Shown here: positions 1 to 64,000 of the stretch, one piece after another
Numbering within the stretch: position 1 is the first letter of the stretch
Layout: each line of letters opens with the position of its first letter
Assembly: GCF_016593255.1 (NCBI RefSeq)
Contig: NZ_AP023212.1
Location: 1,352,001 to 1,416,000 of the forward strand
Source of the DNA: Hydrogenimonas urashimensis
GTDB taxonomy: Bacteria; Campylobacterota; Campylobacteria; Campylobacterales; Hydrogenimonadaceae
Reading direction: 5' to 3'
DNA length: 64,000 bases
The notes under the pieces: generated by a model
What the model was told of the DNA's origin: nothing
Databases searched by the model: none
The model's input: only the letters and a program-made list of their open reading frames with translations
Made by a program: the position numbers and the translations under genes

Positions 1-120
1 GCAGATGCCGAAATCTCTGTACACAGAGTGCGGACGGCCGCAGATGCTGCAGCGCGTATAGGCACGAACTTTGAACTTGGGTTTTCGCTGTTGCTTCGCA
101 ATCATCGATTTTTTAGCCAT
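1..120 (-). CDS. rpsN: Ribosomal protein uS14 (zinc-binding type), partial at left edge
   Basis: Protein uS14 of the head of the 30S subunit. Only the first 40 codons lie in the window and the gene runs off the left edge. The complement reads [18 protein letters not shown] and then CSIC at residues 24-27 and a third cysteine at residue 40 in RDFGIC. This is the start of the Zn-ribbon of the short (about 61-residue) form. Its ATG overlaps the rplE stop by 8 nt (ATGGCTAA), so translation is probably coupled. It is the most distal S10/spc gene visible, and the order rplN-rplX-rplE-rpsN is canonical. Confidence 0.96.
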
Positions 121-664
121 TTTGTCGTCCTTTAGCAAAAGGCAGTCCCAGCTTCTGAAGAAGCGCGAATGCCGCTTTGTCGTTGTCGGTGGTCGTGACG
201 ATCGTGATATTCATGCCGTGCGTCTTGATGATGTTGTCATACTCGACTTCCGGGAAGATCAGCTGCTCGTCCAGACCGAAGTTGTAGTTGCCGTGTCCGT
301 CGAATCCGTTGCGCGAAAGGCCGCGGAAGTCTTTCACGCGCGGAAGCGCGATACTGATCAGTTTGTCGAGGAAGTTGTACATCATATTGCCGCGGAGCGT
401 CACCTTGACGCCGACGGGCATCCCCTCGCGCACCTTGAAGCCCGCGACCGATTTGCGTGCCGGAACGATGACCGCTCTTTGACCCGCGATCAGGCTGATC
501 GTGTCGGCGATGTTCTGGATCACTTTCATGTCCTTCGCATCGTTGCCGCATCCGACGCTGATGACGATCTTCTCGAGCGCCGGGATCGTCATCGGGTTTT
601 CGAGCCCGAGCTCCTCTTTGAGGACCGGCTTTATTTCGTTAAATTTCTCTTTGAGTCTCAACAT
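113..664 (-). CDS. rplE: Ribosomal protein uL5
   Basis: uL5 binds 5S rRNA in the central protuberance of the 50S subunit. The 183-residue product begins [14 protein letters not shown] and is close to the usual family length of about 180. An in-frame GTG lies nine bases further upstream. The ATG is preferred because it matches the usual L5 N-terminus and has GAAGG about 8 nt ahead, inside the end of rplX. It is tightly packed: 1 nt separates it from the rplX stop, and it overlaps rpsN by 8 nt. It is part of the single minus-strand ribosomal operon. Confidence 0.96.
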
Positions 665-665
665 C

Positions 666-902
666 TTAGGCACCTTCTACTTTGCGTACGTTGGAGATGT
701 GGATCGGCATCTCTTTGTTGACGAAACCGCCTTCGGGATTCTGCTCGGTCGGCTTGACAGCCTTTTTGACCACTTTGCATCCCGCGACGATCACGGCATC
801 TTTGGCGGGAAGCACCTGAAGCACTTCCGCTTTCTTGCCTTTGTCATCTCCGGCGATAATTTCGACCGTATCGCCCTTTTTGATCTTGAATTTCTTAGCC
901 AT
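666..902 (-). CDS. rplX: Ribosomal protein uL24
   Basis: uL24 is an early assembly protein of the 50S subunit that binds the 5' end of 23S rRNA. The 78-residue product starts [18 protein letters not shown], the typical KOW-motif N-terminus. At 78 residues it is on the short side but normal for this lineage. Its ATG shares one base with the rplN stop (TAATG), indicating translational coupling. No unusual feature is seen. Confidence 0.97.
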
Positions 903-1270
903 TACAGAACCTCCGGTGCAAGCGATACGATTTTCATGAAGTTCGCGTAGCGCACTTCACGGCTCACGGGTCCGAAAATACGCGTTCCGATCGGCTCCTT
1001 CTTCGCATCGAGGATAACCGCCGCGTTGTCGTCGAAACGGATAAGAGAACCGTTTTCGCGCTGGATCTCTTTTTTCGTGCGGACGACGACCGCTTTGACG
1101 ACCTGTCCCTTCTTCACTTTGCCGTTGGGCAGCGCTTTCTTGACGGATGCCACGATGATGTCGCCGACGCTGGCGTACCGGCGCTTGCTGCCGCCCAGGA
1201 CCTTGATACACATGATCTCTTTCGCGCCGCTGTTGTCCGCGACGTTCAGTCTTGTGAAACTTTGAATCAT
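902..1270 (-). CDS. rplN: Ribosomal protein uL14
   Basis: uL14 lies at the 30S-50S interface of the large subunit. The 122-residue product starts [18 protein letters not shown] and contains the conserved [15 protein letters not shown] segment. Length is exactly as expected. The ATG overlaps the rpsQ stop by 4 nt (ATGA), so the two are probably translationally coupled. Confidence 0.97.
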
Positions 1271-1524
1271 GATCCGACTCCTCTACTCACGATCTCTTTG
1301 AGACGGAACGACTTGGTTTTGGAGATCGGTCGGCATTCGATGGCCGTCACCACATCGCCAACGTTGGTCGTGTTGTTCTCGTCGTGAATCAGATATTTCT
1401 TGAATCGTTTGACAGTTTTGTGATAGCGCGGGTGCATGATGCGACGCTCGACCAGAATGGTCGCCGTCTTGTCGCCCGCTTTCTTGACAACTGTTCCTTG
1501 AATAATACGTTTATGAGACGCCAT
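1267..1524 (-). CDS. rpsQ: Ribosomal protein uS17
   Basis: uS17 is a primary 16S rRNA-binding protein of the 30S body. The 85-residue product starts [18 protein letters not shown] and has the OB-fold signature [19 protein letters not shown]. It lies 11 nt downstream of rpmC and overlaps rplN by 4 nt. The order L29-S17-L14 is the conserved bacterial one. Confidence 0.97.
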
Positions 1525-1535
1525 AATCTAAATCC

Positions 1536-1727
1536 TTATGCATTCTTCTGCGCGCTGATGGCAGTCTTGATGCGTGCGATATCCTTGCGGCACGCACGAA
1601 TCTCGTTCGGGTTTGTCAGCTGCATCGTCTTGAGCTTGAGTTTGAGCTCAAACAGCTCCATCTTCTTCTCTTTCAACATCTTTTCGAGCTCTTCGCGGCT
1701 CTTTTCGCTGATTTCAGTATATTTCAT
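1536..1727 (-). CDS. rpmC: Ribosomal protein uL29
   Basis: uL29 sits near the peptide exit tunnel of the 50S subunit. The reading frame is open further upstream, but the true start is the ATG of [18 protein letters not shown], giving the normal 63 residues. The product is two helices, rich in Lys and Glu, ending AISAQKNA. The start overlaps the end of rplP by 14 nt. Confidence 0.95.
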
Positions 1728-2139
1728 TGCTAGCCTCTTGCGTGACGATTTTTGTTTTGAAAGGAAGTTTGTGCATCGCAAGCGTCAGCGCTTCGCGCGC
1801 CAGCTTCTCTTCGACACCCGCCATTTCGTAAATGATGCGGCCGGGCTTGATGTTCATGACCCATTTGTCCACCGCACCTTTACCTTTACCCATCCGTGTT
1901 TCGAGAGGCTTGGCAGTGATCGGCTTGTCCGGGAAGACACGGATCCAGACTTTGCCGCTACGCTTGACGTGACGTGTCATCGCGACACGCGCCGCTTCGA
2001 TCTGGCGGCTGTCGATACGTCCGGCTTCGGTCGCTTTGATTCCGATGCTGCCGAATGCCAGCTGGTTGCCGCGATACGCTTTGCCGCGGTTTCGGCCTTT
2101 CTGCTGTTTTCGATATTTTGTTCGTTTAGGCATCAACAT
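1714..2139 (-). CDS. rplP: Ribosomal protein uL16
   Basis: uL16 contacts A-site tRNA in the 50S subunit and is assembled late. The 141-residue product has the canonical [17 protein letters not shown] start and the conserved [10 protein letters not shown] segment near the C-terminus. It starts 2 nt after the rpsC stop and overlaps rpmC by 14 nt. Length is normal. Confidence 0.97.
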
Positions 2140-2141
2140 GA

Positions 2142-2837
2142 TTAACTCCTCCCACGTCTCGGTGCTCGGCGACCGCGTTTCTCTTCAACAGGCTCGGGCT
2201 GGATTCCTTTTTGCAGAACCTCGCCTTTGAAAATCCATACTTTGACACCGATGATTCCGTAAGTTGTATAGGCCTGCGCGAAACCGTAGTCGATCTTCGC
2301 CCGCAGCGTATGCAGCGGCACGCGGCCTTCGAGATACCATTCGGTACGCGCCATTTCGGCACCGCCGAGGCGTCCGGCGACCTGGACCTTGATCCCCTTC
2401 GCGCCCGCTTTCTGGGCGGCCTGGATCACCTTCTTCATCGCGCGTCTAAAGGCGACGCGGCGCTCAAGCTGTGTCGCGATGTTCTCCGCCGCCAGCTGGG
2501 CGCTCGCCTGGGGACGCTTCTCTTCGCGGATGTTCAGTGCCACCGGCTTGCCCACCATGTTCTGCAGACGCGTTTTCAGTTTCTCGATGTCGGCGCCTTT
2601 TTTGCCGATGATGATGCCGGGGCGCGCCGCGACGATCGTCACGCGAAGGCGTTTGGCGGTCCGCTCGATGATAATGTCCGCGATACCCGCATAGTAGAGC
2701 TCCTTTTTCAGGAATCGGCGGATTTTCTCGTCCTCCGCGACGAAAGCGGGGACGCGCTGCCAGTTCGGATACCAGCGGGACGACCAGTTACGGTTGATAC
2801 CAAGGCGCAAACCAATCGGATTGACTTTCTGACCCAT
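2142..2837 (-). CDS. rpsC: Ribosomal protein uS3
   Basis: uS3 forms part of the mRNA entry channel of the 30S subunit. The 231-residue product starts [18 protein letters not shown]. It has a type II KH domain at roughly residues 40-110 ([17 protein letters not shown]) and the conserved C-terminal S3 domain with [10 protein letters not shown]. The tail after residue 215 is Arg-rich. The ATG shares one base with the rplV stop (TAATG). Confidence 0.97.
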
Positions 2838-3169
2838 TACTTATCCTTCGCTTCTGTGACTTCGACGATCACGTGAGATGTTGGTTTCATGATGCGTGAT
2901 GCACGGCCGCGTGCACGGGGCTTCCAGCGCTTGAGAACCGGACCCTTGTCGATACGGCAGGAAGAGATGACAACCTCTTCGGGTTCGTACCCGCCGTTGG
3001 CGACTGCCGACGCGATCACCTTGGAGATGACTTTCGCCGCCTTGTTGGGCATGAACTCCAGGCTGGCCAGCGCCAGCTCGGCGTTCATCCCCTGTACTTC
3101 GCGGGCGATCAGCCGTGCTTTCGTTGGGCTGAGGCGAATGAATTTCAGTGTTGCTCTACTCATGCTCAC
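2837..3169 (-). CDS. rplV: Ribosomal protein uL22
   Basis: uL22 lines the polypeptide exit tunnel and its loop forms part of the macrolide site. The 110-residue product starts [18 protein letters not shown] and has the expected [16 protein letters not shown] beta-hairpin tip. It starts 3 nt after the rpsS stop and overlaps the rpsC start by one base. Length is normal. Confidence 0.97.
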
Positions 3170-3172
3170 CCC

Positions 3173-3454
3173 TTACTTCCCGATCTTTTTCTGTACCGAG
3201 CCCTTGTGGCCGCGGAACGTGCGTGTCGGAGCAAACTCGCCGAGTTTGTAGCCGACGTGGTTCTCTGTAATGTATACAGGAACGAACTGGCGTCCGTTGT
3301 GGACGTTGATGGTCAAACCGATCATCTCCGGGAAGATGGTGCTTCGGCGTGACCAGGTCTTAATCGGTTTCGTATCACCGGTCTCTTTCGCTTTGAGCAC
3401 TTTTTTCATCAGATGCTCGTCGATAAAAGGACCTTTTTTAATCGATCTTGCCAT
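3173..3454 (-). CDS. rpsS: Ribosomal protein uS19
   Basis: uS19 sits in the 30S head and contacts uS13. The 93-residue product starts [18 protein letters not shown] and contains the conserved GHKLGEF-like region ([18 protein letters not shown]). It lies 14 nt downstream of rplB in the ribosomal operon. Length is as expected. Confidence 0.97.
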
Positions 3455-3468
3455 GTCTACCTATCCTC

Positions 3469-4299
3469 TTATTTTTTCTTGCGTCGTGAAATGATCAGTT
3501 TATCGCTGGCTTTCTTACGACGGGTTTTGAAACCTTTGGTCGGCATACCCCAGGGCGTCACCGGATGGCGTCCCGCATTGGTCTTGCCTTCACCACCACC
3601 GTGCGGGTGATCGACCGGGTTCATCGCGCTACCGCGTGTCTGCGGACGGATACCCAGATGTCGGCTGCGACCCGCTTTGCCGATAACGATGTTGCTGAAC
3701 TCCTCGTTTCCGACGGTACCGACTGTGGCCATGCACTCGCCGAGAATCTTGCGCATCTCGGAGCTAGGCATGCGGAGAATGACATATTTGTCTTCGCGTC
3801 CCATGATCTGGGCGTATCCGCCGGCGCTTCGCACAAGCTGTCCGCCCTTGCCCGGCTTCATCTCGATGTTGTGCACGAGCGTACCGACCGGAATGTTTTT
3901 GAGCTTCATCGCGTTGCCCGGCTTGATGTCCAGCCCGCCTTCTGCCGCCTGGATCTTGTCGCCCACTTTCAGACCGCTGGGCTGAAGGATGTAGCGCTTC
4001 TCGCCGTCTGCGTAGTTGATCAGGCAGATGCGGCAGTTTCGGTACGGATCGTATTCGATCGTCGCCACAGTCCCTTCGATGCCGAACTTGTTGCGCTTGA
4101 AGTCGATGATACGGTAGAGTTTCTTCGCGCCCGCCTCTTTGTGGCGTGACGTGATGCGGCCGCGGTTGTTGCGTCCCGCTTTGGCGGGAAGCTTCTTCAG
4201 CAGTTTGCGGACCGTCGGTTTGCTTGTGATGTCGCTGCTGTCGACGACGCTCATGTAGCGTCGGCTCGGTGTATACGGTTTGTATGTTTTGATTGCCAT
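3469..4299 (-). CDS. rplB: Ribosomal protein uL2
   Basis: uL2 is needed for subunit association and peptidyl-transferase activity. The 276-residue product starts [18 protein letters not shown]. It carries the conserved C-terminal signature [18 protein letters not shown], which contains the histidine near the catalytic centre. It lies 10 nt downstream of rplW. Length is normal. Confidence 0.98.
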
Positions 4300-4309
4300 T
4301 GCCTATCCC

Positions 4310-4591
4310 TTACGCACTCAAGCTCTCGATGTTCGCGCCTTCCGGCAGCTTCACATAGAACTTTTTGAAATCCGGACGTTTCCCCTCTTTGCCGCGGAAA
4401 CGCTTCACTTTGCCGCTCTGGCGAAGCGAATTGACCTTCAGCGGGTTGACGCCGAAATACTCTTTGAAGATCGCTTTGAGCTGATTCTTCGTCACTTTCG
4501 GAGAGGTCTGTACCACGATGACACCCTCTTCCTGAAGGCCCAGTGTCTTTTCAGTATAAAGTATCGATTTGATATCTGTAATATCCGCCAT
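4310..4591 (-). CDS. rplW: Ribosomal protein uL23
   Basis: uL23 is at the exit of the polypeptide tunnel and docks trigger factor and SRP. The 93-residue product starts [18 protein letters not shown]. It has the usual [17 protein letters not shown] segment followed by the basic loop [16 protein letters not shown]. It starts one base after the rplD stop. Confidence 0.97.
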
Positions 4592-4592
4592 C

Positions 4593-5207
4593 TCAGCCCT
4601 CTTTCGTCAGATTTTCCCAAACCGCTCTCTCGATGACAACCGCGCGATACGCCGCTGCAAGATAGCCGTTGAGTTCATTCTCTTCGATCAAATAACAGTT
4701 CGGAAGATTTCTAAATGCCAGGTAGGTTTTGTCATCGATCAGAGACTTGACCCACAGAGCATCACGCTCGCCCAGTTTGTTCATCATCGCCGACGCGTCT
4801 TTCGTCTTGCCGCTGGCCACTTCGATGGTGTCGACGATATAGAGTTTGCCGTTGGCCGCTTTTTCGGCCAGAGCGTGCATCAGTGCCAGGCGCTTCTGCT
4901 TCTTGTTGACTTTCTGGTCGTAATTGCGGTTCGCTTTCGGTCCGAACGCGACGCCGCCGCCCACGAAGAGCGGAGAGCGGATGGAGCCGGCGCGGGCGCC
5001 ACCGCGGCCTTTCTGGCTCCAGGGTTTCTTGCCGCCGCCGCTGACAGCCGAACGGTTTTTGCTGTGTGCGGTATTGGCGCGAAGTGCCGCCTGATACGAC
5101 TTGACATATAAATATAGGTTGTGCGGACTCGCTTCGAGGAAGTTCGCGGGAACTTCCGCTTCGCCCGCTTTTTCCAGGTTTTCGTTCAAAACTACTGCTG
5201 TACTCAT
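4593..5207 (-). CDS. rplD: Ribosomal protein uL4
   Basis: uL4 lines the exit tunnel; in several bacteria it also represses its own S10 operon by binding the leader mRNA. The 204-residue product starts [18 protein letters not shown] and contains the conserved extended loop [18 protein letters not shown]. The frame is open upstream, but the ATG used here overlaps the rplC stop as ATGA and gives the normal length. Whether it controls this operon cannot be read from the sequence; the leader has an inverted repeat (6126-6142). Confidence 0.97.
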
Positions 5208-5782
5208 TTGGTAATCCTTACTCGACCCATACCGCCGTTCGGTCCCGGTACCGCACCCTTGACGACAAGGATCCTGTTTTCCGGATCGAACGATACGATC
5301 TCGTTTTTGACTGTCACTTTCGCGTTGCCGTACTGACCCGGCATCTTCTGTCCCGGCTGGACACGTCCGGGCCATTCGCAGTTACCGATGGAACCCGGTG
5401 CTCTGTGGAAACGGGAACCGTGGCTTCGGGGACCGCCCGCGAAGTTCCATCGCTTCATGACGCCCGAAAAGCCGCGACCTTTGCTGGTGAACGTGACTTT
5501 GACCTTCTTCGCTTCGGCAAGCGGCGTCAAGTCGATATCACCCGCTTCGGTATTGGCGACTTTCAGTGTCGCGAAACGGTTGTACTCGGGGCTCAGCCCG
5601 TACTTCTTCTGCTGACCTTCGATCGCCTTGTTGCGTTTCTTGCCGCTGGCATACGCAACGATAGCACGACCGTCTTCGGTGATTTCGCATACTTTGATAT
5701 CCTGCACTTTCAAAAGCGTGACAGGGATACTCGGTACATTGATTGTCCGGCTCATGCCGATTTTTTCTACGATGAATTCCAT
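5204..5782 (-). CDS. rplC: Ribosomal protein uL3
   Basis: uL3 is one of the first assembly proteins of the 50S subunit and reaches the peptidyl-transferase centre. The 192-residue product starts [18 protein letters not shown] and has the core [17 protein letters not shown] and [16 protein letters not shown]. It is shorter than the E. coli protein (about 209), as is common in this lineage. It lies 3 nt downstream of rpsJ and overlaps rplD by 4 nt. Confidence 0.97.
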
Positions 5783-5785
5783 CCG

Positions 5786-6103
5786 TTACCCCTTGTTACC
5801 CATAGATCGTACTTCGACGTCTACCTCAGGTGCCAGATCCAGCTTCATCAGCGAATCGACGGTATCGGGCGTCGCAGAGACGATGTCGATCATGCGTGCG
5901 TGAATTCTGATTTCGAATTGTTCGCGTGAATCTTTGTTGATATGAGGCGATCTGAGCACTGTATAGCGTCGGATCTTTGTAGGCATAGGAATTGGGCCGC
6001 GTATTTCCGCTCCCGTTCGCTTGACTGCTTCCACGATTGCAGCAACTGACCGATCAAGCACACGGTGATCGTACGCTTTAAGCTTAAGTCGAATTTTTTC
6101 CAT
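5786..6103 (-). CDS. rpsJ: Ribosomal protein uS10
   Basis: uS10 is in the 30S head and, as NusE, also takes part in transcription antitermination. The 105-residue product starts [18 protein letters not shown] and includes [20 protein letters not shown]. The open frame continues far upstream, but this ATG matches the family start exactly. It is the first gene of the operon, with a promoter about 55 bases ahead of the start codon. Confidence 0.98.
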
Positions 6104-6125
6104 AGGTTTTCCCTTAAAAGAACTT

Positions 6126-6142
6126 GTTGGTATGCGACCAAC
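6126..6142 (-). other. Inverted repeat in S10 operon leader
   Basis: A perfect GTTGGT-N5-ACCAAC inverted repeat lies between the promoter and rpsJ, inside the predicted 5' leader. It could form a six-pair hairpin in the mRNA. Autoregulatory leader structures are known for S10 operons in other bacteria, but nothing here shows that this one binds uL4. Confidence 0.45.
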
Positions 6143-6158
6143 GCTTTTTGGAGCCAAG

Positions 6159-6187
6159 ATTATACTCAAAACTTTTTGCAAAATCAA
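6159..6187 (-). promoter_or_regulatory. Sigma-70 promoter of the S10 operon
   Basis: On the minus strand TTGATT (6182-6187) and a perfect TATAAT (6159-6164) are separated by exactly 17 bases. The -10 box lies about 55 bases upstream of the rpsJ ATG. No other strong promoter is seen within the tightly packed operon. Confidence 0.8.
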
Positions 6188-6352
6188 CGCATTACAGGTA
6201 TTTTCTCGTTTTTTGCCTCCATTTTGTTTCCTTTCAGAAAGGAAAACTATTGAAGATTGGGCCATTTCAGACTCCCGGCGGCCAAAAACTGTTTTGGCTC
6301 TGAAATTTTTCTTGATACAATTACGAACAGCGATACAGCAAGAAGGTTTTTC

Positions 6353-6697
6353 ATGGACGCAAACAGCACCGCATCGACCCTCACCGGCAAACTGCCCGAT
6401 CTGCCCTATCTGCATATGGGCTCCGGCTTCATGATCGGGCTGGCTGTCGGCTATTTCCTGAAGAAGAGTTTCAAACTGCTTCTGCTGCTGCTGGGCATCG
6501 CCCTGGTTCTGATGTTCGTACTCGAGCACTACGGCATCGTCGCCATCAACGAAACGGGCCTGGAGCATACCGTTTCGGCCGGAACGAGCGCGTTCAGAGA
6601 GTTCGGCACGTTTCTCAAAGAGCGTCTCGACGAGTTCGGATTCGCCGGAAGCGCTTCGGCGATCGGCGGCTTCGCGGTGGGCCTGAAGATCGGCTGA
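6353..6697 (+). CDS. FUN14-family membrane protein
   Basis: A 114-residue membrane protein with FUN14-family features. The segment [20 protein letters not shown] followed by a leucine-rich stretch gives two membrane helices at roughly residues 24-65. A third, glycine-rich hydrophobic segment ([13 protein letters not shown]) closes the chain. The pattern G-x-x-x-G-Y-x-L-K-K is typical of the family. The start is the ATG of [10 protein letters not shown], preceded by AGAAGG. FUN14 proteins are known as mitophagy receptors in eukaryotes; the bacterial role is unknown. It is divergent from the S10 operon and 18 bases ahead of an ATPase gene. Confidence 0.75.
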
Positions 6698-6715
6698 TTC
6701 CGGCCGCTTCGCTCA

Positions 6716-7789
6716 ATGCAGCAGCTCGAAGCGTTCTACGAATCGACCCCGAAAGCGGTCGGGTTCATCGAACGAAAAATCACGATCCCCTCCCATACGC
6801 TCAATCTCTACGGGCCGCCCCGCTCCGGAAAGAGCTGGGCCGTTTTGGACTATCTCGCGACGATTCCCAAACGAAAACAGATCTACATCGACCTGGCCGA
6901 TCTGCGGGTGGAGAAAAGCTCTCTGGCCAAAGAGGTCCAGGGGTTCATCGACATGCACGGCATCGAAACCGTTGTCATCGACCACTACGACGGCTCCTTT
7001 CCGATGCCCAGGAGCCGCCAGACGATCCTGGTGACCCAGGCCCCCTATACCGAAAACCCCATGATGCCGCTTCTGGAGCTTCCTCCTCTCGATTTCGAGG
7101 AGTACCTCGCTTTCGAAAAGCGCCCCACCCATCCGGAGCACTCCTTCTCCCTCTATCTTCGCACCGGCTCCCTCCCGGCCATGGCCGCCGTGCACGAATC
7201 GATCCTGACACTCCGGCTCCACGACCATATCCGTGCGATTTTCCCCACCGACGGCGAACGGACCCTCTTCCGCTACGCGTCACGCTTTCTCGGCAAACCC
7301 GTCACCCCCAACCAGCTCTACACGGCGATGAAAAGGGAGCACAGGGTCTCGAAAGACTGGCTCTACAAAACCATCAAATCGTGGGAAGAGAGACGGATTC
7401 TCCGATGGCTCGGGAAATACGGCCAGCCCAAAGCGGCCCGTCGCCTGCTTCTCTACGACTTCGCGATGCCCGCTTCGATGTATTTCGAAAAGTCGCTGAT
7501 GGGGCAGCTCTACACGATCGCGGCCCGCAGACTCCTTCGGGACAGACCCGACATCGCATATACCGACCTGCTCGACTTCTACGACCCTGCGACGAAAAGC
7601 GCCATTTTGCTTTCCCCCTTCGCCAACCCCCAAAGCGCCGCCGCGAAGGTGGGCGGAATGATCGCAGAGATCGACCGGCTCGGCGTCGCCTCGGTCACGA
7701 TTCTAACCATCTCCAACAGCTTCGCATTCCATTTCGATACGATGGAAGTGACGGCCAAGCCTTTTTTCATGTGGATTCTGGAAGAGTAG
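6716..7789 (+). CDS. P-loop ATPase, AAA/archaeal-ATPase type
   Basis: A 357-residue soluble protein with Walker A GPPRSGKS at residues 33-40 and a Walker B-like TVVIDHYD near residue 85-92. The N-terminus (residues 1-25) and the C-terminal winged-helix-like region resemble the standalone ATPases of the archaeal-ATPase/DUF234 group, whose function is mostly unknown. No nuclease or membrane domain is seen. It lies just behind the FUN14 gene on the same strand and converges on a lipoprotein gene. The annotation as an ATPase is firm; the substrate is not known. Confidence 0.7.
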   Translation: MQQLEAFYESTPKAVGFIERKITIPSHTLNLYGPPRSGKSWAVLDYLATIPKRKQIYIDLADLRVEKSSLAKEVQGFIDMHGIETVVIDHYDGSFPMPRSRQTILVTQAPYTENPMMPLLELPPLDFEEYLAFEKRPTHPEHSFSLYLRTGSLPAMAAVHESILTLRLHDHIRAIFPTDGERTLFRYASRFLGKPVTPNQLYTAMKREHRVSKDWLYKTIKSWEERRILRWLGKYGQPKAARRLLLYDFAMPASMYFEKSLMGQLYTIAARRLLRDRPDIAYTDLLDFYDPATKSAILLSPFANPQSAAAKVGGMIAEIDRLGVASVTILTISNSFAFHFDTMEVTAKPFFMWILEE

Positions 7790-7943
7790 TCCCTGGCTTG
7801 CATCTTCTTCAAATATGCCACCCTCTTTGCCGATTCTTGATGGCCCACTCCCCCGAGCCGCTGTAACCATTCGACAACAATATGCCAAACTGTTTTTCAA
7901 ATACGATACTTTGTACGCGGCTTTTGAGTTTTTTCCAAAGCGT

Positions 7944-8360
7944 CTAGAATTTCAAATCGCTTCGAAGACGTTCGAACGCATCGGAGGCATCTTTTTCATC
8001 GGCGGGATGGGAAAGGTCGATATAGTAACTGTACAGCGGTGTCAGGCCCCGACGCACCTCCAGACGCAGAAAATGGTGGGGGAATGCCGTGAGCGCCTTG
8101 CGCTGGGCATTCTGGTTGCTGTTGCAGCAGATATTCTCCTTGTGCTTGACCTCCAGGACGACATCGCACCGCTTGGAAAACGGGTAAAGAGAGCGCAGAG
8201 TCGCCTCAAGATCCTTTTGCGGCGGATAGATACTCAGCCGAAGGCATGTGATCGGCCGTTCATGTGCTGCCTTGTAGAGTTTGACGACGGGCTTTTGCGT
8301 ACAGCCGACCCACACCGCCGCGACGATCGCCAACCCGGCCCTCTTCATCAACCAACCCAT
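7944..8360 (-). CDS. Hypothetical lipoprotein
   Basis: A 138-residue predicted lipoprotein. The N-terminus MGWLMKRAGLAIVAAVWVGC fits a type II signal peptide with Cys20 as the lipidated residue. The mature part is rich in charged residues, with CNSNQNAQRK in the middle and YSYYIDLSHPADEKDASDAF near the end. An in-frame TTG lies six bases upstream, but GGAGAG is better placed for the ATG. I do not recognise a family. It is divergent from rnhB, 42 bases away. Confidence 0.6.
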   Translation of the reverse strand: MGWLMKRAGLAIVAAVWVGCTQKPVVKLYKAAHERPITCLRLSIYPPQKDLEATLRSLYPFSKRCDVVLEVKHKENICCNSNQNAQRKALTAFPHHFLRLEVRRGLTPLYSYYIDLSHPADEKDASDAFERLRSDLKF

Positions 8361-8402
8361 CGCCAAATCTCTCCTTCAGCATGAAATCTATATGATTCTG
8401 GC

Positions 8403-8960
8403 ATGAAAAGTCTATGCGGCATCGACGAAGCCGGACGGGGTCCCCTGGCGGGGCCGCTGGTCATGGCGGGCGTCATTCTCTACGAACCGATCGAAGGGCT
8501 CACCGACTCCAAGAAGCTCACCGAAAAACGGCGCGAAGCGCTTTATGAGACCATTGTCAAAGATGCCGCGTGGCATATCGTCTCCTTCGATGCCGCCGCG
8601 ATCGACAAAAAAGGGATCAGCGCCTGCCTGATCGCCGGATTGAAAGAGATCATGCGGACCCTCTTGGCCGCCGAATACCTTTTCGACGGCAACACGACAT
8701 TCGGCATTGCGGGCCTGCGATGCCAAGTCAAAGCCGACCTGACGGTTCCCCAAGTGAGTGCCGCGAGCATCCTGGCCAAGGTGACGCGGGACAGAACCAT
8801 GGTCGAGCTTGCGAAAGCCTACCCGGCCTACGGATTCGAGCGTCACAAAGGGTACGGGACCCAAAGCCACATCGAAGCGATTCGCAAAAACGGATACACA
8901 CCCGTCCATCGCAGAAGCTACCGAATCAAAGCGCTCGAACAGCCCACCTTCGATTTTTAA
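8403..8960 (+). CDS. rnhB: Ribonuclease HII
   Basis: RNase HII cuts the RNA strand of RNA-DNA hybrids and removes single ribonucleotides from DNA. The 185-residue product starts MKSLCGIDEAGRGPLAGP, the classic motif with the catalytic Asp and Glu (IDEAGRG). The third acid is expected in KADLTVPQVSAASILAKV. The C-terminal HKGYGTQSHIEAI motif is also present. Its stop overlaps the stop of the convergent periplasmic-protein gene by 3 nt. It is a housekeeping gene of normal length. Confidence 0.96.
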   Translation: MKSLCGIDEAGRGPLAGPLVMAGVILYEPIEGLTDSKKLTEKRREALYETIVKDAAWHIVSFDAAAIDKKGISACLIAGLKEIMRTLLAAEYLFDGNTTFGIAGLRCQVKADLTVPQVSAASILAKVTRDRTMVELAKAYPAYGFERHKGYGTQSHIEAIRKNGYTPVHRRSYRIKALEQPTFDF

Positions 8961-9328
8961 AGGGCGTCGAGCAGATCCTCGTCGAACATCGTATTGTCGG
9001 TGCTGTTGATCTCGAAGGTCGTTTCGACGGTCTCGTTGGTGTCCAGGTCGGTCACTCTCACATGCCATACCCCTTTCGCGCGCCCGGGCAGAAAACGGTA
9101 GTCGTAGACCGAACCGTGCTGCGGAGGCACCTGAAAATGGCGTATCCGGTTGTCCGCCGCCGAGGCCGGCGAGATCCATTCGAACTCCACGTTCTTGCCG
9201 TTCTGGTTGTCCGACCTGTTGAGATAGTAGGTACAGTATATTCTTTCGCTCTCTATATTGCACTGCACTTTGGCAGCCATCAGCACGCTCGCGAAAATCG
9301 GGAAAAGAAAGAGTGTTACGCGTTTCAT
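8957..9328 (-). CDS. Hypothetical periplasmic protein
   Basis: A 123-residue product starting MKRVTLFLFPIFASVLMAAK, a Sec signal peptide with cleavage likely after Ala18 or 19. The mature protein has two nearby cysteines (VQCNIESERIYCTYYLN) that could pair, and a beta-rich body with VYDYRFLPGRAKGVWHVRVT. The frame is open upstream, but only this start gives a signal peptide. I do not recognise a family. It lies 8 bases upstream of the end of yjbQ on the same strand, so it may be the last gene of a purT-yjbQ transcript. Confidence 0.6.
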   Translation of the reverse strand: MKRVTLFLFPIFASVLMAAKVQCNIESERIYCTYYLNRSDNQNGKNVEFEWISPASAADNRIRHFQVPPQHGSVYDYRFLPGRAKGVWHVRVTDLDTNETVETTFEINSTDNTMFDEDLLDAL

Positions 9329-9336
9329 AGCTACGA

Positions 9337-9765
9337 TTATACCATGTCGCCCTGAAGTGTCGCGACCAGATGGCGCGCGCCGCCACGGTTTCTCGCCTCG
9401 ATCAGGTAGATTCCCTGCCACGTGCCCAGAGCGAACCTTCCGTGTGTCACCGGAATCGTCAGCTGGCATCCAAACAGCATCGACTTGAGATGGGCCGGCA
9501 TATCGTCGCGTCCCTCCAGCAGATGGGAGAATTTCGGGTACCCGTCGGGAATCAGGTCGTCGATGAAGGTTTCGGTGTCATACCGCACGTCCGGATCGGC
9601 GTTTTCGTTGATCGCCAGACCTGCGCTCGTGTGCTGTAGAAAAAGGTGAAGAAGCCCCTTTTCGCACCGTTGGATCTGCGGCAGCTGCGAAAGGATCTCC
9701 TCTGTCACCAGGTGGACGCCGCGGGGTTTGGCCTGAAGCCGGATCCTGGCCTGCAGAATCTCCAT
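9337..9765 (-). CDS. yjbQ: YjbQ / UPF0047 family protein
   Basis: A 142-residue protein of the widespread YjbQ family. It has the family signatures LLHLFLQHTSAGLAINEN and LGTWQGIYLIEARNRGG. Some members show weak thiamine-phosphate synthase activity, but the cellular role is not settled. The ATG shares one base with the purT stop (TGATG), so the two genes are translationally coupled. The in-frame GTG one codon earlier is an alternative start. Confidence 0.9.
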   Translation of the reverse strand: MEILQARIRLQAKPRGVHLVTEEILSQLPQIQRCEKGLLHLFLQHTSAGLAINENADPDVRYDTETFIDDLIPDGYPKFSHLLEGRDDMPAHLKSMLFGCQLTIPVTHGRFALGTWQGIYLIEARNRGGARHLVATLQGDMV

Positions 9766-11024
9766 CACGACCCGAAGATGAACTTGAAGACCCTCTTGAT
9801 GACGCAGGTCTCGTCTTCGCGCTCTTCGCGCTCCTCTTCGACCGTTTGGGTCACCGTCACCGTGTCGTCGATATAGCCGATGCGCTCCTTCGCCTTGGCG
9901 AGCGCCTCGGTATCGCTCGAAGCCATCGTCAGGACAACCGCCATGCGCCGCCCGGCGTGGCTTTCGGGCTTGCCGAAGATCCGTACGAAAGAGTCGGGCG
10001 CGAACGTCCCCTCCTCGACCCGCAGCACCGGTGCCACGCTCTCGCTTTTTGCCTTGTATGCGGCGCTCGCGCCGGGCGTGAAGAACGTGAACCCCAGGGG
10101 CAACCCCAAAACCGCCCTCAGATGGAGGGCGAACTCGCTCTGACTCTGGGTGATCAGCGTCACCATACCCGTATCGTGGGGCCTCGGGCTCACTTCGGAG
10201 AAGTAGACCTCATCCCCTTTGACGAAGAGCTCGACACCGAAGATGCCGCGGCCGCCCAGGCCGTCCGTCACTTTTTTCGCGATCGTCTGCGCCTTTTTGA
10301 GCGCCTCGGGCGTCATGAAGGCCGGCTGCCAGCTGAAGATGTAGTCGCCATCCTTCTGCTCGTGGGCGATCGGCTCGCAAAAGACCGTCTCCTTCTCCGT
10401 GCGCGCCGTCAAAAGGGTGATTTCGTAATCGAACCGCACGAACTCCTCGACAATCAGTTCGCTGGCGTCCCCCCGCGCCTCCTTGGCGATCTCCCACGAA
10501 ACCTGCAGATCTTCGGGGCTTTTGGCCACGCTCTGACCGTGCCCCGACGAGCTCATCACCGGTTTGATGACACAGGGGTACCCGACCGCTTCCGCCGCCT
10601 CTTTCAGCTCCTCGAAAGTCGAGACGAAGCGGTAGGCGCTCGTCACAAGCCCCAGCTCCTCGGCCGCGAATTTGCGGATGTTCTTGCGGTTCATCGTCTT
10701 GTTGACCGCTTCGGCGTTGGGAATGACATGGAACCCCTCCCTTTCCGCCTCGAAGAGCGCCTCGATGCTGATCGCCTCGATCTCGGGGAGAATGTAGGTG
10801 GGCCTGACGCGACGGATCAGGTCGAGCACCGCCTCCTTGTTCTGCATGTCGATGACGTGCGCTTCGTGGGCCACCTGATGCGCCGGCGCGTCGGGATAGC
10901 GGTCCACCGCGATCACTTCGATGCCCAGCCGCTGCGCCTCGATCGCGACCTCCTTGCCGAGTTCGCCGCTTCCAAGCAGCATGATTTTCAGGGCGTTCGA
11001 TTTCAAAGGTGTCGGAAAATGCAT
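9765..11024 (-). CDS. purT: Formate-dependent phosphoribosylglycinamide formyltransferase
   Basis: PurT makes formyl-GAR from GAR, formate and ATP, an alternative to PurN in purine synthesis. The 419-residue ATP-grasp protein has the N-terminal [18 protein letters not shown] nucleotide-binding loop. It also has the central [18 protein letters not shown]-grasp segment, and [14 protein letters not shown], which holds metal-binding residues. AAGGA lies 8 bases ahead of the ATG. A folate-dependent purN is also present in this window (13198), so both routes for this step are encoded. Confidence 0.95.
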
Positions 11025-11080
11025 GCGCAATCCTTACTGCTTTTTTGGTAATATATCCTAAAACTTATAAAGGAAGTGTT

Positions 11081-11287
11081 ATGGCATGTCAAATGGGAAC
11101 ACAGGATCGTCTGAGCCGGATCGTCGCGGGTGTCATTCTCATCGGATTCGCAATGATCACCGGCAATCCCATCGGCTGGCTCGGCATCATTCCACTGGTC
11201 ACCGGCGTCATCGGATGGTGCCTCATCTACGGACCGCTGGGCATCAATACATGCGAAGAGAGATCCCAAGAGCACGGCGGGCATTGA
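11081..11287 (+). CDS. DUF2892 small membrane protein
   Basis: A 68-residue inner-membrane protein of the YgaP-like DUF2892 family. It starts MACQMGTQDRLSRIVAGV, the typical N-terminal motif with an Arg before the first helix. Two membrane helices follow (about residues 14-32 and 35-55), with the family motif WCLIYGPLGINTC between the second helix and the C-terminus. A strong AAAGGAAG lies ahead of the ATG. In some bacteria this domain is fused to rhodanese; here it stands alone. It is divergent from purT. Confidence 0.85.
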   Translation: MACQMGTQDRLSRIVAGVILIGFAMITGNPIGWLGIIPLVTGVIGWCLIYGPLGINTCEERSQEHGGH

Positions 11288-11330
11288 TTGGCAGATAGCA
11301 GGCGACGAAGAGTTCGCTTGCGTGTGGGTC

Positions 11331-11352
11331 AAAAAGCCCCGGGCGGGGCTTT
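11331..11352 (-). terminator. Rho-independent terminator of rpsU
   Basis: A perfect 8-base-pair stem AAAGCCCC / GGGGCTTT with a 4-base loop lies 6 bases past the rpsU stop. On the minus strand it runs straight into TTTTT (11331-11335). This is a textbook intrinsic terminator. It may also serve the convergent DUF2892 gene. Confidence 0.85.
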
Positions 11353-11357
11353 GCCGC

Positions 11358-11570
11358 TTAGAGACGGGATTCGTATCTGCGCAGCATGAAAAGACGCTTG
11401 AGCAGTTTTTTGCGTGCCGCAATCTTCTGCTTCTTGCGCTTTTCGGTCATCGGCTCATAGAACCGACGGGCACGAGCTTCCGTGACGATCAGGTTGCGAT
11501 CGACCTGCTTCTTGAAGCGGCGATACGCCTCGTCGAAAGACTCGTTTTCGCGTACGAGGATGCCAGGCAT
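11358..11570 (-). CDS. rpsU: Ribosomal protein bS21
   Basis: bS21 is a small basic 30S protein needed for initiation on native mRNAs. The 70-residue product starts [18 protein letters not shown] and ends in the usual Lys/Arg-rich helix ([15 protein letters not shown]). The Shine-Dalgarno is unusually strong (AAGGGGGTGAT). It forms a single-gene unit with its own extended -10 promoter and a terminator. Length is normal. Confidence 0.97.
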
Positions 11571-11610
11571 ACTGACATCACCCCCTTTCGGTGAAATTTT
11601 TGCGAGCGAA

Positions 11611-11619
11611 ATTATAGCA
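11611..11619 (-). promoter_or_regulatory. Extended -10 promoter of rpsU
   Basis: The minus strand has TGCTATAAT, a perfect extended -10 element, 41 bases upstream of the rpsU ATG. No convincing -35 box precedes it, which is common for housekeeping promoters in Campylobacterota. Confidence 0.7.
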
Positions 11620-11803
11620 TAGTTTTGTTATCATTCCGATATGACGCGCAGAACGGAGACAGCCCGTTTTCGGCGGGGGGCGACCTCCCCCGCGTCCTGC
11701 GAAACTTCGAAACCATCCGTTTTCGAGACGACGCGCTTTTTGGGAAATCGCGTCGTGTCGGGTCATTGAAATTCCGTTTCGCCAAGCGGACGAAAGGTGA
11801 GCC

Positions 11804-13213
11804 ATGCAAAAGATTTTCGACAACTGTTACGATCTTGACAGGCGCTGCTACGAGAAGTACGGCCTGAACGAAGATATTCTGATGGAGCATGCCGCCGAAG
11901 CGATGGCGCGGCACATCCGCGACCGCGGGCAAGGCTCCGAGAGCATCCTGATCGTCGCGGGTCCGGGCAACAACGGGGCGGACGGCATCACGCTGGCGCG
12001 CCTTCTGCATGCCGATTTTGATGTCACCCTCCATCTTCCCTACGGGGCGAAATCGGCCATGGCCAAACTCCAGCTCGAACGCCTCTGCCAGCTGGGCCTC
12101 GAGCCGACCCCTTCGCTCCCCGAACGGGCCGACATCGTCGTCGACGCCCTTTTCGGAGCCGGTTTCTCCAAACCGCTGGATACCCGAGGCATCGATACCG
12201 TCGATGCCCTCAACCGGATGGAGGGGTACAAAATCGCCTGCGACATCCCCACCGGCATCGATCCGAAAGGCAATCCCAACCCCATCGCTTTCCGGGCCGA
12301 CGTCACGATCACGATGGGCGCGCTGAAGATCGCCCTCTACGGCGATCACGCCAAACCCTACGTCGGCGCCATCGAGGTGGCCGATCTGGGGGTGAGCCGG
12401 ACTCTCTACGAGCAGCACAGCAGCACCTTTCTTCTCGATGCCGAAGATTTCAATCCGCCCCTGCGGACCAACCCCGCCTCCCACAAGGGCAATTTCGGGC
12501 ATCTGTGTGTCGTGGCGGGCAGCAAGCGGGGCGCCGCCGTACTCTGCGCAATGGCGGGGCTTCGCTTCGGCGCCGGACTCGTGACGCTTATTAGCGACAG
12601 ACCGATCGAGCATCTGCCCTACTCCCTGATGCAGAGCCACGAACTGCCCGAGAGCGTCAGCGCCGTCGCCATGGGCATGGGGATGGGGTACGACTACGAC
12701 CCGATCATGGTCAAAACGAAGATTCTGGAAGAGGACATCCCCCTTCTGATGGATGCCGACATCTGCCATCTGCCCTGGGTCGCGACCCTTCTTGAAAAAT
12801 GCAGCAAAACCGTCATCACCCCCCACCCCAAAGAGTTTTCCGTACTCCTCAAAACGCTCGGTATCGAGGATGTGAGCGTCGCGCAGATCCAGAGGGAGCG
12901 TTTCGACTGGGCGAAGCGCTTCTCGGAGCGCTACCCCGATACGGTGCTGATTTTAAAAGGGGCCAATACGCTCATCGCCCACCGGGAGATTCTCTACGTC
13001 AATCCCCTCGGCACACCGGTACTCTCCCAGGCGGGCAGCGGCGACATCCTCAGCGGGCTCGTCGCCTCGCTGCTGGCACAGGGCTACACGCCGCTCAACG
13101 CCGCCATCAACGGGTCGCTCGCCCATACCTTCTGCGCCCGCAATTTCGAAGGGGCGAACTTCAGCGCCGTACCGGAAGATCTGATCGGGGAGATCCGTTG
13201 GCTCGCGACATAA
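11804..13213 (+). CDS. nnr: Bifunctional NAD(P)H-hydrate epimerase / dehydratase
   Basis: This enzyme repairs hydrated NADH and NADPH: the N-terminal domain epimerises NAD(P)HX and the C-terminal domain dehydrates it using ADP. The 469-residue product has the epimerase signature AGPGNNGADGITLARLL near residue 50. The C-terminal ribokinase-like domain starts near residue 215 and has GSKRGAAVLCAMAGLRFG, VITPHPKEFS and QAGSGDILSGLVASLLAQG. Both halves look intact. AAAGGTGAGCC precedes the ATG. The last 16 bases overlap purN. Confidence 0.93.
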   Translation: MQKIFDNCYDLDRRCYEKYGLNEDILMEHAAEAMARHIRDRGQGSESILIVAGPGNNGADGITLARLLHADFDVTLHLPYGAKSAMAKLQLERLCQLGLEPTPSLPERADIVVDALFGAGFSKPLDTRGIDTVDALNRMEGYKIACDIPTGIDPKGNPNPIAFRADVTITMGALKIALYGDHAKPYVGAIEVADLGVSRTLYEQHSSTFLLDAEDFNPPLRTNPASHKGNFGHLCVVAGSKRGAAVLCAMAGLRFGAGLVTLISDRPIEHLPYSLMQSHELPESVSAVAMGMGMGYDYDPIMVKTKILEEDIPLLMDADICHLPWVATLLEKCSKTVITPHPKEFSVLLKTLGIEDVSVAQIQRERFDWAKRFSERYPDTVLILKGANTLIAHREILYVNPLGTPVLSQAGSGDILSGLVASLLAQGYTPLNAAINGSLAHTFCARNFEGANFSAVPEDLIGEIRWLAT

Positions 13214-13782
13214 AGATCGCCGTCCTCTTCAGCGGCGAGGGGACCAATCTCGAAAATCTGATCCGCCATTTTCACGGCAAAAGGTTCGGAGAGAAAACCA
13301 TCGGGATCGTTCCGATCACGAACCGGCCGGAAGCTGGGGGGATCGAACGGGCGAAGAGGCATGGAATCGACACGATCGTCATCGACCACCGGGATTTCCC
13401 CAACAGGGAATCGTTCGACGGAAAACTGGTCGAGACACTCCGCGCCCTCGCTCCGGATCTTGTCGTGATGGCGGGGTTCATGCGCATCCTGACGCCGGTT
13501 TTCACGTCCCAAATCGAAGCGATCAACCTCCACCCCTCCCTTCTTCCGCTTTTCAAGGGCGCCGACGCGATCAGAAAAAGCTTCGAAAGCGGCATGAAAG
13601 TGGGCGGCGTGACGATTCACCGTGTCACGCAGGAGCTCGACAGCGGCAAGATTCTGGCGCAGTCGTGCGTTTCCCTTGAAAACCACGACACGCTGGAGAG
13701 TTTCACCCACAAAATCCGGCAGACCGAATACCGCCTCCTGCCCGAAACGATCCGGGAGCTGCTGGGGATCTGTGGCTGGTAG
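13198..13782 (+). CDS. purN: Folate-dependent phosphoribosylglycinamide formyltransferase
   Basis: PurN transfers a formyl group from 10-formyl-THF to GAR in purine synthesis. The 194-residue product has the N-terminal IKIAVLFSGEGTNLENLI and the catalytic region INLHPSLLPLFKGADAIR with the conserved Asn and His. The start is inferred to be TTG (LARDIKIAVLFSG) because GGGGAG lies 5 bases upstream and no ATG is available in the right place. The gene therefore overlaps the upstream repair enzyme by 16 bases. It duplicates the step also served by purT at 9765. Confidence 0.93.
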   Translation: MARDIKIAVLFSGEGTNLENLIRHFHGKRFGEKTIGIVPITNRPEAGGIERAKRHGIDTIVIDHRDFPNRESFDGKLVETLRALAPDLVVMAGFMRILTPVFTSQIEAINLHPSLLPLFKGADAIRKSFESGMKVGGVTIHRVTQELDSGKILAQSCVSLENHDTLESFTHKIRQTEYRLLPETIRELLGICGW

Positions 13783-13806
13783 CGAGGCCTTTCGCCCAAA
13801 ATCGCG

Positions 13807-15759
13807 CTAATCGATCCGCTTGGCGCCGCAGAAGCGGATGCCGTGGAATTTGGGTTCGCTGTGGTAGACCACTTCGAAGCGGATTTTCTCAAGGCCGTTG
13901 ACCGGCCTGTCGAATGTCACCACGCCTTTGACGCCTTCAAGACCGGCTGCGTTGCAGTGGTTCGCCTCGTCGATCCCGTAGAACGAGAGGCCTTTCTCCG
14001 ACACGTCGAAAACGAATCCCCGGTCGACGATGCCGTTTTCGTACTCGATCGTGATGGCGACCGGCGGCGAGACGATGGTCCTGGGCATCTTTCTTTGGTT
14101 CACGACCGTTTCGAATCCGTCGCTGAGCACCTTGAGTTCGGCACTCTCTTCGGAGATCATCGTCATCACCGACTCGACATTCTTCGTGCTTTCGACGATG
14201 CGCCGGTTGCCTTCCGTCACCGAATCGAGCCGGTCCAGAATCTTCGCATACGCTTCGTACTCCTTGGCGAACTCCTGGCCGAAATGGTCCATCGTCCTGA
14301 TCGTTTCGCGCTGGGTCGACTCGATCTCCTGAAAATAGTTTCCGACCCGTTCCGAACTCTCCTGAAGATTGAGGAAGAAGGATTTCGTATGGGTGGCGTT
14401 TTGGACGACACCGTCGATGTTTCTGACCATCGACTGGATGATGCGGCGGGTATTGTTCGCATTCTCCATCGACACTTCCGCCAGCTCCCGCACCTTCTCC
14501 GCCACGACGGCGAACCCCCGGCCGTGCTCGCCGGCACGGGCCGCTTCGATCGCCGCGTTGAGCGCGATGAGATTGGTCTCGTCGGCGATCTCCGAAATGA
14601 GTTCGATCGTTTTTGAGACGCTTTCCGAGAAGCCTTTGAGCTCCTCGATCGAATGGATCGTGTCCTCCAGCGCTTCCGAAGCCTTCCGGGTCTCTTTCGC
14701 GTTCTCCCGCATCTGCTCCTGCCCCCGCTCGATCAGCCGGACCGACGCGTCCACGTGGGTCACGAGCTCTTCGAGCTGGCCGCTGAGGGCCTGGTTCATC
14801 CGGCCGATCTCCCGGAGGCTCTCGGCGACATGTTCCACCTCTTTGGTCTGATCCATCACCGACTCGTTGGAGGCTTTCAGGCGAACCAGCCCGTAGGAGG
14901 CCTCGAAAGCGACGTTTTTCGACTGGGTCACCACCTTCGCGATCACCGGACGCAGGACATCGACCATCTGCTTGAGATGGAGAAAGAGCTGGTCGATCTC
15001 GTTCCGGCTCTTCTCGTCGATCTTCGCGTCCTCCCCCAGAATGTCGTCGATGATGAACTTCCCCCTCTCCACACGCTTGAAGATCTGCAGCAGCTTCTCA
15101 AGCCGCTCGGCGATCACCCGCCGGAAGAGAAAATGGATCACCAGCAACACCACGGCGACGTTGACGAACCAGTTCAAAAAGGAGTAGAGAATGTTGCCTT
15201 CGAGCGCCGCTTTGTAGTCGCTCAGATCGATCCTCGCCGCCTCGATGGCGATGACGTCGCCGGGTGTCCATGTGGGATGGCAGAGTTTGCACCGCTTTTC
15301 CGCGATCATCGGCCTGGCGAGCATGTAGTACGATTTGCCCTTCTGCTCGACCTCCGTCGCGTACTCTTTTTTATCCCTGTGCTGCTGGAAATAGTCGATC
15401 GCCCGCTCTTCGAAGGGCAGCGCCCTGTTTTTCGGGTCCATCGGCATTTTGGAGGCCTCCTTGAAGAAGACCTTGCCCTCGCTGACTGCCGTGAATTTGT
15501 CGAATACCTCGTTCTGGATCATCTGGGGAACCTCGGGCGATTCGCCCGAGAAGAACTTTTCGTTGCGGCTTTGCAGCAAAACGTCGGCGAAATTGAGCAC
15601 GCTTTTCGCTTCGTTGTAGAGGTTCTGTTTCAGCGCCTTTTTGTTCTCGTCGAACTGGTACCAGTAGATGGCCGCGGAGATCACGACCATGGCGCCGGCG
15701 ATCAGAATCGAGAACATGACGGAGAGCGGTTGTTTGCGGATATATTCGGGAATATACAT
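13807..15759 (-). CDS. Heme-binding chemoreceptor with C-terminal PilZ domain
   Basis: A 650-residue methyl-accepting chemotaxis protein. A membrane helix at about residues 14-34 is followed by a periplasmic DUF3365-type sensor with a CKLCH c-type heme motif (157-161). A second membrane helix lies at about 192-213. Then comes a long coiled coil with the conserved signalling hairpin [20 protein letters not shown]. The last 95 residues form a PilZ domain with both c-di-GMP-binding motifs, RKMPR (556-560) and DVSEKG (585-590). It probably senses redox, oxygen or NO through heme and signals to CheA/CheW, with c-di-GMP as a possible second input. No che genes are nearby. Confidence 0.88.
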
Positions 15760-15803
15760 GAAGAGGACCTTCCGTGCTGTCTGAATGAATTTCCGATAAA
15801 TAC

Positions 15804-15809
15804 ATTATA
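15804..15809 (-). promoter_or_regulatory. -10 box of the chemoreceptor gene
   Basis: A perfect TATAAT on the minus strand lies 45 bases upstream of the chemoreceptor ATG, in the 83-base gap behind rmuC. No -35 box matching consensus is seen at 16-18 bases. Confidence 0.55.
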
Positions 15810-15842
15810 GTATCGTCCAACGGGAAAATCACTTGACAGACA

Positions 15843-17303
15843 TCAACGATCTTCGCTTCTTTCCGTCGCGGTCGCCTCCTCGGCCAGCTCCTTGGGCATC
15901 TGCCTGCTGACTCGGGCGCCGAGTTCTCTGAGATCCTCGATCTGCCGGACGATATTGCCCCGCCCCTCTTTGAGCCTGCTGAACGCGCCGGCATAGGTTC
16001 GCTGGAGGGTCTCGAGCTGCCTGCCCACTTTCTGGAGCTCCTCCGCGAATCCGACGAATTTGTCGTAAAGGAGTCCGGCCCGCCTGGCGATCTCCATCGC
16101 GTTGCGGTTCTGCCGGTCGTGCCGCCATGTGTTCTCCACCGCCCGCAGCGCCACGAGCAGCGTCGTCGGGCTCACCAGGACGATCCGCTTGGCAAACGCT
16201 TTGTCGTAGAGCTTCGGATCGCTCTGAAGCGCCAGCGTCAGCGCCCCTTCGATCGGCATGAACATGAAGACGAAATCGAGGGTGTTGAGCCCTTCAAGCT
16301 GCGTGTAGCTTTTGTCGCCGAGTCTGTCGATATGGCTTTTGACCGCCGCAAGATGGCGCTTCGCGTAGAGCGCTTTCTCCTCTTCGGTTTCGGCGTTGAC
16401 GTAGCGCTCGTAGGCCACCAGCGACGTCTTCGCGTCGATGACGATGTCGCGATCGTCGGGCAGGTGAACGATCACGTCGGGCCGGTACCGCCTGCTCTGG
16501 GCGTCGTGCAGGCTCACCTCCCGCTCGTACTCCTCCCCCTCCCTCAGGCCCGAAGCCTCCAGGACCCGCTCCAGCACCATCTCGCCCCAGATCCCCCGGG
16601 TTTTGCTTTCGCCGCGCAGCGCCCGGGTCAGATTCACCGCCTCTTCGCCGATTTTTTGGTTGATCTCCCTGAGATTCCTGATCTCCGTCAAAAGGGAGGA
16701 GAGGCTCTTCGTCTCTTCGGTATGCACCGTCTCCAGACGTCTTTTGAACTCCCCCACCTGCTCCCTGAGAGGCTTGAGCACGGCTTCTACGCCCTCTTTG
16801 GAGAGGTCGCCGAACCGTTTGCTGTTCTCCTCCATGATGCCGGAGGCGAGCACTTTGAACTCTTTTCGCATCGCCTCCCGCGCCTCTTTGAGCTCCTCCA
16901 GGCGGACGGCGGCCTGCTTGCGCTCCGCCTCCAGCCGCGTCCGCAGTTCGGCCAGCTCCTTTTCCAGGGCCACGTTGCGCTCCCGGGCTCCGTGAAGCTC
17001 CGCATCGCTGCGCTCAAGCTCCTTTTCGAGGGTTTTTAATTGCGTGACGCGCTCCTGAAGCGTCGCCACGGTGATGTTCGCCTCCTGCAGCATGCGGTCG
17101 AGCCGCTGCGTCTGCTGCCGCGATTCACGCAGCTGGACCATGTCCGACTCCTTCCGCCGCTCCGCCTCCGCGCGGAGCGCCTCCAGCCGCTTCGCGTGTT
17201 CGGCCTCTCTTCTGCTTAGAAGAATATAAGCGACAAGGGTCGCCGCCAGCACGCCCGCTGCGGCACCGGCGGCGAAATAGAGCCATATCAGGGGTATCTG
17301 CAT
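15843..17303 (-). CDS. rmuC: DNA recombination protein RmuC
   Basis: RmuC limits rearrangement at inverted repeats in E. coli and contains a nuclease-like core. The 486-residue product has an N-terminal membrane anchor (residues 4-28), a long coiled coil (about 30-190), and the conserved RmuC core. That core has RGIWGEMVLERVLEASGL, YRPDVIVHLPDDRDIVID and DAKTSLVAYERYV, and the D-x-K-type DAK motif is visible. It follows a short coiled-coil membrane protein on the same strand, and the chemoreceptor gene follows. Confidence 0.93.
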   Translation of the reverse strand: MQIPLIWLYFAAGAAAGVLAATLVAYILLSRREAEHAKRLEALRAEAERRKESDMVQLRESRQQTQRLDRMLQEANITVATLQERVTQLKTLEKELERSDAELHGARERNVALEKELAELRTRLEAERKQAAVRLEELKEAREAMRKEFKVLASGIMEENSKRFGDLSKEGVEAVLKPLREQVGEFKRRLETVHTEETKSLSSLLTEIRNLREINQKIGEEAVNLTRALRGESKTRGIWGEMVLERVLEASGLREGEEYEREVSLHDAQSRRYRPDVIVHLPDDRDIVIDAKTSLVAYERYVNAETEEEKALYAKRHLAAVKSHIDRLGDKSYTQLEGLNTLDFVFMFMPIEGALTLALQSDPKLYDKAFAKRIVLVSPTTLLVALRAVENTWRHDRQNRNAMEIARRAGLLYDKFVGFAEELQKVGRQLETLQRTYAGAFSRLKEGRGNIVRQIEDLRELGARVSRQMPKELAEEATATERSEDR

Positions 17304-17412
17304 CGTTCAACCTTTACGAATGGTGGGCGCATGGGATACAAAGGGGAAGAAACCGTCATCTCCGTCTCTCAACGGCTGGAGTAAAAGGGGAATGGAAGGG
17401 ATGAGGGGGAGC

Positions 17413-17892
17413 TTACGACGTCTTTTTGGCCACCTCCTTGATCGCCTCCTGGACCGCCCTGCTGATTTTGCGTTTCATGTCTTCGATCTGATCGAGCTGG
17501 CGCTCTATGTTTTCCGCTTCCGCCGCCATCTGCGCCTCCAGTTTTCCGATCATCTGCTCCAGTTCCGCGATCCGTTCGTTGAGTTTCATGTTGATCGTCC
17601 GCTCGTGCTCGAGTTCCCGCCGCACGTCACCCAGCTGTTTGAGCCGCTCAAGCAGCGACGCCTTTTCCACATACTCCTGGTTCAGCGTGCTCTCAAGCTC
17701 TTTGAAGCGCCGTTTGAGGGGCCGAAGCTCCTGTTCGAGCTCCTCGTTCGCCTGAAGCAGCTCGTCGATCTCCACCTGGAACATCGCCTGCTTCCGGTCC
17801 GCCTTGCTTCGTGCGAGAATATACCCCGCCACGAACGCGATGATGGCGCCGGCGCTGATTCCCAACAACAAAAAAACAAACTCTTTTCCCAT
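17413..17892 (-). CDS. Hypothetical coiled-coil membrane protein
   Basis: A 159-residue product with one N-terminal membrane helix (residues 4-26, FVFLLLGISAGAIIAFVAGY) followed by a coiled coil rich in Glu, Leu and Arg over almost the whole remainder. Layout resembles the N-terminal part of RmuC, whose gene follows 109 bases downstream. It may therefore be a partner or a distant paralogue of that anchor region. No catalytic motif is seen and no family is recognised. Confidence 0.6.
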   Translation of the reverse strand: MGKEFVFLLLGISAGAIIAFVAGYILARSKADRKQAMFQVEIDELLQANEELEQELRPLKRRFKELESTLNQEYVEKASLLERLKQLGDVRRELEHERTINMKLNERIAELEQMIGKLEAQMAAEAENIERQLDQIEDMKRKISRAVQEAIKEVAKKTS

Positions 17893-17911
17893 CGTCCGTG
17901 CCTTCTACCAA

Positions 17912-17921
17912 ATTGCGCAAT
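17912..17921. promoter_or_regulatory. Palindrome in divergent intergenic region
   Basis: ATTGCGCAAT is a perfect 10-base palindrome in the 101-base gap between the divergent coiled-coil gene and the WYL regulator gene. It could be an operator for the regulator. No second copy was noticed nearby. Confidence 0.35.
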
Positions 17922-17993
17922 GGTATCACAAATTCACTATATCTTTCTTGAAATCGGCATCGGAGGAGGAACGGAAGATGCTTGGGCGATGCC

Positions 17994-18923
17994 ATGAACA
18001 AATCGCACGACTACGACAAAATCCTGACCCGGCTGACGACGATTCTGCAGCGGCTCTACAGCGGGGAGACGCTCGGCGTCACGGAACTGGCCGAAGAGTT
18101 CAACGTCTCGCCCAAAACGATCCAGCGCGACTTCAACGAACGGCTAATCCGCTTCCCGATCGAAAAGGCGGGCCGACGCTGGAGGATGCAGCCGGGCCAT
18201 CGGATCGAAAAGGTCCAGGACATTGACAACCTATTGACACTCCAGATACTCGAAACCATCGCCGAAGGGATCGGCAGCGGCTTCGCCGAACGGTCGAAGT
18301 CACTGCTCGGACGGCTCAAGAACGACACGGGACCGATCATACGGAGCTACCTTTCCATCGAGGATGTCACCTCCCACACCCTCCTTTTCAAACAGATCGA
18401 GGAGGCGATCGTGTCAACCCGCTGTCTGCGTTTTGACTACCACAAAAAACGCCGTCATGTCCACCCCTACCGCATTGTCAATTTCGACGGCTACTGGTAT
18501 CTGCTGGCGCGCGAGCCGGCCAGCGGCCTGGTCAAGAAGTTCTATATCAAGGAGATCACGAACGCCGACGTCACCACAGAACCTTTCACCCCCGACGCGA
18601 CGCTCCACGAGCGGATCGCCGGAGCGCTCAACGCATGGTTCGACCCCAACCGCGACCCCTTCGAACTGCACCTGCTCGCCAAGGCGCCCATCGTCAAGTA
18701 CCTCAAAAGACGCCCCCTGAGCCCGACCCAGTGCATCGTCGCCGAACACGCCGGCAGGGACCTGGAACTGACGGTCAGGGCCACTTCGACGCAGGAGGCC
18801 CTGGGCCTCGTGAAGGCGTGGCTTCCCGACCTGATCGTGCTGGGACCCCCCGACGTGAGAGAGGCGTTCGAAAATCTCCTGCAAAAAACGCTCCGTCGGC
18901 AAACCGGACACGACGCCGTCTAA
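17994..18923 (+). CDS. WYL-domain transcriptional regulator
   Basis: A 309-residue DNA-binding regulator. The N-terminal DeoR-like helix-turn-helix covers about residues 10-65 (GVTELAEEFNVSPKTIQRDF). The WYL domain lies in the middle, with the YHKKRRHVHPYRIVNFDGYW segment that gives the family its ligand-binding pocket, followed by a WCX-like C-terminus. WYL proteins respond to nucleic-acid or nucleotide ligands and often control defence or DNA-damage genes. No defence genes adjoin it here. An in-frame TTG lies 12 bases upstream of the chosen ATG. Confidence 0.85.
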   Translation: MNKSHDYDKILTRLTTILQRLYSGETLGVTELAEEFNVSPKTIQRDFNERLIRFPIEKAGRRWRMQPGHRIEKVQDIDNLLTLQILETIAEGIGSGFAERSKSLLGRLKNDTGPIIRSYLSIEDVTSHTLLFKQIEEAIVSTRCLRFDYHKKRRHVHPYRIVNFDGYWYLLAREPASGLVKKFYIKEITNADVTTEPFTPDATLHERIAGALNAWFDPNRDPFELHLLAKAPIVKYLKRRPLSPTQCIVAEHAGRDLELTVRATSTQEALGLVKAWLPDLIVLGPPDVREAFENLLQKTLRRQTGHDAV

Positions 18924-18967
18924 GACCTCCTCTATCATGGCATCATCCATCCAGACAAGGAGATGCC

Positions 18968-19213
18968 ATGATCATAAAGAGTCTCGAAACCCTCTCGGCC
19001 AACCCCAACGTCGTGTGGGGAACCTTCGCCCTGGGATTTCTGCTTCCCTGGTGTTTTCTGCCCTTTTTGATTCTCGCCGCCATGGCCGCGTTCAGAGAGC
19101 TTGGCGGCGAATACGGGGAGGTCACCGCCTTCTGGCGGCAAAGAGTCGAAGAGACGGCCCGATCGATCGAAGCGAAGGCCGCGCCCTCCTGCCGCGCGGG
19201 CGTGGCGGCATAA
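18968..19213 (+). CDS. Small hypothetical membrane protein
   Basis: An 81-residue product with a single clear hydrophobic helix at about residues 18-42 (FALGFLLPWCFLPFLILAAM) and an amphipathic C-terminal part ending in several alanines. AAGGAG lies 5 bases ahead of the ATG. It follows the WYL regulator by 44 bases and may share its transcript. No family is recognised. Confidence 0.5.
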   Translation: MIIKSLETLSANPNVVWGTFALGFLLPWCFLPFLILAAMAAFRELGGEYGEVTAFWRQRVEETARSIEAKAAPSCRAGVAA

Positions 19214-19249
19214 AGGGAAGCGGAACGAAAGAGCCGGCACCTTTTAAAA

Positions 19250-19258
19250 TGTTATAAT
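19250..19258 (+). promoter_or_regulatory. Extended -10 promoter of the HtrA protease gene
   Basis: TGTTATAAT, a perfect extended -10 element, lies 42 bases upstream of the ATG at 19301. No clear -35 box is seen. Confidence 0.6.
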
Positions 19259-19300
19259 CCCGGAAACTCTATCCGTTCACATCCGTTCCCAAGGAATCCC

Positions 19301-20428
19301 ATGGAAGACCGCTTTTTCAAACGGCTTTTCGCCACGGCGCTGGCCATCATGGTGTTGATGCTCTTTTGGCAGAGCATCCCCTTCATCCAGAGTCTGCTTG
19401 TCTTGCAGAAGGCGCAGCCGCGTCCCGTCACGCCCCGCGGGAATCTGGCCGAAGACGAGAAGGCGACCATCGAACTCTTCGAGCGCACCAAAAACTCGGT
19501 CGTCTACATCGCCACGACCAAGGCGGTCATCGACCCCTGGACCCGCAACATCTACAATATCCCCCGGGGAACCGGCTCCGGATTCGTCTGGGACGAGCTG
19601 GGGCACATCGTCACGAACTACCATGTCATCGAAGGGGCCAGCGAAGCGCGCGTCAGGCTCAGCGACGGGCGCGACTACCACGCCGTGCTGGTCGGCGCCT
19701 CCGCCCGCCACGACCTGGCGGTGCTGCGCATCAATGTCCCCTTCAAACGCCCCACCCCCGTCATGATAGGCACCAGCCACGACCTGAAAGTGGGGCAGAA
19801 AACCTTCGCCATCGGCAACCCCTTCGGGCTCGACTGGACCCTCACCACCGGCATCGTCTCCGCTCTCGATCGCACCATGACCGAAAACACGGGCGCCGTG
19901 ATCCACAATCTCATACAGACCGATGCCGCCATCAACCCCGGAAACTCCGGCGGGCCGCTGCTTGACAGCGCCGGGCGGCTCATCGGCGTCAACACCGCCA
20001 TCTTCAGCCCCTCCGGCGCCTATGCCGGCATCGGGTTCGCCATCCCCGTCGACACCGTCAACCGCATCGTTCCCCAGCTCATCGCCTACGGCAGATATCT
20101 CGAACCCTCGCTGGGCATCCGGACCGACGAACGCATCAACCGCCTCGCCAAGGCCCGGCTCGGATTCGACGGCGTCATGGTGCTGCAGGTTATTCCTGGC
20201 ACCTCCGCGGAGAAGGCGGGACTGCGGGGCATCACCCTCTACCCGGACGGCTCCTTCGACCCGGGCGACATCATCCTCTCTATCGACGGCAAGCCGGTCC
20301 ATTCGGTCAAAGAGCTGAACGATATCCTCGAAAACTACAGCATCGGCGACGTCGTCACGGTTGAAATCGCCAGAGAGGGCCGCGTCGTAAAGAAAAAACT
20401 GATGCTCGAGCCGGCCAGGAGCGGATGA
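19301..20428 (+). CDS. Membrane-anchored HtrA/DegS-type serine protease
   Basis: A 375-residue periplasmic protease of the HtrA family. One N-terminal helix (about residues 8-30) probably stays as a membrane anchor, as in DegS. The trypsin-like domain has the catalytic triad His108 (TNYHVIEG), Asp138 (RHDLAVL) and Ser216 (NPGNSGGPL). A single PDZ domain follows at about residues 265-370 (VMVLQVIPGTSAEKAGLRG). One PDZ and a retained anchor resemble DegS, but no RseA-like substrate is in the window, so a general quality-control role is equally possible. Confidence 0.9.
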   Translation: MEDRFFKRLFATALAIMVLMLFWQSIPFIQSLLVLQKAQPRPVTPRGNLAEDEKATIELFERTKNSVVYIATTKAVIDPWTRNIYNIPRGTGSGFVWDELGHIVTNYHVIEGASEARVRLSDGRDYHAVLVGASARHDLAVLRINVPFKRPTPVMIGTSHDLKVGQKTFAIGNPFGLDWTLTTGIVSALDRTMTENTGAVIHNLIQTDAAINPGNSGGPLLDSAGRLIGVNTAIFSPSGAYAGIGFAIPVDTVNRIVPQLIAYGRYLEPSLGIRTDERINRLAKARLGFDGVMVLQVIPGTSAEKAGLRGITLYPDGSFDPGDIILSIDGKPVHSVKELNDILENYSIGDVVTVEIAREGRVVKKKLMLEPARSG

Positions 20429-20432
20429 AAAA

Positions 20433-21170
20433 ATGGAGAAGGAGAGAGTGAAGACAATGGGAAGAGTTCCGAAATTCCTCCTTTTTGCCGGCGCTGCGCT
20501 ACTCTTTCTTTCGTTCCTTTTTTTCAATCTCGGCAGTTTTCTGGACACATCCCAGCCTCCCGTGAAAGCCGATCTCGTTGTCTCTCTCGGAGGCGACAGA
20601 AACTACGACCACATCCAAAAAGCGTACGAACTCCTCCAAAAAGGGTATTCGAAAGAGGGCTTTATCATGGTCAACGGCTTCGACTATATCGAAAAAGAAA
20701 GGGTTCGCGACATTTTTGCAACCCCGACCAGCCGATTCCTGCTGCAAAAAGGCATCCCGAAAAAAAGAATTCTCTTCATGCACCATGCAGGCAATACCAT
20801 GGAAGAGCTCCGCTATGTCAAAAACTATCTCGTCTCCCGGCGGCTGCATTCGGTCATCATCGTCTCCAGTCCTCCCCACCTGCGCCGCATACGTTTTCTG
20901 GCATGGATGAACGGGTATGACAAAGCCGGCATTTGTCTGATTACCGTAGGCTCCGACGCTGCATGGTGGGACCCCCACCGCTGGTATAAAAACCCCGTTG
21001 CGCGGGCTTTCGTATTCAGCGAACTGGTCAAATTCCCGTACAATTTCGTCAAATACGCCATTCTCGAACCGTTGGGACCGCTGCAAAGCTGTCGGGACAC
21101 TTGCCGCCCCCTGCTGTTACGCCTGCACAGACTTTTCGATTTTGCCCTTTTTCACATCAGACGATGTTGA
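20433..21170 (+). CDS. YdcF/SanA-like DUF218 family protein
   Basis: A 245-residue protein with one N-terminal membrane helix (about residues 14-34) and a DUF218 domain. The domain starts ADLVVSLGGDRNYDHIQKA and continues with NTMEELRYVKNYL and VIIVSSPPHLRRI, the three conserved family segments. Members such as SanA and ElyC affect envelope polysaccharide or peptidoglycan carrier use. It starts 4 bases after the protease gene. In-frame alternatives are GTG at 20448 and ATG at 20457. It opens the run of surface-polysaccharide genes. Confidence 0.8.
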   Translation: MEKERVKTMGRVPKFLLFAGAALLFLSFLFFNLGSFLDTSQPPVKADLVVSLGGDRNYDHIQKAYELLQKGYSKEGFIMVNGFDYIEKERVRDIFATPTSRFLLQKGIPKKRILFMHHAGNTMEELRYVKNYLVSRRLHSVIIVSSPPHLRRIRFLAWMNGYDKAGICLITVGSDAAWWDPHRWYKNPVARAFVFSELVKFPYNFVKYAILEPLGPLQSCRDTCRPLLLRLHRLFDFALFHIRRC

Positions 21171-21194
21171 TACATGCGATAGACGGGATTTTTG

Positions 21195-21200
21195 TATAAT
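21195..21200 (+). promoter_or_regulatory. -10 box upstream of the GNAT-fold gene
   Basis: TTGTATAAT contains a perfect -10 hexamer 41 bases upstream of the TTG start at 21242. A TTGATA lies 21 bases ahead of it, which is too far for a normal -35. Confidence 0.5.
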
Positions 21201-21241
21201 TTGATGCGTCATGATTATGCTTTTTTTTAAATGGGGACCAT

Positions 21242-22243
21242 TTGGAAATCCTTACAGACAAACGAATGTGTGAAAAGATCCTGGCCGGACTGGACAACTC
21301 CATTCTCGACGGTTTCGGCTACAAAAAGATACTCAATGACTGGTATCGGCCGCAAACATATCTTTTCTTCCGTTTCGGCCGAGAGATTGTTCCCCTCGTG
21401 ATCAAGGATAACCTTGTGACATTTTACGGCGGTTCACAGTTTAATCATGCGAACTTTCTTCCCGAAAATCCCGAGCTCATCAATTCGACCATCCGATACC
21501 TCATGAAACATCACCGCCACTTTCGTCTCACATCCATTACCAATGACATCTTTCCCCTTCTGGAGAAAGCCCATATGCGGTTCGATGTTCCCTACCCACC
21601 TGAATGGCATTACGAAAAAGGAGAGATTTTCCATCCGGAAACTTTCATCAGCCGCCTTCAAGGATATAAAATCCGGCGTTCCTTCAAATACGCCTTCAAC
21701 AAAAAAAAGGGGTACTCCTTTCAGACGCTTGCCTTTGATCAATTTCATACATTGTTTCCAAAACTTGTGCAAAAACATATTGAGTATTTCAAAGAAAGGG
21801 GGCTGGAATCCGCCTGGGAAGGCAAAGAGAATCTGCTCTTTTCCATTTTGGAATATTTCGAAAAAAACATGCATCTGCTCATTCGGTACATTTCCCATCG
21901 TGGGAATCCCGCCGCTCTCTACACGATCGTCTACAGCGAAAAAGAGATGATTCTCTACTTCGGAGGTTCGCTCAACAAGGATGACCATTACATTTCCAAA
22001 ATCTGGTATTACGACATGCTGGAGCAGGCCACCACGATCGCCGACAGGCTTCAAATCCCAACCATCAATGCATTGCGAGGCAATTTCGCAAACAAAAGGC
22101 GCTTCGGTTTCACACCCCGTCCCCTCTATGCTTTGGTCAATGATCCCGAATGGGAGATCCGCAAAGATCCCAACATAAGGGAAGAGGAGTACGAAAACTT
22201 ATATGGAAGAGCCTTCGGATCGGAAATGTTTGAGAAGGCATGA
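21242..22243 (+). CDS. FemAB/BioF2-like GNAT-fold protein
   Basis: A 333-residue cytoplasmic protein with the features of the FemAB/BioF2-like acyltransferase superfamily. It has KIRRSFKYAFNKKKGYSF in the middle, and then VYSEKEMILYFGGSLNKD and KIWYYDMLEQATTIADRL, which match the acceptor-binding half of that fold. The start is TTG, with GGGGA 6 bases upstream; no ATG fits. In polysaccharide loci such proteins usually transfer acyl or aminoacyl groups to sugars. The substrate is not evident. The family call is by motif and overall pattern only. Confidence 0.55.
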   Translation: MEILTDKRMCEKILAGLDNSILDGFGYKKILNDWYRPQTYLFFRFGREIVPLVIKDNLVTFYGGSQFNHANFLPENPELINSTIRYLMKHHRHFRLTSITNDIFPLLEKAHMRFDVPYPPEWHYEKGEIFHPETFISRLQGYKIRRSFKYAFNKKKGYSFQTLAFDQFHTLFPKLVQKHIEYFKERGLESAWEGKENLLFSILEYFEKNMHLLIRYISHRGNPAALYTIVYSEKEMILYFGGSLNKDDHYISKIWYYDMLEQATTIADRLQIPTINALRGNFANKRRFGFTPRPLYALVNDPEWEIRKDPNIREEEYENLYGRAFGSEMFEKA

Positions 22244-22366
22244 ATTGATTCAAAAAGCAGCCAATCCTTTTTCGCGCCGCATTCAACTCTTTAAAAGCGC
22301 AAATTCACTAAAATCCACCAAATTCCGATTATGTGCAAAGAAAATTATTCCGAGGTAAACCGTTTC

Positions 22367-23755
22367 ATGACCAATATCATTCTCTGCGGAGGCAACGGCA
22401 CGCGGTTGTGGCCCATCAGCCGCAAGCTGATGCCCAAGCAGTTCATCAAGCTTTTCGACGGCCAGTCGCTTTTCCAGATGACCGTCAAACGCAACAGCGC
22501 GTTCTGCCGCTCCCAGTTCATCGTCTCCAACGAAGATCAGTACTTCCTGGCCATCGACCAGATCGAGGAGATCAACGACGGGAGGGCCTACAACATCCGC
22601 CACACGGCCTTTTTGCTCGAACCCGTGGGCAGAAACACGGCGCCCGCCATCGCCCTGGCCTGCTTCGCCATCGATGCGGAGCAGGTGGTGCTGGTGACGC
22701 CGAGCGACCACCTCATCAAGGACCAGGCCGCCTACGAAAAGGTGATAAAAAGGGCCGCGAAGCTCGCCGAAGCGGGCCACATGGTCACCTTCGGCATCCA
22801 GCCCGACTCCCCCAACACGGGCTACGGCTACATCGAGGCCAACGGCGAGGATGTCGTGGCATTCCACGAAAAACCGGACGCCCAAACGGCACGCAGCTAT
22901 CTTGAGAGCGGCAGATTTTTCTGGAACAGCGGCATGTTCTGTTTCAAAGCCGGGGTCTACCTGGAGGAGCTTCAAACCCACGCCCCCGAAATCTTCGAAG
23001 CCTCCAAAAAGGCTTACGAGCGGGCGAAACTCAACGGCATGATCCGCATCGGGCTCGACGAGATGGAGAGCATCCCCGAGGAGAGCATCGACTACGCCGT
23101 CATGGAAAAGAGCCGCAACGTCAAAGTGGTTCCCGCCGACATCGGATGGAACGACGTGGGCAGCTTCGATGCCCTCGATGAAGAGTACCCCAAAGATAGC
23201 GACGGCAACACCGCCACGGAGAAGCTGATCGCCATAAACAGCCGGAACAACCTGATCGTGGGCCACGAGCGCACGATCGCCACGATCGAGGTGGAGGACC
23301 TCTACATCGTCGATACGCCCGACGCCCTGCTCGTGGGCAAAAAAGGCACCTCCCAGAAGATCAAGGAGGTGGTCGCGCGTCTTAAAAAGCAGGAGAGCGA
23401 ACTTCCCAACATCCACCTGACCGTCCACCGGCCCTGGGGCACCTACACGGTGCTGGAAAACAGCGACCGCTACAAGATCAAGAAGATCATGGTCAAACCG
23501 GGCAAGCGCCTGAGCCTGCAGAAGCACTACCACCGCAACGAGCACTGGATCGTCGTCAGCGGCACCGCGCTGGTCCGTGTCGGCGACGACGAGAGGATCG
23601 TAAGGGCCAACGAATCGACCTATATCCCGATGGGCGAACTGCACCGTCTCGAAAATCCCGGCAAGATTCCGCTGATCCTCATCGAGGCGCAGGTGGGCGA
23701 GTACACGGGCGAAGACGACATTGTCCGCATCGACGACGATTTCGACCGCTGCTGA
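22367..23755 (+). CDS. manC: Mannose-1-phosphate guanylyltransferase / mannose-6-phosphate isomerase
   Basis: A bifunctional enzyme making mannose-6-P from fructose-6-P and GDP-mannose from mannose-1-P and GTP. The 462-residue product has the nucleotidyltransferase motif CGGNGTRLWPISRKLMPK near residue 7 and FVEKP-like FHEKPDAQTARSYL. A C-terminal cupin isomerase domain has RPWGTYTVLE, PGKRLSLQKHYHRNEHWI and the metal-binding histidines. The start is MTNIILCGG, preceded by GAGG. It is followed after 8 bases by gmm. It feeds gmd and fcl. Confidence 0.95.
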   Translation: MTNIILCGGNGTRLWPISRKLMPKQFIKLFDGQSLFQMTVKRNSAFCRSQFIVSNEDQYFLAIDQIEEINDGRAYNIRHTAFLLEPVGRNTAPAIALACFAIDAEQVVLVTPSDHLIKDQAAYEKVIKRAAKLAEAGHMVTFGIQPDSPNTGYGYIEANGEDVVAFHEKPDAQTARSYLESGRFFWNSGMFCFKAGVYLEELQTHAPEIFEASKKAYERAKLNGMIRIGLDEMESIPEESIDYAVMEKSRNVKVVPADIGWNDVGSFDALDEEYPKDSDGNTATEKLIAINSRNNLIVGHERTIATIEVEDLYIVDTPDALLVGKKGTSQKIKEVVARLKKQESELPNIHLTVHRPWGTYTVLENSDRYKIKKIMVKPGKRLSLQKHYHRNEHWIVVSGTALVRVGDDERIVRANESTYIPMGELHRLENPGKIPLILIEAQVGEYTGEDDIVRIDDDFDRC

Positions 23756-23763
23756 GGGAGAGG

Positions 23764-24228
23764 ATGAAGAGACTGGCGCCGGAGATTTTCGAGTGCGTCG
23801 TCGAGCATACGCCGCTCGTATCAATCGACCTGATCCTGGTGCGCGAAGGGCGCGTGCTGCTGGGAAGACGGAAAAACCCGCCGGCCAAAGGCTACTGGTT
23901 CACCCTGGGCGGACGCGTCTTCAAAAACGAGCGCATCCGGGAGGCGATACGGCGCATCATGCGCGAGGAGACGGGGCGCGAAGTGATAGGTGAACAGACG
24001 TTCATAGGCGTTTTCGAGCACCTCTACGACGACGGCATCTTCGAAAACGTCTCGACCCACTACATCAACCTCGCCTACCGAATCGCCGTCGAGGAGATGG
24101 GCACTCTCCCAACGGACCAGCACGAGGCGTACCGGTGGTTCACCCTCAAGGAGCTGATGGAAAGCCCCGAGGTGCACCCCTATGTCAAAGACTATTTCAC
24201 CCAAGAGAAAGGAACCATACCCCAATGA
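23764..24228 (+). CDS. gmm: GDP-mannose mannosyl hydrolase (Nudix)
   Basis: Gmm hydrolyses GDP-mannose to GDP and mannose and may tune the GDP-mannose pool. The 154-residue product has the Gmm variant of the Nudix box, [20 protein letters not shown] followed by ETGREV. It also has the family ending [20 protein letters not shown]. It sits in the usual place between manC and gmd and overlaps the gmd start by 4 nt (ATGA). Confidence 0.92.
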
Positions 24229-25373
24229 ACAACGAAAAGAAAGTGGCACTCATCACAGGCATCACGGGCCAGGACGGCTCCTACCTGGCCGAGTTTCTGC
24301 TCAAAAAAGGCTACATCGTCCACGGCATCAAACGCCGTGCCTCGCTTTTTAACACCGACCGCATCGACCACCTCTACCAGGACCCCCATGTCGAAAACCG
24401 CGACTTCATCCTCCACTACGGCGACATGACCGACTCCATGAACCTCACCCGCATCATCCAGGAGGTCCAGCCCGACGAGATCTACAACCTCGCCGCCATG
24501 AGCCACGTCGCCGTCAGTTTCGAAACCCCCGAATACACGGCCAACGCCGACGGCATCGGGACCCTGCGCATCCTCGAGGCGGTGCGCCTGCTGGGGCTGG
24601 AGAAGAAAACCAAGATCTACCAGGCCTCCACGTCCGAACTCTACGGCAAGGTCCAGGAGATCCCCCAGACCGAAAAGACCCCCTTCTACCCCAGAAGCCC
24701 CTACGCCGTGGCCAAGATGTACGCCTTCTGGATCACCGTCAACTACCGCGAGGCATACGACATGTTCGCCTGCAACGGCATCCTCTTCAACCACGAGTCC
24801 CCGGTGCGGGGCGAAACCTTCGTCACCCGCAAGATCACCCGCGCCGCCAGCAAGATCGCCCTGGGGCTGCAAAACAAGCTCTACCTGGGCAACCTCGACG
24901 CCAAGCGCGACTGGGGCCACGCCAAGGACTACATCCGCATGATGTGGATGATCCTCCAGGCCGACAAACCCGAAGACTGGGTCATCGCCACGGGCCAGAC
25001 CACCAGCGTCAGGGATTTCGTGCGCATGGCCTTCGGGTACGCCGGCATCGAGATCGCCTTCAAAGGCACCGGCGTCGACGAAACCGGTTTCGTGGCTTCC
25101 ATCGACGCGGAGCGCATGAAAGAGCTGGGGCTTGATCCCTCGATCCTCAAAGAGGGCCGCGAGATCGTCGCCGTCGATCCCCGCTATTTCCGCCCCACCG
25201 AAGTGGATCTGCTCATCGGCGACGCCACCAAGGCCAGGGAGAAGCTGGGGTGGGTCCCCGAATACAGCCTCGAGGAGCTCGTCCACGACATGATGGCAAG
25301 CGACCTGAAACTGATGAAAAAAGACGAATACCTCAAAGAGGGCGGCTACACGATCATGAACTATTTCGAGTGA
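24225..25373 (+). CDS. gmd: GDP-mannose 4,6-dehydratase
   Basis: Gmd converts GDP-mannose to GDP-4-keto-6-deoxymannose, the precursor of GDP-fucose and related sugars. The 382-residue SDR protein has the NADP-binding [18 protein letters not shown] motif at residues 11-28. It also has the catalytic TSELYGK and YxxxK in [14 protein letters not shown]. The frame is open upstream, but this ATG matches the family and overlaps the gmm stop. Its partner fcl is displaced 645 bases downstream by a toxin-antitoxin pair. Confidence 0.96.
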
Positions 25374-25376
25374 TGT

Positions 25377-25406
25377 TTGACTGGAAGATATAATTATTAT
25401 ATTATA
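25377..25406 (+). promoter_or_regulatory. Promoter and operator candidate of the toxin-antitoxin pair
   Basis: TTGACT (25377-25382) and TATTAT (25400-25405) are 17 bases apart, 28 bases before the antitoxin ATG. The -10 region lies inside the inverted repeat TATAAT-N6-ATTATA (25389-25406). Ribbon-helix-helix antitoxins usually bind such repeats to repress their own promoter. The stretch is far more AT-rich than the genes on either side. Confidence 0.65.
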
Positions 25407-25432
25407 TTGTAAAACATTCAGAGGGTCAGGGG

Positions 25433-25708
25433 ATGCATTCTCTAAAAGAGCTGGAAAAACAACAGGTAGGCCTGAGACTGCCGAAATACCTTATCGACGA
25501 GATCGATGAATTGACCGCAAAATTTTCGCTCAATCGCACGGAAGTGATCATAGAGGCTGTCAAATCGTATGTCGAGGCGCAAAAAGAGGAACTTTTTTAT
25601 GAAGAGTTCGACAACGCTTCAAAGGAGCTCAAAAAAGTGTTGAAAAAGGAGGATCATCACAACCTTCAGACACTGGATGCCCTGATCGATGAACTTGAAA
25701 ATCGTTAG
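25433..25708 (+). CDS. Ribbon-helix-helix antitoxin
   Basis: A 91-residue antitoxin. The N-terminal ribbon-helix-helix (about residues 10-50, VGLRLPKYLIDEIDELTAKF) would bind DNA as a dimer. The acidic C-terminal part (DALIDELENR) would wrap the toxin. AGGG stands ahead of the ATG. The gene overlaps the toxin start by 20 bases. Base composition differs from the flanking gmd and fcl genes, so the pair has probably been inserted. Confidence 0.82.
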   Translation: MHSLKELEKQQVGLRLPKYLIDEIDELTAKFSLNRTEVIIEAVKSYVEAQKEELFYEEFDNASKELKKVLKKEDHHNLQTLDALIDELENR

Positions 25709-26018
25709 TCTGGGCACCTTCACCAAAGAGGTAAAAAGGCTTCATAAAAAATACAAAAACATCGCCAAAGATCTCAAAGATCTGGAAGAGATACTGCGAG
25801 CCGACCCGAATGCCGGGACGGAACTGGGCAGGCACTGCTACAAAATACGGCTTGCCAACTCATCGATTTCTGTCGGAAAAAGCGGAGGTTTCAGAGTGGT
25901 CTATTATTACCGTCAACAGGAGTTCATCTACTTGATGAGTATCTATTTGAAAACGGAACTGCCCACTATCAGTGATGAGAGAATCACTGAAATTTTAGAA
26001 GAAAATGGATTGTTGTAA
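25689..26018 (+). CDS. RelE/ParE-superfamily toxin
   Basis: A 109-residue toxin of the RelE/ParE fold. It has TFTKEVKRLHKKYKNIAKDL at the start, CYKIRLANSSISVGKSGGFR in the centre and YYYRQQEFIYLMSIYLK near the end; the conserved Arg and Tyr positions are those used for mRNA cleavage in RelE-type members. Whether it acts on mRNA or gyrase cannot be told. Its TAA stop is immediately followed by the fcl ATG, so read-through from its promoter would also drive fcl. Confidence 0.8.
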   Translation: MNLKIVSLGTFTKEVKRLHKKYKNIAKDLKDLEEILRADPNAGTELGRHCYKIRLANSSISVGKSGGFRVVYYYRQQEFIYLMSIYLKTELPTISDERITEILEENGLL

Positions 26019-27230
26019 ATGCAAAAAGAGTCAAAAATTTTCGTCGCCGGAGGCACGGGCCTCGTAGGTTCGGCCATTGTCAAAAACCTGATAGCAAAAG
26101 GCTACACGAACATCGTCGCCAACTACCACAGCCGCGAACCCGAAAACGGCCTGCCCGTACAGTGGGAAAGGCTCGATCTCCTCGATCCGTCGGCCGTGAA
26201 AGCGTTTTTCGAAAAACAAAAGCCCGACTTTGTCTTTCTCGCGGCCGCCAAAGTGGGCGGCATCGTCGCCAACAACGTCTACCGGGCCGACTTTATCTAC
26301 CAGAACCTGAGAATTCAGAACAACGTCATCCACCAAAGCTACCTCAACGGCGTCAAGAAGCTGATGTTTCTGGGCAGCACCTGCATCTACCCCAAAGAGT
26401 GCCCCCAGCCGATGAAAGAGGAGTACCTCCTCACCGGTGAGCTGGAGTACACCAACGAGCCCTACGCCATCGCCAAGATCGCCGGCATCAAGATGTGCGA
26501 AAGCTACAACCTCCAGTACGGCACCAACTACATCAGCGTCATGCCCACCAATCTCTACGGCCCCAACGACAATTTCGACCTCGAAAAATCCCACGTCCTG
26601 CCGGCGCTGATTAGAAAGATCCACCTGGGCAGAGCCCTGGAAAACAACGACTGGCAGGCGATCCGAAAAGATCTGGACGCCCTCCCCATCGAAGGCGTCG
26701 ACGGCGGCGCCACCGAAGAGGAGATTCTTGCCATTTTGGGAAAATACGGCATCACGATCGGCGACATGCAGCGGGTCTCCATCGAAATCTGGGGGTCGGG
26801 CAGACCGATGAGGGAGTTCCTCTGGAGCGAAGACATGGCCGACGCGTGCGTCTTTTTGATGGAGCGCGTCGATTTTTCCGATATCGTGAGAAACCAGTTC
26901 GGTCCCGAAGCGGCCCTCTCGACGGAAGGCGACGGAAAGAGCTGCGAAGCGTTGACGGCGCCGAAAGCGCCGGCCGCCGAGATCCGAAACACCCACATCA
27001 ACATCGGCACCGGCATCGATATCTCCATCCGCGACCTCGCCCATCTTGTGAAGAAAATCGTAGGTTTCGGCGGCGACTTTGTTTTCAACACCGACAAACC
27101 CGACGGCACGATGAAAAAACTCACCGATGTGACCCGGCTCAACGCTCTGGGATGGCGGCACCGCGTGGAGCTGAAAGAGGGGATCGAAAAGATGTACGCC
27201 TGGTACTCCCAAAAGGCCGAGTCCAAATGA
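26019..27230 (+). CDS. fcl: GDP-L-fucose synthase, long variant
   Basis: Fcl epimerises and reduces GDP-4-keto-6-deoxymannose to GDP-L-fucose. The product has the NADP motif VAGGTGLVGSAIVKNL, the GSTCIYPKECPQPMKE segment and YxxxK in NEPYAIAKIAG. At 403 residues it is longer than the usual 310-320. One extra block of about 45 residues lies after KIHLGRALE (about 208-250). A second, Ala/Pro/Thr-rich block lies at about 289-325, before NTHINIGTG. The ATG directly follows the toxin stop codon. Confidence 0.93.
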   Translation: MQKESKIFVAGGTGLVGSAIVKNLIAKGYTNIVANYHSREPENGLPVQWERLDLLDPSAVKAFFEKQKPDFVFLAAAKVGGIVANNVYRADFIYQNLRIQNNVIHQSYLNGVKKLMFLGSTCIYPKECPQPMKEEYLLTGELEYTNEPYAIAKIAGIKMCESYNLQYGTNYISVMPTNLYGPNDNFDLEKSHVLPALIRKIHLGRALENNDWQAIRKDLDALPIEGVDGGATEEEILAILGKYGITIGDMQRVSIEIWGSGRPMREFLWSEDMADACVFLMERVDFSDIVRNQFGPEAALSTEGDGKSCEALTAPKAPAAEIRNTHINIGTGIDISIRDLAHLVKKIVGFGGDFVFNTDKPDGTMKKLTDVTRLNALGWRHRVELKEGIEKMYAWYSQKAESK

Positions 27231-27292
27231 TCCCTGCGCGCCGCGACGGGGATTTTGGGACCGGTTCTAACAAAAAACCTCAAAAATACCGA

Positions 27293-27298
27293 TATAAT
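27293..27298 (+). promoter_or_regulatory. -10 box upstream of ugd
   Basis: A perfect TATAAT lies 45 bases before the ugd ATG in the 112-base gap after fcl. No -35 element is evident. Confidence 0.5.
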
Positions 27299-27342
27299 AT
27301 CGCTGAAATTTCAAAGATCATTTGACCCAACGGAGTAAAAAC

Positions 27343-28563
27343 ATGAAAATAGCCATCGCCGGAACCGGCTATGTGGGCCTCTCCAACGGCCTGCTGCTGG
27401 CACAGCACAACGAAGTGGTCGCGCTGGACATCGTCCCCGAAAAGGTCGAGATGCTCAACCGCGGCGAGTCCCCCATCGAAGACAGGGAGATCGAAGCGTT
27501 TTTGCATCCCGAAAAAGCGCGGAGCATGGCTCTCGACGATGCGGTGCGCGAACGTGTGGAAAATCTCGACCTCGACTTCCGCGCCACCCTCGATAAAGAG
27601 GAGGCCTACAAAGGCGCCGACTACGTCATCATCGCCACGCCGACCGACTACGACCCCATCACCAACTACTTCAACACCAAAAGCGTCGAAGCGGTCATCG
27701 GGGATGTCCTGGCGATCAACCCCGACACGACGATGGTCATCAAATCGACCGTACCCGTCGGCTACACCAGGGAGGTTCGCGAACGCTTCGGCACCGACAA
27801 CATCCTCTTCTCACCCGAATTCCTCAGAGAGGGCAAGGCGCTCTACGACAACCTCTTCCCTTCGCGCATCATCGTCGGCGAACGGAGCGAGCGCGCCGAA
27901 ACCTTCGCCAACCTCCTCAAGGAGGGGGCCATCAAGGAGGATATCCCCGTCCTCTTCACCGACAGCACCGAAGCCGAGGCGATCAAACTCTTCGCCAACA
28001 CCTACCTGGCCATGCGCGTCGCCTTCTTCAACGAACTCGACAGCTACGCCGAAACCCACGGGCTCGACACACGCCAGATCATCGAAGGGGTCGGCCTCGA
28101 TCCGCGTATCGGCATGCACTACAACAACCCCTCCTTCGGCTACGGCGGCTACTGCCTCCCCAAAGACACCAAGCAGCTGCTGGCCAACTACGCCAACGTG
28201 CCCAGCAACCTCATCCGCGCCATCGTCGACGCCAACCGTACCCGCAAGGATTTCATCGCCGATCGCATCGTCGCCAAAAATCCCAAAATCGTCGGTGTCT
28301 ACCGCCTCGTCATGAAAGCGGGCTCCGACAACTTCCGCAGCTCCGCCATCCAGGGCATCATGAAGCGCGTCAAGGCCAAAGGCATCGAAGTGGTCGTCTA
28401 CGAACCGGTACTCAAAGAAGAGGAGTTCTTCCGCTCGCGTGTCATCCGCGACCTCGACGAGTTCAAACGCATCTCCGATGTCATCGTCGCCAACCGCCAC
28501 GCCCCCGAACTCGAAGATGTCAGGGAGAAAGTCTACACCCGGGACCTCTTCGGCAACGACTGA
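27343..28563 (+). CDS. ugd: UDP-glucose 6-dehydrogenase
   Basis: Ugd oxidises UDP-glucose to UDP-glucuronate in two NAD-dependent steps. The 406-residue product has the NAD motif [15 protein letters not shown] at residues 4-18. The catalytic cysteine is in [16 protein letters not shown], and the C-terminal domain has [24 protein letters not shown] lies 8 bases ahead of the ATG. It is the last intact sugar-nucleotide gene before an accessory island. A GDP-mannose dehydrogenase role is less likely from the motif set. Confidence 0.92.
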
Positions 28564-29105
28564 GACGCATCCTCTTGCGTGCCAGTCGGCCACTTTGTCC
28601 CAGTGGTCCGATTGGGATACCGCATCCTTTTTACCGCCGCGTTTCCTGATACCCGATATCGTCACGATAGTATGCACTCAAGTTCGCAATTTCGCTTGAA
28701 AGCCTCCGAAGGAGTTGGATGGATTTTCCGGTGAGAAAAAACAGGATAGAGAAGTCTACCCATGAACATGAAAAATGAAAGCGAAATTTTCCAAGAGATC
28801 CTAACCGGATTCGTCACAGAAGAGGATCCATTGTTGTCCATTAGAAAAAGATGATGGATCCGTTGATGCAGATCGAGGCGCAGGTGAAAGTGGGCGCATC
28901 CAAAGGAGAGCACCGTAGTGAGCGAAAGAGCCATTTCATAGAGAATGCAATCAGGTTTATACCCTTGGTCATATTCTACAACTTTGATATAAGGATATCT
29001 CTTTTTTAGGTCAAAGCTATGTACTTCTTTTTTTCTACAAGATGCGGTGGCATCGCAAGTTCAGTTAGCCGTCAAGTCGTCTTGCTATAGAGGTATCCAC
29101 CATGA
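28564..29105. other. Stretch without intact genes, left part of the accessory island
   Basis: No intact gene is seen in these 542 bases between ugd and the decayed antitoxin gene. The recognisable content is the transposase remnant at 28762-28960. The first 200 bases show no promoter or terminator I would defend. Base composition drops relative to ugd. Confidence 0.6.
28762..28960 (+). pseudogene. IS256-type (mutator) transposase N-terminal remnant
   Basis: Two frames together spell the start of an IS256-family transposase. Frame 1 from ATG 28762 reads MNMKNESEIFQEILTGFV then TEEDPLLSIRKR and stops at 28852. Frame 3 from 28851 continues MMDPLMQIEAQVKVGASKGE and then HRSERKSHF, matching the family's L-M-x-x-E-x-x-x-x-x-G-A-x-K-x-E-R-x-x-E-R pattern. 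Similarity ends at about 28945 and nothing of the catalytic core remains. It is a frameshifted and truncated insertion-sequence relic. The call rests on remembered family patterns, not a search. Confidence 0.6.
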
Positions 29106-29398
29106 TTATCTCAACCCTATATCAAGCCTCATCCCAAGTGCTTCGGCATATTTCATAAGCGTAGCAAGGTTGGGCATATAGTTATTGTTTAAACTTTCAA
29201 GTCTTGATATATTTGATTTGGAAGTTCCGATTTTCTTAGCAATTTCCTCTTGCGTAAGCCCTTTGGAAATACGTGCTGCCACCAGCTATTTTTTATGGCA
29301 AAAAGAGGTTTGAGTGCATCATATTCCTTGCGTACCTCTTCATTTTGCAGTGCTTTTTTCTTGAAGTTGGCAAATGTAGGTCTTTTAGTTGTTTGCAT
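29106..29398 (-). pseudogene. Frameshifted HigA-type HTH antitoxin
   Basis: Frame 1 from the ATG at 29398 reads MQTTKRPTFANFKKKALQ then NEEVRKEYDALKPLFAI. After about codon 38 a shift is needed to continue with ARISKGLTQEEIAKKIGTSK, SNISRLESLNNNYMPNLATL and MKYAEALGMRLDIGLR to the stop at 29106. Together these form a full-length XRE-family antitoxin of the HigA kind, with about 95 residues. As it stands, the first frame ends at 29189 in nonsense sequence. The start overlaps the end of the HigB-like remnant by 14 bases, as in intact higBA pairs. Confidence 0.7.
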
Positions 29399-29468
29399 TG
29401 TCTATCTCCTTTTTGCGTTTAAGAGCAATTTGCAAATCTTTTTTTGGTGTTTTTTGATCCTTTTTTAC
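29385..29468 (-). pseudogene. C-terminal remnant of a HigB/Gp49-like toxin
   Basis: The last 27 codons before the antitoxin start read VKKDQKTPKKDLQIALKRKK and then EIDNANN. This is the typical C-terminus of phage-derived Gp49/HigB toxins (V-K-K-x-x-K-T-P-x-x-[DE]-[IL]-x-x-A). No matching N-terminal or central part is found upstream in any minus-strand frame up to 29620. It is therefore a truncated toxin gene, and the whole pair is inactive as read. Confidence 0.6.
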
Positions 29469-29623
29469 AGGCAAATGGCGGAAGGCGGCTACGGTCTTGT
29501 ACGCACGAGTCTCGCGCATTGCCCGACACCCGGTAGGAAGGCTTTTTCTCTTTTTTCGCCGATGCGGGAGACTTCGCATTCGCGCCCGATGACGCCTTCG
29601 TCTGCGGCATTTGGCCGCAACGG

Positions 29624-30763
29624 CTACAATCCTCGGTGCCGCCGGGGATTGTATATGTTTTGCGCAAAACTCTTTTCGACGACGCGCTGAAGGATCTCCA
29701 TACGGTTCTCTTCGATCAGCGCAGCAATTGCCTCAGTGTTTCTGCGAGTCGTTGCGTAACATTGTCCATGACGCTGGAAAATTGCATTTGTTGTTTTTCG
29801 AGCGAACTTTCCAACGCCTTTGAGTATTTCAGCAAGCCTCTGTTCAATGCCGTTTCGAATTTTTCCACAAAATGCAAATCGTCGGATTCCTTCTGCAGCT
29901 CCTCCAATAACGCCTGCATGAGTTTTTCCAAACCATCCATCCTCTTTCCCAGATGCGCCAAGTACGCTTGATTTTGCGTTTGCGTCTTTTGATTTTCCGA
30001 GAGTACGCTCGAGATGATTTGCAAGCTCTTTAAAATTTCCAATGACATATTCATGATACATCTCTTCCTTTATGAGAGTATAATTCAGACTTTCAGGCAC
30101 CGGAGGCACCTGTTCCAGCGCCATATGACGCAACCGGGAGTTGTAACCGAACATTTCGTGTATCTCAACCGGACCGTCACGCTCTCTGTATTGTCTCATC
30201 GTCTCGAAATCTTTTTTTACGCCGGATGTCTTGCGCTTGACCTCCACGGCATGGGTGCTGCCGCGTTTTTCATCGTAAAAGAGAAGGCGTACCGTGACGT
30301 ATTTTTCGTTGCTGTTCACCTGGACCCCCTCAAAACCGACATGCCTAAACGCCCTTTTCAGCGCCTCAAAACCCGTCACGTTCTTGAACACTTCGCTGGC
30401 GATGTCGTTGACGATGTTCCCGTAATAGTTCTCATCCTTCAGGGGCCTTTGGGCTATGCGTCTTGCAAGGTCCGCGGCGAGCGCCCTGTCGTACTTAATG
30501 TCGTCGAGCAAAAGGGTGTATCGCTCAAAAATGTCGAACAGACGCGAAGGCAGGCCGAAAGTCCGTTTTACATATTCCCTGATAATCTGCGACCTGAAAA
30601 CGACCCTCTCCTCCAAGCTGCCCGACTCCCCGCCGCTGCGCAGCCACTCGATCGCCCTGACCTCGCTCGTTAACAGAAAAATCGGAAAATCCCGCCACAG
30701 GTCGTGCCCCCTGTAGCGGATCTTTATGCCGTTGTCACAAAGCCTGGTTTGCAGATGCTGCAT
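29624..30763 (-). CDS. Unrecognised protein, partner of the HUH-motif gene
   Basis: A 379-residue product starting MQHLQTRLCDNGIKIRYR. Its ATG shares one base with the upstream HUH-motif gene's stop (TGATG), so the two are translationally coupled. The first 260 residues look like a real mixed alpha/beta protein. They include RLLFYDEKRGSTHAVEVKRK, whose D...ExK spacing could be a PD-(D/E)xK-type site, though that is only a suggestion. The last 110 residues are Gly-rich and of lower quality and overlap another plausible gene in a different frame (29716-30054), so the true C-terminus is uncertain. Family unknown. Confidence 0.5.
   Translation of the reverse strand: MQHLQTRLCDNGIKIRYRGHDLWRDFPIFLLTSEVRAIEWLRSGGESGSLEERVVFRSQIIREYVKRTFGLPSRLFDIFERYTLLLDDIKYDRALAADLARRIAQRPLKDENYYGNIVNDIASEVFKNVTGFEALKRAFRHVGFEGVQVNSNEKYVTVRLLFYDEKRGSTHAVEVKRKTSGVKKDFETMRQYRERDGPVEIHEMFGYNSRLRHMALEQVPPVPESLNYTLIKEEMYHEYVIGNFKELANHLERTLGKSKDANAKSSVLGASGKEDGWFGKTHAGVIGGAAEGIRRFAFCGKIRNGIEQRLAEILKGVGKFARKTTNAIFQRHGQCYATTRRNTEAIAALIEENRMEILQRVVEKSFAQNIYNPRRHRGL
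29716..30054 (-). CDS. Small coiled-coil protein overlapping the upstream gene out of frame
   Basis: A 112-residue product with a clean heptad pattern: MNMSLEILKSLQIISSVL, then LGKRMDGLEKLMQALLEELQ and KALESSLEKQQMQFSSVM. It has almost no Gly or Pro after residue 45. AAGGAAGAG lies 11 bases ahead of the ATG. It lies wholly inside the 3' part of the previous reading frame but in another phase. Either it is a true overlapping gene or the longer frame is a chance continuation past a lost stop. No family is recognised. Confidence 0.5.
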   Translation of the reverse strand: MNMSLEILKSLQIISSVLSENQKTQTQNQAYLAHLGKRMDGLEKLMQALLEELQKESDDLHFVEKFETALNRGLLKYSKALESSLEKQQMQFSSVMDNVTQRLAETLRQLLR

Positions 30764-31431
30764 CACCTTGGCGTAATAGGAGAGGTTTCCGTATTTTTCG
30801 AGTATTTGTAAAAACTGTCCAACTGTTTCAGAAAATTCTTTCTTTGGACAAATTGTATGAAATCGCTTTCACTCGATCCGGAGATAGCCCACGTAAACCG
30901 GCTCATTTTCGCTTTTTCCGATCTGGGCGGCTCCAGATGATTGATCTCGTCATAATGCGGCACCACGCCGAACTCTTTGCAAACGTGACGGATCGCATTT
31001 TTGACGATGACGTAATTCTCGCCTCTTTTGACACTCTGAGGCATTAGAATATGAAAGTGGTAGTGCGTGGCGTTGCCGTACTGGTCGTTCGCATGCAGCG
31101 CGATCAGCGCCTTCCCGCCCAGCCGGAAAGCGACCTTCGTCCATTTCTGCACCTTTTTTCTTTCGCTCTTTTTGTATCGCCACCCGTTTTTCACGCGAAT
31201 CTCGATCGTTTGCTGCAGACGTTCGAACATCTCGGTCAGCCTCTGCTCCACATACTCTCTGGCATCCTCGTTCTCTTTGAGATTCGTCAGCAGTCCGATG
31301 ATTTCCATCGAAAATTTGAAGTGGTGGCACACATGAGGCGCCAATTCTTCCAGGGTCGGATTCTTCGTAATCAACATGGCGTGATGCGCGATGTATATGT
31401 ATTGCTTGATCGTTTCCGTCATGGAAATCAT
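30763..31431 (-). CDS. HUH-motif protein (relaxase/Rep-like candidate)
   Basis: A 222-residue basic protein. The centre has a predicted strand GGKALIALHAND, a short turn, and then ATHYHFHILMPQ with the H-U-H triad His125-Phe-His127. This is the metal site arrangement of HUH endonucleases such as mobilisation relaxases, rolling-circle Rep proteins and Y1 transposases. Candidate catalytic tyrosines follow at residues 140 and 160. The N-terminal 80 residues are helical. The start is uncertain: MTETIK (31422) and a GTG at 31479 are alternatives, and no good Shine-Dalgarno is seen. It is the first large gene of a small cassette with a divergent HTH gene. Confidence 0.5.
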   Translation of the reverse strand: MISMTETIKQYIYIAHHAMLITKNPTLEELAPHVCHHFKFSMEIIGLLTNLKENEDAREYVEQRLTEMFERLQQTIEIRVKNGWRYKKSERKKVQKWTKVAFRLGGKALIALHANDQYGNATHYHFHILMPQSVKRGENYVIVKNAIRHVCKEFGVVPHYDEINHLEPPRSEKAKMSRFTWAISGSSESDFIQFVQRKNFLKQLDSFYKYSKNTETSPITPR

Positions 31432-31498
31432 TTTTATTATTTCTTTAAGGAAATTGTTCACACAAAAGAATTGTTTCACATTTTACATTACTATTTTC

Positions 31499-31699
31499 TT
31501 AAACTATTTGTGCCTCAATCAATTTCTCTGGGATAACAAGACCATAAATACGAAGTTTCAGTCGCAAAATCTCTTGCATTTCAAGCAGCCAACGGGAATA
31601 CAAACATGCATATTTGTAATTGTCTCCCCAGGGAAGGCCCACGTCATTTTGTCGGATTTCCAGCCGATAATGCAATATTTCCCGATATTGTGGTACCAT
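31499..31699 (-). CDS. Small hypothetical protein of the HUH cassette
   Basis: A possible 66-residue product starting MVPQYREILHYRLEIRQNDV and containing YKYACLYSRWLLEMQEILRL, a credible amphipathic helix. It has the same strand as the HUH-motif gene and ends 68 bases before it. Its ATG lies within the inverted repeat 31688-31706, so a repressor bound there would block it. The Shine-Dalgarno (GTGGA) is weak. No family is recognised; it could be non-coding. Confidence 0.35.
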   Translation of the reverse strand: MVPQYREILHYRLEIRQNDVGLPWGDNYKYACLYSRWLLEMQEILRLKLRIYGLVIPEKLIEAQIV

Positions 31700-31706
31700 T
31701 CCACAA
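31688..31706. promoter_or_regulatory. Inverted-repeat operator candidate
   Basis: TTGTGG-N7-CCACAA is a perfect six-base inverted repeat, and it contains a second perfect palindrome TGGTACCA (31691-31698). It lies 11 bases upstream of the divergent HTH gene's ATG and across the start of the small minus-strand gene, a good place for autoregulation of both directions. Confidence 0.5.
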
Positions 31707-31717
31707 AAGGAGCGACG

Positions 31718-32035
31718 ATGGAACCAAGGGACGGTTTTGAAAAAATCACTATCAAGGAGTACGCCTCGCTGACGGGCAAAAGTCTGCGGACCATCTACTA
31801 TATGATCGAAAGGGGAGAGCTGACAACCATCAAAGAGCAAAACAGGATGTACGTCCTGGTCAACAAAAACGAATTCTCACTCATCCAGCGGCTCGAAAAG
31901 GAGGTCGAAGATCTGAGAAAAGAGATCACGCTGCTTCGGCACGAATACGACATGTTGAAGTCCGATCTGGAGACATTTGAAAAATTCACCAAACAGAAGT
32001 TCAAGGAGATCCTGAAAAAGCTCCATGAGAAATAG
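31718..32035 (+). CDS. HTH (MerR/excisionase-like) DNA-binding protein with coiled coil
   Basis: A 105-residue product. The N-terminal helix-turn-helix (ITIKEYASLTGKSLRTIYYM, with a wing ending at about residue 45) is of the MerR/excisionase kind. A coiled coil of about 50 residues rich in Glu, Lys and Leu would dimerise it. AAAGGAG lies 5 bases ahead of the ATG. It is divergent from the HUH cassette and close to a palindrome, so a repressor or a directionality-type factor for that cassette is a reasonable guess. Confidence 0.65.
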   Translation: MEPRDGFEKITIKEYASLTGKSLRTIYYMIERGELTTIKEQNRMYVLVNKNEFSLIQRLEKEVEDLRKEITLLRHEYDMLKSDLETFEKFTKQKFKEILKKLHEK

Positions 32036-32118
32036 ACCAAAACACGAGAAACCGCAAACACCATAGAACTCGGCCGCGGCGCAGAAGCGACTCAAAATGC
32101 CCCGCCGGTCTCTCTTGC

Positions 32119-32151
32119 TGCGATCGTGCCAGCGGCAATGCCGCGATCGCA
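32119..32151. repeat. Inverted repeat downstream of the HTH gene
   Basis: TGCGATCG (32119-32126) and CGATCGCA (32144-32151) form an 8-base perfect inverted repeat with a 17-base loop that contains a further TGCC-AGC-GGCA hairpin. There is no T-run, so it is not a standard terminator. It lies at the boundary between the accessory island and the PqqD gene. Confidence 0.4.
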
Positions 32152-32261
32152 CTTCCTGCTTCTTAAAGAAATAGCGAATTCGTCGATAATTAACGTATAC
32201 ATCTGACAAATTTTAGATGGCTTTTATTAAAATAAAAACAAAAAAAGAAGGAATGTTTCCC

Positions 32262-32711
32262 ATGCAAACCGACCAATGTTATCAGCCGAATGTCCCCAAA
32301 GTTGTCGACGAAATATTCGAAGACGAGATTATCGTTATCAACTTTGATAATGGCGACTATTTCAGTCTCAGAAAGAGTGCCATCGATATCTGGAAGGGCA
32401 TCAAAGAGGGGCAGAGTGTCGGCTCCATTCTCGAAAACCTTCAAGACAAATATGAGGCCGAAGCAGAAGAGATCCGCAACTCCATCGACGAGATGATCGG
32501 CACCTTTCTGAAAGAAAATCTCATCAGCGAAGCCGATGCATCCACTCAGAAAAAAGAGACATCCGACCAGAAAACCGGCGGAAAAGTTCCCTTCCAACCG
32601 CCGGTTTTCGAAAAATTCACCGATATGAACGATCTGCTCGTCCTCGACCCTGTGCACGACGTCGACGAAAGCGGATGGCCCCACGTCAACCCCAACACCC
32701 AGGCCAAATAA
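32262..32711 (+). CDS. PqqD-like (RRE-type) protein with conserved C-terminal tail
   Basis: A 149-residue protein. The N-terminal PqqD-like winged-helix domain (about residues 8-85, DEIIVINFDNGDYFSLRKSA then IDIWKGIKEGQSVG) is the type that binds leader peptides in peptide modification systems. After a polar linker comes the separate motif DLLVLDPVHDVDESGWPH at the C-terminus. The start is placed at MQTDQC because GAAGGA is 9 bases upstream; ATGs at 32217 and 32253 are in frame. The HPr-kinase-like gene follows after 3 bases. The set resembles the HPr-rel-A type system, whose function is unknown. Confidence 0.75.
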   Translation: MQTDQCYQPNVPKVVDEIFEDEIIVINFDNGDYFSLRKSAIDIWKGIKEGQSVGSILENLQDKYEAEAEEIRNSIDEMIGTFLKENLISEADASTQKKETSDQKTGGKVPFQPPVFEKFTDMNDLLVLDPVHDVDESGWPHVNPNTQAK

Positions 32712-32714
32712 CCG

Positions 32715-33761
32715 ATGCACAAAGCGGAAAAACTTTTCGAAAAAATCGAAAAAGTCTCTTACGACGCGATGGAAAAGGAAACCATCGCAAAAGATTATCG
32801 CATCGCGGGCCATCATGTCCGGCTGCTCTTCGCAGGGCCGGCCCTCGTTCCCCGCATCACGCCGGCTCTGGAGCATCTCGCCTGCGAAAAACCGGACAAT
32901 CCCGACCTCACCGTACACCTATGGGACACCGCTTCAACCGGCTGCAGCCTACCACCCGTCGAATGGGGTCCCGACGACTACCTGGAACACGGCCTCATCC
33001 GAGGATACAACACCCAGAACATCGCCACCACGTTCAATCTCGACTCGGGTACCCTTAACATTTTCAACACCGAAAAAAACCTCGCCCTTTTCTGGGTCAG
33101 GGATGCCCGAACGCTTCCCTATTACGAAACGGGTTCTCCCCTCCGCAACGCATTTTTCTGGTGGGGCATCCGAAAAGGGCTTCAGTACGCTCACGCCGCC
33201 GCCATCGGTACGGACGAAGGCGCAGTCCTGCTGGTCGGCAAAGGCGGCTCCGGCAAATCGACCTCGGCACTTTCGTGCCTGTCGCATCCGGATCTTTTCT
33301 ATATCGGGGACGACTATGTACTCGTGCAGAAAGATCCTGTACCCGTCGTCCACAGTCTCTACAACTCGGCCAAACTCAACGCCGACCATGCCATCAACTT
33401 CCCCCACCTGTTGAAACACGCCAGCAACGCCGACCGACTCGACACTGAAAAAGCGCTTCTTTTCATTAACGAATTCCAGCCGCAAAAGTTGAGAAAATCA
33501 CTGCCGCTGCGCGCCATCGTCATGCCCCATGTCACAGGCAGACCCGAAAGCGGGTACGACAAGGCATCGGCATCGGCCGCTTTGCGCGCCCTGGCTCCCA
33601 GCAGCATGTTTCAGCTGCCAGGAAGCGACCGCGGCACATTCGCTTATTTCGCACAGCTCGTCCGAAAGCTTCCGGCCTACAACCTTCGCGCCGGAACGCG
33701 CTACGAAGAGATACCAGAAACGATACTCTCTATTTTGAAGGAGGCTTCCCATGCCGGCTGA
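32715..33761 (+). CDS. HPr-kinase-related protein
   Basis: A 348-residue protein with a C-terminal HprK-type P-loop kinase domain. Walker A is VGKGGSGKST (174-183), followed by the IGDDYVLV segment (197-204) that holds the kinase's acidic residues. The N-terminal 160 residues have no known domain I can name. Related kinases phosphorylate a C-terminal serine in lasso peptides such as paeninodin, whereas true HprK acts on HPr. Here it is paired with a PqqD-like protein 3 bases upstream and overlaps a glycosyltransferase gene by 11 bases. Confidence 0.8.
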   Translation: MHKAEKLFEKIEKVSYDAMEKETIAKDYRIAGHHVRLLFAGPALVPRITPALEHLACEKPDNPDLTVHLWDTASTGCSLPPVEWGPDDYLEHGLIRGYNTQNIATTFNLDSGTLNIFNTEKNLALFWVRDARTLPYYETGSPLRNAFFWWGIRKGLQYAHAAAIGTDEGAVLLVGKGGSGKSTSALSCLSHPDLFYIGDDYVLVQKDPVPVVHSLYNSAKLNADHAINFPHLLKHASNADRLDTEKALLFINEFQPQKLRKSLPLRAIVMPHVTGRPESGYDKASASAALRALAPSSMFQLPGSDRGTFAYFAQLVRKLPAYNLRAGTRYEEIPETILSILKEASHAG

Positions 33762-34497
33762 GACTCCCCTGGTTTCCGTCATCATACCCACTTACAACGC
33801 CGCCAGACACCTTCCGGACGCCATCGAAAGCATTCTGCGGCAAGAATACCCGAATCTCGAAATCATCGTCGTCGACGACGGCTCCACAGACAATACGGAA
33901 GAGGTTCTGCAACCCTACCGCGACCTCATCTCCTACCACCGCAAGGAAAACGGCGGCCCCGCCTCCGCCAGAAACTACGGCCTCAGACTGGCCCGTGGCG
34001 AATTCATCGCTTTTTTGGACGCCGACGATATCTGGCCCGACGACAAGCTGGCACGGCAGCTCGCGCACTTCCGAAAGCATCCGGACGCGCTGATCGTTCT
34101 TGGACGTCAGAGGGTCGACTATCTTCCCGACGCCAGGGAACTCGCCTACGGCGACGACCTGGTTACCGAGCCGCAGATTTGCCAAAGCATGCCCGTCGCG
34201 CTGGTGCGCCGCGAAGCTTTCGACAAGATCGGCCTTTTCGACGAAGAGCTCATCTACTACGAGGACTGGGACTGGCATCTGCGTGCCAGGGAGAAGGAGC
34301 TGAAGATCCTGGCCTACGACGAAGTCACCAACATTCACCGGCGTCACGACGCCAACATGACCCATGACATGCGCCGCATGAGCAAATACGCTTTTCAGAT
34401 GTTTCGCAAATCCCTCAAACGCCGCCGTGAAAACCCGAACATCAAGGCGAAACTCCCCTCCTACAGCGACCTGGAAGGAAAATCGGAACATGCCTGA
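33751..34497 (+). CDS. Family 2 glycosyltransferase
   Basis: A 248-residue GT-A fold glycosyltransferase. It has VSVIIPTYNAARHLPDAIES at the start, VVDDGSTDNTEEVL, and the metal-binding DADD (FIAFLDADDIWP). EDWDWHLRARE near residue 170 matches the acceptor-side ED motif of the family. It is cytoplasmic with no membrane helix. It overlaps the kinase gene by 11 bases and the next glycosyltransferase by 8, so all are one operon. Donor and acceptor cannot be told from the sequence. Confidence 0.9.
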   Translation: MPAETPLVSVIIPTYNAARHLPDAIESILRQEYPNLEIIVVDDGSTDNTEEVLQPYRDLISYHRKENGGPASARNYGLRLARGEFIAFLDADDIWPDDKLARQLAHFRKHPDALIVLGRQRVDYLPDARELAYGDDLVTEPQICQSMPVALVRREAFDKIGLFDEELIYYEDWDWHLRAREKELKILAYDEVTNIHRRHDANMTHDMRRMSKYAFQMFRKSLKRRRENPNIKAKLPSYSDLEGKSEHA

Positions 34498-35209
34498 GCG
34501 AACCGATCCCTCCGTCAGCGTCATCATCCCTACATACAACCGTCGAAGATATCTGGACGAAGCCATCGAGAGCGTTTTGGCCCAGCGCTACGAACCCCTC
34601 GAACTCATCGTCGTCGATGACGGCTCGACCGACGGAACGCAGGAGATCGTAGCCCGCTACCCCTTCATTCGCTACATCTATCAGGAAAACGCGGGACAGG
34701 CGGCGGCCAGAAACAGGGGCATACGGGAGGCCACCGGCGAGTTTCTGGCTTTTCTCGACTCCGACGACCTCTGGATGCCGGGCAAGCTCCGGCGCCAGGT
34801 GGCCTACCTGCAGGACCATCCGCATGTCCAAATGCTTTTCGCCCATGTCGAGCAGTTCAGCACCGAAGAGCACAGGCATCTTCATAAAGCGGAAGCGGGA
34901 AAGACCCTTCCCGGCCTCGTGTTCGGGACGCTGCTCATCCGTCGGGAGGATTTTTTGCAAGTCGGTTACCTGCAGGAAAAATGGCGGGTGGGAGAGTTTG
35001 TCGAGTGGTTCGGCCGCGCCACGGAAGCGGGGCTTGCCTTTCACACCCTTGACGAAACGCTGTTAAGGCGCCGCCTCCACGATACCAACATCGGCCTGGA
35101 AAACAGGGCCGGCCGCAACGATTTCGCCCGCATCCTGCAGGAGAGACTCCGCAAAAAACGCGCCCGGAAACAAGAGAGGGAGGATCACTCCGATGAAAAC
35201 ACCCACTGA
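34490..35209 (+). CDS. Family 2 glycosyltransferase
   Basis: A 239-residue GT-A fold glycosyltransferase, a relative of the gene just upstream. It has VSVIIPTYNRRRYLDEAIES, VVDDGSTDGTQEIV and AFLDSDDLWMPGK. The C-terminus differs, with WRVGEFVEWFGRATEAGL in place of the ED-W-D-W motif, so the acceptor is likely different. The tail is very basic (KKRARKQERE). The chosen ATG overlaps the upstream stop by 8 bases. It overlaps the nucleotidyltransferase gene by 17 bases. Confidence 0.88.
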   Translation: MPERTDPSVSVIIPTYNRRRYLDEAIESVLAQRYEPLELIVVDDGSTDGTQEIVARYPFIRYIYQENAGQAAARNRGIREATGEFLAFLDSDDLWMPGKLRRQVAYLQDHPHVQMLFAHVEQFSTEEHRHLHKAEAGKTLPGLVFGTLLIRREDFLQVGYLQEKWRVGEFVEWFGRATEAGLAFHTLDETLLRRRLHDTNIGLENRAGRNDFARILQERLRKKRARKQEREDHSDENTH

Positions 35210-36353
35210 CTACCACGGCGGCTACTGGCCCTCGCAAGAGGACACATACCTTCTCGAAGCCATTCTCCTGCCCAAAGACGCCGCCCTCGAAGCCTGGGAA
35301 AAGTGGCTGCGGACCGTAAACTACGAAGCGCTGCAGGAGGGGCCGCAGCGCATGTTTCCCCTGCTCTACATGAAGCTAAGAAAAGAGGGCGTGGAGCATC
35401 CTTTGATGCAGCGTTTCAAAGGAATCTACAGACGGGCCTGGTACAAAAACCAGATGACGTTCCATCGCATCCGCCCGCTCATGGAAGCCCTCGACGAAGC
35501 GGGGGTGCGGACCGTCATCCTCAAAGGCGCGGCGATGATCGCACTGTATTACAGAGACCTTGGCTTGCGCCCCATGAACGACTTCGACTTTCTGATCCGG
35601 CTTTCCGACGTGGCAAAAGCCCTCCCCGTCCTTAAAAAAGAGGGGTACGAACCCATCGACGGCACCTGGGAGATGTTCGACGAGGAACTCTTCTACTTTA
35701 TGCACGGCTTCGGCTTCAGACACACGCAGACCGGACAGGAGCTCGACCTGCACTGGCATCTGCTCAGGGAGAACTGCGGCACCCATGACGACGATGCCCT
35801 CTGGCAACGCGTTCAACCCGTGGATTTCAACGGTTTTTCCACCTATACTCTCGATGCCACGGACCACCTCATGCATACATGCGTCCATGGCCTCGAATGG
35901 AACCCTGTCGCCTCCATTCGCTGGATCGCCGACGCGAAAACCATCATCGACAACAGCGAAATCGACTGGCCGCGGCTTCTCGACGACGCGCGGACCCGGC
36001 ATGTCGTTCTGCCGCTTCTTTACTCGCTGCGCTACCTGTGGGAGCGGTTTCATGCATCGATTCCAGAGGATGCCCTGACGGGACTTGAGGCTATCGAACC
36101 CAAAAGAATCGAATACTACCGGGATGCCGTCAAACGCTACGGTGAGAACCTCACCTTCAAAGAAGAGCTGCTTAAAAGAATCTACATGTACCTCAACTAT
36201 GTGCAGGCCCGCTCCAAACGCCCCTACGCTTTTTTGAACCCCGTGTGGGCCTTCTCCTTTTTGAAGCTGTACTGGCGGCTCTCCTCCATATGGCAGATAC
36301 CGGGGGAGCTGGCCGGGCTTTCCGTACGTGTTTTCAAAAGAGCCGTCACATGA
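35193..36353 (+). CDS. PF14907-type nucleotidyltransferase family protein
   Basis: A 386-residue protein of the uncharacterised nucleotidyltransferase family (NTP_transf_5). The core is VILKGAAMIALYYRDLGLRP followed by MNDFDFLI, whose D-F-D would bind metal. ELDLHWHL and HLMHTCVHGLEWNP follow. Members occur beside HPr-kinase-like genes in lasso-peptide clusters such as paeninodin and in polysaccharide loci, but their reaction is not well known. A second, distant copy is at 49848, again next to an HPr-kinase-like gene. That pairing argues for joint action. Confidence 0.82.
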   Translation: MKTPTDYHGGYWPSQEDTYLLEAILLPKDAALEAWEKWLRTVNYEALQEGPQRMFPLLYMKLRKEGVEHPLMQRFKGIYRRAWYKNQMTFHRIRPLMEALDEAGVRTVILKGAAMIALYYRDLGLRPMNDFDFLIRLSDVAKALPVLKKEGYEPIDGTWEMFDEELFYFMHGFGFRHTQTGQELDLHWHLLRENCGTHDDDALWQRVQPVDFNGFSTYTLDATDHLMHTCVHGLEWNPVASIRWIADAKTIIDNSEIDWPRLLDDARTRHVVLPLLYSLRYLWERFHASIPEDALTGLEAIEPKRIEYYRDAVKRYGENLTFKEELLKRIYMYLNYVQARSKRPYAFLNPVWAFSFLKLYWRLSSIWQIPGELAGLSVRVFKRAVT

Positions 36354-36423
36354 AACCCGACCAGGCGGCACCGCTTCTCTAGCGGCCATGCGAACCGGAC
36401 GCAAAACGCAAAGAGACCGAAAC

Positions 36424-37668
36424 ATGCATACACTGACCGAAGACAAAAAGAGGCTTCTTTCGAACTTCTTTTCGCTCTCGGCTCTGCACGGCATCAACAT
36501 GCTCCTGCCCCTTGTCACGCTGCCGTATCTCGTCAGGGTGCTGGGCGTGGAAAACTACGGTCTTGTCAACTTCGCCCTCTCCGTCATCATGTATTTCAAC
36601 ATCCTCGTAAGTTTCGGTTTCGAGCTCTCAGCGACCCGAGAGATCTCCGTCAACAGAGACGACAGTCGCAAAGTGACGGAAATCTTCTCCACCGTCATGC
36701 TCATCAAGGCTTTTTTCGCGTTCGTCTCCTTTCTTCTGCTCGGACTGCTTGTAAACGGCATCGAACTACTCAGCCGCCACGCGGCGCTCTACTATGCTAC
36801 ATTCGGCCTGGTCGTCGGAAACGTCCTCTTTCCCACCTGGTTTTTTCAGGGGATGGAGAGAATGAAATACATCACATTCATCAACGTCGCTTCGCGCATC
36901 GCCTTTACCGTGCTCATTTTCGTTTTCGTCAAAGAGAGCGACGACTACATCTACGTACCCATTCTCAACGCATCGGGCGCCATTCTCGGGGGGCTCTACT
37001 CCCTGTGGCTCATATTTCGGCGTTTCGGCATAAAAAAAATCGTCCTGCCCACCCGGGCAACGCTCCGCGGCCAACTGCGGGAGAGCTTTCATTTTTTCCT
37101 CTCCCGCGTCGCGGGAAACGGCGCGCAGCATCTGGCCACCGTCATCGTCGGTCTCTGCTTCGGCAACCTCATCGTCGGCTACTTCTCCATGGTGGGCAAG
37201 CTGACCATGGCCTTTTCGAGTCTGGGAGGCATCCTCTCCCAAACCATCTATCCCTACATGAGCCGCACCAGAAATATCCGCTTTTTCAAAAAGCTCTTTT
37301 ACGGCACGACCGTTTTCGCGACACTCGCCATCCTTCCGATTCTCTATTTCAACGAATCCCTCTTTCTTTTCGTATTCGGCGTCCAAAACAGTACCCTGTC
37401 GCACCTTTTCATCATCATCTTCGGCGCCTCCGTGTTCGGCATCATGAACGCGCTTGTAGGGTACCCCCTGCTTGCCGCTTTCGGCTACACCAAAGAGGCG
37501 AACAACTCTCTCATTTACGCATCCGCTCTCTACATTCTCTTCGTGCTCATAGGCGCACTGGTTTTTCGCGACTTCTACCTGGTGGCCTACGCGCACGTTT
37601 TCAACATGCTCACCGCCCTTGCCATCAGATTCCACTACATCCGCAAACATCGCCTGTGGAACATCTGA
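36424..37668 (+). CDS. Polysaccharide flippase (Wzx-like)
   Basis: A 414-residue integral membrane protein with about 12 predicted helices and the N-terminal signature NFFSLSALHGINMLLPLVTL followed by PYLVRVLGVENYGLVNFA, typical of Wzx/RfbX. It would flip undecaprenyl-linked repeat units to the periplasm. The frame is open upstream, but the ATG of MHTLTEDKKRLL fits best. It is 70 bases behind the nucleotidyltransferase. A second, AT-rich flippase gene lies at 38671, so the locus may make two polymers or one copy may be redundant. Confidence 0.88.
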   Translation: MHTLTEDKKRLLSNFFSLSALHGINMLLPLVTLPYLVRVLGVENYGLVNFALSVIMYFNILVSFGFELSATREISVNRDDSRKVTEIFSTVMLIKAFFAFVSFLLLGLLVNGIELLSRHAALYYATFGLVVGNVLFPTWFFQGMERMKYITFINVASRIAFTVLIFVFVKESDDYIYVPILNASGAILGGLYSLWLIFRRFGIKKIVLPTRATLRGQLRESFHFFLSRVAGNGAQHLATVIVGLCFGNLIVGYFSMVGKLTMAFSSLGGILSQTIYPYMSRTRNIRFFKKLFYGTTVFATLAILPILYFNESLFLFVFGVQNSTLSHLFIIIFGASVFGIMNALVGYPLLAAFGYTKEANNSLIYASALYILFVLIGALVFRDFYLVAYAHVFNMLTALAIRFHYIRKHRLWNI

Positions 37669-37930
37669 GCGCAATTTTTCTACCATCATGCTCCCCCCTT
37701 CCGGCCTTTGGGCCGCAACGCCGCGATCTTCGCTTCCAGTTTGCCGCCATTTTCCTGCAAAGCGCTTTCAAAGCCAAAATTCACTACAATTCCTAAAAAT
37801 TTAACAATTTAAAATATTACAAATATGCCGATATTGGGATGCGCAAGCAAAACGGTACCGGCCAAAAACCATAGAGAACGAGTGTAGCGATAGAACAGAA
37901 TACAATGACCATTTGCCGCGGTGAACTGCG

Positions 37931-38668
37931 ATGAGCAAACGAAAAAACAGCAATATCATGGGTTACAATGTCTTTTGTGACGATCTGAAAAAGATACAGA
38001 TTCCGAAAAACGGCAAAAAGATCATCAATACCCTAAATCCCCACTCCTATGTGGAAGCCAAAAAAGATCCTCTTTTTCAGAAAGCCCTGCACGCTTCGGA
38101 CATGCTGATGCCCGACGGAACCGGCATCGCGATGGCTTCGAAATTCGTGAACAACGACCCCATAGAAAGAATCGCGGGAGCGGACCTGCACAAGCACCTG
38201 CTGGAACTTCTCAACGCCGAGCACGGCAGATGCTTTTACATGGGCTCTACATGGGACACACTGGAAAAGATAAAAGAAAGACTGGACAGAGAATACCCCA
38301 ACATCGACGCCGGATTCCACTCGCCCCCCTTCAAAGAGAAGTTTACGAAAGAGGACAACGAGGAAATTCTCGCCGCCATCCATGCGCACAGTCCCGATGT
38401 GCTCTTCATCGGCATGACGGCGCCCAAGCAGGAAAAATGGCTCTACGAGCACAAAGACAAAATCGATGCCAACATCATCTGCTCCATCGGAGCCGTCTTC
38501 GACTTTTACGCCGGCACCATCAAAAGGCCGTCGGAATTCTGGCAAAAAAGAGGACTGGAGTGGCTGCCCAGACTGGTCAACGAGCCCAGACGCCTGTGGA
38601 AAAGAAATTTCGTCTCCACGCCCAAGTTTCTTTTCGAGATGATGCTGTACAAAGTCAAAAAATATTAA
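37931..38668 (+). CDS. WecG/TagA/CpsF-family glycosyltransferase
   Basis: A 245-residue GT26 glycosyltransferase. It has the family markers HSYVEAKKDPLFQKALHASD, LMPDGTGIAMASKF and VLFIGMTAPKQEKWLYEHKD. IGAVFDFYAGTIKRPSEFWQ followed by KRGLEWLPRLVNEPRRLWKR closes the domain. Members add the second sugar to a lipid-linked primer at the membrane. No strong Shine-Dalgarno is seen; MGYNVF at 37958 is an alternative start. It is the last GC-rich gene before the AT-rich island. Confidence 0.9.
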   Translation: MSKRKNSNIMGYNVFCDDLKKIQIPKNGKKIINTLNPHSYVEAKKDPLFQKALHASDMLMPDGTGIAMASKFVNNDPIERIAGADLHKHLLELLNAEHGRCFYMGSTWDTLEKIKERLDREYPNIDAGFHSPPFKEKFTKEDNEEILAAIHAHSPDVLFIGMTAPKQEKWLYEHKDKIDANIICSIGAVFDFYAGTIKRPSEFWQKRGLEWLPRLVNEPRRLWKRNFVSTPKFLFEMMLYKVKKY

Positions 38669-38670
38669 TA

Positions 38671-40035
38671 ATGTTTTTTTCAAATATTTTTAATAATTTA
38701 AAAGTTTTAAAAAATCTTGATCCTGCTTCAATGAATTTATTTAAGCATATTGGATTATCCAGTATTTTTAAAGTCGGTTCAATCATTGTAAGTTTTTTTC
38801 TTGTGCCTTTGTCTATCAATTATTTAGGGAAAGAAAATTATGGTTTATGGTTAACTTTGTTTTCTTTTTTGGGATGGTTCGCTATAGCTGACTTTGGAAT
38901 TGGCAATGGACTTAGAAACAAACTTGCCCAAACTCTTGCTAGCGATAATTATGAGTTAGCAAAAGGATATGTTAGTACAGCTTATATAAGCACTGCCATT
39001 ATTTCTTTTATAACTTTTATTTTATTTATTACAATTTTCCCTTTTATCCCTTGGCATTCTATTTTCAACTATAATCCAATCGACCTTTCCGTATCTCACC
39101 TTATTTTGATATCTTTCTTTTTCTTTTCAATCAACTTATCTTTAAAAAATATTTCTATTCTTTTTTATGCAGATCAAAAAGCATCCATTCCCGAATTGCT
39201 TACTTTCATTGGACAACTATTTATTTTAATTTGTGTATATATAATGATGCATATCACAACTACATCTATATTTCTTTATGGAATGATAGTACTTGGTATC
39301 CCAGTTATTATACATATGGTTGTAACCTTTATGGCATTTACTGGAAAATACAACATAATAAAACCCAGTTTTAAATATTTCAAAAAAGAACTGATAACAG
39401 ATATTCTGAATTTGGGTGGAAAATTTTTTATTATTCAAATAAGCTATATTATTTTATATACAACTGATAACTTTATAATCAACAAAATATTGGGCTCTAG
39501 TGATGTAACTGCATATAATATTACATATAAATACTTCATGGTTATGCTAACAATAACCACATTGATCACCACTCCATATTGGTCAGCATTTACTAATGCT
39601 TATACTAAAAATGACTCTATCTGGCTTCATAAATCAATGAAATTATTGACAAAAATTAGTATTATCATATCGATACTGACCTTTTTAATGATATTCATTG
39701 CCAATAGAATATATGATATATGGATAGGAAATGTAATAGATATACCATTTTTACTTACATTTTTCATGGGAATAACAACAATTCTAAGAATTTATAGATA
39801 CCCATTTGTAATGTTTATTAATGGGACAGGAAAGATTCAAATTCAACTTTATTTAGGTTTCTTCCTAGCATTAACAAATATACCTCTTTCAATTTATTTG
39901 GCAAAAAATGCACATTTTGGTGTTTCAGGGGTAATATTGGCTACATTGCTTGTTAATGCAATTGAAATTATTGTGTTCCCTATTCAAGTGAATAAAATAA
40001 TTCACAATAAAGCTTCGGGTATATGGAATAAATGA
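38671..40035 (+). CDS. Second polysaccharide flippase (Wzx-like)
   Basis: A 454-residue protein with 12 or more predicted membrane helices and the MATE/Wzx-type start GLSSIFKVGSIIVSFFLVPL followed by SINYLGKENYGLWLTLFSF. It would translocate lipid-linked repeat units. It lies 2 bases after the glycosyltransferase stop and overlaps the polymerase gene by 4 nt (ATGA). Codons are strongly biased to A and T, unlike the flippase at 36424, so it probably arrived with the island. Confidence 0.86.
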   Translation: MFFSNIFNNLKVLKNLDPASMNLFKHIGLSSIFKVGSIIVSFFLVPLSINYLGKENYGLWLTLFSFLGWFAIADFGIGNGLRNKLAQTLASDNYELAKGYVSTAYISTAIISFITFILFITIFPFIPWHSIFNYNPIDLSVSHLILISFFFFSINLSLKNISILFYADQKASIPELLTFIGQLFILICVYIMMHITTTSIFLYGMIVLGIPVIIHMVVTFMAFTGKYNIIKPSFKYFKKELITDILNLGGKFFIIQISYIILYTTDNFIINKILGSSDVTAYNITYKYFMVMLTITTLITTPYWSAFTNAYTKNDSIWLHKSMKLLTKISIIISILTFLMIFIANRIYDIWIGNVIDIPFLLTFFMGITTILRIYRYPFVMFINGTGKIQIQLYLGFFLALTNIPLSIYLAKNAHFGVSGVILATLLVNAIEIIVFPIQVNKIIHNKASGIWNK

Positions 40036-41267
40036 AAATCAACCAAGAAAAAGCGATAAAAATAATTTTGTTATTTTCACTTATCAATATTTCTTCTTAT
40101 TATGCATTCAACTTGGGTGCATATAGCATTTATGTAAAAATATTTCTTTCATTATTAATGAATATTTCAGGTATTTTACTCATTATTTATTTTTTTAAAC
40201 TCAAAAAAAAGATAAACAAACACATACATTTATATTTTAAAACTTTACTTTATTTATCTATTTTTTGGGGATTGATCACGATTATGAGAAGTTTATCATT
40301 TGACTTAAAAGCAATGATGTCATTATTCGGCAACTTTCTTATGGGCTGGACTTGGTTAATGCCTTTGGCATATGTTTTTGGAGCAAAATTACAAAACTGG
40401 ATTGCCCTCTTTGGCTTTTTAAGAAAATTATTATATACAGGCACTTTTCTGTTATTCTCCAATCTTATATTTCCATTAGGTCTCTATGGTATATTAAAAT
40501 GGTTGAAATTTTGGCCAGTATTCCTTATGACTTATCCATACCAAACCAAAAAAAATATATTGAGTCTAATTATTTCACTTATTGCCTTCGTTATAGCCAG
40601 TATTTGGTCATCACAACGAACCAATGCTTTATTTTTGGGACTTTTTTTCATTTTTTTTACTATTGAATACTTGAGGCAAACAAATAATACCCTTTTTTAT
40701 AAAAAATTAGCTTTTTTTTTAATAGGAATATCTTTTGCTATCATTATTATTGTTCAATTTAATTCATATATTAATGGCTTGAAAAAAAATGAAGATTTGA
40801 CAAGAGACACTAGAACATTTGTAGTAATTGAAATGCTAGATGACATGTCTTTATCTGATGAGATAATAGGGCGTGGTGCCATGGGAACTTTTTTCAGTCC
40901 TTATTTCTATCGTTTAAAAAAAGCAGGTATTGAAGGAGGAGATGCAGCAAATCGGCAAGTTAATGAAGTTGGATTTATGCATATTGTTCTAAAGGGTGGT
41001 TATATCATGCTTTTTTTATGGATATCCATCCTTTTACCCGCCTCCTTCCTAGGTATTTTAAGATCAAAAAATATTATCTCCAAAATGAGTGGATATTATA
41101 TTTTATCATATTTGCTAACATGGTTTATCAGCTATGCCCCTTTTTTTTCCCCAGAGTTTATACTTTTATGGATGGCCACAGGAACTTGTATCTCAAAAAA
41201 AGTCCGAGAAACGAAAAATGAAGATTTCATGAAAAAAATAAATGGGAAACTATTTTTCAATGTCTAA
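40032..41267 (+). CDS. O-antigen polymerase-like membrane protein (Wzy candidate)
   Basis: A 411-residue polytopic membrane protein with about 10-12 helices. A large periplasmic loop at about residues 245-320 contains RDTRTFVVIEMLDDM and IIGRGAMGTFFSPYFYR, in the position of the loop used by Wzy polymerases. VGFMHIVLKGGYIMLFLW follows. Sequence conservation in Wzy is always poor, so the call rests on topology and context: it sits between a flippase and a glycosyltransferase. It is the only polymerase candidate in the window. Confidence 0.7.
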   Translation: MKINQEKAIKIILLFSLINISSYYAFNLGAYSIYVKIFLSLLMNISGILLIIYFFKLKKKINKHIHLYFKTLLYLSIFWGLITIMRSLSFDLKAMMSLFGNFLMGWTWLMPLAYVFGAKLQNWIALFGFLRKLLYTGTFLLFSNLIFPLGLYGILKWLKFWPVFLMTYPYQTKKNILSLIISLIAFVIASIWSSQRTNALFLGLFFIFFTIEYLRQTNNTLFYKKLAFFLIGISFAIIIIVQFNSYINGLKKNEDLTRDTRTFVVIEMLDDMSLSDEIIGRGAMGTFFSPYFYRLKKAGIEGGDAANRQVNEVGFMHIVLKGGYIMLFLWISILLPASFLGILRSKNIISKMSGYYILSYLLTWFISYAPFFSPEFILLWMATGTCISKKVRETKNEDFMKKINGKLFFNV

Positions 41268-42021
41268 AACAAAAAAACCACTTGTCAGTATTATAACTGT
41301 GGTTTACAATGGCGAAAAATATTTGGAACAGACCATTCAAAGCGTCATAAAACAGACTTACGAAAATATTGAATACATTATTGTTGATGGCGGCTCCACC
41401 GATGGCACGCTCGACATCATAAAAAAGTATGAAAAAAATATATCCAAATGGGTCAGTGAGCCGGATGAAGGTCTTTATGACGCAATGAACAAAGGCATCA
41501 GAATGGCAAATGGCGAACTTATAGGTATGATCAACAGCGACGACTGGTATGAAACCGATGCTGTAGAAACGATGGTAAAAGCTTATTTGGAGCATCCGAG
41601 CAAACATATTTTTCATGCGGATCGGTACGATATTAAAGAAGATGGTTCTCGAGCTATCAAAAAGTTTCATCCATCGGTTTTCAAGTTCAAATATTATGGC
41701 ATGACATACAACCATCCTTCGATGTTTATTACAAAAAAAGAGTACGAAAAACATCTTTACAATACGAAATTAAAGGCCTTGTCTGATTATCAATTCGTTC
41801 TCGAGGCATTTCTACGGGATCCAAATATTTTTCAATACATAGAAAAACCCATTGTCAATTATAGGCTTGAAGGGGTAAGCGCCCAAATGCATATTAAAGA
41901 AAAACTAGAAGAAGGTTTTGCAGCAAGAAAAAATGCAGATATGAATCTTTATGAAAATATTTTTTCAGTAATATTCAGGTTTATAATTGCAACATTTTAT
42001 AAATTAAAAGGAACTTTATGA
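41260..42021 (+). CDS. Family 2 glycosyltransferase
   Basis: A 253-residue GT-A fold protein. It has [34 protein letters not shown] and [20 protein letters not shown], followed by INSDDWYE for metal and nucleotide binding. The DGG (not DDG) and SDD variants mark the WcaA/WcaE-like subgroup. The start at MSKTKKP overlaps the polymerase stop by 8 bases; MGNYFS at 41242 is an alternative. It overlaps the acyltransferase gene by 4 bases. Confidence 0.9.
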
Positions 42022-42533
42022 AAAAAATTTATCTTTTGTTCTATTATAGTTTTATTCAGTTTCTTCCAATGCAGCCTTTCCCCGGATACAAACTATATTA
42101 TAAAATTAGATATTTTTTTACTAAAAAAATTATAAAAAATTGTGGAAAAGATGTAATTGTAAAAAATAGATGTTATTTTGGTAATGGTGATAGGCTGAGT
42201 GTCGGCAATAGAAGCCAATTGGGACAAAATGCAAGATTAGGAGGCACCATTACCATAGGGGATGATGTTTTAATGGGGCCAGATGTAGTTATGATGGCAA
42301 CTTCTCATGCTTATGATAGAGCAAATATCCCAATAAATCAACAAGGAGCAATAAAAGAAAAGCCCATTTTCATTGGTAATGATGTTTGGATAGGCACAAG
42401 AGTAATTATTTTGCCAGGTGTTGAAATAGGGGATCATTCTATTATAGCTGCGGGTTCAGTGGTCACAAAATCGTGTGAGCCGTATAGTATAATCGGTGGA
42501 GTGCCTGCCAAGCTTATTAAGAAAAGAACTTGA
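42018..42533 (+). CDS. Hexapeptide-repeat acyltransferase (WcaF/MaaT type)
   Basis: A 171-residue left-handed beta-helix acyltransferase. Hexapeptide repeats run from about residue 52 to 160 ([55 protein letters not shown]). The catalytic His is in TSHAYDR. The C-terminal [11 protein letters not shown] is typical of sugar O-acetyltransferases. It probably acetylates a sugar of the repeat unit using acetyl-CoA. It shares one base with the next gene (TGATG). Confidence 0.88.
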
Positions 42534-43792
42534 TGATATTTGAGCTTTTCACATTTTTTAAAAAAAATAAAATTAACTTTTGTCTTATAAATGGATACGA
42601 GGATATTGTCTATAATCAGCAGACAGATTCAGACATAGATATATTACTAAAAAAGCAGCATTTTCGAAAAATAGAAAGCCTTTTAGAACAGTTTTGTCTG
42701 GAAAAAGATCTTTTAATAGTTCAAGTTTTACACCATGATCTGTGGGCAAAAAACATCTTTTTATATGATCTGAAAAACAATAGTTATCTAAACCTTGACC
42801 TGTATGGAGAACTCTCTCGAAAAGAAATTGAATTTTTTAAAGAAGATGATATTTTTAATACTTTAACAACCTATGAAAATATTCCTATTTTATCTTCAGA
42901 GAAAGAATTTTTAAACTATTTTATTAAAAAATTGGATAAAAATGATCTAAATATAGAGACGTTTGAACACTTATATACATTGTACTTTAAAAGTAAAAAC
43001 AGAAACAAAAATATTTTAAGAAAATTTTTTCCAAAATATCATAATTTAATAATTAATGCTTTTTCCAACAATACTTTTTCAGTTATTTTTGATAACAGAC
43101 AAAGGTTAATATCTGATTTTTACAGTACTCGCAAAATTAATATAAAACGTAGAATTTTAAATACTCTTCGTGTTATAAAGCGTATTGTTCAACCGACAGG
43201 CTTAATTATTTCTATTCTCGGGCCTGATGGTTCTGGTAAATCCACTGTTATTGATACACTGATAACTCAACAACTTCCTTTTCGCAGAAAAAACTATTTT
43301 CATCTCAAACCCATTAAAAGCCAAAAAACCGATATTGATACTGTAGTGACTGATCCACATAAATTTCCACCATACTCAAAAGTCAAGTCATATGTAAAGC
43401 TTTTATACTTTATATATCAATACAATTTTGGGTGGATAAAAAATATATTACCACTGAAAATAAAATCTTCTTTAATCATTTTTGATCGATATTACGATGA
43501 TATTCTTGTCGATTATAGACGTTATCGCTACGGAGGTTGGCGAAGCATAGCTAAGTTTGCACGGTTTTTTATACCAAAACCTGATATCTACTTCATTCTT
43601 ATCGCAGAACCAGAAGTCATCTACGTACGAAAAAAAGAAGTTCCATTCGAAGAACTGAAGAGGCAAATTACAGCTTATAACTCTCTGGCCGATGGAAAAA
43701 AATATTTTAGAATTGATGTAAATCGATCCCCTGATGAGATAACTAAAGAGATCGTGGCTATTATGATGGAAAAAATGAATGAACGCTTCTAA
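42533..43792 (+). CDS. Nucleotidyltransferase-like / P-loop (thymidylate-kinase-like) fusion protein
   Basis: A 419-residue two-part protein. The N-terminal half has FCLINGYEDIVYNQQTDSDI with an S-D-I-D-I metal motif of nucleotidyltransferases. The C-terminal half has Walker A ISILGPDGSGKSTVIDTL (about residues 223-240), IIFDRYYDDILVDYRRYRYG and KRQITAYNSLADGKKYFRID, as in thymidylate kinase-like proteins. This fusion occurs in polysaccharide loci and is thought to phosphorylate sugar or nucleoside-type groups; its true substrate is unknown. Codons are AT-rich. It overlaps the next gene by 14 bases. Confidence 0.72.
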   Translation: MIFELFTFFKKNKINFCLINGYEDIVYNQQTDSDIDILLKKQHFRKIESLLEQFCLEKDLLIVQVLHHDLWAKNIFLYDLKNNSYLNLDLYGELSRKEIEFFKEDDIFNTLTTYENIPILSSEKEFLNYFIKKLDKNDLNIETFEHLYTLYFKSKNRNKNILRKFFPKYHNLIINAFSNNTFSVIFDNRQRLISDFYSTRKINIKRRILNTLRVIKRIVQPTGLIISILGPDGSGKSTVIDTLITQQLPFRRKNYFHLKPIKSQKTDIDTVVTDPHKFPPYSKVKSYVKLLYFIYQYNFGWIKNILPLKIKSSLIIFDRYYDDILVDYRRYRYGGWRSIAKFARFFIPKPDIYFILIAEPEVIYVRKKEVPFEELKRQITAYNSLADGKKYFRIDVNRSPDEITKEIVAIMMEKMNERF

Positions 43793-44786
43793 TTGCTTTT
43801 CATCGAATGAATATCTCTTTTTGCCTACAAAAAAAGATCCAAAAGTGGCACTGGTTATTGACAATGCTGCTTTGTCGAACAATTCATTCAAACTTTACAA
43901 TCCATTTTCGAAGAAAGCCAGACTGCTTAAAAAAATGACGAAAAAAGCTTTTACAGATTACAATATGCTTTCGAAAAAGCTTTTCAGTACCGAGACAAAA
44001 AAAAAGTTTAACTTCATTAAGTTCATGGAAGAGAGGCTGGGAGAGCAGCTGGTCGTATCCGTCTATTTTGCCACGGCAAGAGACAAGCTGGTATTGCAGC
44101 TTCAAACACCTGACGCAAAGATCATAGGATATATAAAGTTTCCGTTGAGCGAAACTGGTTTGAAACGTCTGAACAATGAAAAAAAGGCTTTGGACATCCT
44201 CTCGTCAAAACGGATAGTCGAAAAATATTTACTCTGGGAGAAATACGAAAATATACCGTTTCTACTGCTATCCGAAACAAATGGAAACATAGGTCATCCC
44301 AACAGCAAGGCCATCGATGATTTGCTTTTGCGTTTCAGAAGAAAAGAGTCCTATTCGCTGGCAAATCATCCCCGCATTCAATATATGATAGACAAAGCAA
44401 AACAGTTGAATGTATCAAAACTTGAAAAAACGATAGAAAAAATTCGACGCGAATCTGCAACAAAATATTTTCTGGTTTACGAACACGGAGATTTCGCCCC
44501 ATGGAACATCATAAATACAAGTAAAGGCACAGTGCCTTTTGATTTCGAATATTTCGTAGAAGATGGCCTGGAATATTTCGACCTCATCAAATACCACTAT
44601 CAGATTGGCAAGCTTTTAAAAGGAATGCGACCCGATACATTGGCCAATTATGTGATAGAAAAAATTCTTGTAGACGAAGCAAACATTCTTTTGAAACTTT
44701 TTCTGGCAAAAGAGATTTTGGTAAAAATGGAAGAGTGTGAAGATTACGGCTTCGAACAAAAAATGCTCGATTTTTTGGAGAAATAG
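43779..44786 (+). CDS. Aminoglycoside-phosphotransferase-like kinase
   Basis: A 335-residue protein with the APH/choline-kinase catalytic motifs. The Brenner-type LVYEHGDFAPWNII holds the catalytic Asp and Asn, and VPFDFEYFVEDG holds the DFG-equivalent metal-binding Asp. The N-lobe is poorly conserved, as usual. In polysaccharide loci such proteins phosphorylate small molecules or sugars. It follows the fusion kinase, so the two may act in sequence to add a phosphate-linked group. Base composition returns to intermediate here. Confidence 0.7.
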   Translation: MNASNCFSSNEYLFLPTKKDPKVALVIDNAALSNNSFKLYNPFSKKARLLKKMTKKAFTDYNMLSKKLFSTETKKKFNFIKFMEERLGEQLVVSVYFATARDKLVLQLQTPDAKIIGYIKFPLSETGLKRLNNEKKALDILSSKRIVEKYLLWEKYENIPFLLLSETNGNIGHPNSKAIDDLLLRFRRKESYSLANHPRIQYMIDKAKQLNVSKLEKTIEKIRRESATKYFLVYEHGDFAPWNIINTSKGTVPFDFEYFVEDGLEYFDLIKYHYQIGKLLKGMRPDTLANYVIEKILVDEANILLKLFLAKEILVKMEECEDYGFEQKMLDFLEK

Positions 44787-46025
44787 ATGAATATATTGCT
44801 TGAAGCTTATGCCTGCGAACCCCACAAAGGAAGCGAGCCGGAAGTGGGTTGGCAAATGGCCAATGAAATCGCGAAAATTTTTCCGAACGATACTATACAT
44901 GTCATTACAAAAGCGAACAATCAAGAGGTCATAGAAAAAGAGAGTTATCCGCCAAATCTGAAGTTTTACTATTACGAACCACCAAAATGGTTGACTTTCT
45001 GGAAGAAGGGGGGGCACGGGGTTCGCACTTATTACTATTTATGGCTGATAGGTGCGGCTCTTTTTCTGAAAAAGCGGAAAATTGATTTCGACATTATCCA
45101 TCATGTAACTTTCGTAAACGATTGGTTACCGAGTTATCTCTTTTTATTGAAAAACAGGAATAACAGTTTTATCTGGGGACCCATAGGAAGCCATGACCCG
45201 ATCGATCCAAAGTTTCTCGAAAGCCAAAAGCGAAAAACCGTAGAAAAAATTCGCATTGGTCTGCAAATATTTTTTAGAAATTTCGACCCCGCTTTTTATA
45301 TTTGCAAAGCGAAATCAGACTGTATTGTCGGAATAAACAGCAATGTCCGCCACAAACTCGGGTTGCGAAAAAACGATTGCTTCATCGCCGAACCGGCCAT
45401 CGCCTTGAAAAAAAGCGATACCGAAAATATACAGCACTTTAAAAGCGAATCAGACTGCTTCACCATCGTTTCGGTGGGCCGCCTAATGTATATAAAAAAC
45501 TTCGCGATGTCTCTTCGTATTTTCGCAAAATTTGTGAAAAATGTTCCAAGCACCAAAGCAAAACTGCAAATCATAGGGGATGGAGAAGATCGGAAAGAGC
45601 TGGAAAAACTGGCTAAAGAACTGAATATTAAAAAGAATGTAGAATTTATGGGCAACATTCCCCGAAAAAAAGTCATGGCACAATTTGCCCATGCCGATGT
45701 GTTTATGTTCCCTACACTTGAAAACGCCGGATTCGTGATCTTGGAAGCCATGGCCTACGCTTTGCCTGTACTCGCGATGAAGTATGGTGGTCCACAGCAG
45801 TTTGTGCTCAATTATAAAGATGAACAACTGGTTTCGCCACATTTGGCTTATAAAGAAATCGTCGAAATGCTGGCCGAACGCCTCGAAACGCTATACAGAA
45901 ACGAAGATTTGCGCAAGAAAATCGGCATACAAAACAGGCAAGATGTTCTAGAGCACTTCACATGGGAAGCCAAAGCTAGGAAAATGAAAGATATTTATAC
46001 AAAGGTGCTTCATGAAAAAACCTAA
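44787..46025 (+). CDS. Family 4 glycosyltransferase
   Basis: A 412-residue GT-B fold glycosyltransferase. The N-terminal YACEPHKGSEPEVGWQMANE segment is the acceptor-binding loop of one GT4 subgroup. The C-terminal half has VSVGRLMYIKNFAMSLRIFA, LQIIGDGEDRKELEKLAKEL and the EX7E motif within FPTLENAGFVILEAMAYALP. It starts directly after the kinase stop codon and overlaps the next gene by 14 bases. Confidence 0.92.
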   Translation: MNILLEAYACEPHKGSEPEVGWQMANEIAKIFPNDTIHVITKANNQEVIEKESYPPNLKFYYYEPPKWLTFWKKGGHGVRTYYYLWLIGAALFLKKRKIDFDIIHHVTFVNDWLPSYLFLLKNRNNSFIWGPIGSHDPIDPKFLESQKRKTVEKIRIGLQIFFRNFDPAFYICKAKSDCIVGINSNVRHKLGLRKNDCFIAEPAIALKKSDTENIQHFKSESDCFTIVSVGRLMYIKNFAMSLRIFAKFVKNVPSTKAKLQIIGDGEDRKELEKLAKELNIKKNVEFMGNIPRKKVMAQFAHADVFMFPTLENAGFVILEAMAYALPVLAMKYGGPQQFVLNYKDEQLVSPHLAYKEIVEMLAERLETLYRNEDLRKKIGIQNRQDVLEHFTWEAKARKMKDIYTKVLHEKT

Positions 46026-47142
46026 GCTTCTTTGCATATTGCACCGCTCTCCACCCGCACATGGTGCGGCGAAAGTGGGGGATTTCATAGCATCCAGCAT
46101 TAAACTCAAAGAAGTATACGACTGCAGATTCGTAACGATAAGATCGTCGGATACCATTGGCGACATAGGAAAAGTGAGCTTCAAAAAAATTTACCTGTTA
46201 ACGGAGCTTTATGCCAAAGTATTATGGGCATTAGTAACATTCAGGCCGGATAAAATATATTATACCGCTTCAGTACAGGGTGTGGCGTTTTACAGAGACT
46301 TGCTCATCTCGACATTGTGGAAAGCATACAGAACTTTCAAAGATGGGGAGGTTTTTTACCATTATCACACCAAAGGTGTCGATGAGTTTGTTTCGGCATC
46401 CAGACGCAATCTGATATTGACGCGTTTTTTCGTGAAAGATGTAAACCTGATACTGCTCAGTCCTTGGCTAGAAAAAGATTTCGAAAAAGTGAAGACATAC
46501 AAAAAAGTTCTTTATCTACCCAATGGCGTAGAAGATCCCATGGCCAATGAAAACTTCGAAGCGTATATTGACAAGAAATATTCGAATATAAAAACGATCA
46601 ATGTCTTATATCTCGCTCATATGATGAAAGAAAAAGGATATTGGGAAGTTCTAGAATTAGCCAATAAAACGAAAGATTTCGATATTCATTACGATTTCGC
46701 GGGAAGTTGGCAAAGTATTGAAGATGAAAAGGGGTTTTTTAATTTTTTGGAAACACGCAATCTCAAAAAGAGAGTGACTTATCATGGATATGTCTCCGGA
46801 AAAAAGAAACACAACCTTTTCAAAAAAGCGCATTTACTTATGTACCCGTCAAAGAATGATGCTTTTCCACTTACATTGATCGAATCACTTTCTTATGGCA
46901 TACCCGCCATAGCAACTGATGAAGGATCTATTCCATTTATATTGAATGAAAAATGTGGCATTGTATTGAATAAGAACAATATGGATTTGTATGAAGCATT
47001 GCAAAAAGGGAAAGAAAAGTTTTTAAACAAAAAGACTGCCCAGTATTGCAGGAAACGATATTCGAAATATTTCACTCTCGAACAGTTCGAAAAGAACCTC
47101 GTGAAGATTTTCGATGATGATATGAAAGAGAAAATATACTGA
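46012..47142 (+). CDS. Family 4 glycosyltransferase
   Basis: A 376-residue GT-B fold glycosyltransferase. The start LLCILHRSPPAHGAAKVGDF, the linker YLPNGVEDPMANENFE and NVLYLAHMMKEKGYWEVLEL fit the GT4 pattern. The donor site is YPSKNDAFPLTLIESLSYGI. It is the last gene of the plus-strand polysaccharide operon. A secreted beta-helix gene on the other strand converges on it 115 bases later. Confidence 0.92.
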   Translation: MKKPKLLCILHRSPPAHGAAKVGDFIASSIKLKEVYDCRFVTIRSSDTIGDIGKVSFKKIYLLTELYAKVLWALVTFRPDKIYYTASVQGVAFYRDLLISTLWKAYRTFKDGEVFYHYHTKGVDEFVSASRRNLILTRFFVKDVNLILLSPWLEKDFEKVKTYKKVLYLPNGVEDPMANENFEAYIDKKYSNIKTINVLYLAHMMKEKGYWEVLELANKTKDFDIHYDFAGSWQSIEDEKGFFNFLETRNLKKRVTYHGYVSGKKKHNLFKKAHLLMYPSKNDAFPLTLIESLSYGIPAIATDEGSIPFILNEKCGIVLNKNNMDLYEALQKGKEKFLNKKTAQYCRKRYSKYFTLEQFEKNLVKIFDDDMKEKIY

Positions 47143-47257
47143 CCAAGCTTTGCGCGACATTCCTTCCTTGGCCCCATGTGGGACATTGACCAAAATGTTG
47201 TGGATAGTATACATTTTATATTTTATTCAATTTGATGAACTTCAAATACGGAAAGTA

Positions 47258-49774
47258 TTAAGGCAACTGTATACCTATTTTTTCATAAGGCAATGGTTTA
47301 AACGAAGTTGATTTTTCGTTTACAGGAGAATCACTAAAATAGGTATAATACCCAAAGTTATTCTTAAAAGGTCCCCTCGCCCACTTTAAGTATTCTGCGC
47401 CAGCATTGTTTTTAAAACTGTTGCCTTCGGGATACAACCAGTGACTTCCTTTTATCTGGCTCCAATTATTGGGTATTGCCGCCAATTTGGGATAGGTGCT
47501 TTTCCATATACCTGATTGATATTGAACACCATCTTCTTTTAATCTCTCAAGTAGATTATGGCTGCTCCCAGATATATTATTGATATATTTTGAACCATAA
47601 TTTGTTCCAACGTATACTGTTGCCACATGATAAAACAAATTATTTTCAATTTTGTTGTCACGTCCACCATTTATGAAAACCGCATTTCCATCGATATTGT
47701 AAAAAATATTTCCAACCACGTCATTACCACTTAGTGAATCATCAAAATAGACTCCCACAATCATACGATTTCCATAATTATTTATAATATCATGTATGAA
47801 ATTATAATGCACTTCGTTCCCACGCCATCCCCAATGCCTCCCTGAGTAGATGCCCCCGGCATCTTCTGCATAAAGGTTGCAACGATAGATATTGTTATAC
47901 CTGATTTTATGATTGTTTCCCTGGAAGTTGATCGCCTGGTGAAACATATCGTGAATATCGTTGTGTTCCACTATATTTCCAACTCCGTTTATTCTAAAAG
48001 CGCCAGTGCTGGTCCAATGCCAACGATTAATATGATGAATATGGTTATTAATGGCAAAATTGTATGCCGAAACCAAACGAGCACGATCTCCTCCGGAAAT
48101 TTCGATAGCTTGCAAACCAGAATCTGTTAAATCACTATATGTTATTCCATTGAATTTTCCTGTAATTTTGATAAGTGATTTGCCTGATGCTCGCAACTTA
48201 GTGAAAGTAAATAGATTATGGTCACCTTCTTTTATTTCAATAAGATTGCCTCGATTGCACTCTATAGTCATTCCATTAAATTCTATCCATGAGGTGTCGT
48301 TGAGCCGAATTACGCCCTTTTTGTTTATAGACACAAAAAAACGGCTTTTTTTAATGTTTTTTTCTGGCCATAGATAGAGTTTCCCTCTTTTTCTATCGAT
48401 ATAATATTCACCTGGTGATGTAAGTTCTTCTAAAATGTTGTATGCATAGTACGCTTTTTTCTGCCGTCCTCGCAATATTCCGTAAAGTGGCGCTTTTTCG
48501 AGGTGGAAAATGTGGTTGACTTTGTCGATTTTTTTTATTTTCATCCGAGAATTGGACCAGGCGTATTTCAGCATCCCATTAATCCAGAGATCGCCATCGT
48601 TTTTCCATCGGTTTGGCCTGTCACCATAATATCGGAATGCCGTATCGGTAAGGCCTTCCATAGTGAATGCAAAACCGAATTGTTTCTCCCCGGGTTTTAC
48701 AAGTGATGGTGTACCTTTTGCGCCATTGTGCCGTGATAAAAACTCTTTCGGAAGGCCATAGCCAAGTCCATCCTGTTTCCAGAACACTTTCCCGTCATCC
48801 CGGACAATTCTCCAAGAACGCCTTTCACTAATGGTTTTGCCTTCTACCCTCTTTATATAAAATTGATGGCCATTAACAAGTCCAACTCTTTTGTAAACAG
48901 GAAATTTTGAACCGATTTTTACATACGTTCCCGCAACATTAGGCCGAAGTTTTCCATAAACATGTACCTCAGCATCTTTCAAAGAAGGAATGTAAGTAGT
49001 TTCGTTCTTGTCCGGCCATCGTGCAAGACTTAGCATCTTGTCATCTTCGAAAAGTTCCATATGCACTGCGTCTTTGTATCGGTTCCAATCCATTTTTCCA
49101 TAATCAAATATCCCATGCTTCATGAGTTCGACCACATAGACATGGCTGCGTGCATCTTTGTTCAGTCTGTACCATGCCGGATCGTTTGGCGAAAGAGGTT
49201 TTAGCCACTCTTTTTTCAACTCAATTCCACCTGTAAAATGCACATCTTCCCCAGGATACGCTCTGTAGACCACTCTGCGGCCTTCCACTCCGGAGTCGGC
49301 GTAGTACAAATCGAAGGGTTCTAAAAAAGTATATGTTCCACCCCGTATCCAAACCACGATACCACCTATCGGTAGATTATGATTCTGCTTGTACTCAAAA
49401 ACCGCTCTCCTTGCTCTCTCCAAGGTTTTAAAAGGTTTCGTTTTGATACCAGGATTTTCATCCGAACCCTGTGTACTTACGAAAAACTCCATGCCATAAT
49501 TTGGAATGTGGGGATTTTTCTTCAACATTTTCATCAAAGCACTTTTTGCATCAGATGTTCTGATCAACAAATTTTTAATTTTTGTTTCTATTATTTCATG
49601 TATTCCGTTATGTTGTTTTGCATCTTCTTTGTCTACGGAGAGGTCCTTTTTTTTGATATTAAAAGCATTCGCTTCTGAACTTTTTAGGGCCAATTCATCG
49701 TCGGCGGCTTGAGAGACTGTGATTATTAATAAAATAAAAAAGGATATAAACAGTTTCAAGGACAAATTTTGCAT
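47258..49774 (-). CDS. Secreted right-handed beta-helix protein
   Basis: An 838-residue exported protein with an N-terminal Sec signal (MQNLSLKLFISFFILLIITV then SQA, cleavage near residue 23). YFVSTQGSDENPG-like sequence near residue 98 (FFVSTQGSDENPGIKTKPF) starts a DUF1565-type parallel beta-helix. Repeats rich in Asn (HHINRWHWTSTGAFRINGVG, NIVEHNDIHDMFHQAINFQG) run to about residue 740. Such proteins are often polysaccharide lyases or epimerases. Here it may trim or modify the polymer made by the neighbours. The exact activity is not visible. It is the only gene on the minus strand within the locus. Confidence 0.75.
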   Translation of the reverse strand: MQNLSLKLFISFFILLIITVSQAADDELALKSSEANAFNIKKKDLSVDKEDAKQHNGIHEIIETKIKNLLIRTSDAKSALMKMLKKNPHIPNYGMEFFVSTQGSDENPGIKTKPFKTLERARRAVFEYKQNHNLPIGGIVVWIRGGTYTFLEPFDLYYADSGVEGRRVVYRAYPGEDVHFTGGIELKKEWLKPLSPNDPAWYRLNKDARSHVYVVELMKHGIFDYGKMDWNRYKDAVHMELFEDDKMLSLARWPDKNETTYIPSLKDAEVHVYGKLRPNVAGTYVKIGSKFPVYKRVGLVNGHQFYIKRVEGKTISERRSWRIVRDDGKVFWKQDGLGYGLPKEFLSRHNGAKGTPSLVKPGEKQFGFAFTMEGLTDTAFRYYGDRPNRWKNDGDLWINGMLKYAWSNSRMKIKKIDKVNHIFHLEKAPLYGILRGRQKKAYYAYNILEELTSPGEYYIDRKRGKLYLWPEKNIKKSRFFVSINKKGVIRLNDTSWIEFNGMTIECNRGNLIEIKEGDHNLFTFTKLRASGKSLIKITGKFNGITYSDLTDSGLQAIEISGGDRARLVSAYNFAINNHIHHINRWHWTSTGAFRINGVGNIVEHNDIHDMFHQAINFQGNNHKIRYNNIYRCNLYAEDAGGIYSGRHWGWRGNEVHYNFIHDIINNYGNRMIVGVYFDDSLSGNDVVGNIFYNIDGNAVFINGGRDNKIENNLFYHVATVYVGTNYGSKYINNISGSSHNLLERLKEDGVQYQSGIWKSTYPKLAAIPNNWSQIKGSHWLYPEGNSFKNNAGAEYLKWARGPFKNNFGYYTYFSDSPVNEKSTSFKPLPYEKIGIQLP

Positions 49775-49847
49775 TTCATGGATCCATAAGAAAAAGATGA
49801 GGCATTTCAGGTTATTATATCTTTAAAAACCACAGAGAAAATGCCTT

Positions 49848-50957
49848 TTGAACAAAAAAAATGATTTATTTTTACTTACAACACTACTTACACATGACAT
49901 TGGTGATCAGAATATCGACTTTCTAAATATTGTATCAATTGCCAATCGCCAATATTTGACCGCGGCGCTGTTTTGGTCTCTTTATAAACATGGCTTTTTT
50001 TCAAAAAGCCGTGATAAAGAACTTCATGCATATCTGTATGAAATTTTTCAGATAAATGCACAACGAAACAGATTGATTATCGAACAAATCAAGGAAATCG
50101 TCTCCCTTTTGAATCACGAGGGAATCGAACCGCTTTTGCTCAAAGGTTCAGCCGCATTGGTTGAAAATGATTTCGAACATATCGGTATAAGATTTTTGTC
50201 CGATATCGATTTGATGGTGAATAAAGAGGATATCGACAGAGCCTACAGATTACTGCAGGATGCAGGGTATTCCGAAGCAAAAATAGCGAACATTCGGGCA
50301 ACATACCATCACATGCCACCAGTGCAAAAATCAGACAGACCGGTCATCGTCGAACTGCATAAAAGAGTGTCAGGCGGACATAGTAAGATAGAGTATATCC
50401 CTTTCAATTCAGAAACTTCTATGAGATGCACACATTCCGATTTTTCAGGAGCATGGGTTCTGAAGCCGACATATCGTCTCTATCACGCTTTTTTGCATAC
50501 GGAGATCGATGACAAAAATTATATGTTGAGGCGACTCGATCTTCGTCATCTTCACGATTTCTGTGTACTGGCAAACAAATATGCCGATAAAATCGAATGG
50601 GATAAACTGGATGCACTGGTTCGATCACGCAAACTGCAAAAGCATTTTAATGCCTATCTGTACCAGGCAAAAGTGTTTTTTTCGCTCGATACGCCTTTGA
50701 CTGTTGAAACCAAAGAGGTAAAGAAACATCTTGAAGGGGTTTTAAAATCTTTCGAAATGGAAGGCTCTGTACGTGGCGAATTCTATCCGTTAATGCAGAA
50801 ACTACAAGTGTGGTATCACCCTGAAACATTAAAAGATCGTTATAACTATCAATCAATGTGGCTGTATCCTTACTATCTGATTATCCAAATAATCGATCAA
50901 CTAACACGATACGTTTTCTGCAAAGGCTGTCTTAAAGAGATCATCTCGAAGTGGTGA
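49848..50957 (+). CDS. PF14907-type nucleotidyltransferase family protein, second copy
   Basis: A 369-residue relative of the protein at 35193. The core is EPLLLKGSAALVENDFEHIG followed by IRFLSDIDLMV, where D-I-D is the metal site. VIVELHKRVSGGH matches the E-L-x-x-H/L-H-W position of the other copy. The start is TTG since no ATG fits in frame; AGAGAAA precedes it. It converges with the second HPr-kinase-like gene after 4 bases. Base composition is lower than that of the kinase. As with the first copy, the reaction is unknown. Confidence 0.78.
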   Translation: MNKKNDLFLLTTLLTHDIGDQNIDFLNIVSIANRQYLTAALFWSLYKHGFFSKSRDKELHAYLYEIFQINAQRNRLIIEQIKEIVSLLNHEGIEPLLLKGSAALVENDFEHIGIRFLSDIDLMVNKEDIDRAYRLLQDAGYSEAKIANIRATYHHMPPVQKSDRPVIVELHKRVSGGHSKIEYIPFNSETSMRCTHSDFSGAWVLKPTYRLYHAFLHTEIDDKNYMLRRLDLRHLHDFCVLANKYADKIEWDKLDALVRSRKLQKHFNAYLYQAKVFFSLDTPLTVETKEVKKHLEGVLKSFEMEGSVRGEFYPLMQKLQVWYHPETLKDRYNYQSMWLYPYYLIIQIIDQLTRYVFCKGCLKEIISKW

Positions 50958-50961
50958 CTCC

Positions 50962-52113
50962 CTACTCCTCCAGTCTGATCATCTCGTCAATCGCCCGCAC
51001 CGCCTCGTCGCGGTCCGAAAACATCAGCTCGTACTTCGGCAGGGCGACGAGGTTGGCGAGGATCTTCTCGAACTTGCGTTCGTCCATGTTGTACTGCACC
51101 TGGTAGCTGGCCTCTTTGATGCGGGCGAGGGCCTCTTTGGCGCTCAGGGGGCGCAGCGCGGTTTTGGCGCCGGGGCGGTAGGTGGGAAAGAGAAGGTGGC
51201 TGGCTTTTCGCGGGCCGGCGTGCATGTTTTTTGGCGGCAGAAAGCGGATGCTCTGGCCGTCAAAACGTTTGTGGACGTCGCGGCCCCCAAGTTCGGGGTA
51301 CTCTTTTTCCAGGACTTTCCAGCTTCCCTCTTTGATGTTCATGCAAAAAGGCAGCGGCTGCACGCAGCCCTCGTAGTCCAGGGCCGCCACCTCGTCGCTG
51401 AAGAGGCTAAAGCCCCGGGCGACGAGCGTGGCGATGAGGGTGGTCTTGCCCGACTCGGCGGTGGCGGGCATGACGATGACTCTTCCTTCTCTTTCCACCG
51501 CGCCGGCATGCAGGGCGATGAGGTATTTGCGCGCCTGGTAGGCGCCGGTCATCATCTTCTCCTGCAAGAAGGTGGCCATCTGGGGCTGGGGCACCTCCAT
51601 CTGCACCGGCTTGCCGTTCCAGTAGATGACCCACCCCTCCGGGGCCTCCTGGAAATCGACGGCGACCTTGTTGCGCAGGTGCCTGGGCTCGGCGGGCGTG
51701 TGCAGGTGCAAAAAGACGGGGTGAATGCGCCGCGCGAAGGCTTCGTCGGGGTAGTGGACGCCGTAGGCGATGCTCTCTGTCACGTACCAAAAGCGCGTCT
51801 TTTCGTCCGGCACGTAGCGCCCCGGCTCGATGTCGGCCTCGTACTCGACGACATCCAGCTCCTCCCGGCCCGACGCCAGCTCGACCATCTCCTTCAGCAC
51901 GGCGGGATCGACGCCGGGGAAGGCCTCGGCGATCTCTTCGGGGGTGCGGCTTTTGACCATCTCGTCGATCTTCAGAAAGAGCGCCGCGCCCTCTTTTTCG
52001 AAGCCGTAGACGTTCTGCGTGTTTTTGGAATAGACCAGCAGGCTCTCGTCCAGCAGATAGGCCGAAAGCGCCGCGGATGCGAGTGGGAGTTTGTAGATTT
52101 CGTCGGTTTTCAT
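50962..52113 (-). CDS. PqqD-like / HPr-kinase-like fusion protein
   Basis: A 383-residue protein. The N-terminal 90 residues (DESLLVYSKNTQNVYGFEKE, then GAALFLKIDEMVKSRTPEEI) read as a PqqD-like domain, so the RRE-type module and the kinase are one polypeptide here. The HprK-like domain has VMPATAESGKTTLIATLV (214-231), a P-loop whose first Gly is replaced by Ala. FSDEVAALDYEG (238-249) holds the acidic residues. It faces the nucleotidyltransferase gene at 49848. The partner of this kinase is unknown; compare the separate PqqD and kinase genes at 32262 and 32715. Confidence 0.75.
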   Translation of the reverse strand: MKTDEIYKLPLASAALSAYLLDESLLVYSKNTQNVYGFEKEGAALFLKIDEMVKSRTPEEIAEAFPGVDPAVLKEMVELASGREELDVVEYEADIEPGRYVPDEKTRFWYVTESIAYGVHYPDEAFARRIHPVFLHLHTPAEPRHLRNKVAVDFQEAPEGWVIYWNGKPVQMEVPQPQMATFLQEKMMTGAYQARKYLIALHAGAVEREGRVIVMPATAESGKTTLIATLVARGFSLFSDEVAALDYEGCVQPLPFCMNIKEGSWKVLEKEYPELGGRDVHKRFDGQSIRFLPPKNMHAGPRKASHLLFPTYRPGAKTALRPLSAKEALARIKEASYQVQYNMDERKFEKILANLVALPKYELMFSDRDEAVRAIDEMIRLEE

Positions 52114-52321
52114 GGGTGTTCCGGTTGTTTGTTTGATTGTAAAAACATATCGTCAATTAATCATTTATTTTAACATATATCACGCTACTTTGCGGAGGGG
52201 CATTGAAGCCGGAAGCAAGATGGGGCCCTTTGGCGCGCCTCGGCGTCAACGTTTCATCTTTTTTGCCGATTATTAATCTGACTTTTGAAATTTTATTACT
52301 TTTGAAACGAAAGGATCGACA

Positions 52322-52567
52322 ATGGTAGTGCTTTACGACTGCTTGAAGAAGACTCCCAAAAAGGTGGAGGAGTGGAACGACGAAAACGAGTTTCTGCACA
52401 GCGGCTTCATGAAACGCTCGGAGCTTTTCTACCTTCTGGCCCACTCCAACGAAGTGATCACCCGGGACGAAGACCTCTACGGCTACATGCTCAAGGTGGA
52501 CAAAGCCCCAAAAACAACAGCAGATTCGCCGCGAAGCGGCAACCCCTACGACGCCGCGGCCTCGTGA
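52322..52567 (+). CDS. Small hypothetical protein divergent from the kinase fusion
   Basis: An 81-residue product starting MVVLYDCLKKTPKKVEEWND with AAAGGATCGACA ahead of the ATG. It has an amphipathic centre (FMKRSELFYLLAHSNEVITR) and a polar, Ser/Ala-rich end (TTADSPRSGNPYDAAAS). There is no signal peptide. It is separated by 208 bases from the divergent PqqD-kinase fusion and could share its control. It might be a substrate of that kinase (it has several Ser and Thr at the end), but this is a guess. Confidence 0.5.
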   Translation: MVVLYDCLKKTPKKVEEWNDENEFLHSGFMKRSELFYLLAHSNEVITRDEDLYGYMLKVDKAPKTTADSPRSGNPYDAAAS

Positions 52568-52625
52568 CGTGCGGCGAACGCCGCGCGTGAAGCCTCGCGG
52601 CGCGCCTCTTCTTCTTTTTGACCCT

Positions 52626-52653
52626 GTTGTCAACGTGTTGTCAACGTTGTCAA
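52626..52653. repeat. Three closely spaced GTTGTCAA(C) repeats
   Basis: GTTGTCAAC occurs at 52626-52634 and 52637-52645, and GTTGTCAAA at 52646-52654 (short by one match). Each full copy is itself an inverted repeat GTTG-T-CAAC. They lie between the convergent ends of the small gene at 52322 and the exported-protein gene at 52676. Their role is unknown. Confidence 0.4.
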
Positions 52654-52675
52654 AGGGTGGGAAGCCGCCCTTTCC

Positions 52676-53377
52676 CTACCGGCGCGTCTGGTCGCCGGCT
52701 GGGTGGCTCTTCATTATCCGCTCGAGCTCTTTTTGCGCCTCCTGCGGGGTGATGTGCCGATACTGCCGGGGGACGGGTATTTTCTTGCATCCCAGAAACT
52801 CCTCCTGTTTCGCCTCGACGTAGCAGGCGAGCTGCTCCGCCAGGCCCGGGCCGTCGAGCCGAAGCTCCCAGACGAAAACTCCTTTTCTCGACCTGTCGCC
52901 AAAACCCGGGGCCCGGTGCATGTACTCCGCCGGCGCCAGGTTGGCTCTCAGTTTCACACGGGGGTGGGCGCGCCACCACGGCCCCATTTCGTGACGCATG
53001 GCGGCCTCGATGGCCTTTTCCGGCGTGAGCGCGACCCCTTCAATACGGATGCGCGAATAGCTGGACTCCCGCATGCCGAGGTATCGGCCGTTGGCAAAGT
53101 CGAGCCTGTAGCACTTGGACTCTTCGTGCGCCGCCTCCTTTTTTGGCGAGAAGAAGGTGAAGGAGCCGCCCGCAAACGTCAGGTCGCGCGTGCCCCCGTC
53201 GTAGGCCACACGCACCAGATAGGCGGAAGGGTCCGTCGCATGGGCCTTTTTTACGGCCATTTGCAGAAGCTCTTCGGCCCCCATCGCCCCCTTCTGCGCG
53301 GCTGCCGCCGTGCCGCAGGATAGGAGCACCGCTAGGCCCAGAGCCCATGCCGCCGCCGTTTTTCTAATGCGCCACAT
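52676..53377 (-). CDS. Exported hypothetical protein
   Basis: A 233-residue product with a Sec signal (MWRIRKTAAAWALGLAVLLS followed by CGTAAAA). The cysteine at residue 21 is not in a strict lipobox, so cleavage near Ala26 is more likely. The body has AMRHEMGPWWRAHPRVKLRA and RKGVFVWELRLDGPGLAEQL. Three cysteines remain in the mature part. No family is recognised. It is the first of a run of exported proteins on the minus strand; its start overlaps the end of the next gene by 14 bases. Confidence 0.6.
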   Translation of the reverse strand: MWRIRKTAAAWALGLAVLLSCGTAAAAQKGAMGAEELLQMAVKKAHATDPSAYLVRVAYDGGTRDLTFAGGSFTFFSPKKEAAHEESKCYRLDFANGRYLGMRESSYSRIRIEGVALTPEKAIEAAMRHEMGPWWRAHPRVKLRANLAPAEYMHRAPGFGDRSRKGVFVWELRLDGPGLAEQLACYVEAKQEEFLGCKKIPVPRQYRHITPQEAQKELERIMKSHPAGDQTRR

Positions 53378-53882
53378 AGGTCATCTTCACCGAACTTTTT
53401 TTGACGGCGGTATGGCCCATGCTGCGGCCTCTTCCTTCGTTGGAGACCTCGATGACGATGGGCGATTTGAAGGTGCACTTGACGGTGTATTTGACGCATC
53501 CGTGGCTGGGGTAGCCGATGCCGTGCGAATTGCCCGCACCCGCAAGGTCTTTGAGCAGCGGGCAGTCGTTTTTCAAAGTCAGACGTTTCCTTGCCCCGTG
53601 CCCAAGATGCACCTGCAGAGTAGAATCGTGTCCGGCGCCGCCGTTGACGCCGTTGGTCGAAAGGGTCGAGAAGCAGAACACGACCTCCCCTCCAAACAAT
53701 CCCCCCGGGCAGGCGAAGACCCATTTGGCCTTCTCGCCCCGGTGGCGCAGCCAGTGCCAGCCGGCGATCTTCGGGCCGTTGGACGAGAAGCTGGTGGCCG
53801 ATGCCTGCTTTAGCGTCCCCGCTTGCGACGAAAGCGCGCCGAGCACCAGGATGCCCGCGACGCAAACTGCCAATTTTTTCAT
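53364..53882 (-). CDS. Exported hypothetical protein
   Basis: A 172-residue product starting MKKLAVCVAGILVLGALSSQ with signal cleavage likely after AQA/QAG near residue 21. The mature part is Gly- and Lys-rich, with four to five cysteines that could form disulfides (FACPGG, VVFCFS, NDCPLL, HGCVKYTVKC). The last stretch is basic (HTAVKKSSVKMTYVAH). An in-frame ATG eight codons upstream is less likely. No family is recognised. It overlaps the 52676 gene by 14 bases and is 48 bases behind the next exported protein. Confidence 0.6.
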   Translation of the reverse strand: MKKLAVCVAGILVLGALSSQAGTLKQASATSFSSNGPKIAGWHWLRHRGEKAKWVFACPGGLFGGEVVFCFSTLSTNGVNGGAGHDSTLQVHLGHGARKRLTLKNDCPLLKDLAGAGNSHGIGYPSHGCVKYTVKCTFKSPIVIEVSNEGRGRSMGHTAVKKSSVKMTYVAH

Positions 53883-53930
53883 ACTCTCTCCTTTTTCCTG
53901 GCTCATGCGGTTGGGCGCAGAAAGACGCCG

Positions 53931-54443
53931 CTACCAATGACCCAGCGTGACACGGGTGCTTTTGTAGCCTCCGGCCTCCGGATCCCACTCGAGCACCCAG
54001 TAGTTACTCGGTACATACAGCAGAATCTGCATTTTGATATTAGAGCGCGGGATGCCTTTGTCGTGCATGAAATCGCCGCGCCATTCGTGTTTGCCGGTGT
54101 GTCCCCTTTTGATCCGCTTGTTGTCACTGGCGGACCAGAGCACCGAGTCGTCATCCTTGTTGACGATGCGCACGCCTTTGACCCAGAAATCGAGGCGGTT
54201 GCCGTTGCGCTTGGTGCCCGTGTTTCTCAGTTCGTACTTCACCTGGTCCAAAATACCCTCGTGGCCGCGCCAGCCGATTCTGAGCTTCGCCTCGAAAAGG
54301 GCGGTCTTGTCGTTGGAGTCGATGATGGAATGGATATGATGTTTGGGATTGGTTTGGTGATGGCCCGCCCATCCCGCCGTCGCTATGCCAAGCAGCATGA
54401 CGAATGCCAAAAGGGTGGTTCGCCACAGCGTTGTCTCTTTCAT
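53931..54443 (-). CDS. Exported hypothetical protein
   Basis: A 170-residue product starting MKETTLWRTTLLAFVMLLGI with a Sec signal that probably ends at AGWAG near residue 27. The mature N-terminus is His-rich (HHQTNPKHHIHS), a possible metal site. The remainder is beta-rich with DFWVKGVRIVNKDDDSVLWS and LLYVPSNYWVLEWDPEAGGY. There are no cysteines. The frame continues upstream, but only this ATG gives a signal peptide. No family is recognised. Confidence 0.6.
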   Translation of the reverse strand: MKETTLWRTTLLAFVMLLGIATAGWAGHHQTNPKHHIHSIIDSNDKTALFEAKLRIGWRGHEGILDQVKYELRNTGTKRNGNRLDFWVKGVRIVNKDDDSVLWSASDNKRIKRGHTGKHEWRGDFMHDKGIPRSNIKMQILLYVPSNYWVLEWDPEAGGYKSTRVTLGHW

Positions 54444-54594
54444 TGTCGCTCCTTTCGTTCGACTTTTGCCGATGCCGCGGATGGCGGCACCTCTTTCGCC
54501 CGCCGCGCGCCGAGAGGGCGCGGAGGGCACCGCGCTTTCATGTTGGTTAAAGAGTGGGTTTAATCTATTGTAAAAAAGGAAAATTGAATGTTCA

Positions 54595-54628
54595 ATTAAA
54601 ATCCCCCGGGCAAGAGAGGGCGCCCGGG
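54595..54628 (-). terminator. Putative terminator after the 54651 gene
   Basis: CCCGGGC (54605-54611) and GCCCGGG (54622-54628) form a 7-pair GC stem with a 10-base loop, 22 bases past the stop of the minus-strand gene at 54651. On the minus strand it is followed by GGATTTTAAT, so the T-run is short. Confidence 0.4.
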
Positions 54629-54650
54629 CATGGAAGAAAAAAGGAGCGGC

Positions 54651-55079
54651 TCAGCCCTCCTCTTCGCTGTCGCGCATCTGCTTCATGATCCAGTCGGCGG
54701 CGTTGCCGTCGTTCCATCGGCGGCGGAAGGAGGTGACGTACTGGTGGTTGCGGTAGCGTTTTTCGACGAAGATGACCTGCTGCTTTTTGTTGACGACGAC
54801 TTTGTGGATCTCCTTCCAGAAGTCGCCGGCGCGGTCCTTGTAGCGGTAGACCTTGCGCTCGATGGTTCCGGGTTTGACATAGGTGACAACGGACGAGGAG
54901 GAGGGGTCCATGAGCACGTCGATGCTCTCGCCGTGCAGCCGGATGCTCTGATAGTTTTGAAGAAACCGCTTCTTGTGGCCTTCGTCCTCGACAATCGAAA
55001 CGGTTTTTTGGATTCGCTTTTCCTCGGATGCCACGACTGCGTCCCGCCTTTTTAAGAGTGATGATAGGGGATTATACAA
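54651..55079 (-). CDS. Hypothetical cytoplasmic protein
   Basis: A 142-residue charged protein without signal peptide, starting MYNPLSSLLKRRDAVVASEE. It has IRLHGESIDVLMDPSSSSVV, VYRYKDRAGDFWKEIHKVVV and a basic-aromatic stretch YRNHQYVTSFRRRWNDGNAA near the end. No family is recognised. It lies between the exported-protein genes and the Tat-like paralogues on the same strand. Confidence 0.55.
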   Translation of the reverse strand: MYNPLSSLLKRRDAVVASEEKRIQKTVSIVEDEGHKKRFLQNYQSIRLHGESIDVLMDPSSSSVVTYVKPGTIERKVYRYKDRAGDFWKEIHKVVVNKKQQVIFVEKRYRNHQYVTSFRRRWNDGNAADWIMKQMRDSEEEG

Positions 55080-55232
55080 GAGCCTCTCTCAAAAGTCTCT
55101 TTGCGCGCTCCCTTTGAAGGAAAAAACAGTGAAAGCGGCGCGCGGGGTCGGCGGGGCGAAGGCGCCCCGGGCATCAAAGACCGGCGCCGGCAAGAGGGCG
55201 CGCGCTCCACGCAAAGCGGGAGCGGGAGGCTT

Positions 55233-55736
55233 TCAAAGGCCCGTGACCGTCCAGCGGATTTTGTCGCTTCCCGCCTTTCTCCAGGCTTTCCAGTGGCCGT
55301 CGACGGTGCCGTCGTTGCCGATGTCGACGACCCCCTTGCCGACCCATTTGTTTTTGTTCTCCCTGTAGTTCCACACGCCTTTCCATGTGCCGCTTTGCAG
55401 ATTGCCCCGCTCTTTGTACGTGAAGATGCCGGTACTTTTGTACCGGTCCTCATCGACGCGGTGGAAGTAGCCGTCCCAGTTTCGCTCTCCGGCGTGGATC
55501 GCCTTGCTTCTCCATTTGCCGCCGGCGATGATGTCGCCTTCGTTTTCTCCGGGCATGGAAAATTTGACTTTCGCCCTGCCTTTGATGGCGTAGTTGTTGG
55601 CCGAGGAGAGCGAGGGCGTCATCAGCGTCGCCATGCCCGCGCCCACGACGGCGTACTTTCCGAATTTTTTCATGAACGCCCGTTTTTTGGCGTCGACTCG
55701 TTCCGTTTCCGGTGTCTTGATGGTTTCTACAGACAT
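55233..55736 (-). CDS. Exported paralogue A with KR-type Tat-like leader
   Basis: A 167-residue product. The leader has KKRAFMKKFGKYAVVGAG followed by MATLMTPSLSSAN, close to the Tat consensus (R-R-x-F-L-K) but with KR instead of RR. Cleavage is likely near SSA. The mature part has repeated GTW/GKW and G-x-W patterns (GGKWRSKAI, SGTWKGVWNY, DGHWKAWRKA) and no cysteines, unlike the two paralogues next to it. AAGGGG lies 6 bases ahead of the chosen ATG (MSVETI), and an ATG two codons earlier is too close to it. Function is unknown. Confidence 0.65.
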   Translation of the reverse strand: MSVETIKTPETERVDAKKRAFMKKFGKYAVVGAGMATLMTPSLSSANNYAIKGRAKVKFSMPGENEGDIIAGGKWRSKAIHAGERNWDGYFHRVDEDRYKSTGIFTYKERGNLQSGTWKGVWNYRENKNKWVGKGVVDIGNDGTVDGHWKAWRKAGSDKIRWTVTGL

Positions 55737-55872
55737 CGGCATCCCCTTGAAAAAGATTTCGCGTATTCGGTATGCATACACGAGATGGGTCATTATCGCC
55801 TACTCTCGCTTAATCTTTGCTCAAAACAGCGGGGTCGCGGTACGGGGAAAAGGGGAGTTTTGCCGGCGGATG

Positions 55873-55894
55873 AAGGGGAGAGGGCTCTCCCCTT
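55873..55894 (-). other. Stable hairpin just past the 55898 gene
   Basis: AAGGGGAGA (55873-55881) and TCTCCCCTT (55886-55894) form a perfect 9-pair stem with a 4-base loop, 3 bases past the minus-strand stop. No T-run follows on that strand, so it may stabilise the mRNA end and not act as an intrinsic terminator. Confidence 0.5.
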
Positions 55895-55897
55895 GCC

Positions 55898-56380
55898 TTA
55901 CGTGCCGGGACAGTAGGTCCAGGTGATGTCACGGGTCGCGGGATCGCCGATGGCTTCCCATGCCCATGTCTGGCCCTGGAAATCGGCGGTGCCGCTGCCT
56001 TTCCAGAGATTGTCCTCTTCGGGCCAGAGGCGGCCGGTGAAGGTGCCCGCGTGCAGATTGTCATCGGTCGAGATGGTGCCCTGGGCGATCTCGTAGCCGG
56101 TGTCGGTCCGTCGAAGCTGCGCCATCCACCCCTCTTCGTTGTAGATCCGGTCGGCGTCCCATGTGCCGTGAAGAACGCGGGCGTCGCCGACCTCCATCTC
56201 CGTCGAGACGTGGCCGCTGCCCTCTCCGCAGTAGCTGTTGGCCGACGAGAGCGTCGGCGTCATCAGCGTCGCCATGCCCGCGCCCACGACGGCGTATTTT
56301 CCGAACTTTTTCATGAACGCGCGTTTTCGCACGTCGACGATACTTCCTTCCGTTGCCGCTTTGATCATTCGTGCAGACAT
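55898..56380 (-). CDS. Exported paralogue B with KR-type Tat-like leader
   Basis: A 160-residue product with leader VRKRAFMKKFGKYAVVGAG and then MATLMTPTLSSAN. The mature part has about 78 of 111 positions identical to paralogue C. It starts SYCGEGSGHV and ends ITWTYCPGT; these two cysteines near the termini probably form a disulfide that closes the domain. Trp-rich beta pattern (HGTWDADRIYNEEGWMAQLR, GRLWPEEDNLWKGSGTADFQ) follows. AAGGGGG precedes the ATG. Family and function unknown. Confidence 0.7.
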   Translation of the reverse strand: MSARMIKAATEGSIVDVRKRAFMKKFGKYAVVGAGMATLMTPTLSSANSYCGEGSGHVSTEMEVGDARVLHGTWDADRIYNEEGWMAQLRRTDTGYEIAQGTISTDDNLHAGTFTGRLWPEEDNLWKGSGTADFQGQTWAWEAIGDPATRDITWTYCPGT

Positions 56381-56489
56381 CGGTACCCCCTTCTATCGAT
56401 TTGGGTCGTCATTTGTGAAAAAACGGACAACCGAAAACAAGATCGGCGCAATCGCTCAAAGGTTGAGGGGTGAGGGGAAAAGAGGAGAG

Positions 56490-56517
56490 AAAACCTGGCG
56501 CGGCGGGGGTCCCCGCC
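56490..56517 (-). terminator. Putative terminator after paralogue C
   Basis: GGCGGG-GGTC-CCCGCC (56502-56517) forms a GC stem 7 bases past the stop of the gene at 56524. On the minus strand, TTTTCTC follows after a few bases (56487-56493). It is a fair but not perfect intrinsic terminator. Confidence 0.4.
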
Positions 56518-56523
56518 GGCGCG

Positions 56524-57006
56524 TCACATGGATTGCGGGCAGTAACTCCAGGTGATGTCGCGGGTTGAGGCGTCGCCCAGCGCCGTCCAGCTCCACGACT
56601 GGCCCTGGAAGACGGCCGTGCCCTGGCCGTTCCAGAGGTTCTCATCTATGGGCCACAGATCGCCGGTGAAGGTGCCGGCATGGAGGTTGTCGGTCGTCGA
56701 GATGGTGCCCTGCTCGATGTGGTACCCCGTCTCGGTCCGGTCGAGCTGGGCCATCCAGCCGTCTTCGTTGTCGATGGCATTGGTGTCCCACGTGCCCGAG
56801 ACGACACGCGAATCGCCCACCTGCATTTCGTTGGTGACGTGGCCGCTGCCGCTTCCGCAGTAGTTGTTGGCCGACGAGAGCGTCGGCGTCATCAGCGTCG
56901 CCATGCCGGCGCCCACGACCGCGTACTTTCCGAACTTCTTCATGAACGCCCGTTTTTTGGCGTCGACTACTTCCACTTCCGGTGTCTTGATGATTTCTGC
57001 AGACAT
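56524..57006 (-). CDS. Exported paralogue C with KR-type Tat-like leader
   Basis: A 160-residue product, the same length as paralogue B. The leader is KKRAFMKKFGKYAVVGAG and then MATLMTPTLSSAN. The mature part NYCGSGSGHVTNEMQVGDSR ... SGTWDTNAIDNEDGWMAQLD ... TWSYCPQSM keeps both terminal cysteines. The start is MSAEII because AAGGGG is 6 bases ahead; an ATG two codons earlier directly follows that site. It is the most upstream of the three tandem paralogues. The tyrosine-kinase gene on the same strand lies beyond its end at 57137, upstream of the paralogues. Function unknown. Confidence 0.7.
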   Translation of the reverse strand: MSAEIIKTPEVEVVDAKKRAFMKKFGKYAVVGAGMATLMTPTLSSANNYCGSGSGHVTNEMQVGDSRVVSGTWDTNAIDNEDGWMAQLDRTETGYHIEQGTISTTDNLHAGTFTGDLWPIDENLWNGQGTAVFQGQSWSWTALGDASTRDITWSYCPQSM

Positions 57007-57136
57007 CGGCATCCCCTTGACTGGATTTTCGCATGCGGCTTTGAAACCGTACGCGAATTGACTGATTATCACAATTTTTCGCTTAATGTTTGGTGAAACG
57101 GGCGTTGGAGCGGCCAGGAGGCCGCTTCAATGTTTC

Positions 57137-59485
57137 TTAGACGTAGTACTTGTTGCTGTAGCCGTAGTTGGCGCCGTAGGCGAACCCGTAGGCCCCTTTC
57201 TTGGCGCTGACCTTGACGTCGTTGAGGATGATGCCGGCGGTGATGTCGTATTCGGCGGCCAGCCAGTTGATGTTTTTGAGGAAGGCTTTCTTCGAATAGT
57301 CGGCACGCATGACAAAAAGGGTGATGTCCGAGATGCGCATCGGCGCCATGGCGTCGGAGACGACCCCGATGGGGGGCGAGTCAAGAAGGATGTAGTCGTA
57401 CTCGCTCTGCAGCGAGGCGATGAGGCTGCGGAAGCTTTTGGACATCAGCAGCTCGGAGGGGTTCGGGGGCGTCGGGCCCGCCGTAATGACGTGAAAGCCC
57501 TTCTCCTGGGTGTACTGCACGCTCTCCTTGAGGGTCGATTTGTTGACCAGCAGGGTGCTCACCCCCCTCTCGTTGGCGAGGCGGAAGAGCTGGTGGACCC
57601 GGGCGCGGCGCAGGTCGAGGTCGAGGAGGATCACCCTCTTGCCGCTTTTGGCGATGATCTTGCCCAGCTCGGTCACGATGGAGGATTTCCCCTCCTTGGG
57701 GACCGTGGAGGTGATCGTGATCACCTTGGAGCTGCCTTTGTTCTGCAAAAACTCCAGGTTGGTCCGGATCACCCGCAGCGCCTCGTGGAAGGCGCTGATG
57801 TTCTTGCGCCCCGTGAAGTGGGGCACGACGCCGTAGAGGGGGATCTTGGTCAGGCGCTCGAGCCCCTCGGCGCTCTTGATCGTGTCATCGAGGAAGTTGC
57901 GCAAGAACGCGAAAGCGATGCCCAGGATGAGCCCCAGCACGACGCCCAGCACGATGATCAGGCCGCGCTTGGGCTTGACGGGCCGCTCCCCGACGAAGGC
58001 GTTTTCGGCCACCCTGACCTTCGGCACGGCGGAGGCGGCGACGATGGCGGTCTCGGCCCGTTTTTCCAGCAGGTAGTTGTAGATCTTCTCGTTGACCATG
58101 AAGTTGCGGTTGAGCTGGGCGAGTTTGCGCTCCTCTTCGGGAAGCGCCTGCAGCTCCTTCTCGTTCTCCTCGATGATGCCCAGCAGCGACTGCTTGCGGT
58201 TTTCGAGCCCGCGGATGCTGCTTTTGATCGATTCGATCAGGGAGTGGCGGAGGCTCTCGAGCTCCTTGGTCACCTTCACGACGTCAGGATGCGATTCGGT
58301 CACCGACGCCAGCAGCGTGTCGCGCTGGGCGTAAAGCTCCTGGATCTTGAGGATCAGCGAGGTGATCGTCGGGTTGGAGGCGGACATCGTCTCGACGTTG
58401 ATCCCTTTGATGTTGCGGTGGGTCTTGAGGTATTCGAGCAGGTTTTTGAGCACCGAGAGGCGCATGTCGATTTCGTAGAGCTGGCGCTGGAGTTCGCTGA
58501 TCTTCTCGGCCGTCAGCGTCGCCTTCTGGCCGATCTTGGTGATGATGTGGCTGCTCTTGAACTCCTGCAGCTTCTCGGCGGACCCCTGCAGGGCTTTGTT
58601 GATGGCGGCGAGCTGCTCGTCGAGGAACTTGAGCTTCTTCTGCGCGCTCTGGGCGGAGAGATCGATCGACTCGCCCATGTAGGCGTTGATCAGGGCGTTG
58701 ACGATCTCCTTGGCCCGCTGCGGCACCGGGTCCAAAAAGGAGATCTCGACGATGGTCCCCTCCTTCGAGAGGGGCGCGACGGAGAGATTTTGCTGGATGA
58801 AGCCCAGCATCATCGGGTTGGGGGTGAGGGTGAAGGCGTACTCTCCGTCCGCGGGGTCGTAGACTTTCTGCACGGTCAGGGAGAACCATTGCGAATCGAT
58901 CTCCTCGCCGTAGTTGTGGGCGTGGTCGTAGGAGAAGGGGCGTTCCTCGGGCGGGACGTCGCCGATCAGGCCGCGCACGCCGTCTGCGATCTTCTCCTTG
59001 AGGCTCGGCTCGACCACGAGACGGAACGACTCCTCGTTGATGGGGAAGATTTTAAAGGTGCTGCGCAGAGCGTTGGGGGCGGTCATCTTCGGGATGACGA
59101 CGAAAGGGGAGTTGCGGTAGAGCTCGCGCTTTCTGAAGTTCTTTATCAGGTAGTAGCGTATGCCGATCGTGACCTGCTCGAGGGCCTTGAGGCCGATGTG
59201 GGGCATCTGGAAGGTGTCGATGACGTTGTTGATGTTGGCTCCGACACCGGAGGAGGCCATGGCCAGGAAGTCCCGCATGTTGCCGGGACCGTTTTCGTCC
59301 TCCTGGACCTCGATGTAGGCCTTGGCCTGGTAGATGCTCGGCGCGACGTAGGCGTAGAGGGCGGCGCCCAGCGTCAGCAGCAGCGTAATGACGACGATCG
59401 AGATTTTGTAGCGCTTGAGGGTGTCGAATATCTCCTTGATATCGATCTCGTCCTCGTCGATCTCATGCTTTGTTTCGGTTGCCAT
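57137..59485 (-). CDS. Wzc-like tyrosine autokinase with Wzz domain
   Basis: A 782-residue inner-membrane BY-kinase that controls polysaccharide chain length and export. The N-terminal Wzz domain has one helix near residues 28-50 (ISIVVITLLLTLGAALYAYV) and a long periplasmic coiled coil; a second helix (GLIIVLGVVLGLILGIAFAF) is near residue 505. The kinase domain has Walker A STVPKEGKSS (593-602), Walker A' VILLDLDLRR (618-627) and Walker B YILLDSPP (698-705). The tail holds a tyrosine cluster (YGFAYGANYGYSNKYY) that would be the autophosphorylation site. No Wzb-type phosphatase or Wza porin is in the window. Confidence 0.95.
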   Translation of the reverse strand: MATETKHEIDEDEIDIKEIFDTLKRYKISIVVITLLLTLGAALYAYVAPSIYQAKAYIEVQEDENGPGNMRDFLAMASSGVGANINNVIDTFQMPHIGLKALEQVTIGIRYYLIKNFRKRELYRNSPFVVIPKMTAPNALRSTFKIFPINEESFRLVVEPSLKEKIADGVRGLIGDVPPEERPFSYDHAHNYGEEIDSQWFSLTVQKVYDPADGEYAFTLTPNPMMLGFIQQNLSVAPLSKEGTIVEISFLDPVPQRAKEIVNALINAYMGESIDLSAQSAQKKLKFLDEQLAAINKALQGSAEKLQEFKSSHIITKIGQKATLTAEKISELQRQLYEIDMRLSVLKNLLEYLKTHRNIKGINVETMSASNPTITSLILKIQELYAQRDTLLASVTESHPDVVKVTKELESLRHSLIESIKSSIRGLENRKQSLLGIIEENEKELQALPEEERKLAQLNRNFMVNEKIYNYLLEKRAETAIVAASAVPKVRVAENAFVGERPVKPKRGLIIVLGVVLGLILGIAFAFLRNFLDDTIKSAEGLERLTKIPLYGVVPHFTGRKNISAFHEALRVIRTNLEFLQNKGSSKVITITSTVPKEGKSSIVTELGKIIAKSGKRVILLDLDLRRARVHQLFRLANERGVSTLLVNKSTLKESVQYTQEKGFHVITAGPTPPNPSELLMSKSFRSLIASLQSEYDYILLDSPPIGVVSDAMAPMRISDITLFVMRADYSKKAFLKNINWLAAEYDITAGIILNDVKVSAKKGAYGFAYGANYGYSNKYYV

Positions 59486-59708
59486 AACTTTTTCCTGCGG
59501 TTTTTCATCGTAATAGATATAATCGGCAATTGTACAAAAAAGTTATTGATACTTTGCTGACGCAAAAAGGCCGGAAGCGGCGAAAACCCAAAGGCCCCCT
59601 TCGCGCACATCCCGCACGCCGCCGGGGCCTCGGCGAACCTTATTTTAAAATATCTTATGAGTGAATATGCTATCGTTATAGACCAGACCAGGAGGAAAAG
59701 GAGCGGTT

Positions 59709-60266
59709 ATGGTTCTGTACATACACGGTTTCGCCAGCAGCGGACGGGGCGAAAAGGCGCGGATGGTCCGGCGATATTTCGGCAAGAAGTCGCTGGCCCC
59801 GACCCTTTCGCACATTCCCGACCTGGCCCTCGACACGCTTTCGCAGATCGTGGAGCGAACGATCGTTCACGAACCGGTCCACGTCATCGGCTCGTCGCTC
59901 GGGGGCTTCTACGCCATCGAACTGGCGGAGCTCTACGACCTCAAGGCGGTGCTCGTGAACCCCTCCACGGAGCCGCACAAAACCCTGACGCAAAGCGGCA
60001 TGGTTCCCAACTTCTACGACCTCAGCCGCTTCGAATGGAGCCCCAGCCACATCGAAACCCTCAAACGAATCCGCATCGAGACCATCGAGCACCCCGAAAA
60101 GTATATGCTCCTGCTGCAGACCGGCGACGAGGTGCTCGACTACCGCGTCGCGATGGAGCGGCTCAAAGGGGCCAGAACGATCGTCGAGGAGGGGGGCTCC
60201 CACGTCTTCGAGGGGTTCGAGAAGCATCTGCCGACGATCGAAGCCTTCTTTCACGGCGCGGCGTGA
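59709..60266 (+). CDS. YqiA/YcfP-family alpha/beta hydrolase
   Basis: A 185-residue small esterase-like protein. It starts MVLYIHGFASSGRGEKARMV, with the HGF oxyanion loop. The nucleophile is in VHVIGSSLGGFYAIELAELY (GSSLGG). The Asp and His are expected in LLQTGDEVLDYR and EEGGSHVFEGFE. YqiA in E. coli hydrolyses short acyl esters. AGGAGGAAAAGGAG is a strong Shine-Dalgarno ahead of the ATG. It is divergent from the tyrosine-kinase gene, with 223 bases between. Confidence 0.88.
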   Translation: MVLYIHGFASSGRGEKARMVRRYFGKKSLAPTLSHIPDLALDTLSQIVERTIVHEPVHVIGSSLGGFYAIELAELYDLKAVLVNPSTEPHKTLTQSGMVPNFYDLSRFEWSPSHIETLKRIRIETIEHPEKYMLLLQTGDEVLDYRVAMERLKGARTIVEEGGSHVFEGFEKHLPTIEAFFHGAA

Positions 60267-60367
60267 ACCCTGCGGCGGAAGGATCGAACGATCCACGTCC
60301 CCTGCCGCTCCATCGCTGGCAGCATCCCAAATAGACGATGAGAGAGCCGGAGTGACGCATGCCGGCA

Positions 60368-61222
60368 TCAGAGTGTGTCGCATGTTGAAACATTCAAATC
60401 CTCACTCTGTGCGATCTGATCCAGGGATCTTCCCATCAGGTTTTCGTAGAGGTCTCTTCCCAGCTCGATTCCCTCCAGATCGACGGCGTACTCCATCGTA
60501 TCGGTGAGGATGTCTCCGGAGACCGCGCCTTCGGCCAGCAGCGCGACCCTTTCGGGATCGAGAAGATCGATGTCGATCTCCGAGGCCCGGTCGGGGTGCT
60601 CGCTGAAGTAGGCGTAGGCGAACGCGTAGAGGGCCATCCCGAAGAGATGGTAGCGCGCGCCGCTTTCGTCCCCGCCGTCGCCCCGGTAGTTCTGCAGCGC
60701 GCGCTGGATGGAGGCGTCGCGCCGGTGTTCCCGCAGGAGGTTGTGGGCCGCCACGAGGGCCAGGAAGATATCGCCCCCGCTCAGGCTCGCGGCCTCCCCG
60801 AAAAGCGCCGCCAGCGTCGTGCCATGCTCGGGACTCTCGCCCCGTGCCGTCGCGTCGGCACGCGCCCGCATCCATGCCAGCAGCGCCTCTTCGGTGCCGC
60901 TTTCGACCCGCCCTTTTTCGAAGCCCAGATAGTTGATGAGCGCGACAAGGGAGGGGATGCGGTCCGCATCGGCGTCGGGCGCTTCGCTCCTGCAGTAGAG
61001 CACTTCGGCGAACTCCCCGAACGTATTTTGGGGCAGTTGGGCCCTCGCCTGCGCCACCCGCTCGTCGGTGGGAACGTCGAGCGCTTCGAGCATCGCTTCG
61101 ATCTGCTCCTCGTAATAGGCCGATACGGCGTCGGCCACGCTCTTTTCGGCGCCGCCCCCGCCGCAGCCTCCCAGTACCAGTGCCAGGCCCACGAAGAGTC
61201 CCGCTGCCACCCTTTTGACCAT
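60368..61222 (-). CDS. Hypothetical lipoprotein
   Basis: A 284-residue predicted lipoprotein starting MVKRVAAGLFVGLALVLGGC, a clear lipobox with Cys20, followed by a Gly run. The mature part is alpha-helical and acidic, with DAVSAYYEEQIEAMLEALDV, VALINYLGFEKGRVESGTEE and a Leu-rich centre. It has only two further cysteines. The frame is open upstream, but this ATG alone gives a signal peptide. No family is recognised. It lies 92 bases upstream of the small protein at 61315 in the same direction. Confidence 0.6.
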   Translation of the reverse strand: MVKRVAAGLFVGLALVLGGCGGGGAEKSVADAVSAYYEEQIEAMLEALDVPTDERVAQARAQLPQNTFGEFAEVLYCRSEAPDADADRIPSLVALINYLGFEKGRVESGTEEALLAWMRARADATARGESPEHGTTLAALFGEAASLSGGDIFLALVAAHNLLREHRRDASIQRALQNYRGDGGDESGARYHLFGMALYAFAYAYFSEHPDRASEIDIDLLDPERVALLAEGAVSGDILTDTMEYAVDLEGIELGRDLYENLMGRSLDQIAQSEDLNVSTCDTL

Positions 61223-61314
61223 CGCGCCCCTCCTTTGCGCCCCACTCCCCCGCTGCAGCCGGGCAGGGAGCGGGTTTTTTGTATTATACCAGTTAAAGGG
61301 CATCGGACGCGGCA

Positions 61315-61608
61315 TCAGCGGGTTTCACAGAGCGTGCAGTTGACGAAGACATACTCCTCGTCGCGCTTGACGGAGGCGTCCGTACCGCCCAGCCCCAGCA
61401 CCCTCCGCAGCGCGTCGTCGCTCATGCCTTCGACATCCTCCCGGGCGAAGATGCAGGTGCGGACGACGATCTCCTCCCACACCCACTCTTCGTAGACGCA
61501 GCGAAGCGAGCCCACTTCGATCTCCCGGCGGCTCAGCAACTTCGTTCCGGTATCGGATCTAAGATCCCTGAATTTTTCGCTCAGCTCCTCTATCGGTGTG
61601 ATTTTCAT
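61315..61608 (-). CDS. Small hypothetical protein with C-x-x-C end
   Basis: A 97-residue acidic soluble protein starting MKITPIEELSEKFRDLRSDT and ending VFVNCTLCETR, where CTLC could bind metal or be redox-active together with the cysteines in LRCVYE and RTCIFA. A helical stretch DDALRRVLGLGG lies before the end. No family is recognised. It precedes the lipoprotein gene on the minus strand. Confidence 0.55.
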   Translation of the reverse strand: MKITPIEELSEKFRDLRSDTGTKLLSRREIEVGSLRCVYEEWVWEEIVVRTCIFAREDVEGMSDDALRRVLGLGGTDASVKRDEEYVFVNCTLCETR

Positions 61609-61775
61609 GGTTCACTCCTCCTGACAATTTATCTTCATACCCTCATGATGCCGCTTTCACGCGCCAAGCGCCAGAGCATTTTTCATAGAAGAGGCCGGGA
61701 AGAAACGGCTACCTCTTTCGCGATCTGTCGAAATTTCGATAAAGTTCCATAAAAAAAGATGCAAAGGGAAGACGC

Positions 61776-63044
61776 ATGAACCGGACATCCATCACCTGCC
61801 CCAACTGCGGCACCGAGATCGATATCAGCCAGAGTCTCTACGCCAAACTGGAGCACGAGGCGAAGGCGAAACTGCAAAAAGAGGTGGCGGAGCACCGCGC
61901 CCGATACAAAGAGGCGATGGAGCAGCTCAAGCAGAAAGAGGAGGCGATCAGGGCCCAGGAGGCGGCGTTTCAAAAAGAGCTGGAGCGCGCGACCCGCGAG
62001 CAGGTGGCCCAACAGCTCAAGCGCGAACGGCGGCAGCTCGAAGAGGAGCTCAAGACAAAAATCGCGGAGGAGCAGAAAGAGCAGATAGAGATGCTCAACA
62101 AGGAACTGGCCGAAAAGAGCGAGCAGGTCAAGGAGCTCAACCGGGCCAAGGCCCAGATCGAGCAGCTCAAGCGCGCCGGCGAGGAGGCCGTAGAAAAGGC
62201 GAAGCTCGAAGCGGAGAAGATGCTGAGCGAGCGGCTGGCGAAGGAGCGCGACAAGATCGCCAAAACCCTGGCCGAGCAGAGCGAACTGAAACTCAAAGAG
62301 AAGGAGAGCCAGCTCGAGCAGCTGCGGCGGCAGCTGGAGGAGGCGAAACGGAAGGCGGAGCAGGGAAGCCAGCAGATGCAAGGAGAAGTCCAGGAGCTCG
62401 CCATCGAAACGTGGCTGAGCGCGCACTTCCCTTTCGATACGATCGAGGAGATCAGAAAAGGGGTGCGGGGTGCCGATTGCCTGCAGATCGTCAACACCCG
62501 CGAAATCCCCAACTGCGGCACCATCTACTACGAGAGCAAACGCACGAAAGAGTTCCAGAAAAGCTGGATCGAAAAGTTCAAGGCCGACATCCGGGAAAAG
62601 GGGGCCGACATCGGCGTGCTGGTGACCGAGGCGCTTCCGAAAGGGATGGAGCGAATGGGGCTCGTGGAGGGCGTGTGGGTCTGCACCTACGAAGAGTTCA
62701 AAGCGCTTTCGGCCATTTTGCGGGAACAGATCATCCGCGTGGCTCTGACCGCGCAGTCGCAGGAGAACCGAAGCGACAAGATGAGCCTGCTCTACAGCTA
62801 CCTCACCTCCAACGAGTTTCGGATGCAGATCGAAGCGATCGTGGAAGGGTTCACCCAGATGCAGGCGGATCTGGAGAGCGAAAAAAGGGCGATGATGCGG
62901 ATCTGGAAGCAAAGAGAGAAGCAGATCGCCAAAGTCCTCGACAACACCACCGCCCTCTACGGCTCGATCCGGGGCATCGCCGGCAACGCCATCGGCCATA
63001 TCCGGGCGCTGGAACTCCCCCATGCGGGGGAGGAGGAGGCCTAA
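61776..63044 (+). CDS. DUF2130 coiled-coil protein
   Basis: A 422-residue protein of the DUF2130 family. It has an N-terminal Zn-ribbon-like half (ITCPNCGTEIDISQSLYAKL), then a coiled coil of about 170 residues very rich in Glu, Lys, Gln and Ala. The conserved globular domain begins near residue 208 and has VQELAIETWLSAHFPFDTIE and CGTIYYESKRTKEFQKSWIE, whose acidic and lysine residues (E-S-K) resemble nuclease-type sites. The function is unknown; a nucleic-acid role has been suggested for the family. Confidence 0.88.
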   Translation: MNRTSITCPNCGTEIDISQSLYAKLEHEAKAKLQKEVAEHRARYKEAMEQLKQKEEAIRAQEAAFQKELERATREQVAQQLKRERRQLEEELKTKIAEEQKEQIEMLNKELAEKSEQVKELNRAKAQIEQLKRAGEEAVEKAKLEAEKMLSERLAKERDKIAKTLAEQSELKLKEKESQLEQLRRQLEEAKRKAEQGSQQMQGEVQELAIETWLSAHFPFDTIEEIRKGVRGADCLQIVNTREIPNCGTIYYESKRTKEFQKSWIEKFKADIREKGADIGVLVTEALPKGMERMGLVEGVWVCTYEEFKALSAILREQIIRVALTAQSQENRSDKMSLLYSYLTSNEFRMQIEAIVEGFTQMQADLESEKRAMMRIWKQREKQIAKVLDNTTALYGSIRGIAGNAIGHIRALELPHAGEEEA

Positions 63045-63121
63045 ACGTTTTTTTCACTACGCCCCCTTCTCTCTTTCGGCCCGCACGAACAGGTCGAATT
63101 TAAAAAAACGATCGTGGAAAT

Positions 63122-63547
63122 ATGCCCTTCTCCCCCGCCGCCGATTTCGCCACAATGGCATCAACGGAGCCAGGAAGGAAAAAGAATGAGAAGCAAGAGA
63201 CCATCTTCCCGCACGGCCGCGCGGAGGTGCCGCCGGGGATCGGGGCAGCGGGCATGATGCCTTTTTCAAAGAGCCCAAAGCAGAGGATCTATCCGTTCGA
63301 CGACGACACCGAAGAGGAATTTTCCATCGGGCTTAAAGCGCTCTATCGGCAACGGCACGACCTCTACCGCCGTCTCAAAGAGGGGAGTCTCTCCCGGGAG
63401 GGCTATCTGCTATCGATCGCCCCGCTCGATAGCGAAATCGACCGGCTGGAACTTTCGCTTCTTAGCGGTTGCGATGTTTTGAAAAAAGTATTCGGATCAT
63501 CGTCTCGGAAGAGAGCATCGCGAAAAGATCGTTGCGGTAGGCGTTGA
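63122..63547 (+). CDS. Hypothetical protein, start uncertain
   Basis: Up to 141 residues. The convincing part starts at MPFSKSPKQRIYPFDDDTEE (63254) and continues with FSIGLKALYRQRHDLYRRLK and a helical LLSIAPLDSEIDRLELSLLS. The first 43 residues are poor in quality and may be untranslated. The last 28 codons overlap the convergent gene at 63462 by 86 bases and give a basic tail (RKRASRKDRCGRR), so one of the two ends may be wrong. No family is recognised. Confidence 0.45.
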   Translation: MPFSPAADFATMASTEPGRKKNEKQETIFPHGRAEVPPGIGAAGMMPFSKSPKQRIYPFDDDTEEEFSIGLKALYRQRHDLYRRLKEGSLSREGYLLSIAPLDSEIDRLELSLLSGCDVLKKVFGSSSRKRASRKDRCGRR

Positions 63548-64000
63548 TCGCCGTGTCGCCGTCTGTGTAGGTATCGGTATGTTCGAGCGGCATATTCTGG
63601 GCGATGCGGACCGTTTCGGGCATGGATGAGACGAAACCGACCTCTTCGATCTCGGACTGATGGGCGATGAGATGGGCATAGAGCCTGGCCGAAAGCAGCG
63701 TGCCTATCTGCTGGGTCAGGGAGAAAAAGGCGAGAAGATAGATGCAAGCGGGCTCCCCCGCCATGGCGAAATCCTCCTCTTTGAGCTCATTTTTGCGCTT
63801 TTTAAACCGCATGAGGGCATCGAAACTCTCCGGCTTCAGACGGAGCATGAAAAAGAACCCGAGAAAGGTGTCCTTGTAGGCGGCGGCGACGAAAAGATGG
63901 TCGGGATACGCCATCCAGCGCTTCAGGCGCTCAGCGGAAACGCGGGTATAGGGAGAGTTGGTTTCGTCGATCATCATGGCCGTCAGTTCGAGAATCTCGC
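63462..64000 (-). CDS. GNAT-like acyltransferase, partial at right edge
   Basis: The reading frame continues past the ATGs at 63977 and 63974 to the window edge (the extra codons read EILELTA), so the N-terminus is outside. The visible 179 residues have MAYPDHLFVAAAYKDTFLGF as a GNAT-like strand pair. KPESFDALMRFKKRKNELKE and ACIYLLAFFSLTQQIGTLLS follow, and then a helical RLYAHLIAHQSEIEEVGFVS typical of the acetyl-CoA pocket region. The C-terminal part overlaps the convergent gene at 63547 by 86 bases. The GNAT call is from fold pattern only. Confidence 0.5.
   Translation of the reverse strand, partial: EILELTAMMIDETNSPYTRVSAERLKRWMAYPDHLFVAAAYKDTFLGFFFMLRLKPESFDALMRFKKRKNELKEEDFAMAGEPACIYLLAFFSLTQQIGTLLSARLYAHLIAHQSEIEEVGFVSSMPETVRIAQNMPLEHTDTYTDGDTAINAYRNDLFAMLSSETMIRILFSKHRNR

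Follow-up and report, generated by a model that had tools for sequence, protein, structure and literature searches.

To our knowledge, neither heme Cache sensors nor PilZ-tailed chemoreceptors have been studied in much depth. The DUF3365/Tll0287 family of heme sensors, renamed sCache_heme, is enriched in Campylobacterota and has a CxxCH motif in 99% of its members, and tight NO binding was measured for one signaling-type member (preprint PMC12889525). In the Geobacter proteins GSU0582 and GSU0935, whose heme domains belong to methyl-accepting chemotaxis proteins (MCPs), spin state and ligation change with redox; these relatives show reversible Met60 ligation as well as NO/CO binding and are described as redox sensors (PMC8396549). 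The distal heme ligands of known family members are a Cys in Tll0287 and Met60 in GSU0935 (PMC8396549).

Among receptors with a PilZ domain, Aer and Tlp1 of Azospirillum brasilense have a role in oxygen or energy taxis (PMC6406031, PMC13401364). The PilZ domain of Aer is needed for normal aerotaxis, which is altered by its deletion (PMC6406031). Azorhizobium caulinodans Cbp1 binds c-di-GMP through an RxxxR motif, and mutation of this motif abolishes binding (KD, 14.9 µM for Cbp1 and 6.9 µM for Tlp1; PMC6454048). In the count of Russell et al. (2013), as cited in PMC6454048, 52 of 20,681 chemoreceptors carry PilZ, which agrees with the statement in a preliminary description of the present locus that such domains are known but uncommon on chemoreceptors.

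Gene and domain organization

The receptor gene described here comes from Hydrogenimonas urashimensis, whose genome is a single 2.30-Mb contig, and lies in a window of 64,000 nucleotides (i.e., the whole stretch of DNA analyzed). The interval 13807-15759 of this window is exactly one complete open reading frame (ORF) including the stop codon; the strand, left unstated in the preliminary description, is the minus strand. The features of the gene are as follows.

13807..15759 (-): sCache_heme-HAMP-MCP-PilZ chemoreceptor gene; 650 aa; ATG start; interval includes stop
15667..15723 (-): predicted first transmembrane (TM) helix; residues 13-31; hydropathy peak, 2.39
15190..15666 (-): predicted periplasmic DUF3365/Tll0287-like (sCache_heme) sensor domain; residues 32-190; Pfam PF11845
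15277..15291 (-): c-type heme attachment motif CKLCH; residues 157-161
15124..15192 (-): predicted second TM helix; about residues 190-212; hydropathy
14950..15129 (-): putative HAMP domain; residues 211-270; Pfam PF00672, E = 0.0017 (below cut-off)
14287..14706 (-): MCP signaling domain; residues 352-491; PF00015 (MCPsignal), E = 1.3e-29
13810..14100 (-): C-terminal PilZ domain; residues 554-650; orthologue Pfam matches, six-strand barrel model, and PDB fold matches
14080..14094 (-): RxxxR motif RKMPR; residues 556-560; both Arg invariant in 23 sequences
13990..14007 (-): [D/N]xSxxG motif DVSEKG; residues 585-590; Asp and Gly invariant and Ser in at least 90% of 23 sequences

The domain order is therefore TM helix, DUF3365/Tll0287 (sCache_heme) domain with CKLCH, TM helix, putative HAMP, MCP hairpin, and C-terminal PilZ. 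On the basis of the two hydropathy peaks only, the CKLCH domain is predicted to be bracketed by the TM helices and hence periplasmic, with RKMPR and DVSEKG in the cytoplasm. The HAMP match is sub-threshold (score, 19.1 vs. a cut-off of 25 bits) and is located as expected, after the second TM helix. The MCP hairpin-tip motif, a 27-letter stretch of the translation, starts at residue 391. Orthologues align with the receptor over its full length (42 to 88% identity), and the closest named relatives are Hydrogenimonas metagenome-assembled genomes. Antisense ORFs over the same interval (e.g., 14653-15810 on the plus strand; 385 aa) were rejected because it is the minus frame that holds the domain matches and the full-length orthologues.

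The receptor gene is flanked by housekeeping genes, namely rmuC on one side and purN-like and NAD(P)H-hydrate repair genes on the opposite side. These neighbors include no operon partner and thus provide no operon clue to the function of the receptor. Elsewhere in the window, sugar-nucleotide epimerase, polysaccharide flippase, and glycosyltransferase genes (26019-27230, 36328-37668, and 44787-47142) suggest a surface polysaccharide cluster. Two long open frames overlap on opposite strands (57086-59560, plus strand, 824 aa; 57137-59485, minus strand, 782 aa), and the plus-strand frame had no Pfam match at 1e-8.

The heme sensor domain and its cue

The PF11845 match spans residues 50 to 163 and exceeds the Pfam cut-off (E = 2.8e-11; 44.5 vs. 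24.1 bits). Four residues of CxxCHP (both Cys, the His, and the Pro right after it) are invariant in 23 orthologues. Because neither the sensor profile nor the PilZ profile retrieved a relevant relative from the PDB sequences, we used fold comparison for both domains. The AF2 model of the sensor domain, folded without heme, has a pLDDT of 91. Its best structural match is Tll0287 (5B82; Z = 13.9; 2.9 Å; 135 residues), which scores 3.4 Z units above the next entry; other Cache sensors, such as Helicobacter pylori TlpB, are at a Z of about 10 to 10.5. The Tll0287 match surfaced only in this comparison, after a Foldseek search with the same model in which the Geobacter heme MCP domain GSU0935 ranked second (E = 3e-4; low TM). 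The motif and the fold point to a covalent c-type heme in the periplasmic domain. The c-type heme motif noted in the preliminary description is thus backed by a Pfam match above the cut-off, a Tll0287-like model, and an invariant CxxCH.

The heme would read either NO or the redox state, and we lean toward NO. The orthologue alignment of the sensor domain contains no conserved Cys, Met, or His outside CxxCH, which favors an exchangeable distal site; the preference for NO is based on this apparent exchangeability and on the denitrification genes in the genome (i.e., NapA and NosZ). The evidence for NO as the cue comes from one preprint (PMC12889525) and one other protein, which counts against this reading.

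An alternative that we consider plausible, if somewhat unlikely, is that the heme senses redox or electron acceptors (i.e., for aerotaxis or energy taxis) and not NO, with the PilZ domain acting in the same manner. It is favored by the behavior of GSU0582 and GSU0935, members of the same family that alter their spin state and ligation with redox and are described as redox sensors (PMC8396549), and by M80, which lies about where Met60 or the Cys of Tll0287 would align, so that Met/His ligation may occur in H. urashimensis. Family members have V, I, or M at this position, and the lack of any other conserved Met, Cys, or His outside CxxCH, together with the tight NO binding by a signaling-type member (PMC12889525), argues against a redox sensor and for the NO reading.

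The genome also encodes a stand-alone Tll0287-like heme protein, which is related in sequence to Tll0287 (L045 1324-1926; G000:C1, about 302,200). Redox roles have been assigned to stand-alone proteins of this kind (PMC12889525).

The PilZ tail and a candidate mechanism

Pfam gave no PilZ match for the 650-aa receptor itself, and its tail had no Pfam match of any kind; PF07238 matched the tails of 9 of the 23 orthologues (best E = 5.3e-7). The RxxxR and [D/N]xSxxG motifs are correctly spaced in the receptor tail. Four of their five defining residues (R, R, D, S, and G) are invariant in the 23 sequences and the Ser is conserved in at least 90%, while the mean column identity of the domain is 43%; few residues elsewhere in the PilZ domain are as strongly conserved as those of the motifs (hypergeometric P, about 1e-4). 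The AF2 model of the tail is a six-stranded barrel (pLDDT, 80.8). Its top PDB matches are the PilZ domains of YcgR, PP4397, BcsA, VCA0042, PA0012, and Alg44, most of them solved with c-di-GMP (Z up to 10.8), and the MapZ-CheR1 structure is also among the fold matches. A chance motif match was rejected on the basis of the conservation in the 23 orthologues and the predicted fold. Judged by the orthologue sequences and the model, the C-terminal PilZ domain is real, although Pfam misses it here. The preliminary assignment of a PilZ domain containing RKMPR and DVSEKG therefore stands, given the Pfam matches of orthologues and the closeness of the model to PilZ structures with bound c-di-GMP. From the conserved motifs and the fold, we infer that the tail binds c-di-GMP.

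Binding of c-di-GMP is not universal among PilZ domains, and the tail could be a nonbinding PilZ fold with a structural or protein-interaction role (e.g., CheR binding as in MapZ), which we consider unlikely. The missing Pfam match in the receptor, the presence of MapZ-CheR1 among the fold matches, and two relatives without the motif Ser (L055 and L074) speak for such a role or against c-di-GMP binding. The conservation of the motif residues speaks for binding, as does the retention of all five in the other 27 of the 29 PilZ-bearing relatives. The tail is thus a likely c-di-GMP receptor missed by Pfam, in a genome that encodes 28 GGDEF domains above the Pfam cut-off and one other PilZ protein visible to Pfam. 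The latter, the sole Pfam-visible PilZ protein of the genome (L031 1-1878; G000:C1, about 2,075,400), also contains a weak, probably degenerate GGDEF domain.

We propose that the gene probably encodes a flagellar chemoreceptor that reads NO or redox at a periplasmic c-type heme and is tuned by cytoplasmic c-di-GMP. Outside, the Cache-fold domain with its covalent c-type heme would bind NO, or the redox/spin state of the heme would change. Family knowledge suggests that this change would shift a helix and be relayed through the second TM helix, HAMP, and the MCP hairpin to alter CheA activity. Inside, the PilZ domain, just past the MCP coiled coil, would bind c-di-GMP and adjust receptor signaling or adaptation, as in Azospirillum Tlp1 and Aer; its effect may fall on either CheA or adaptation. 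Together with Cbp1, these two receptors are the precedents for the proposed mechanism. The motile-or-sessile state of the cell would thereby set how sensitively it follows NO/redox gradients. The genome encodes chemotaxis partners, including one CheA (dimerization domain found) and a CheR. It is very improbable that the sensor works as an ordinary Cache domain that recognizes a small-molecule ligand, with CxxCH vestigial or unoccupied: the next fold matches are indeed Cache-type chemoreceptor domains including TlpB, but CxxCH and the following Pro are invariant, Tll0287 is the clear best match, and a cytochrome c assembly protein is encoded in the genome.

A second Tll0287-like heme sensor in the genome is fused to GGDEF and EAL domains (L044 1375-3396; G000:C1, about 519,500-521,500). 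Through this protein, a periplasmic heme cue could also change the level of c-di-GMP, which is probably what the chemoreceptor reads as its second input. A Campylobacterota circuit in which a periplasmic c-type heme cue (probably NO from denitrification) feeds both the heme GGDEF-EAL protein and the heme/c-di-GMP chemoreceptor is speculative, and we would not expect it to be correct. If it were, one cue would set direction via heme and gain via c-di-GMP in the same receptor.

Distribution and comparison with described receptors

A scan of public genomes identified 27 loci in Hydrogenimonas, Sulfurimonas, Sulfuricurvum, Sulfurospirillum, and other Campylobacterota, and the C-terminal domain is present in all of the complete loci except L070. 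Close relatives of the sensor (i.e., E below 1e-60) occur in 21 of the 299 genomes sampled from the order, and the sensor-plus-PilZ form occurs in 18 of the 299 (six family codes). The distribution of the latter is patchy, even inside a genus. The heme-plus-PilZ architecture is therefore that of a conserved but patchy family.

When the PilZ columns were left out of the receptor tree, the five PilZ-less receptors (L070, L094, L096, L106, and L108) formed one clade, on one side of a branch with a support of 100/100, so that a single gain or a single loss is enough to account for the pattern. These receptors carry the same heme sensor, and their sequences end right before the position of RxxxR. 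Conversely, four genomes with one genus code (G105, G138, G158, and G168) encode the same MCP-PilZ part with both PilZ motifs and a shortened periplasmic region without CxxCH; chemoreceptors of that related genus (L123, L124, L125, and L126) lack the heme motif and keep the PilZ tail. As judged from these two sets of sequences, the heme and PilZ inputs are separable modules. A family with both inputs, along with natural relatives without PilZ or without the heme motif, makes the integration of an outside redox/NO cue with c-di-GMP directly testable.

Full-text searches of a set of open-access papers yielded no description of a chemoreceptor pairing heme with PilZ, and the sCache_heme preprint (PMC12889525) makes no mention of PilZ in its main text. 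As far as could be found, the heme sensor with a PilZ tail is a new combination of two halves that are each already known. On the sensor side, the receptor resembles the sCache_heme (PF11845) chemoreceptors GSU0935 and GSU0582 in having a periplasmic Cache-like fold and a CxxCH followed by an MCP part (PMC8396549, PMC12889525). It differs from them in its C-terminal PilZ domain and in the absence of a conserved distal Met or Cys, and from Tll0287 in a shorter segment after CxxCH. On the cytoplasmic side, it resembles Azospirillum brasilense Aer and Tlp1, which are membrane MCPs that end in a PilZ domain and have c-di-GMP-binding residues (PMC6406031, PMC13401364). In contrast to the receptor described here, Aer senses by a cytoplasmic FAD-PAS domain and Tlp1 is without a typical oxygen-sensing domain (PMC13401364), and no c-type heme sensor is described in either of them. 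Cbp1 of Azorhizobium caulinodans likewise has an MCP signaling domain followed by PilZ with RxxxR (PMC6454048), but it is a soluble protein without TM helices or a heme sensor.
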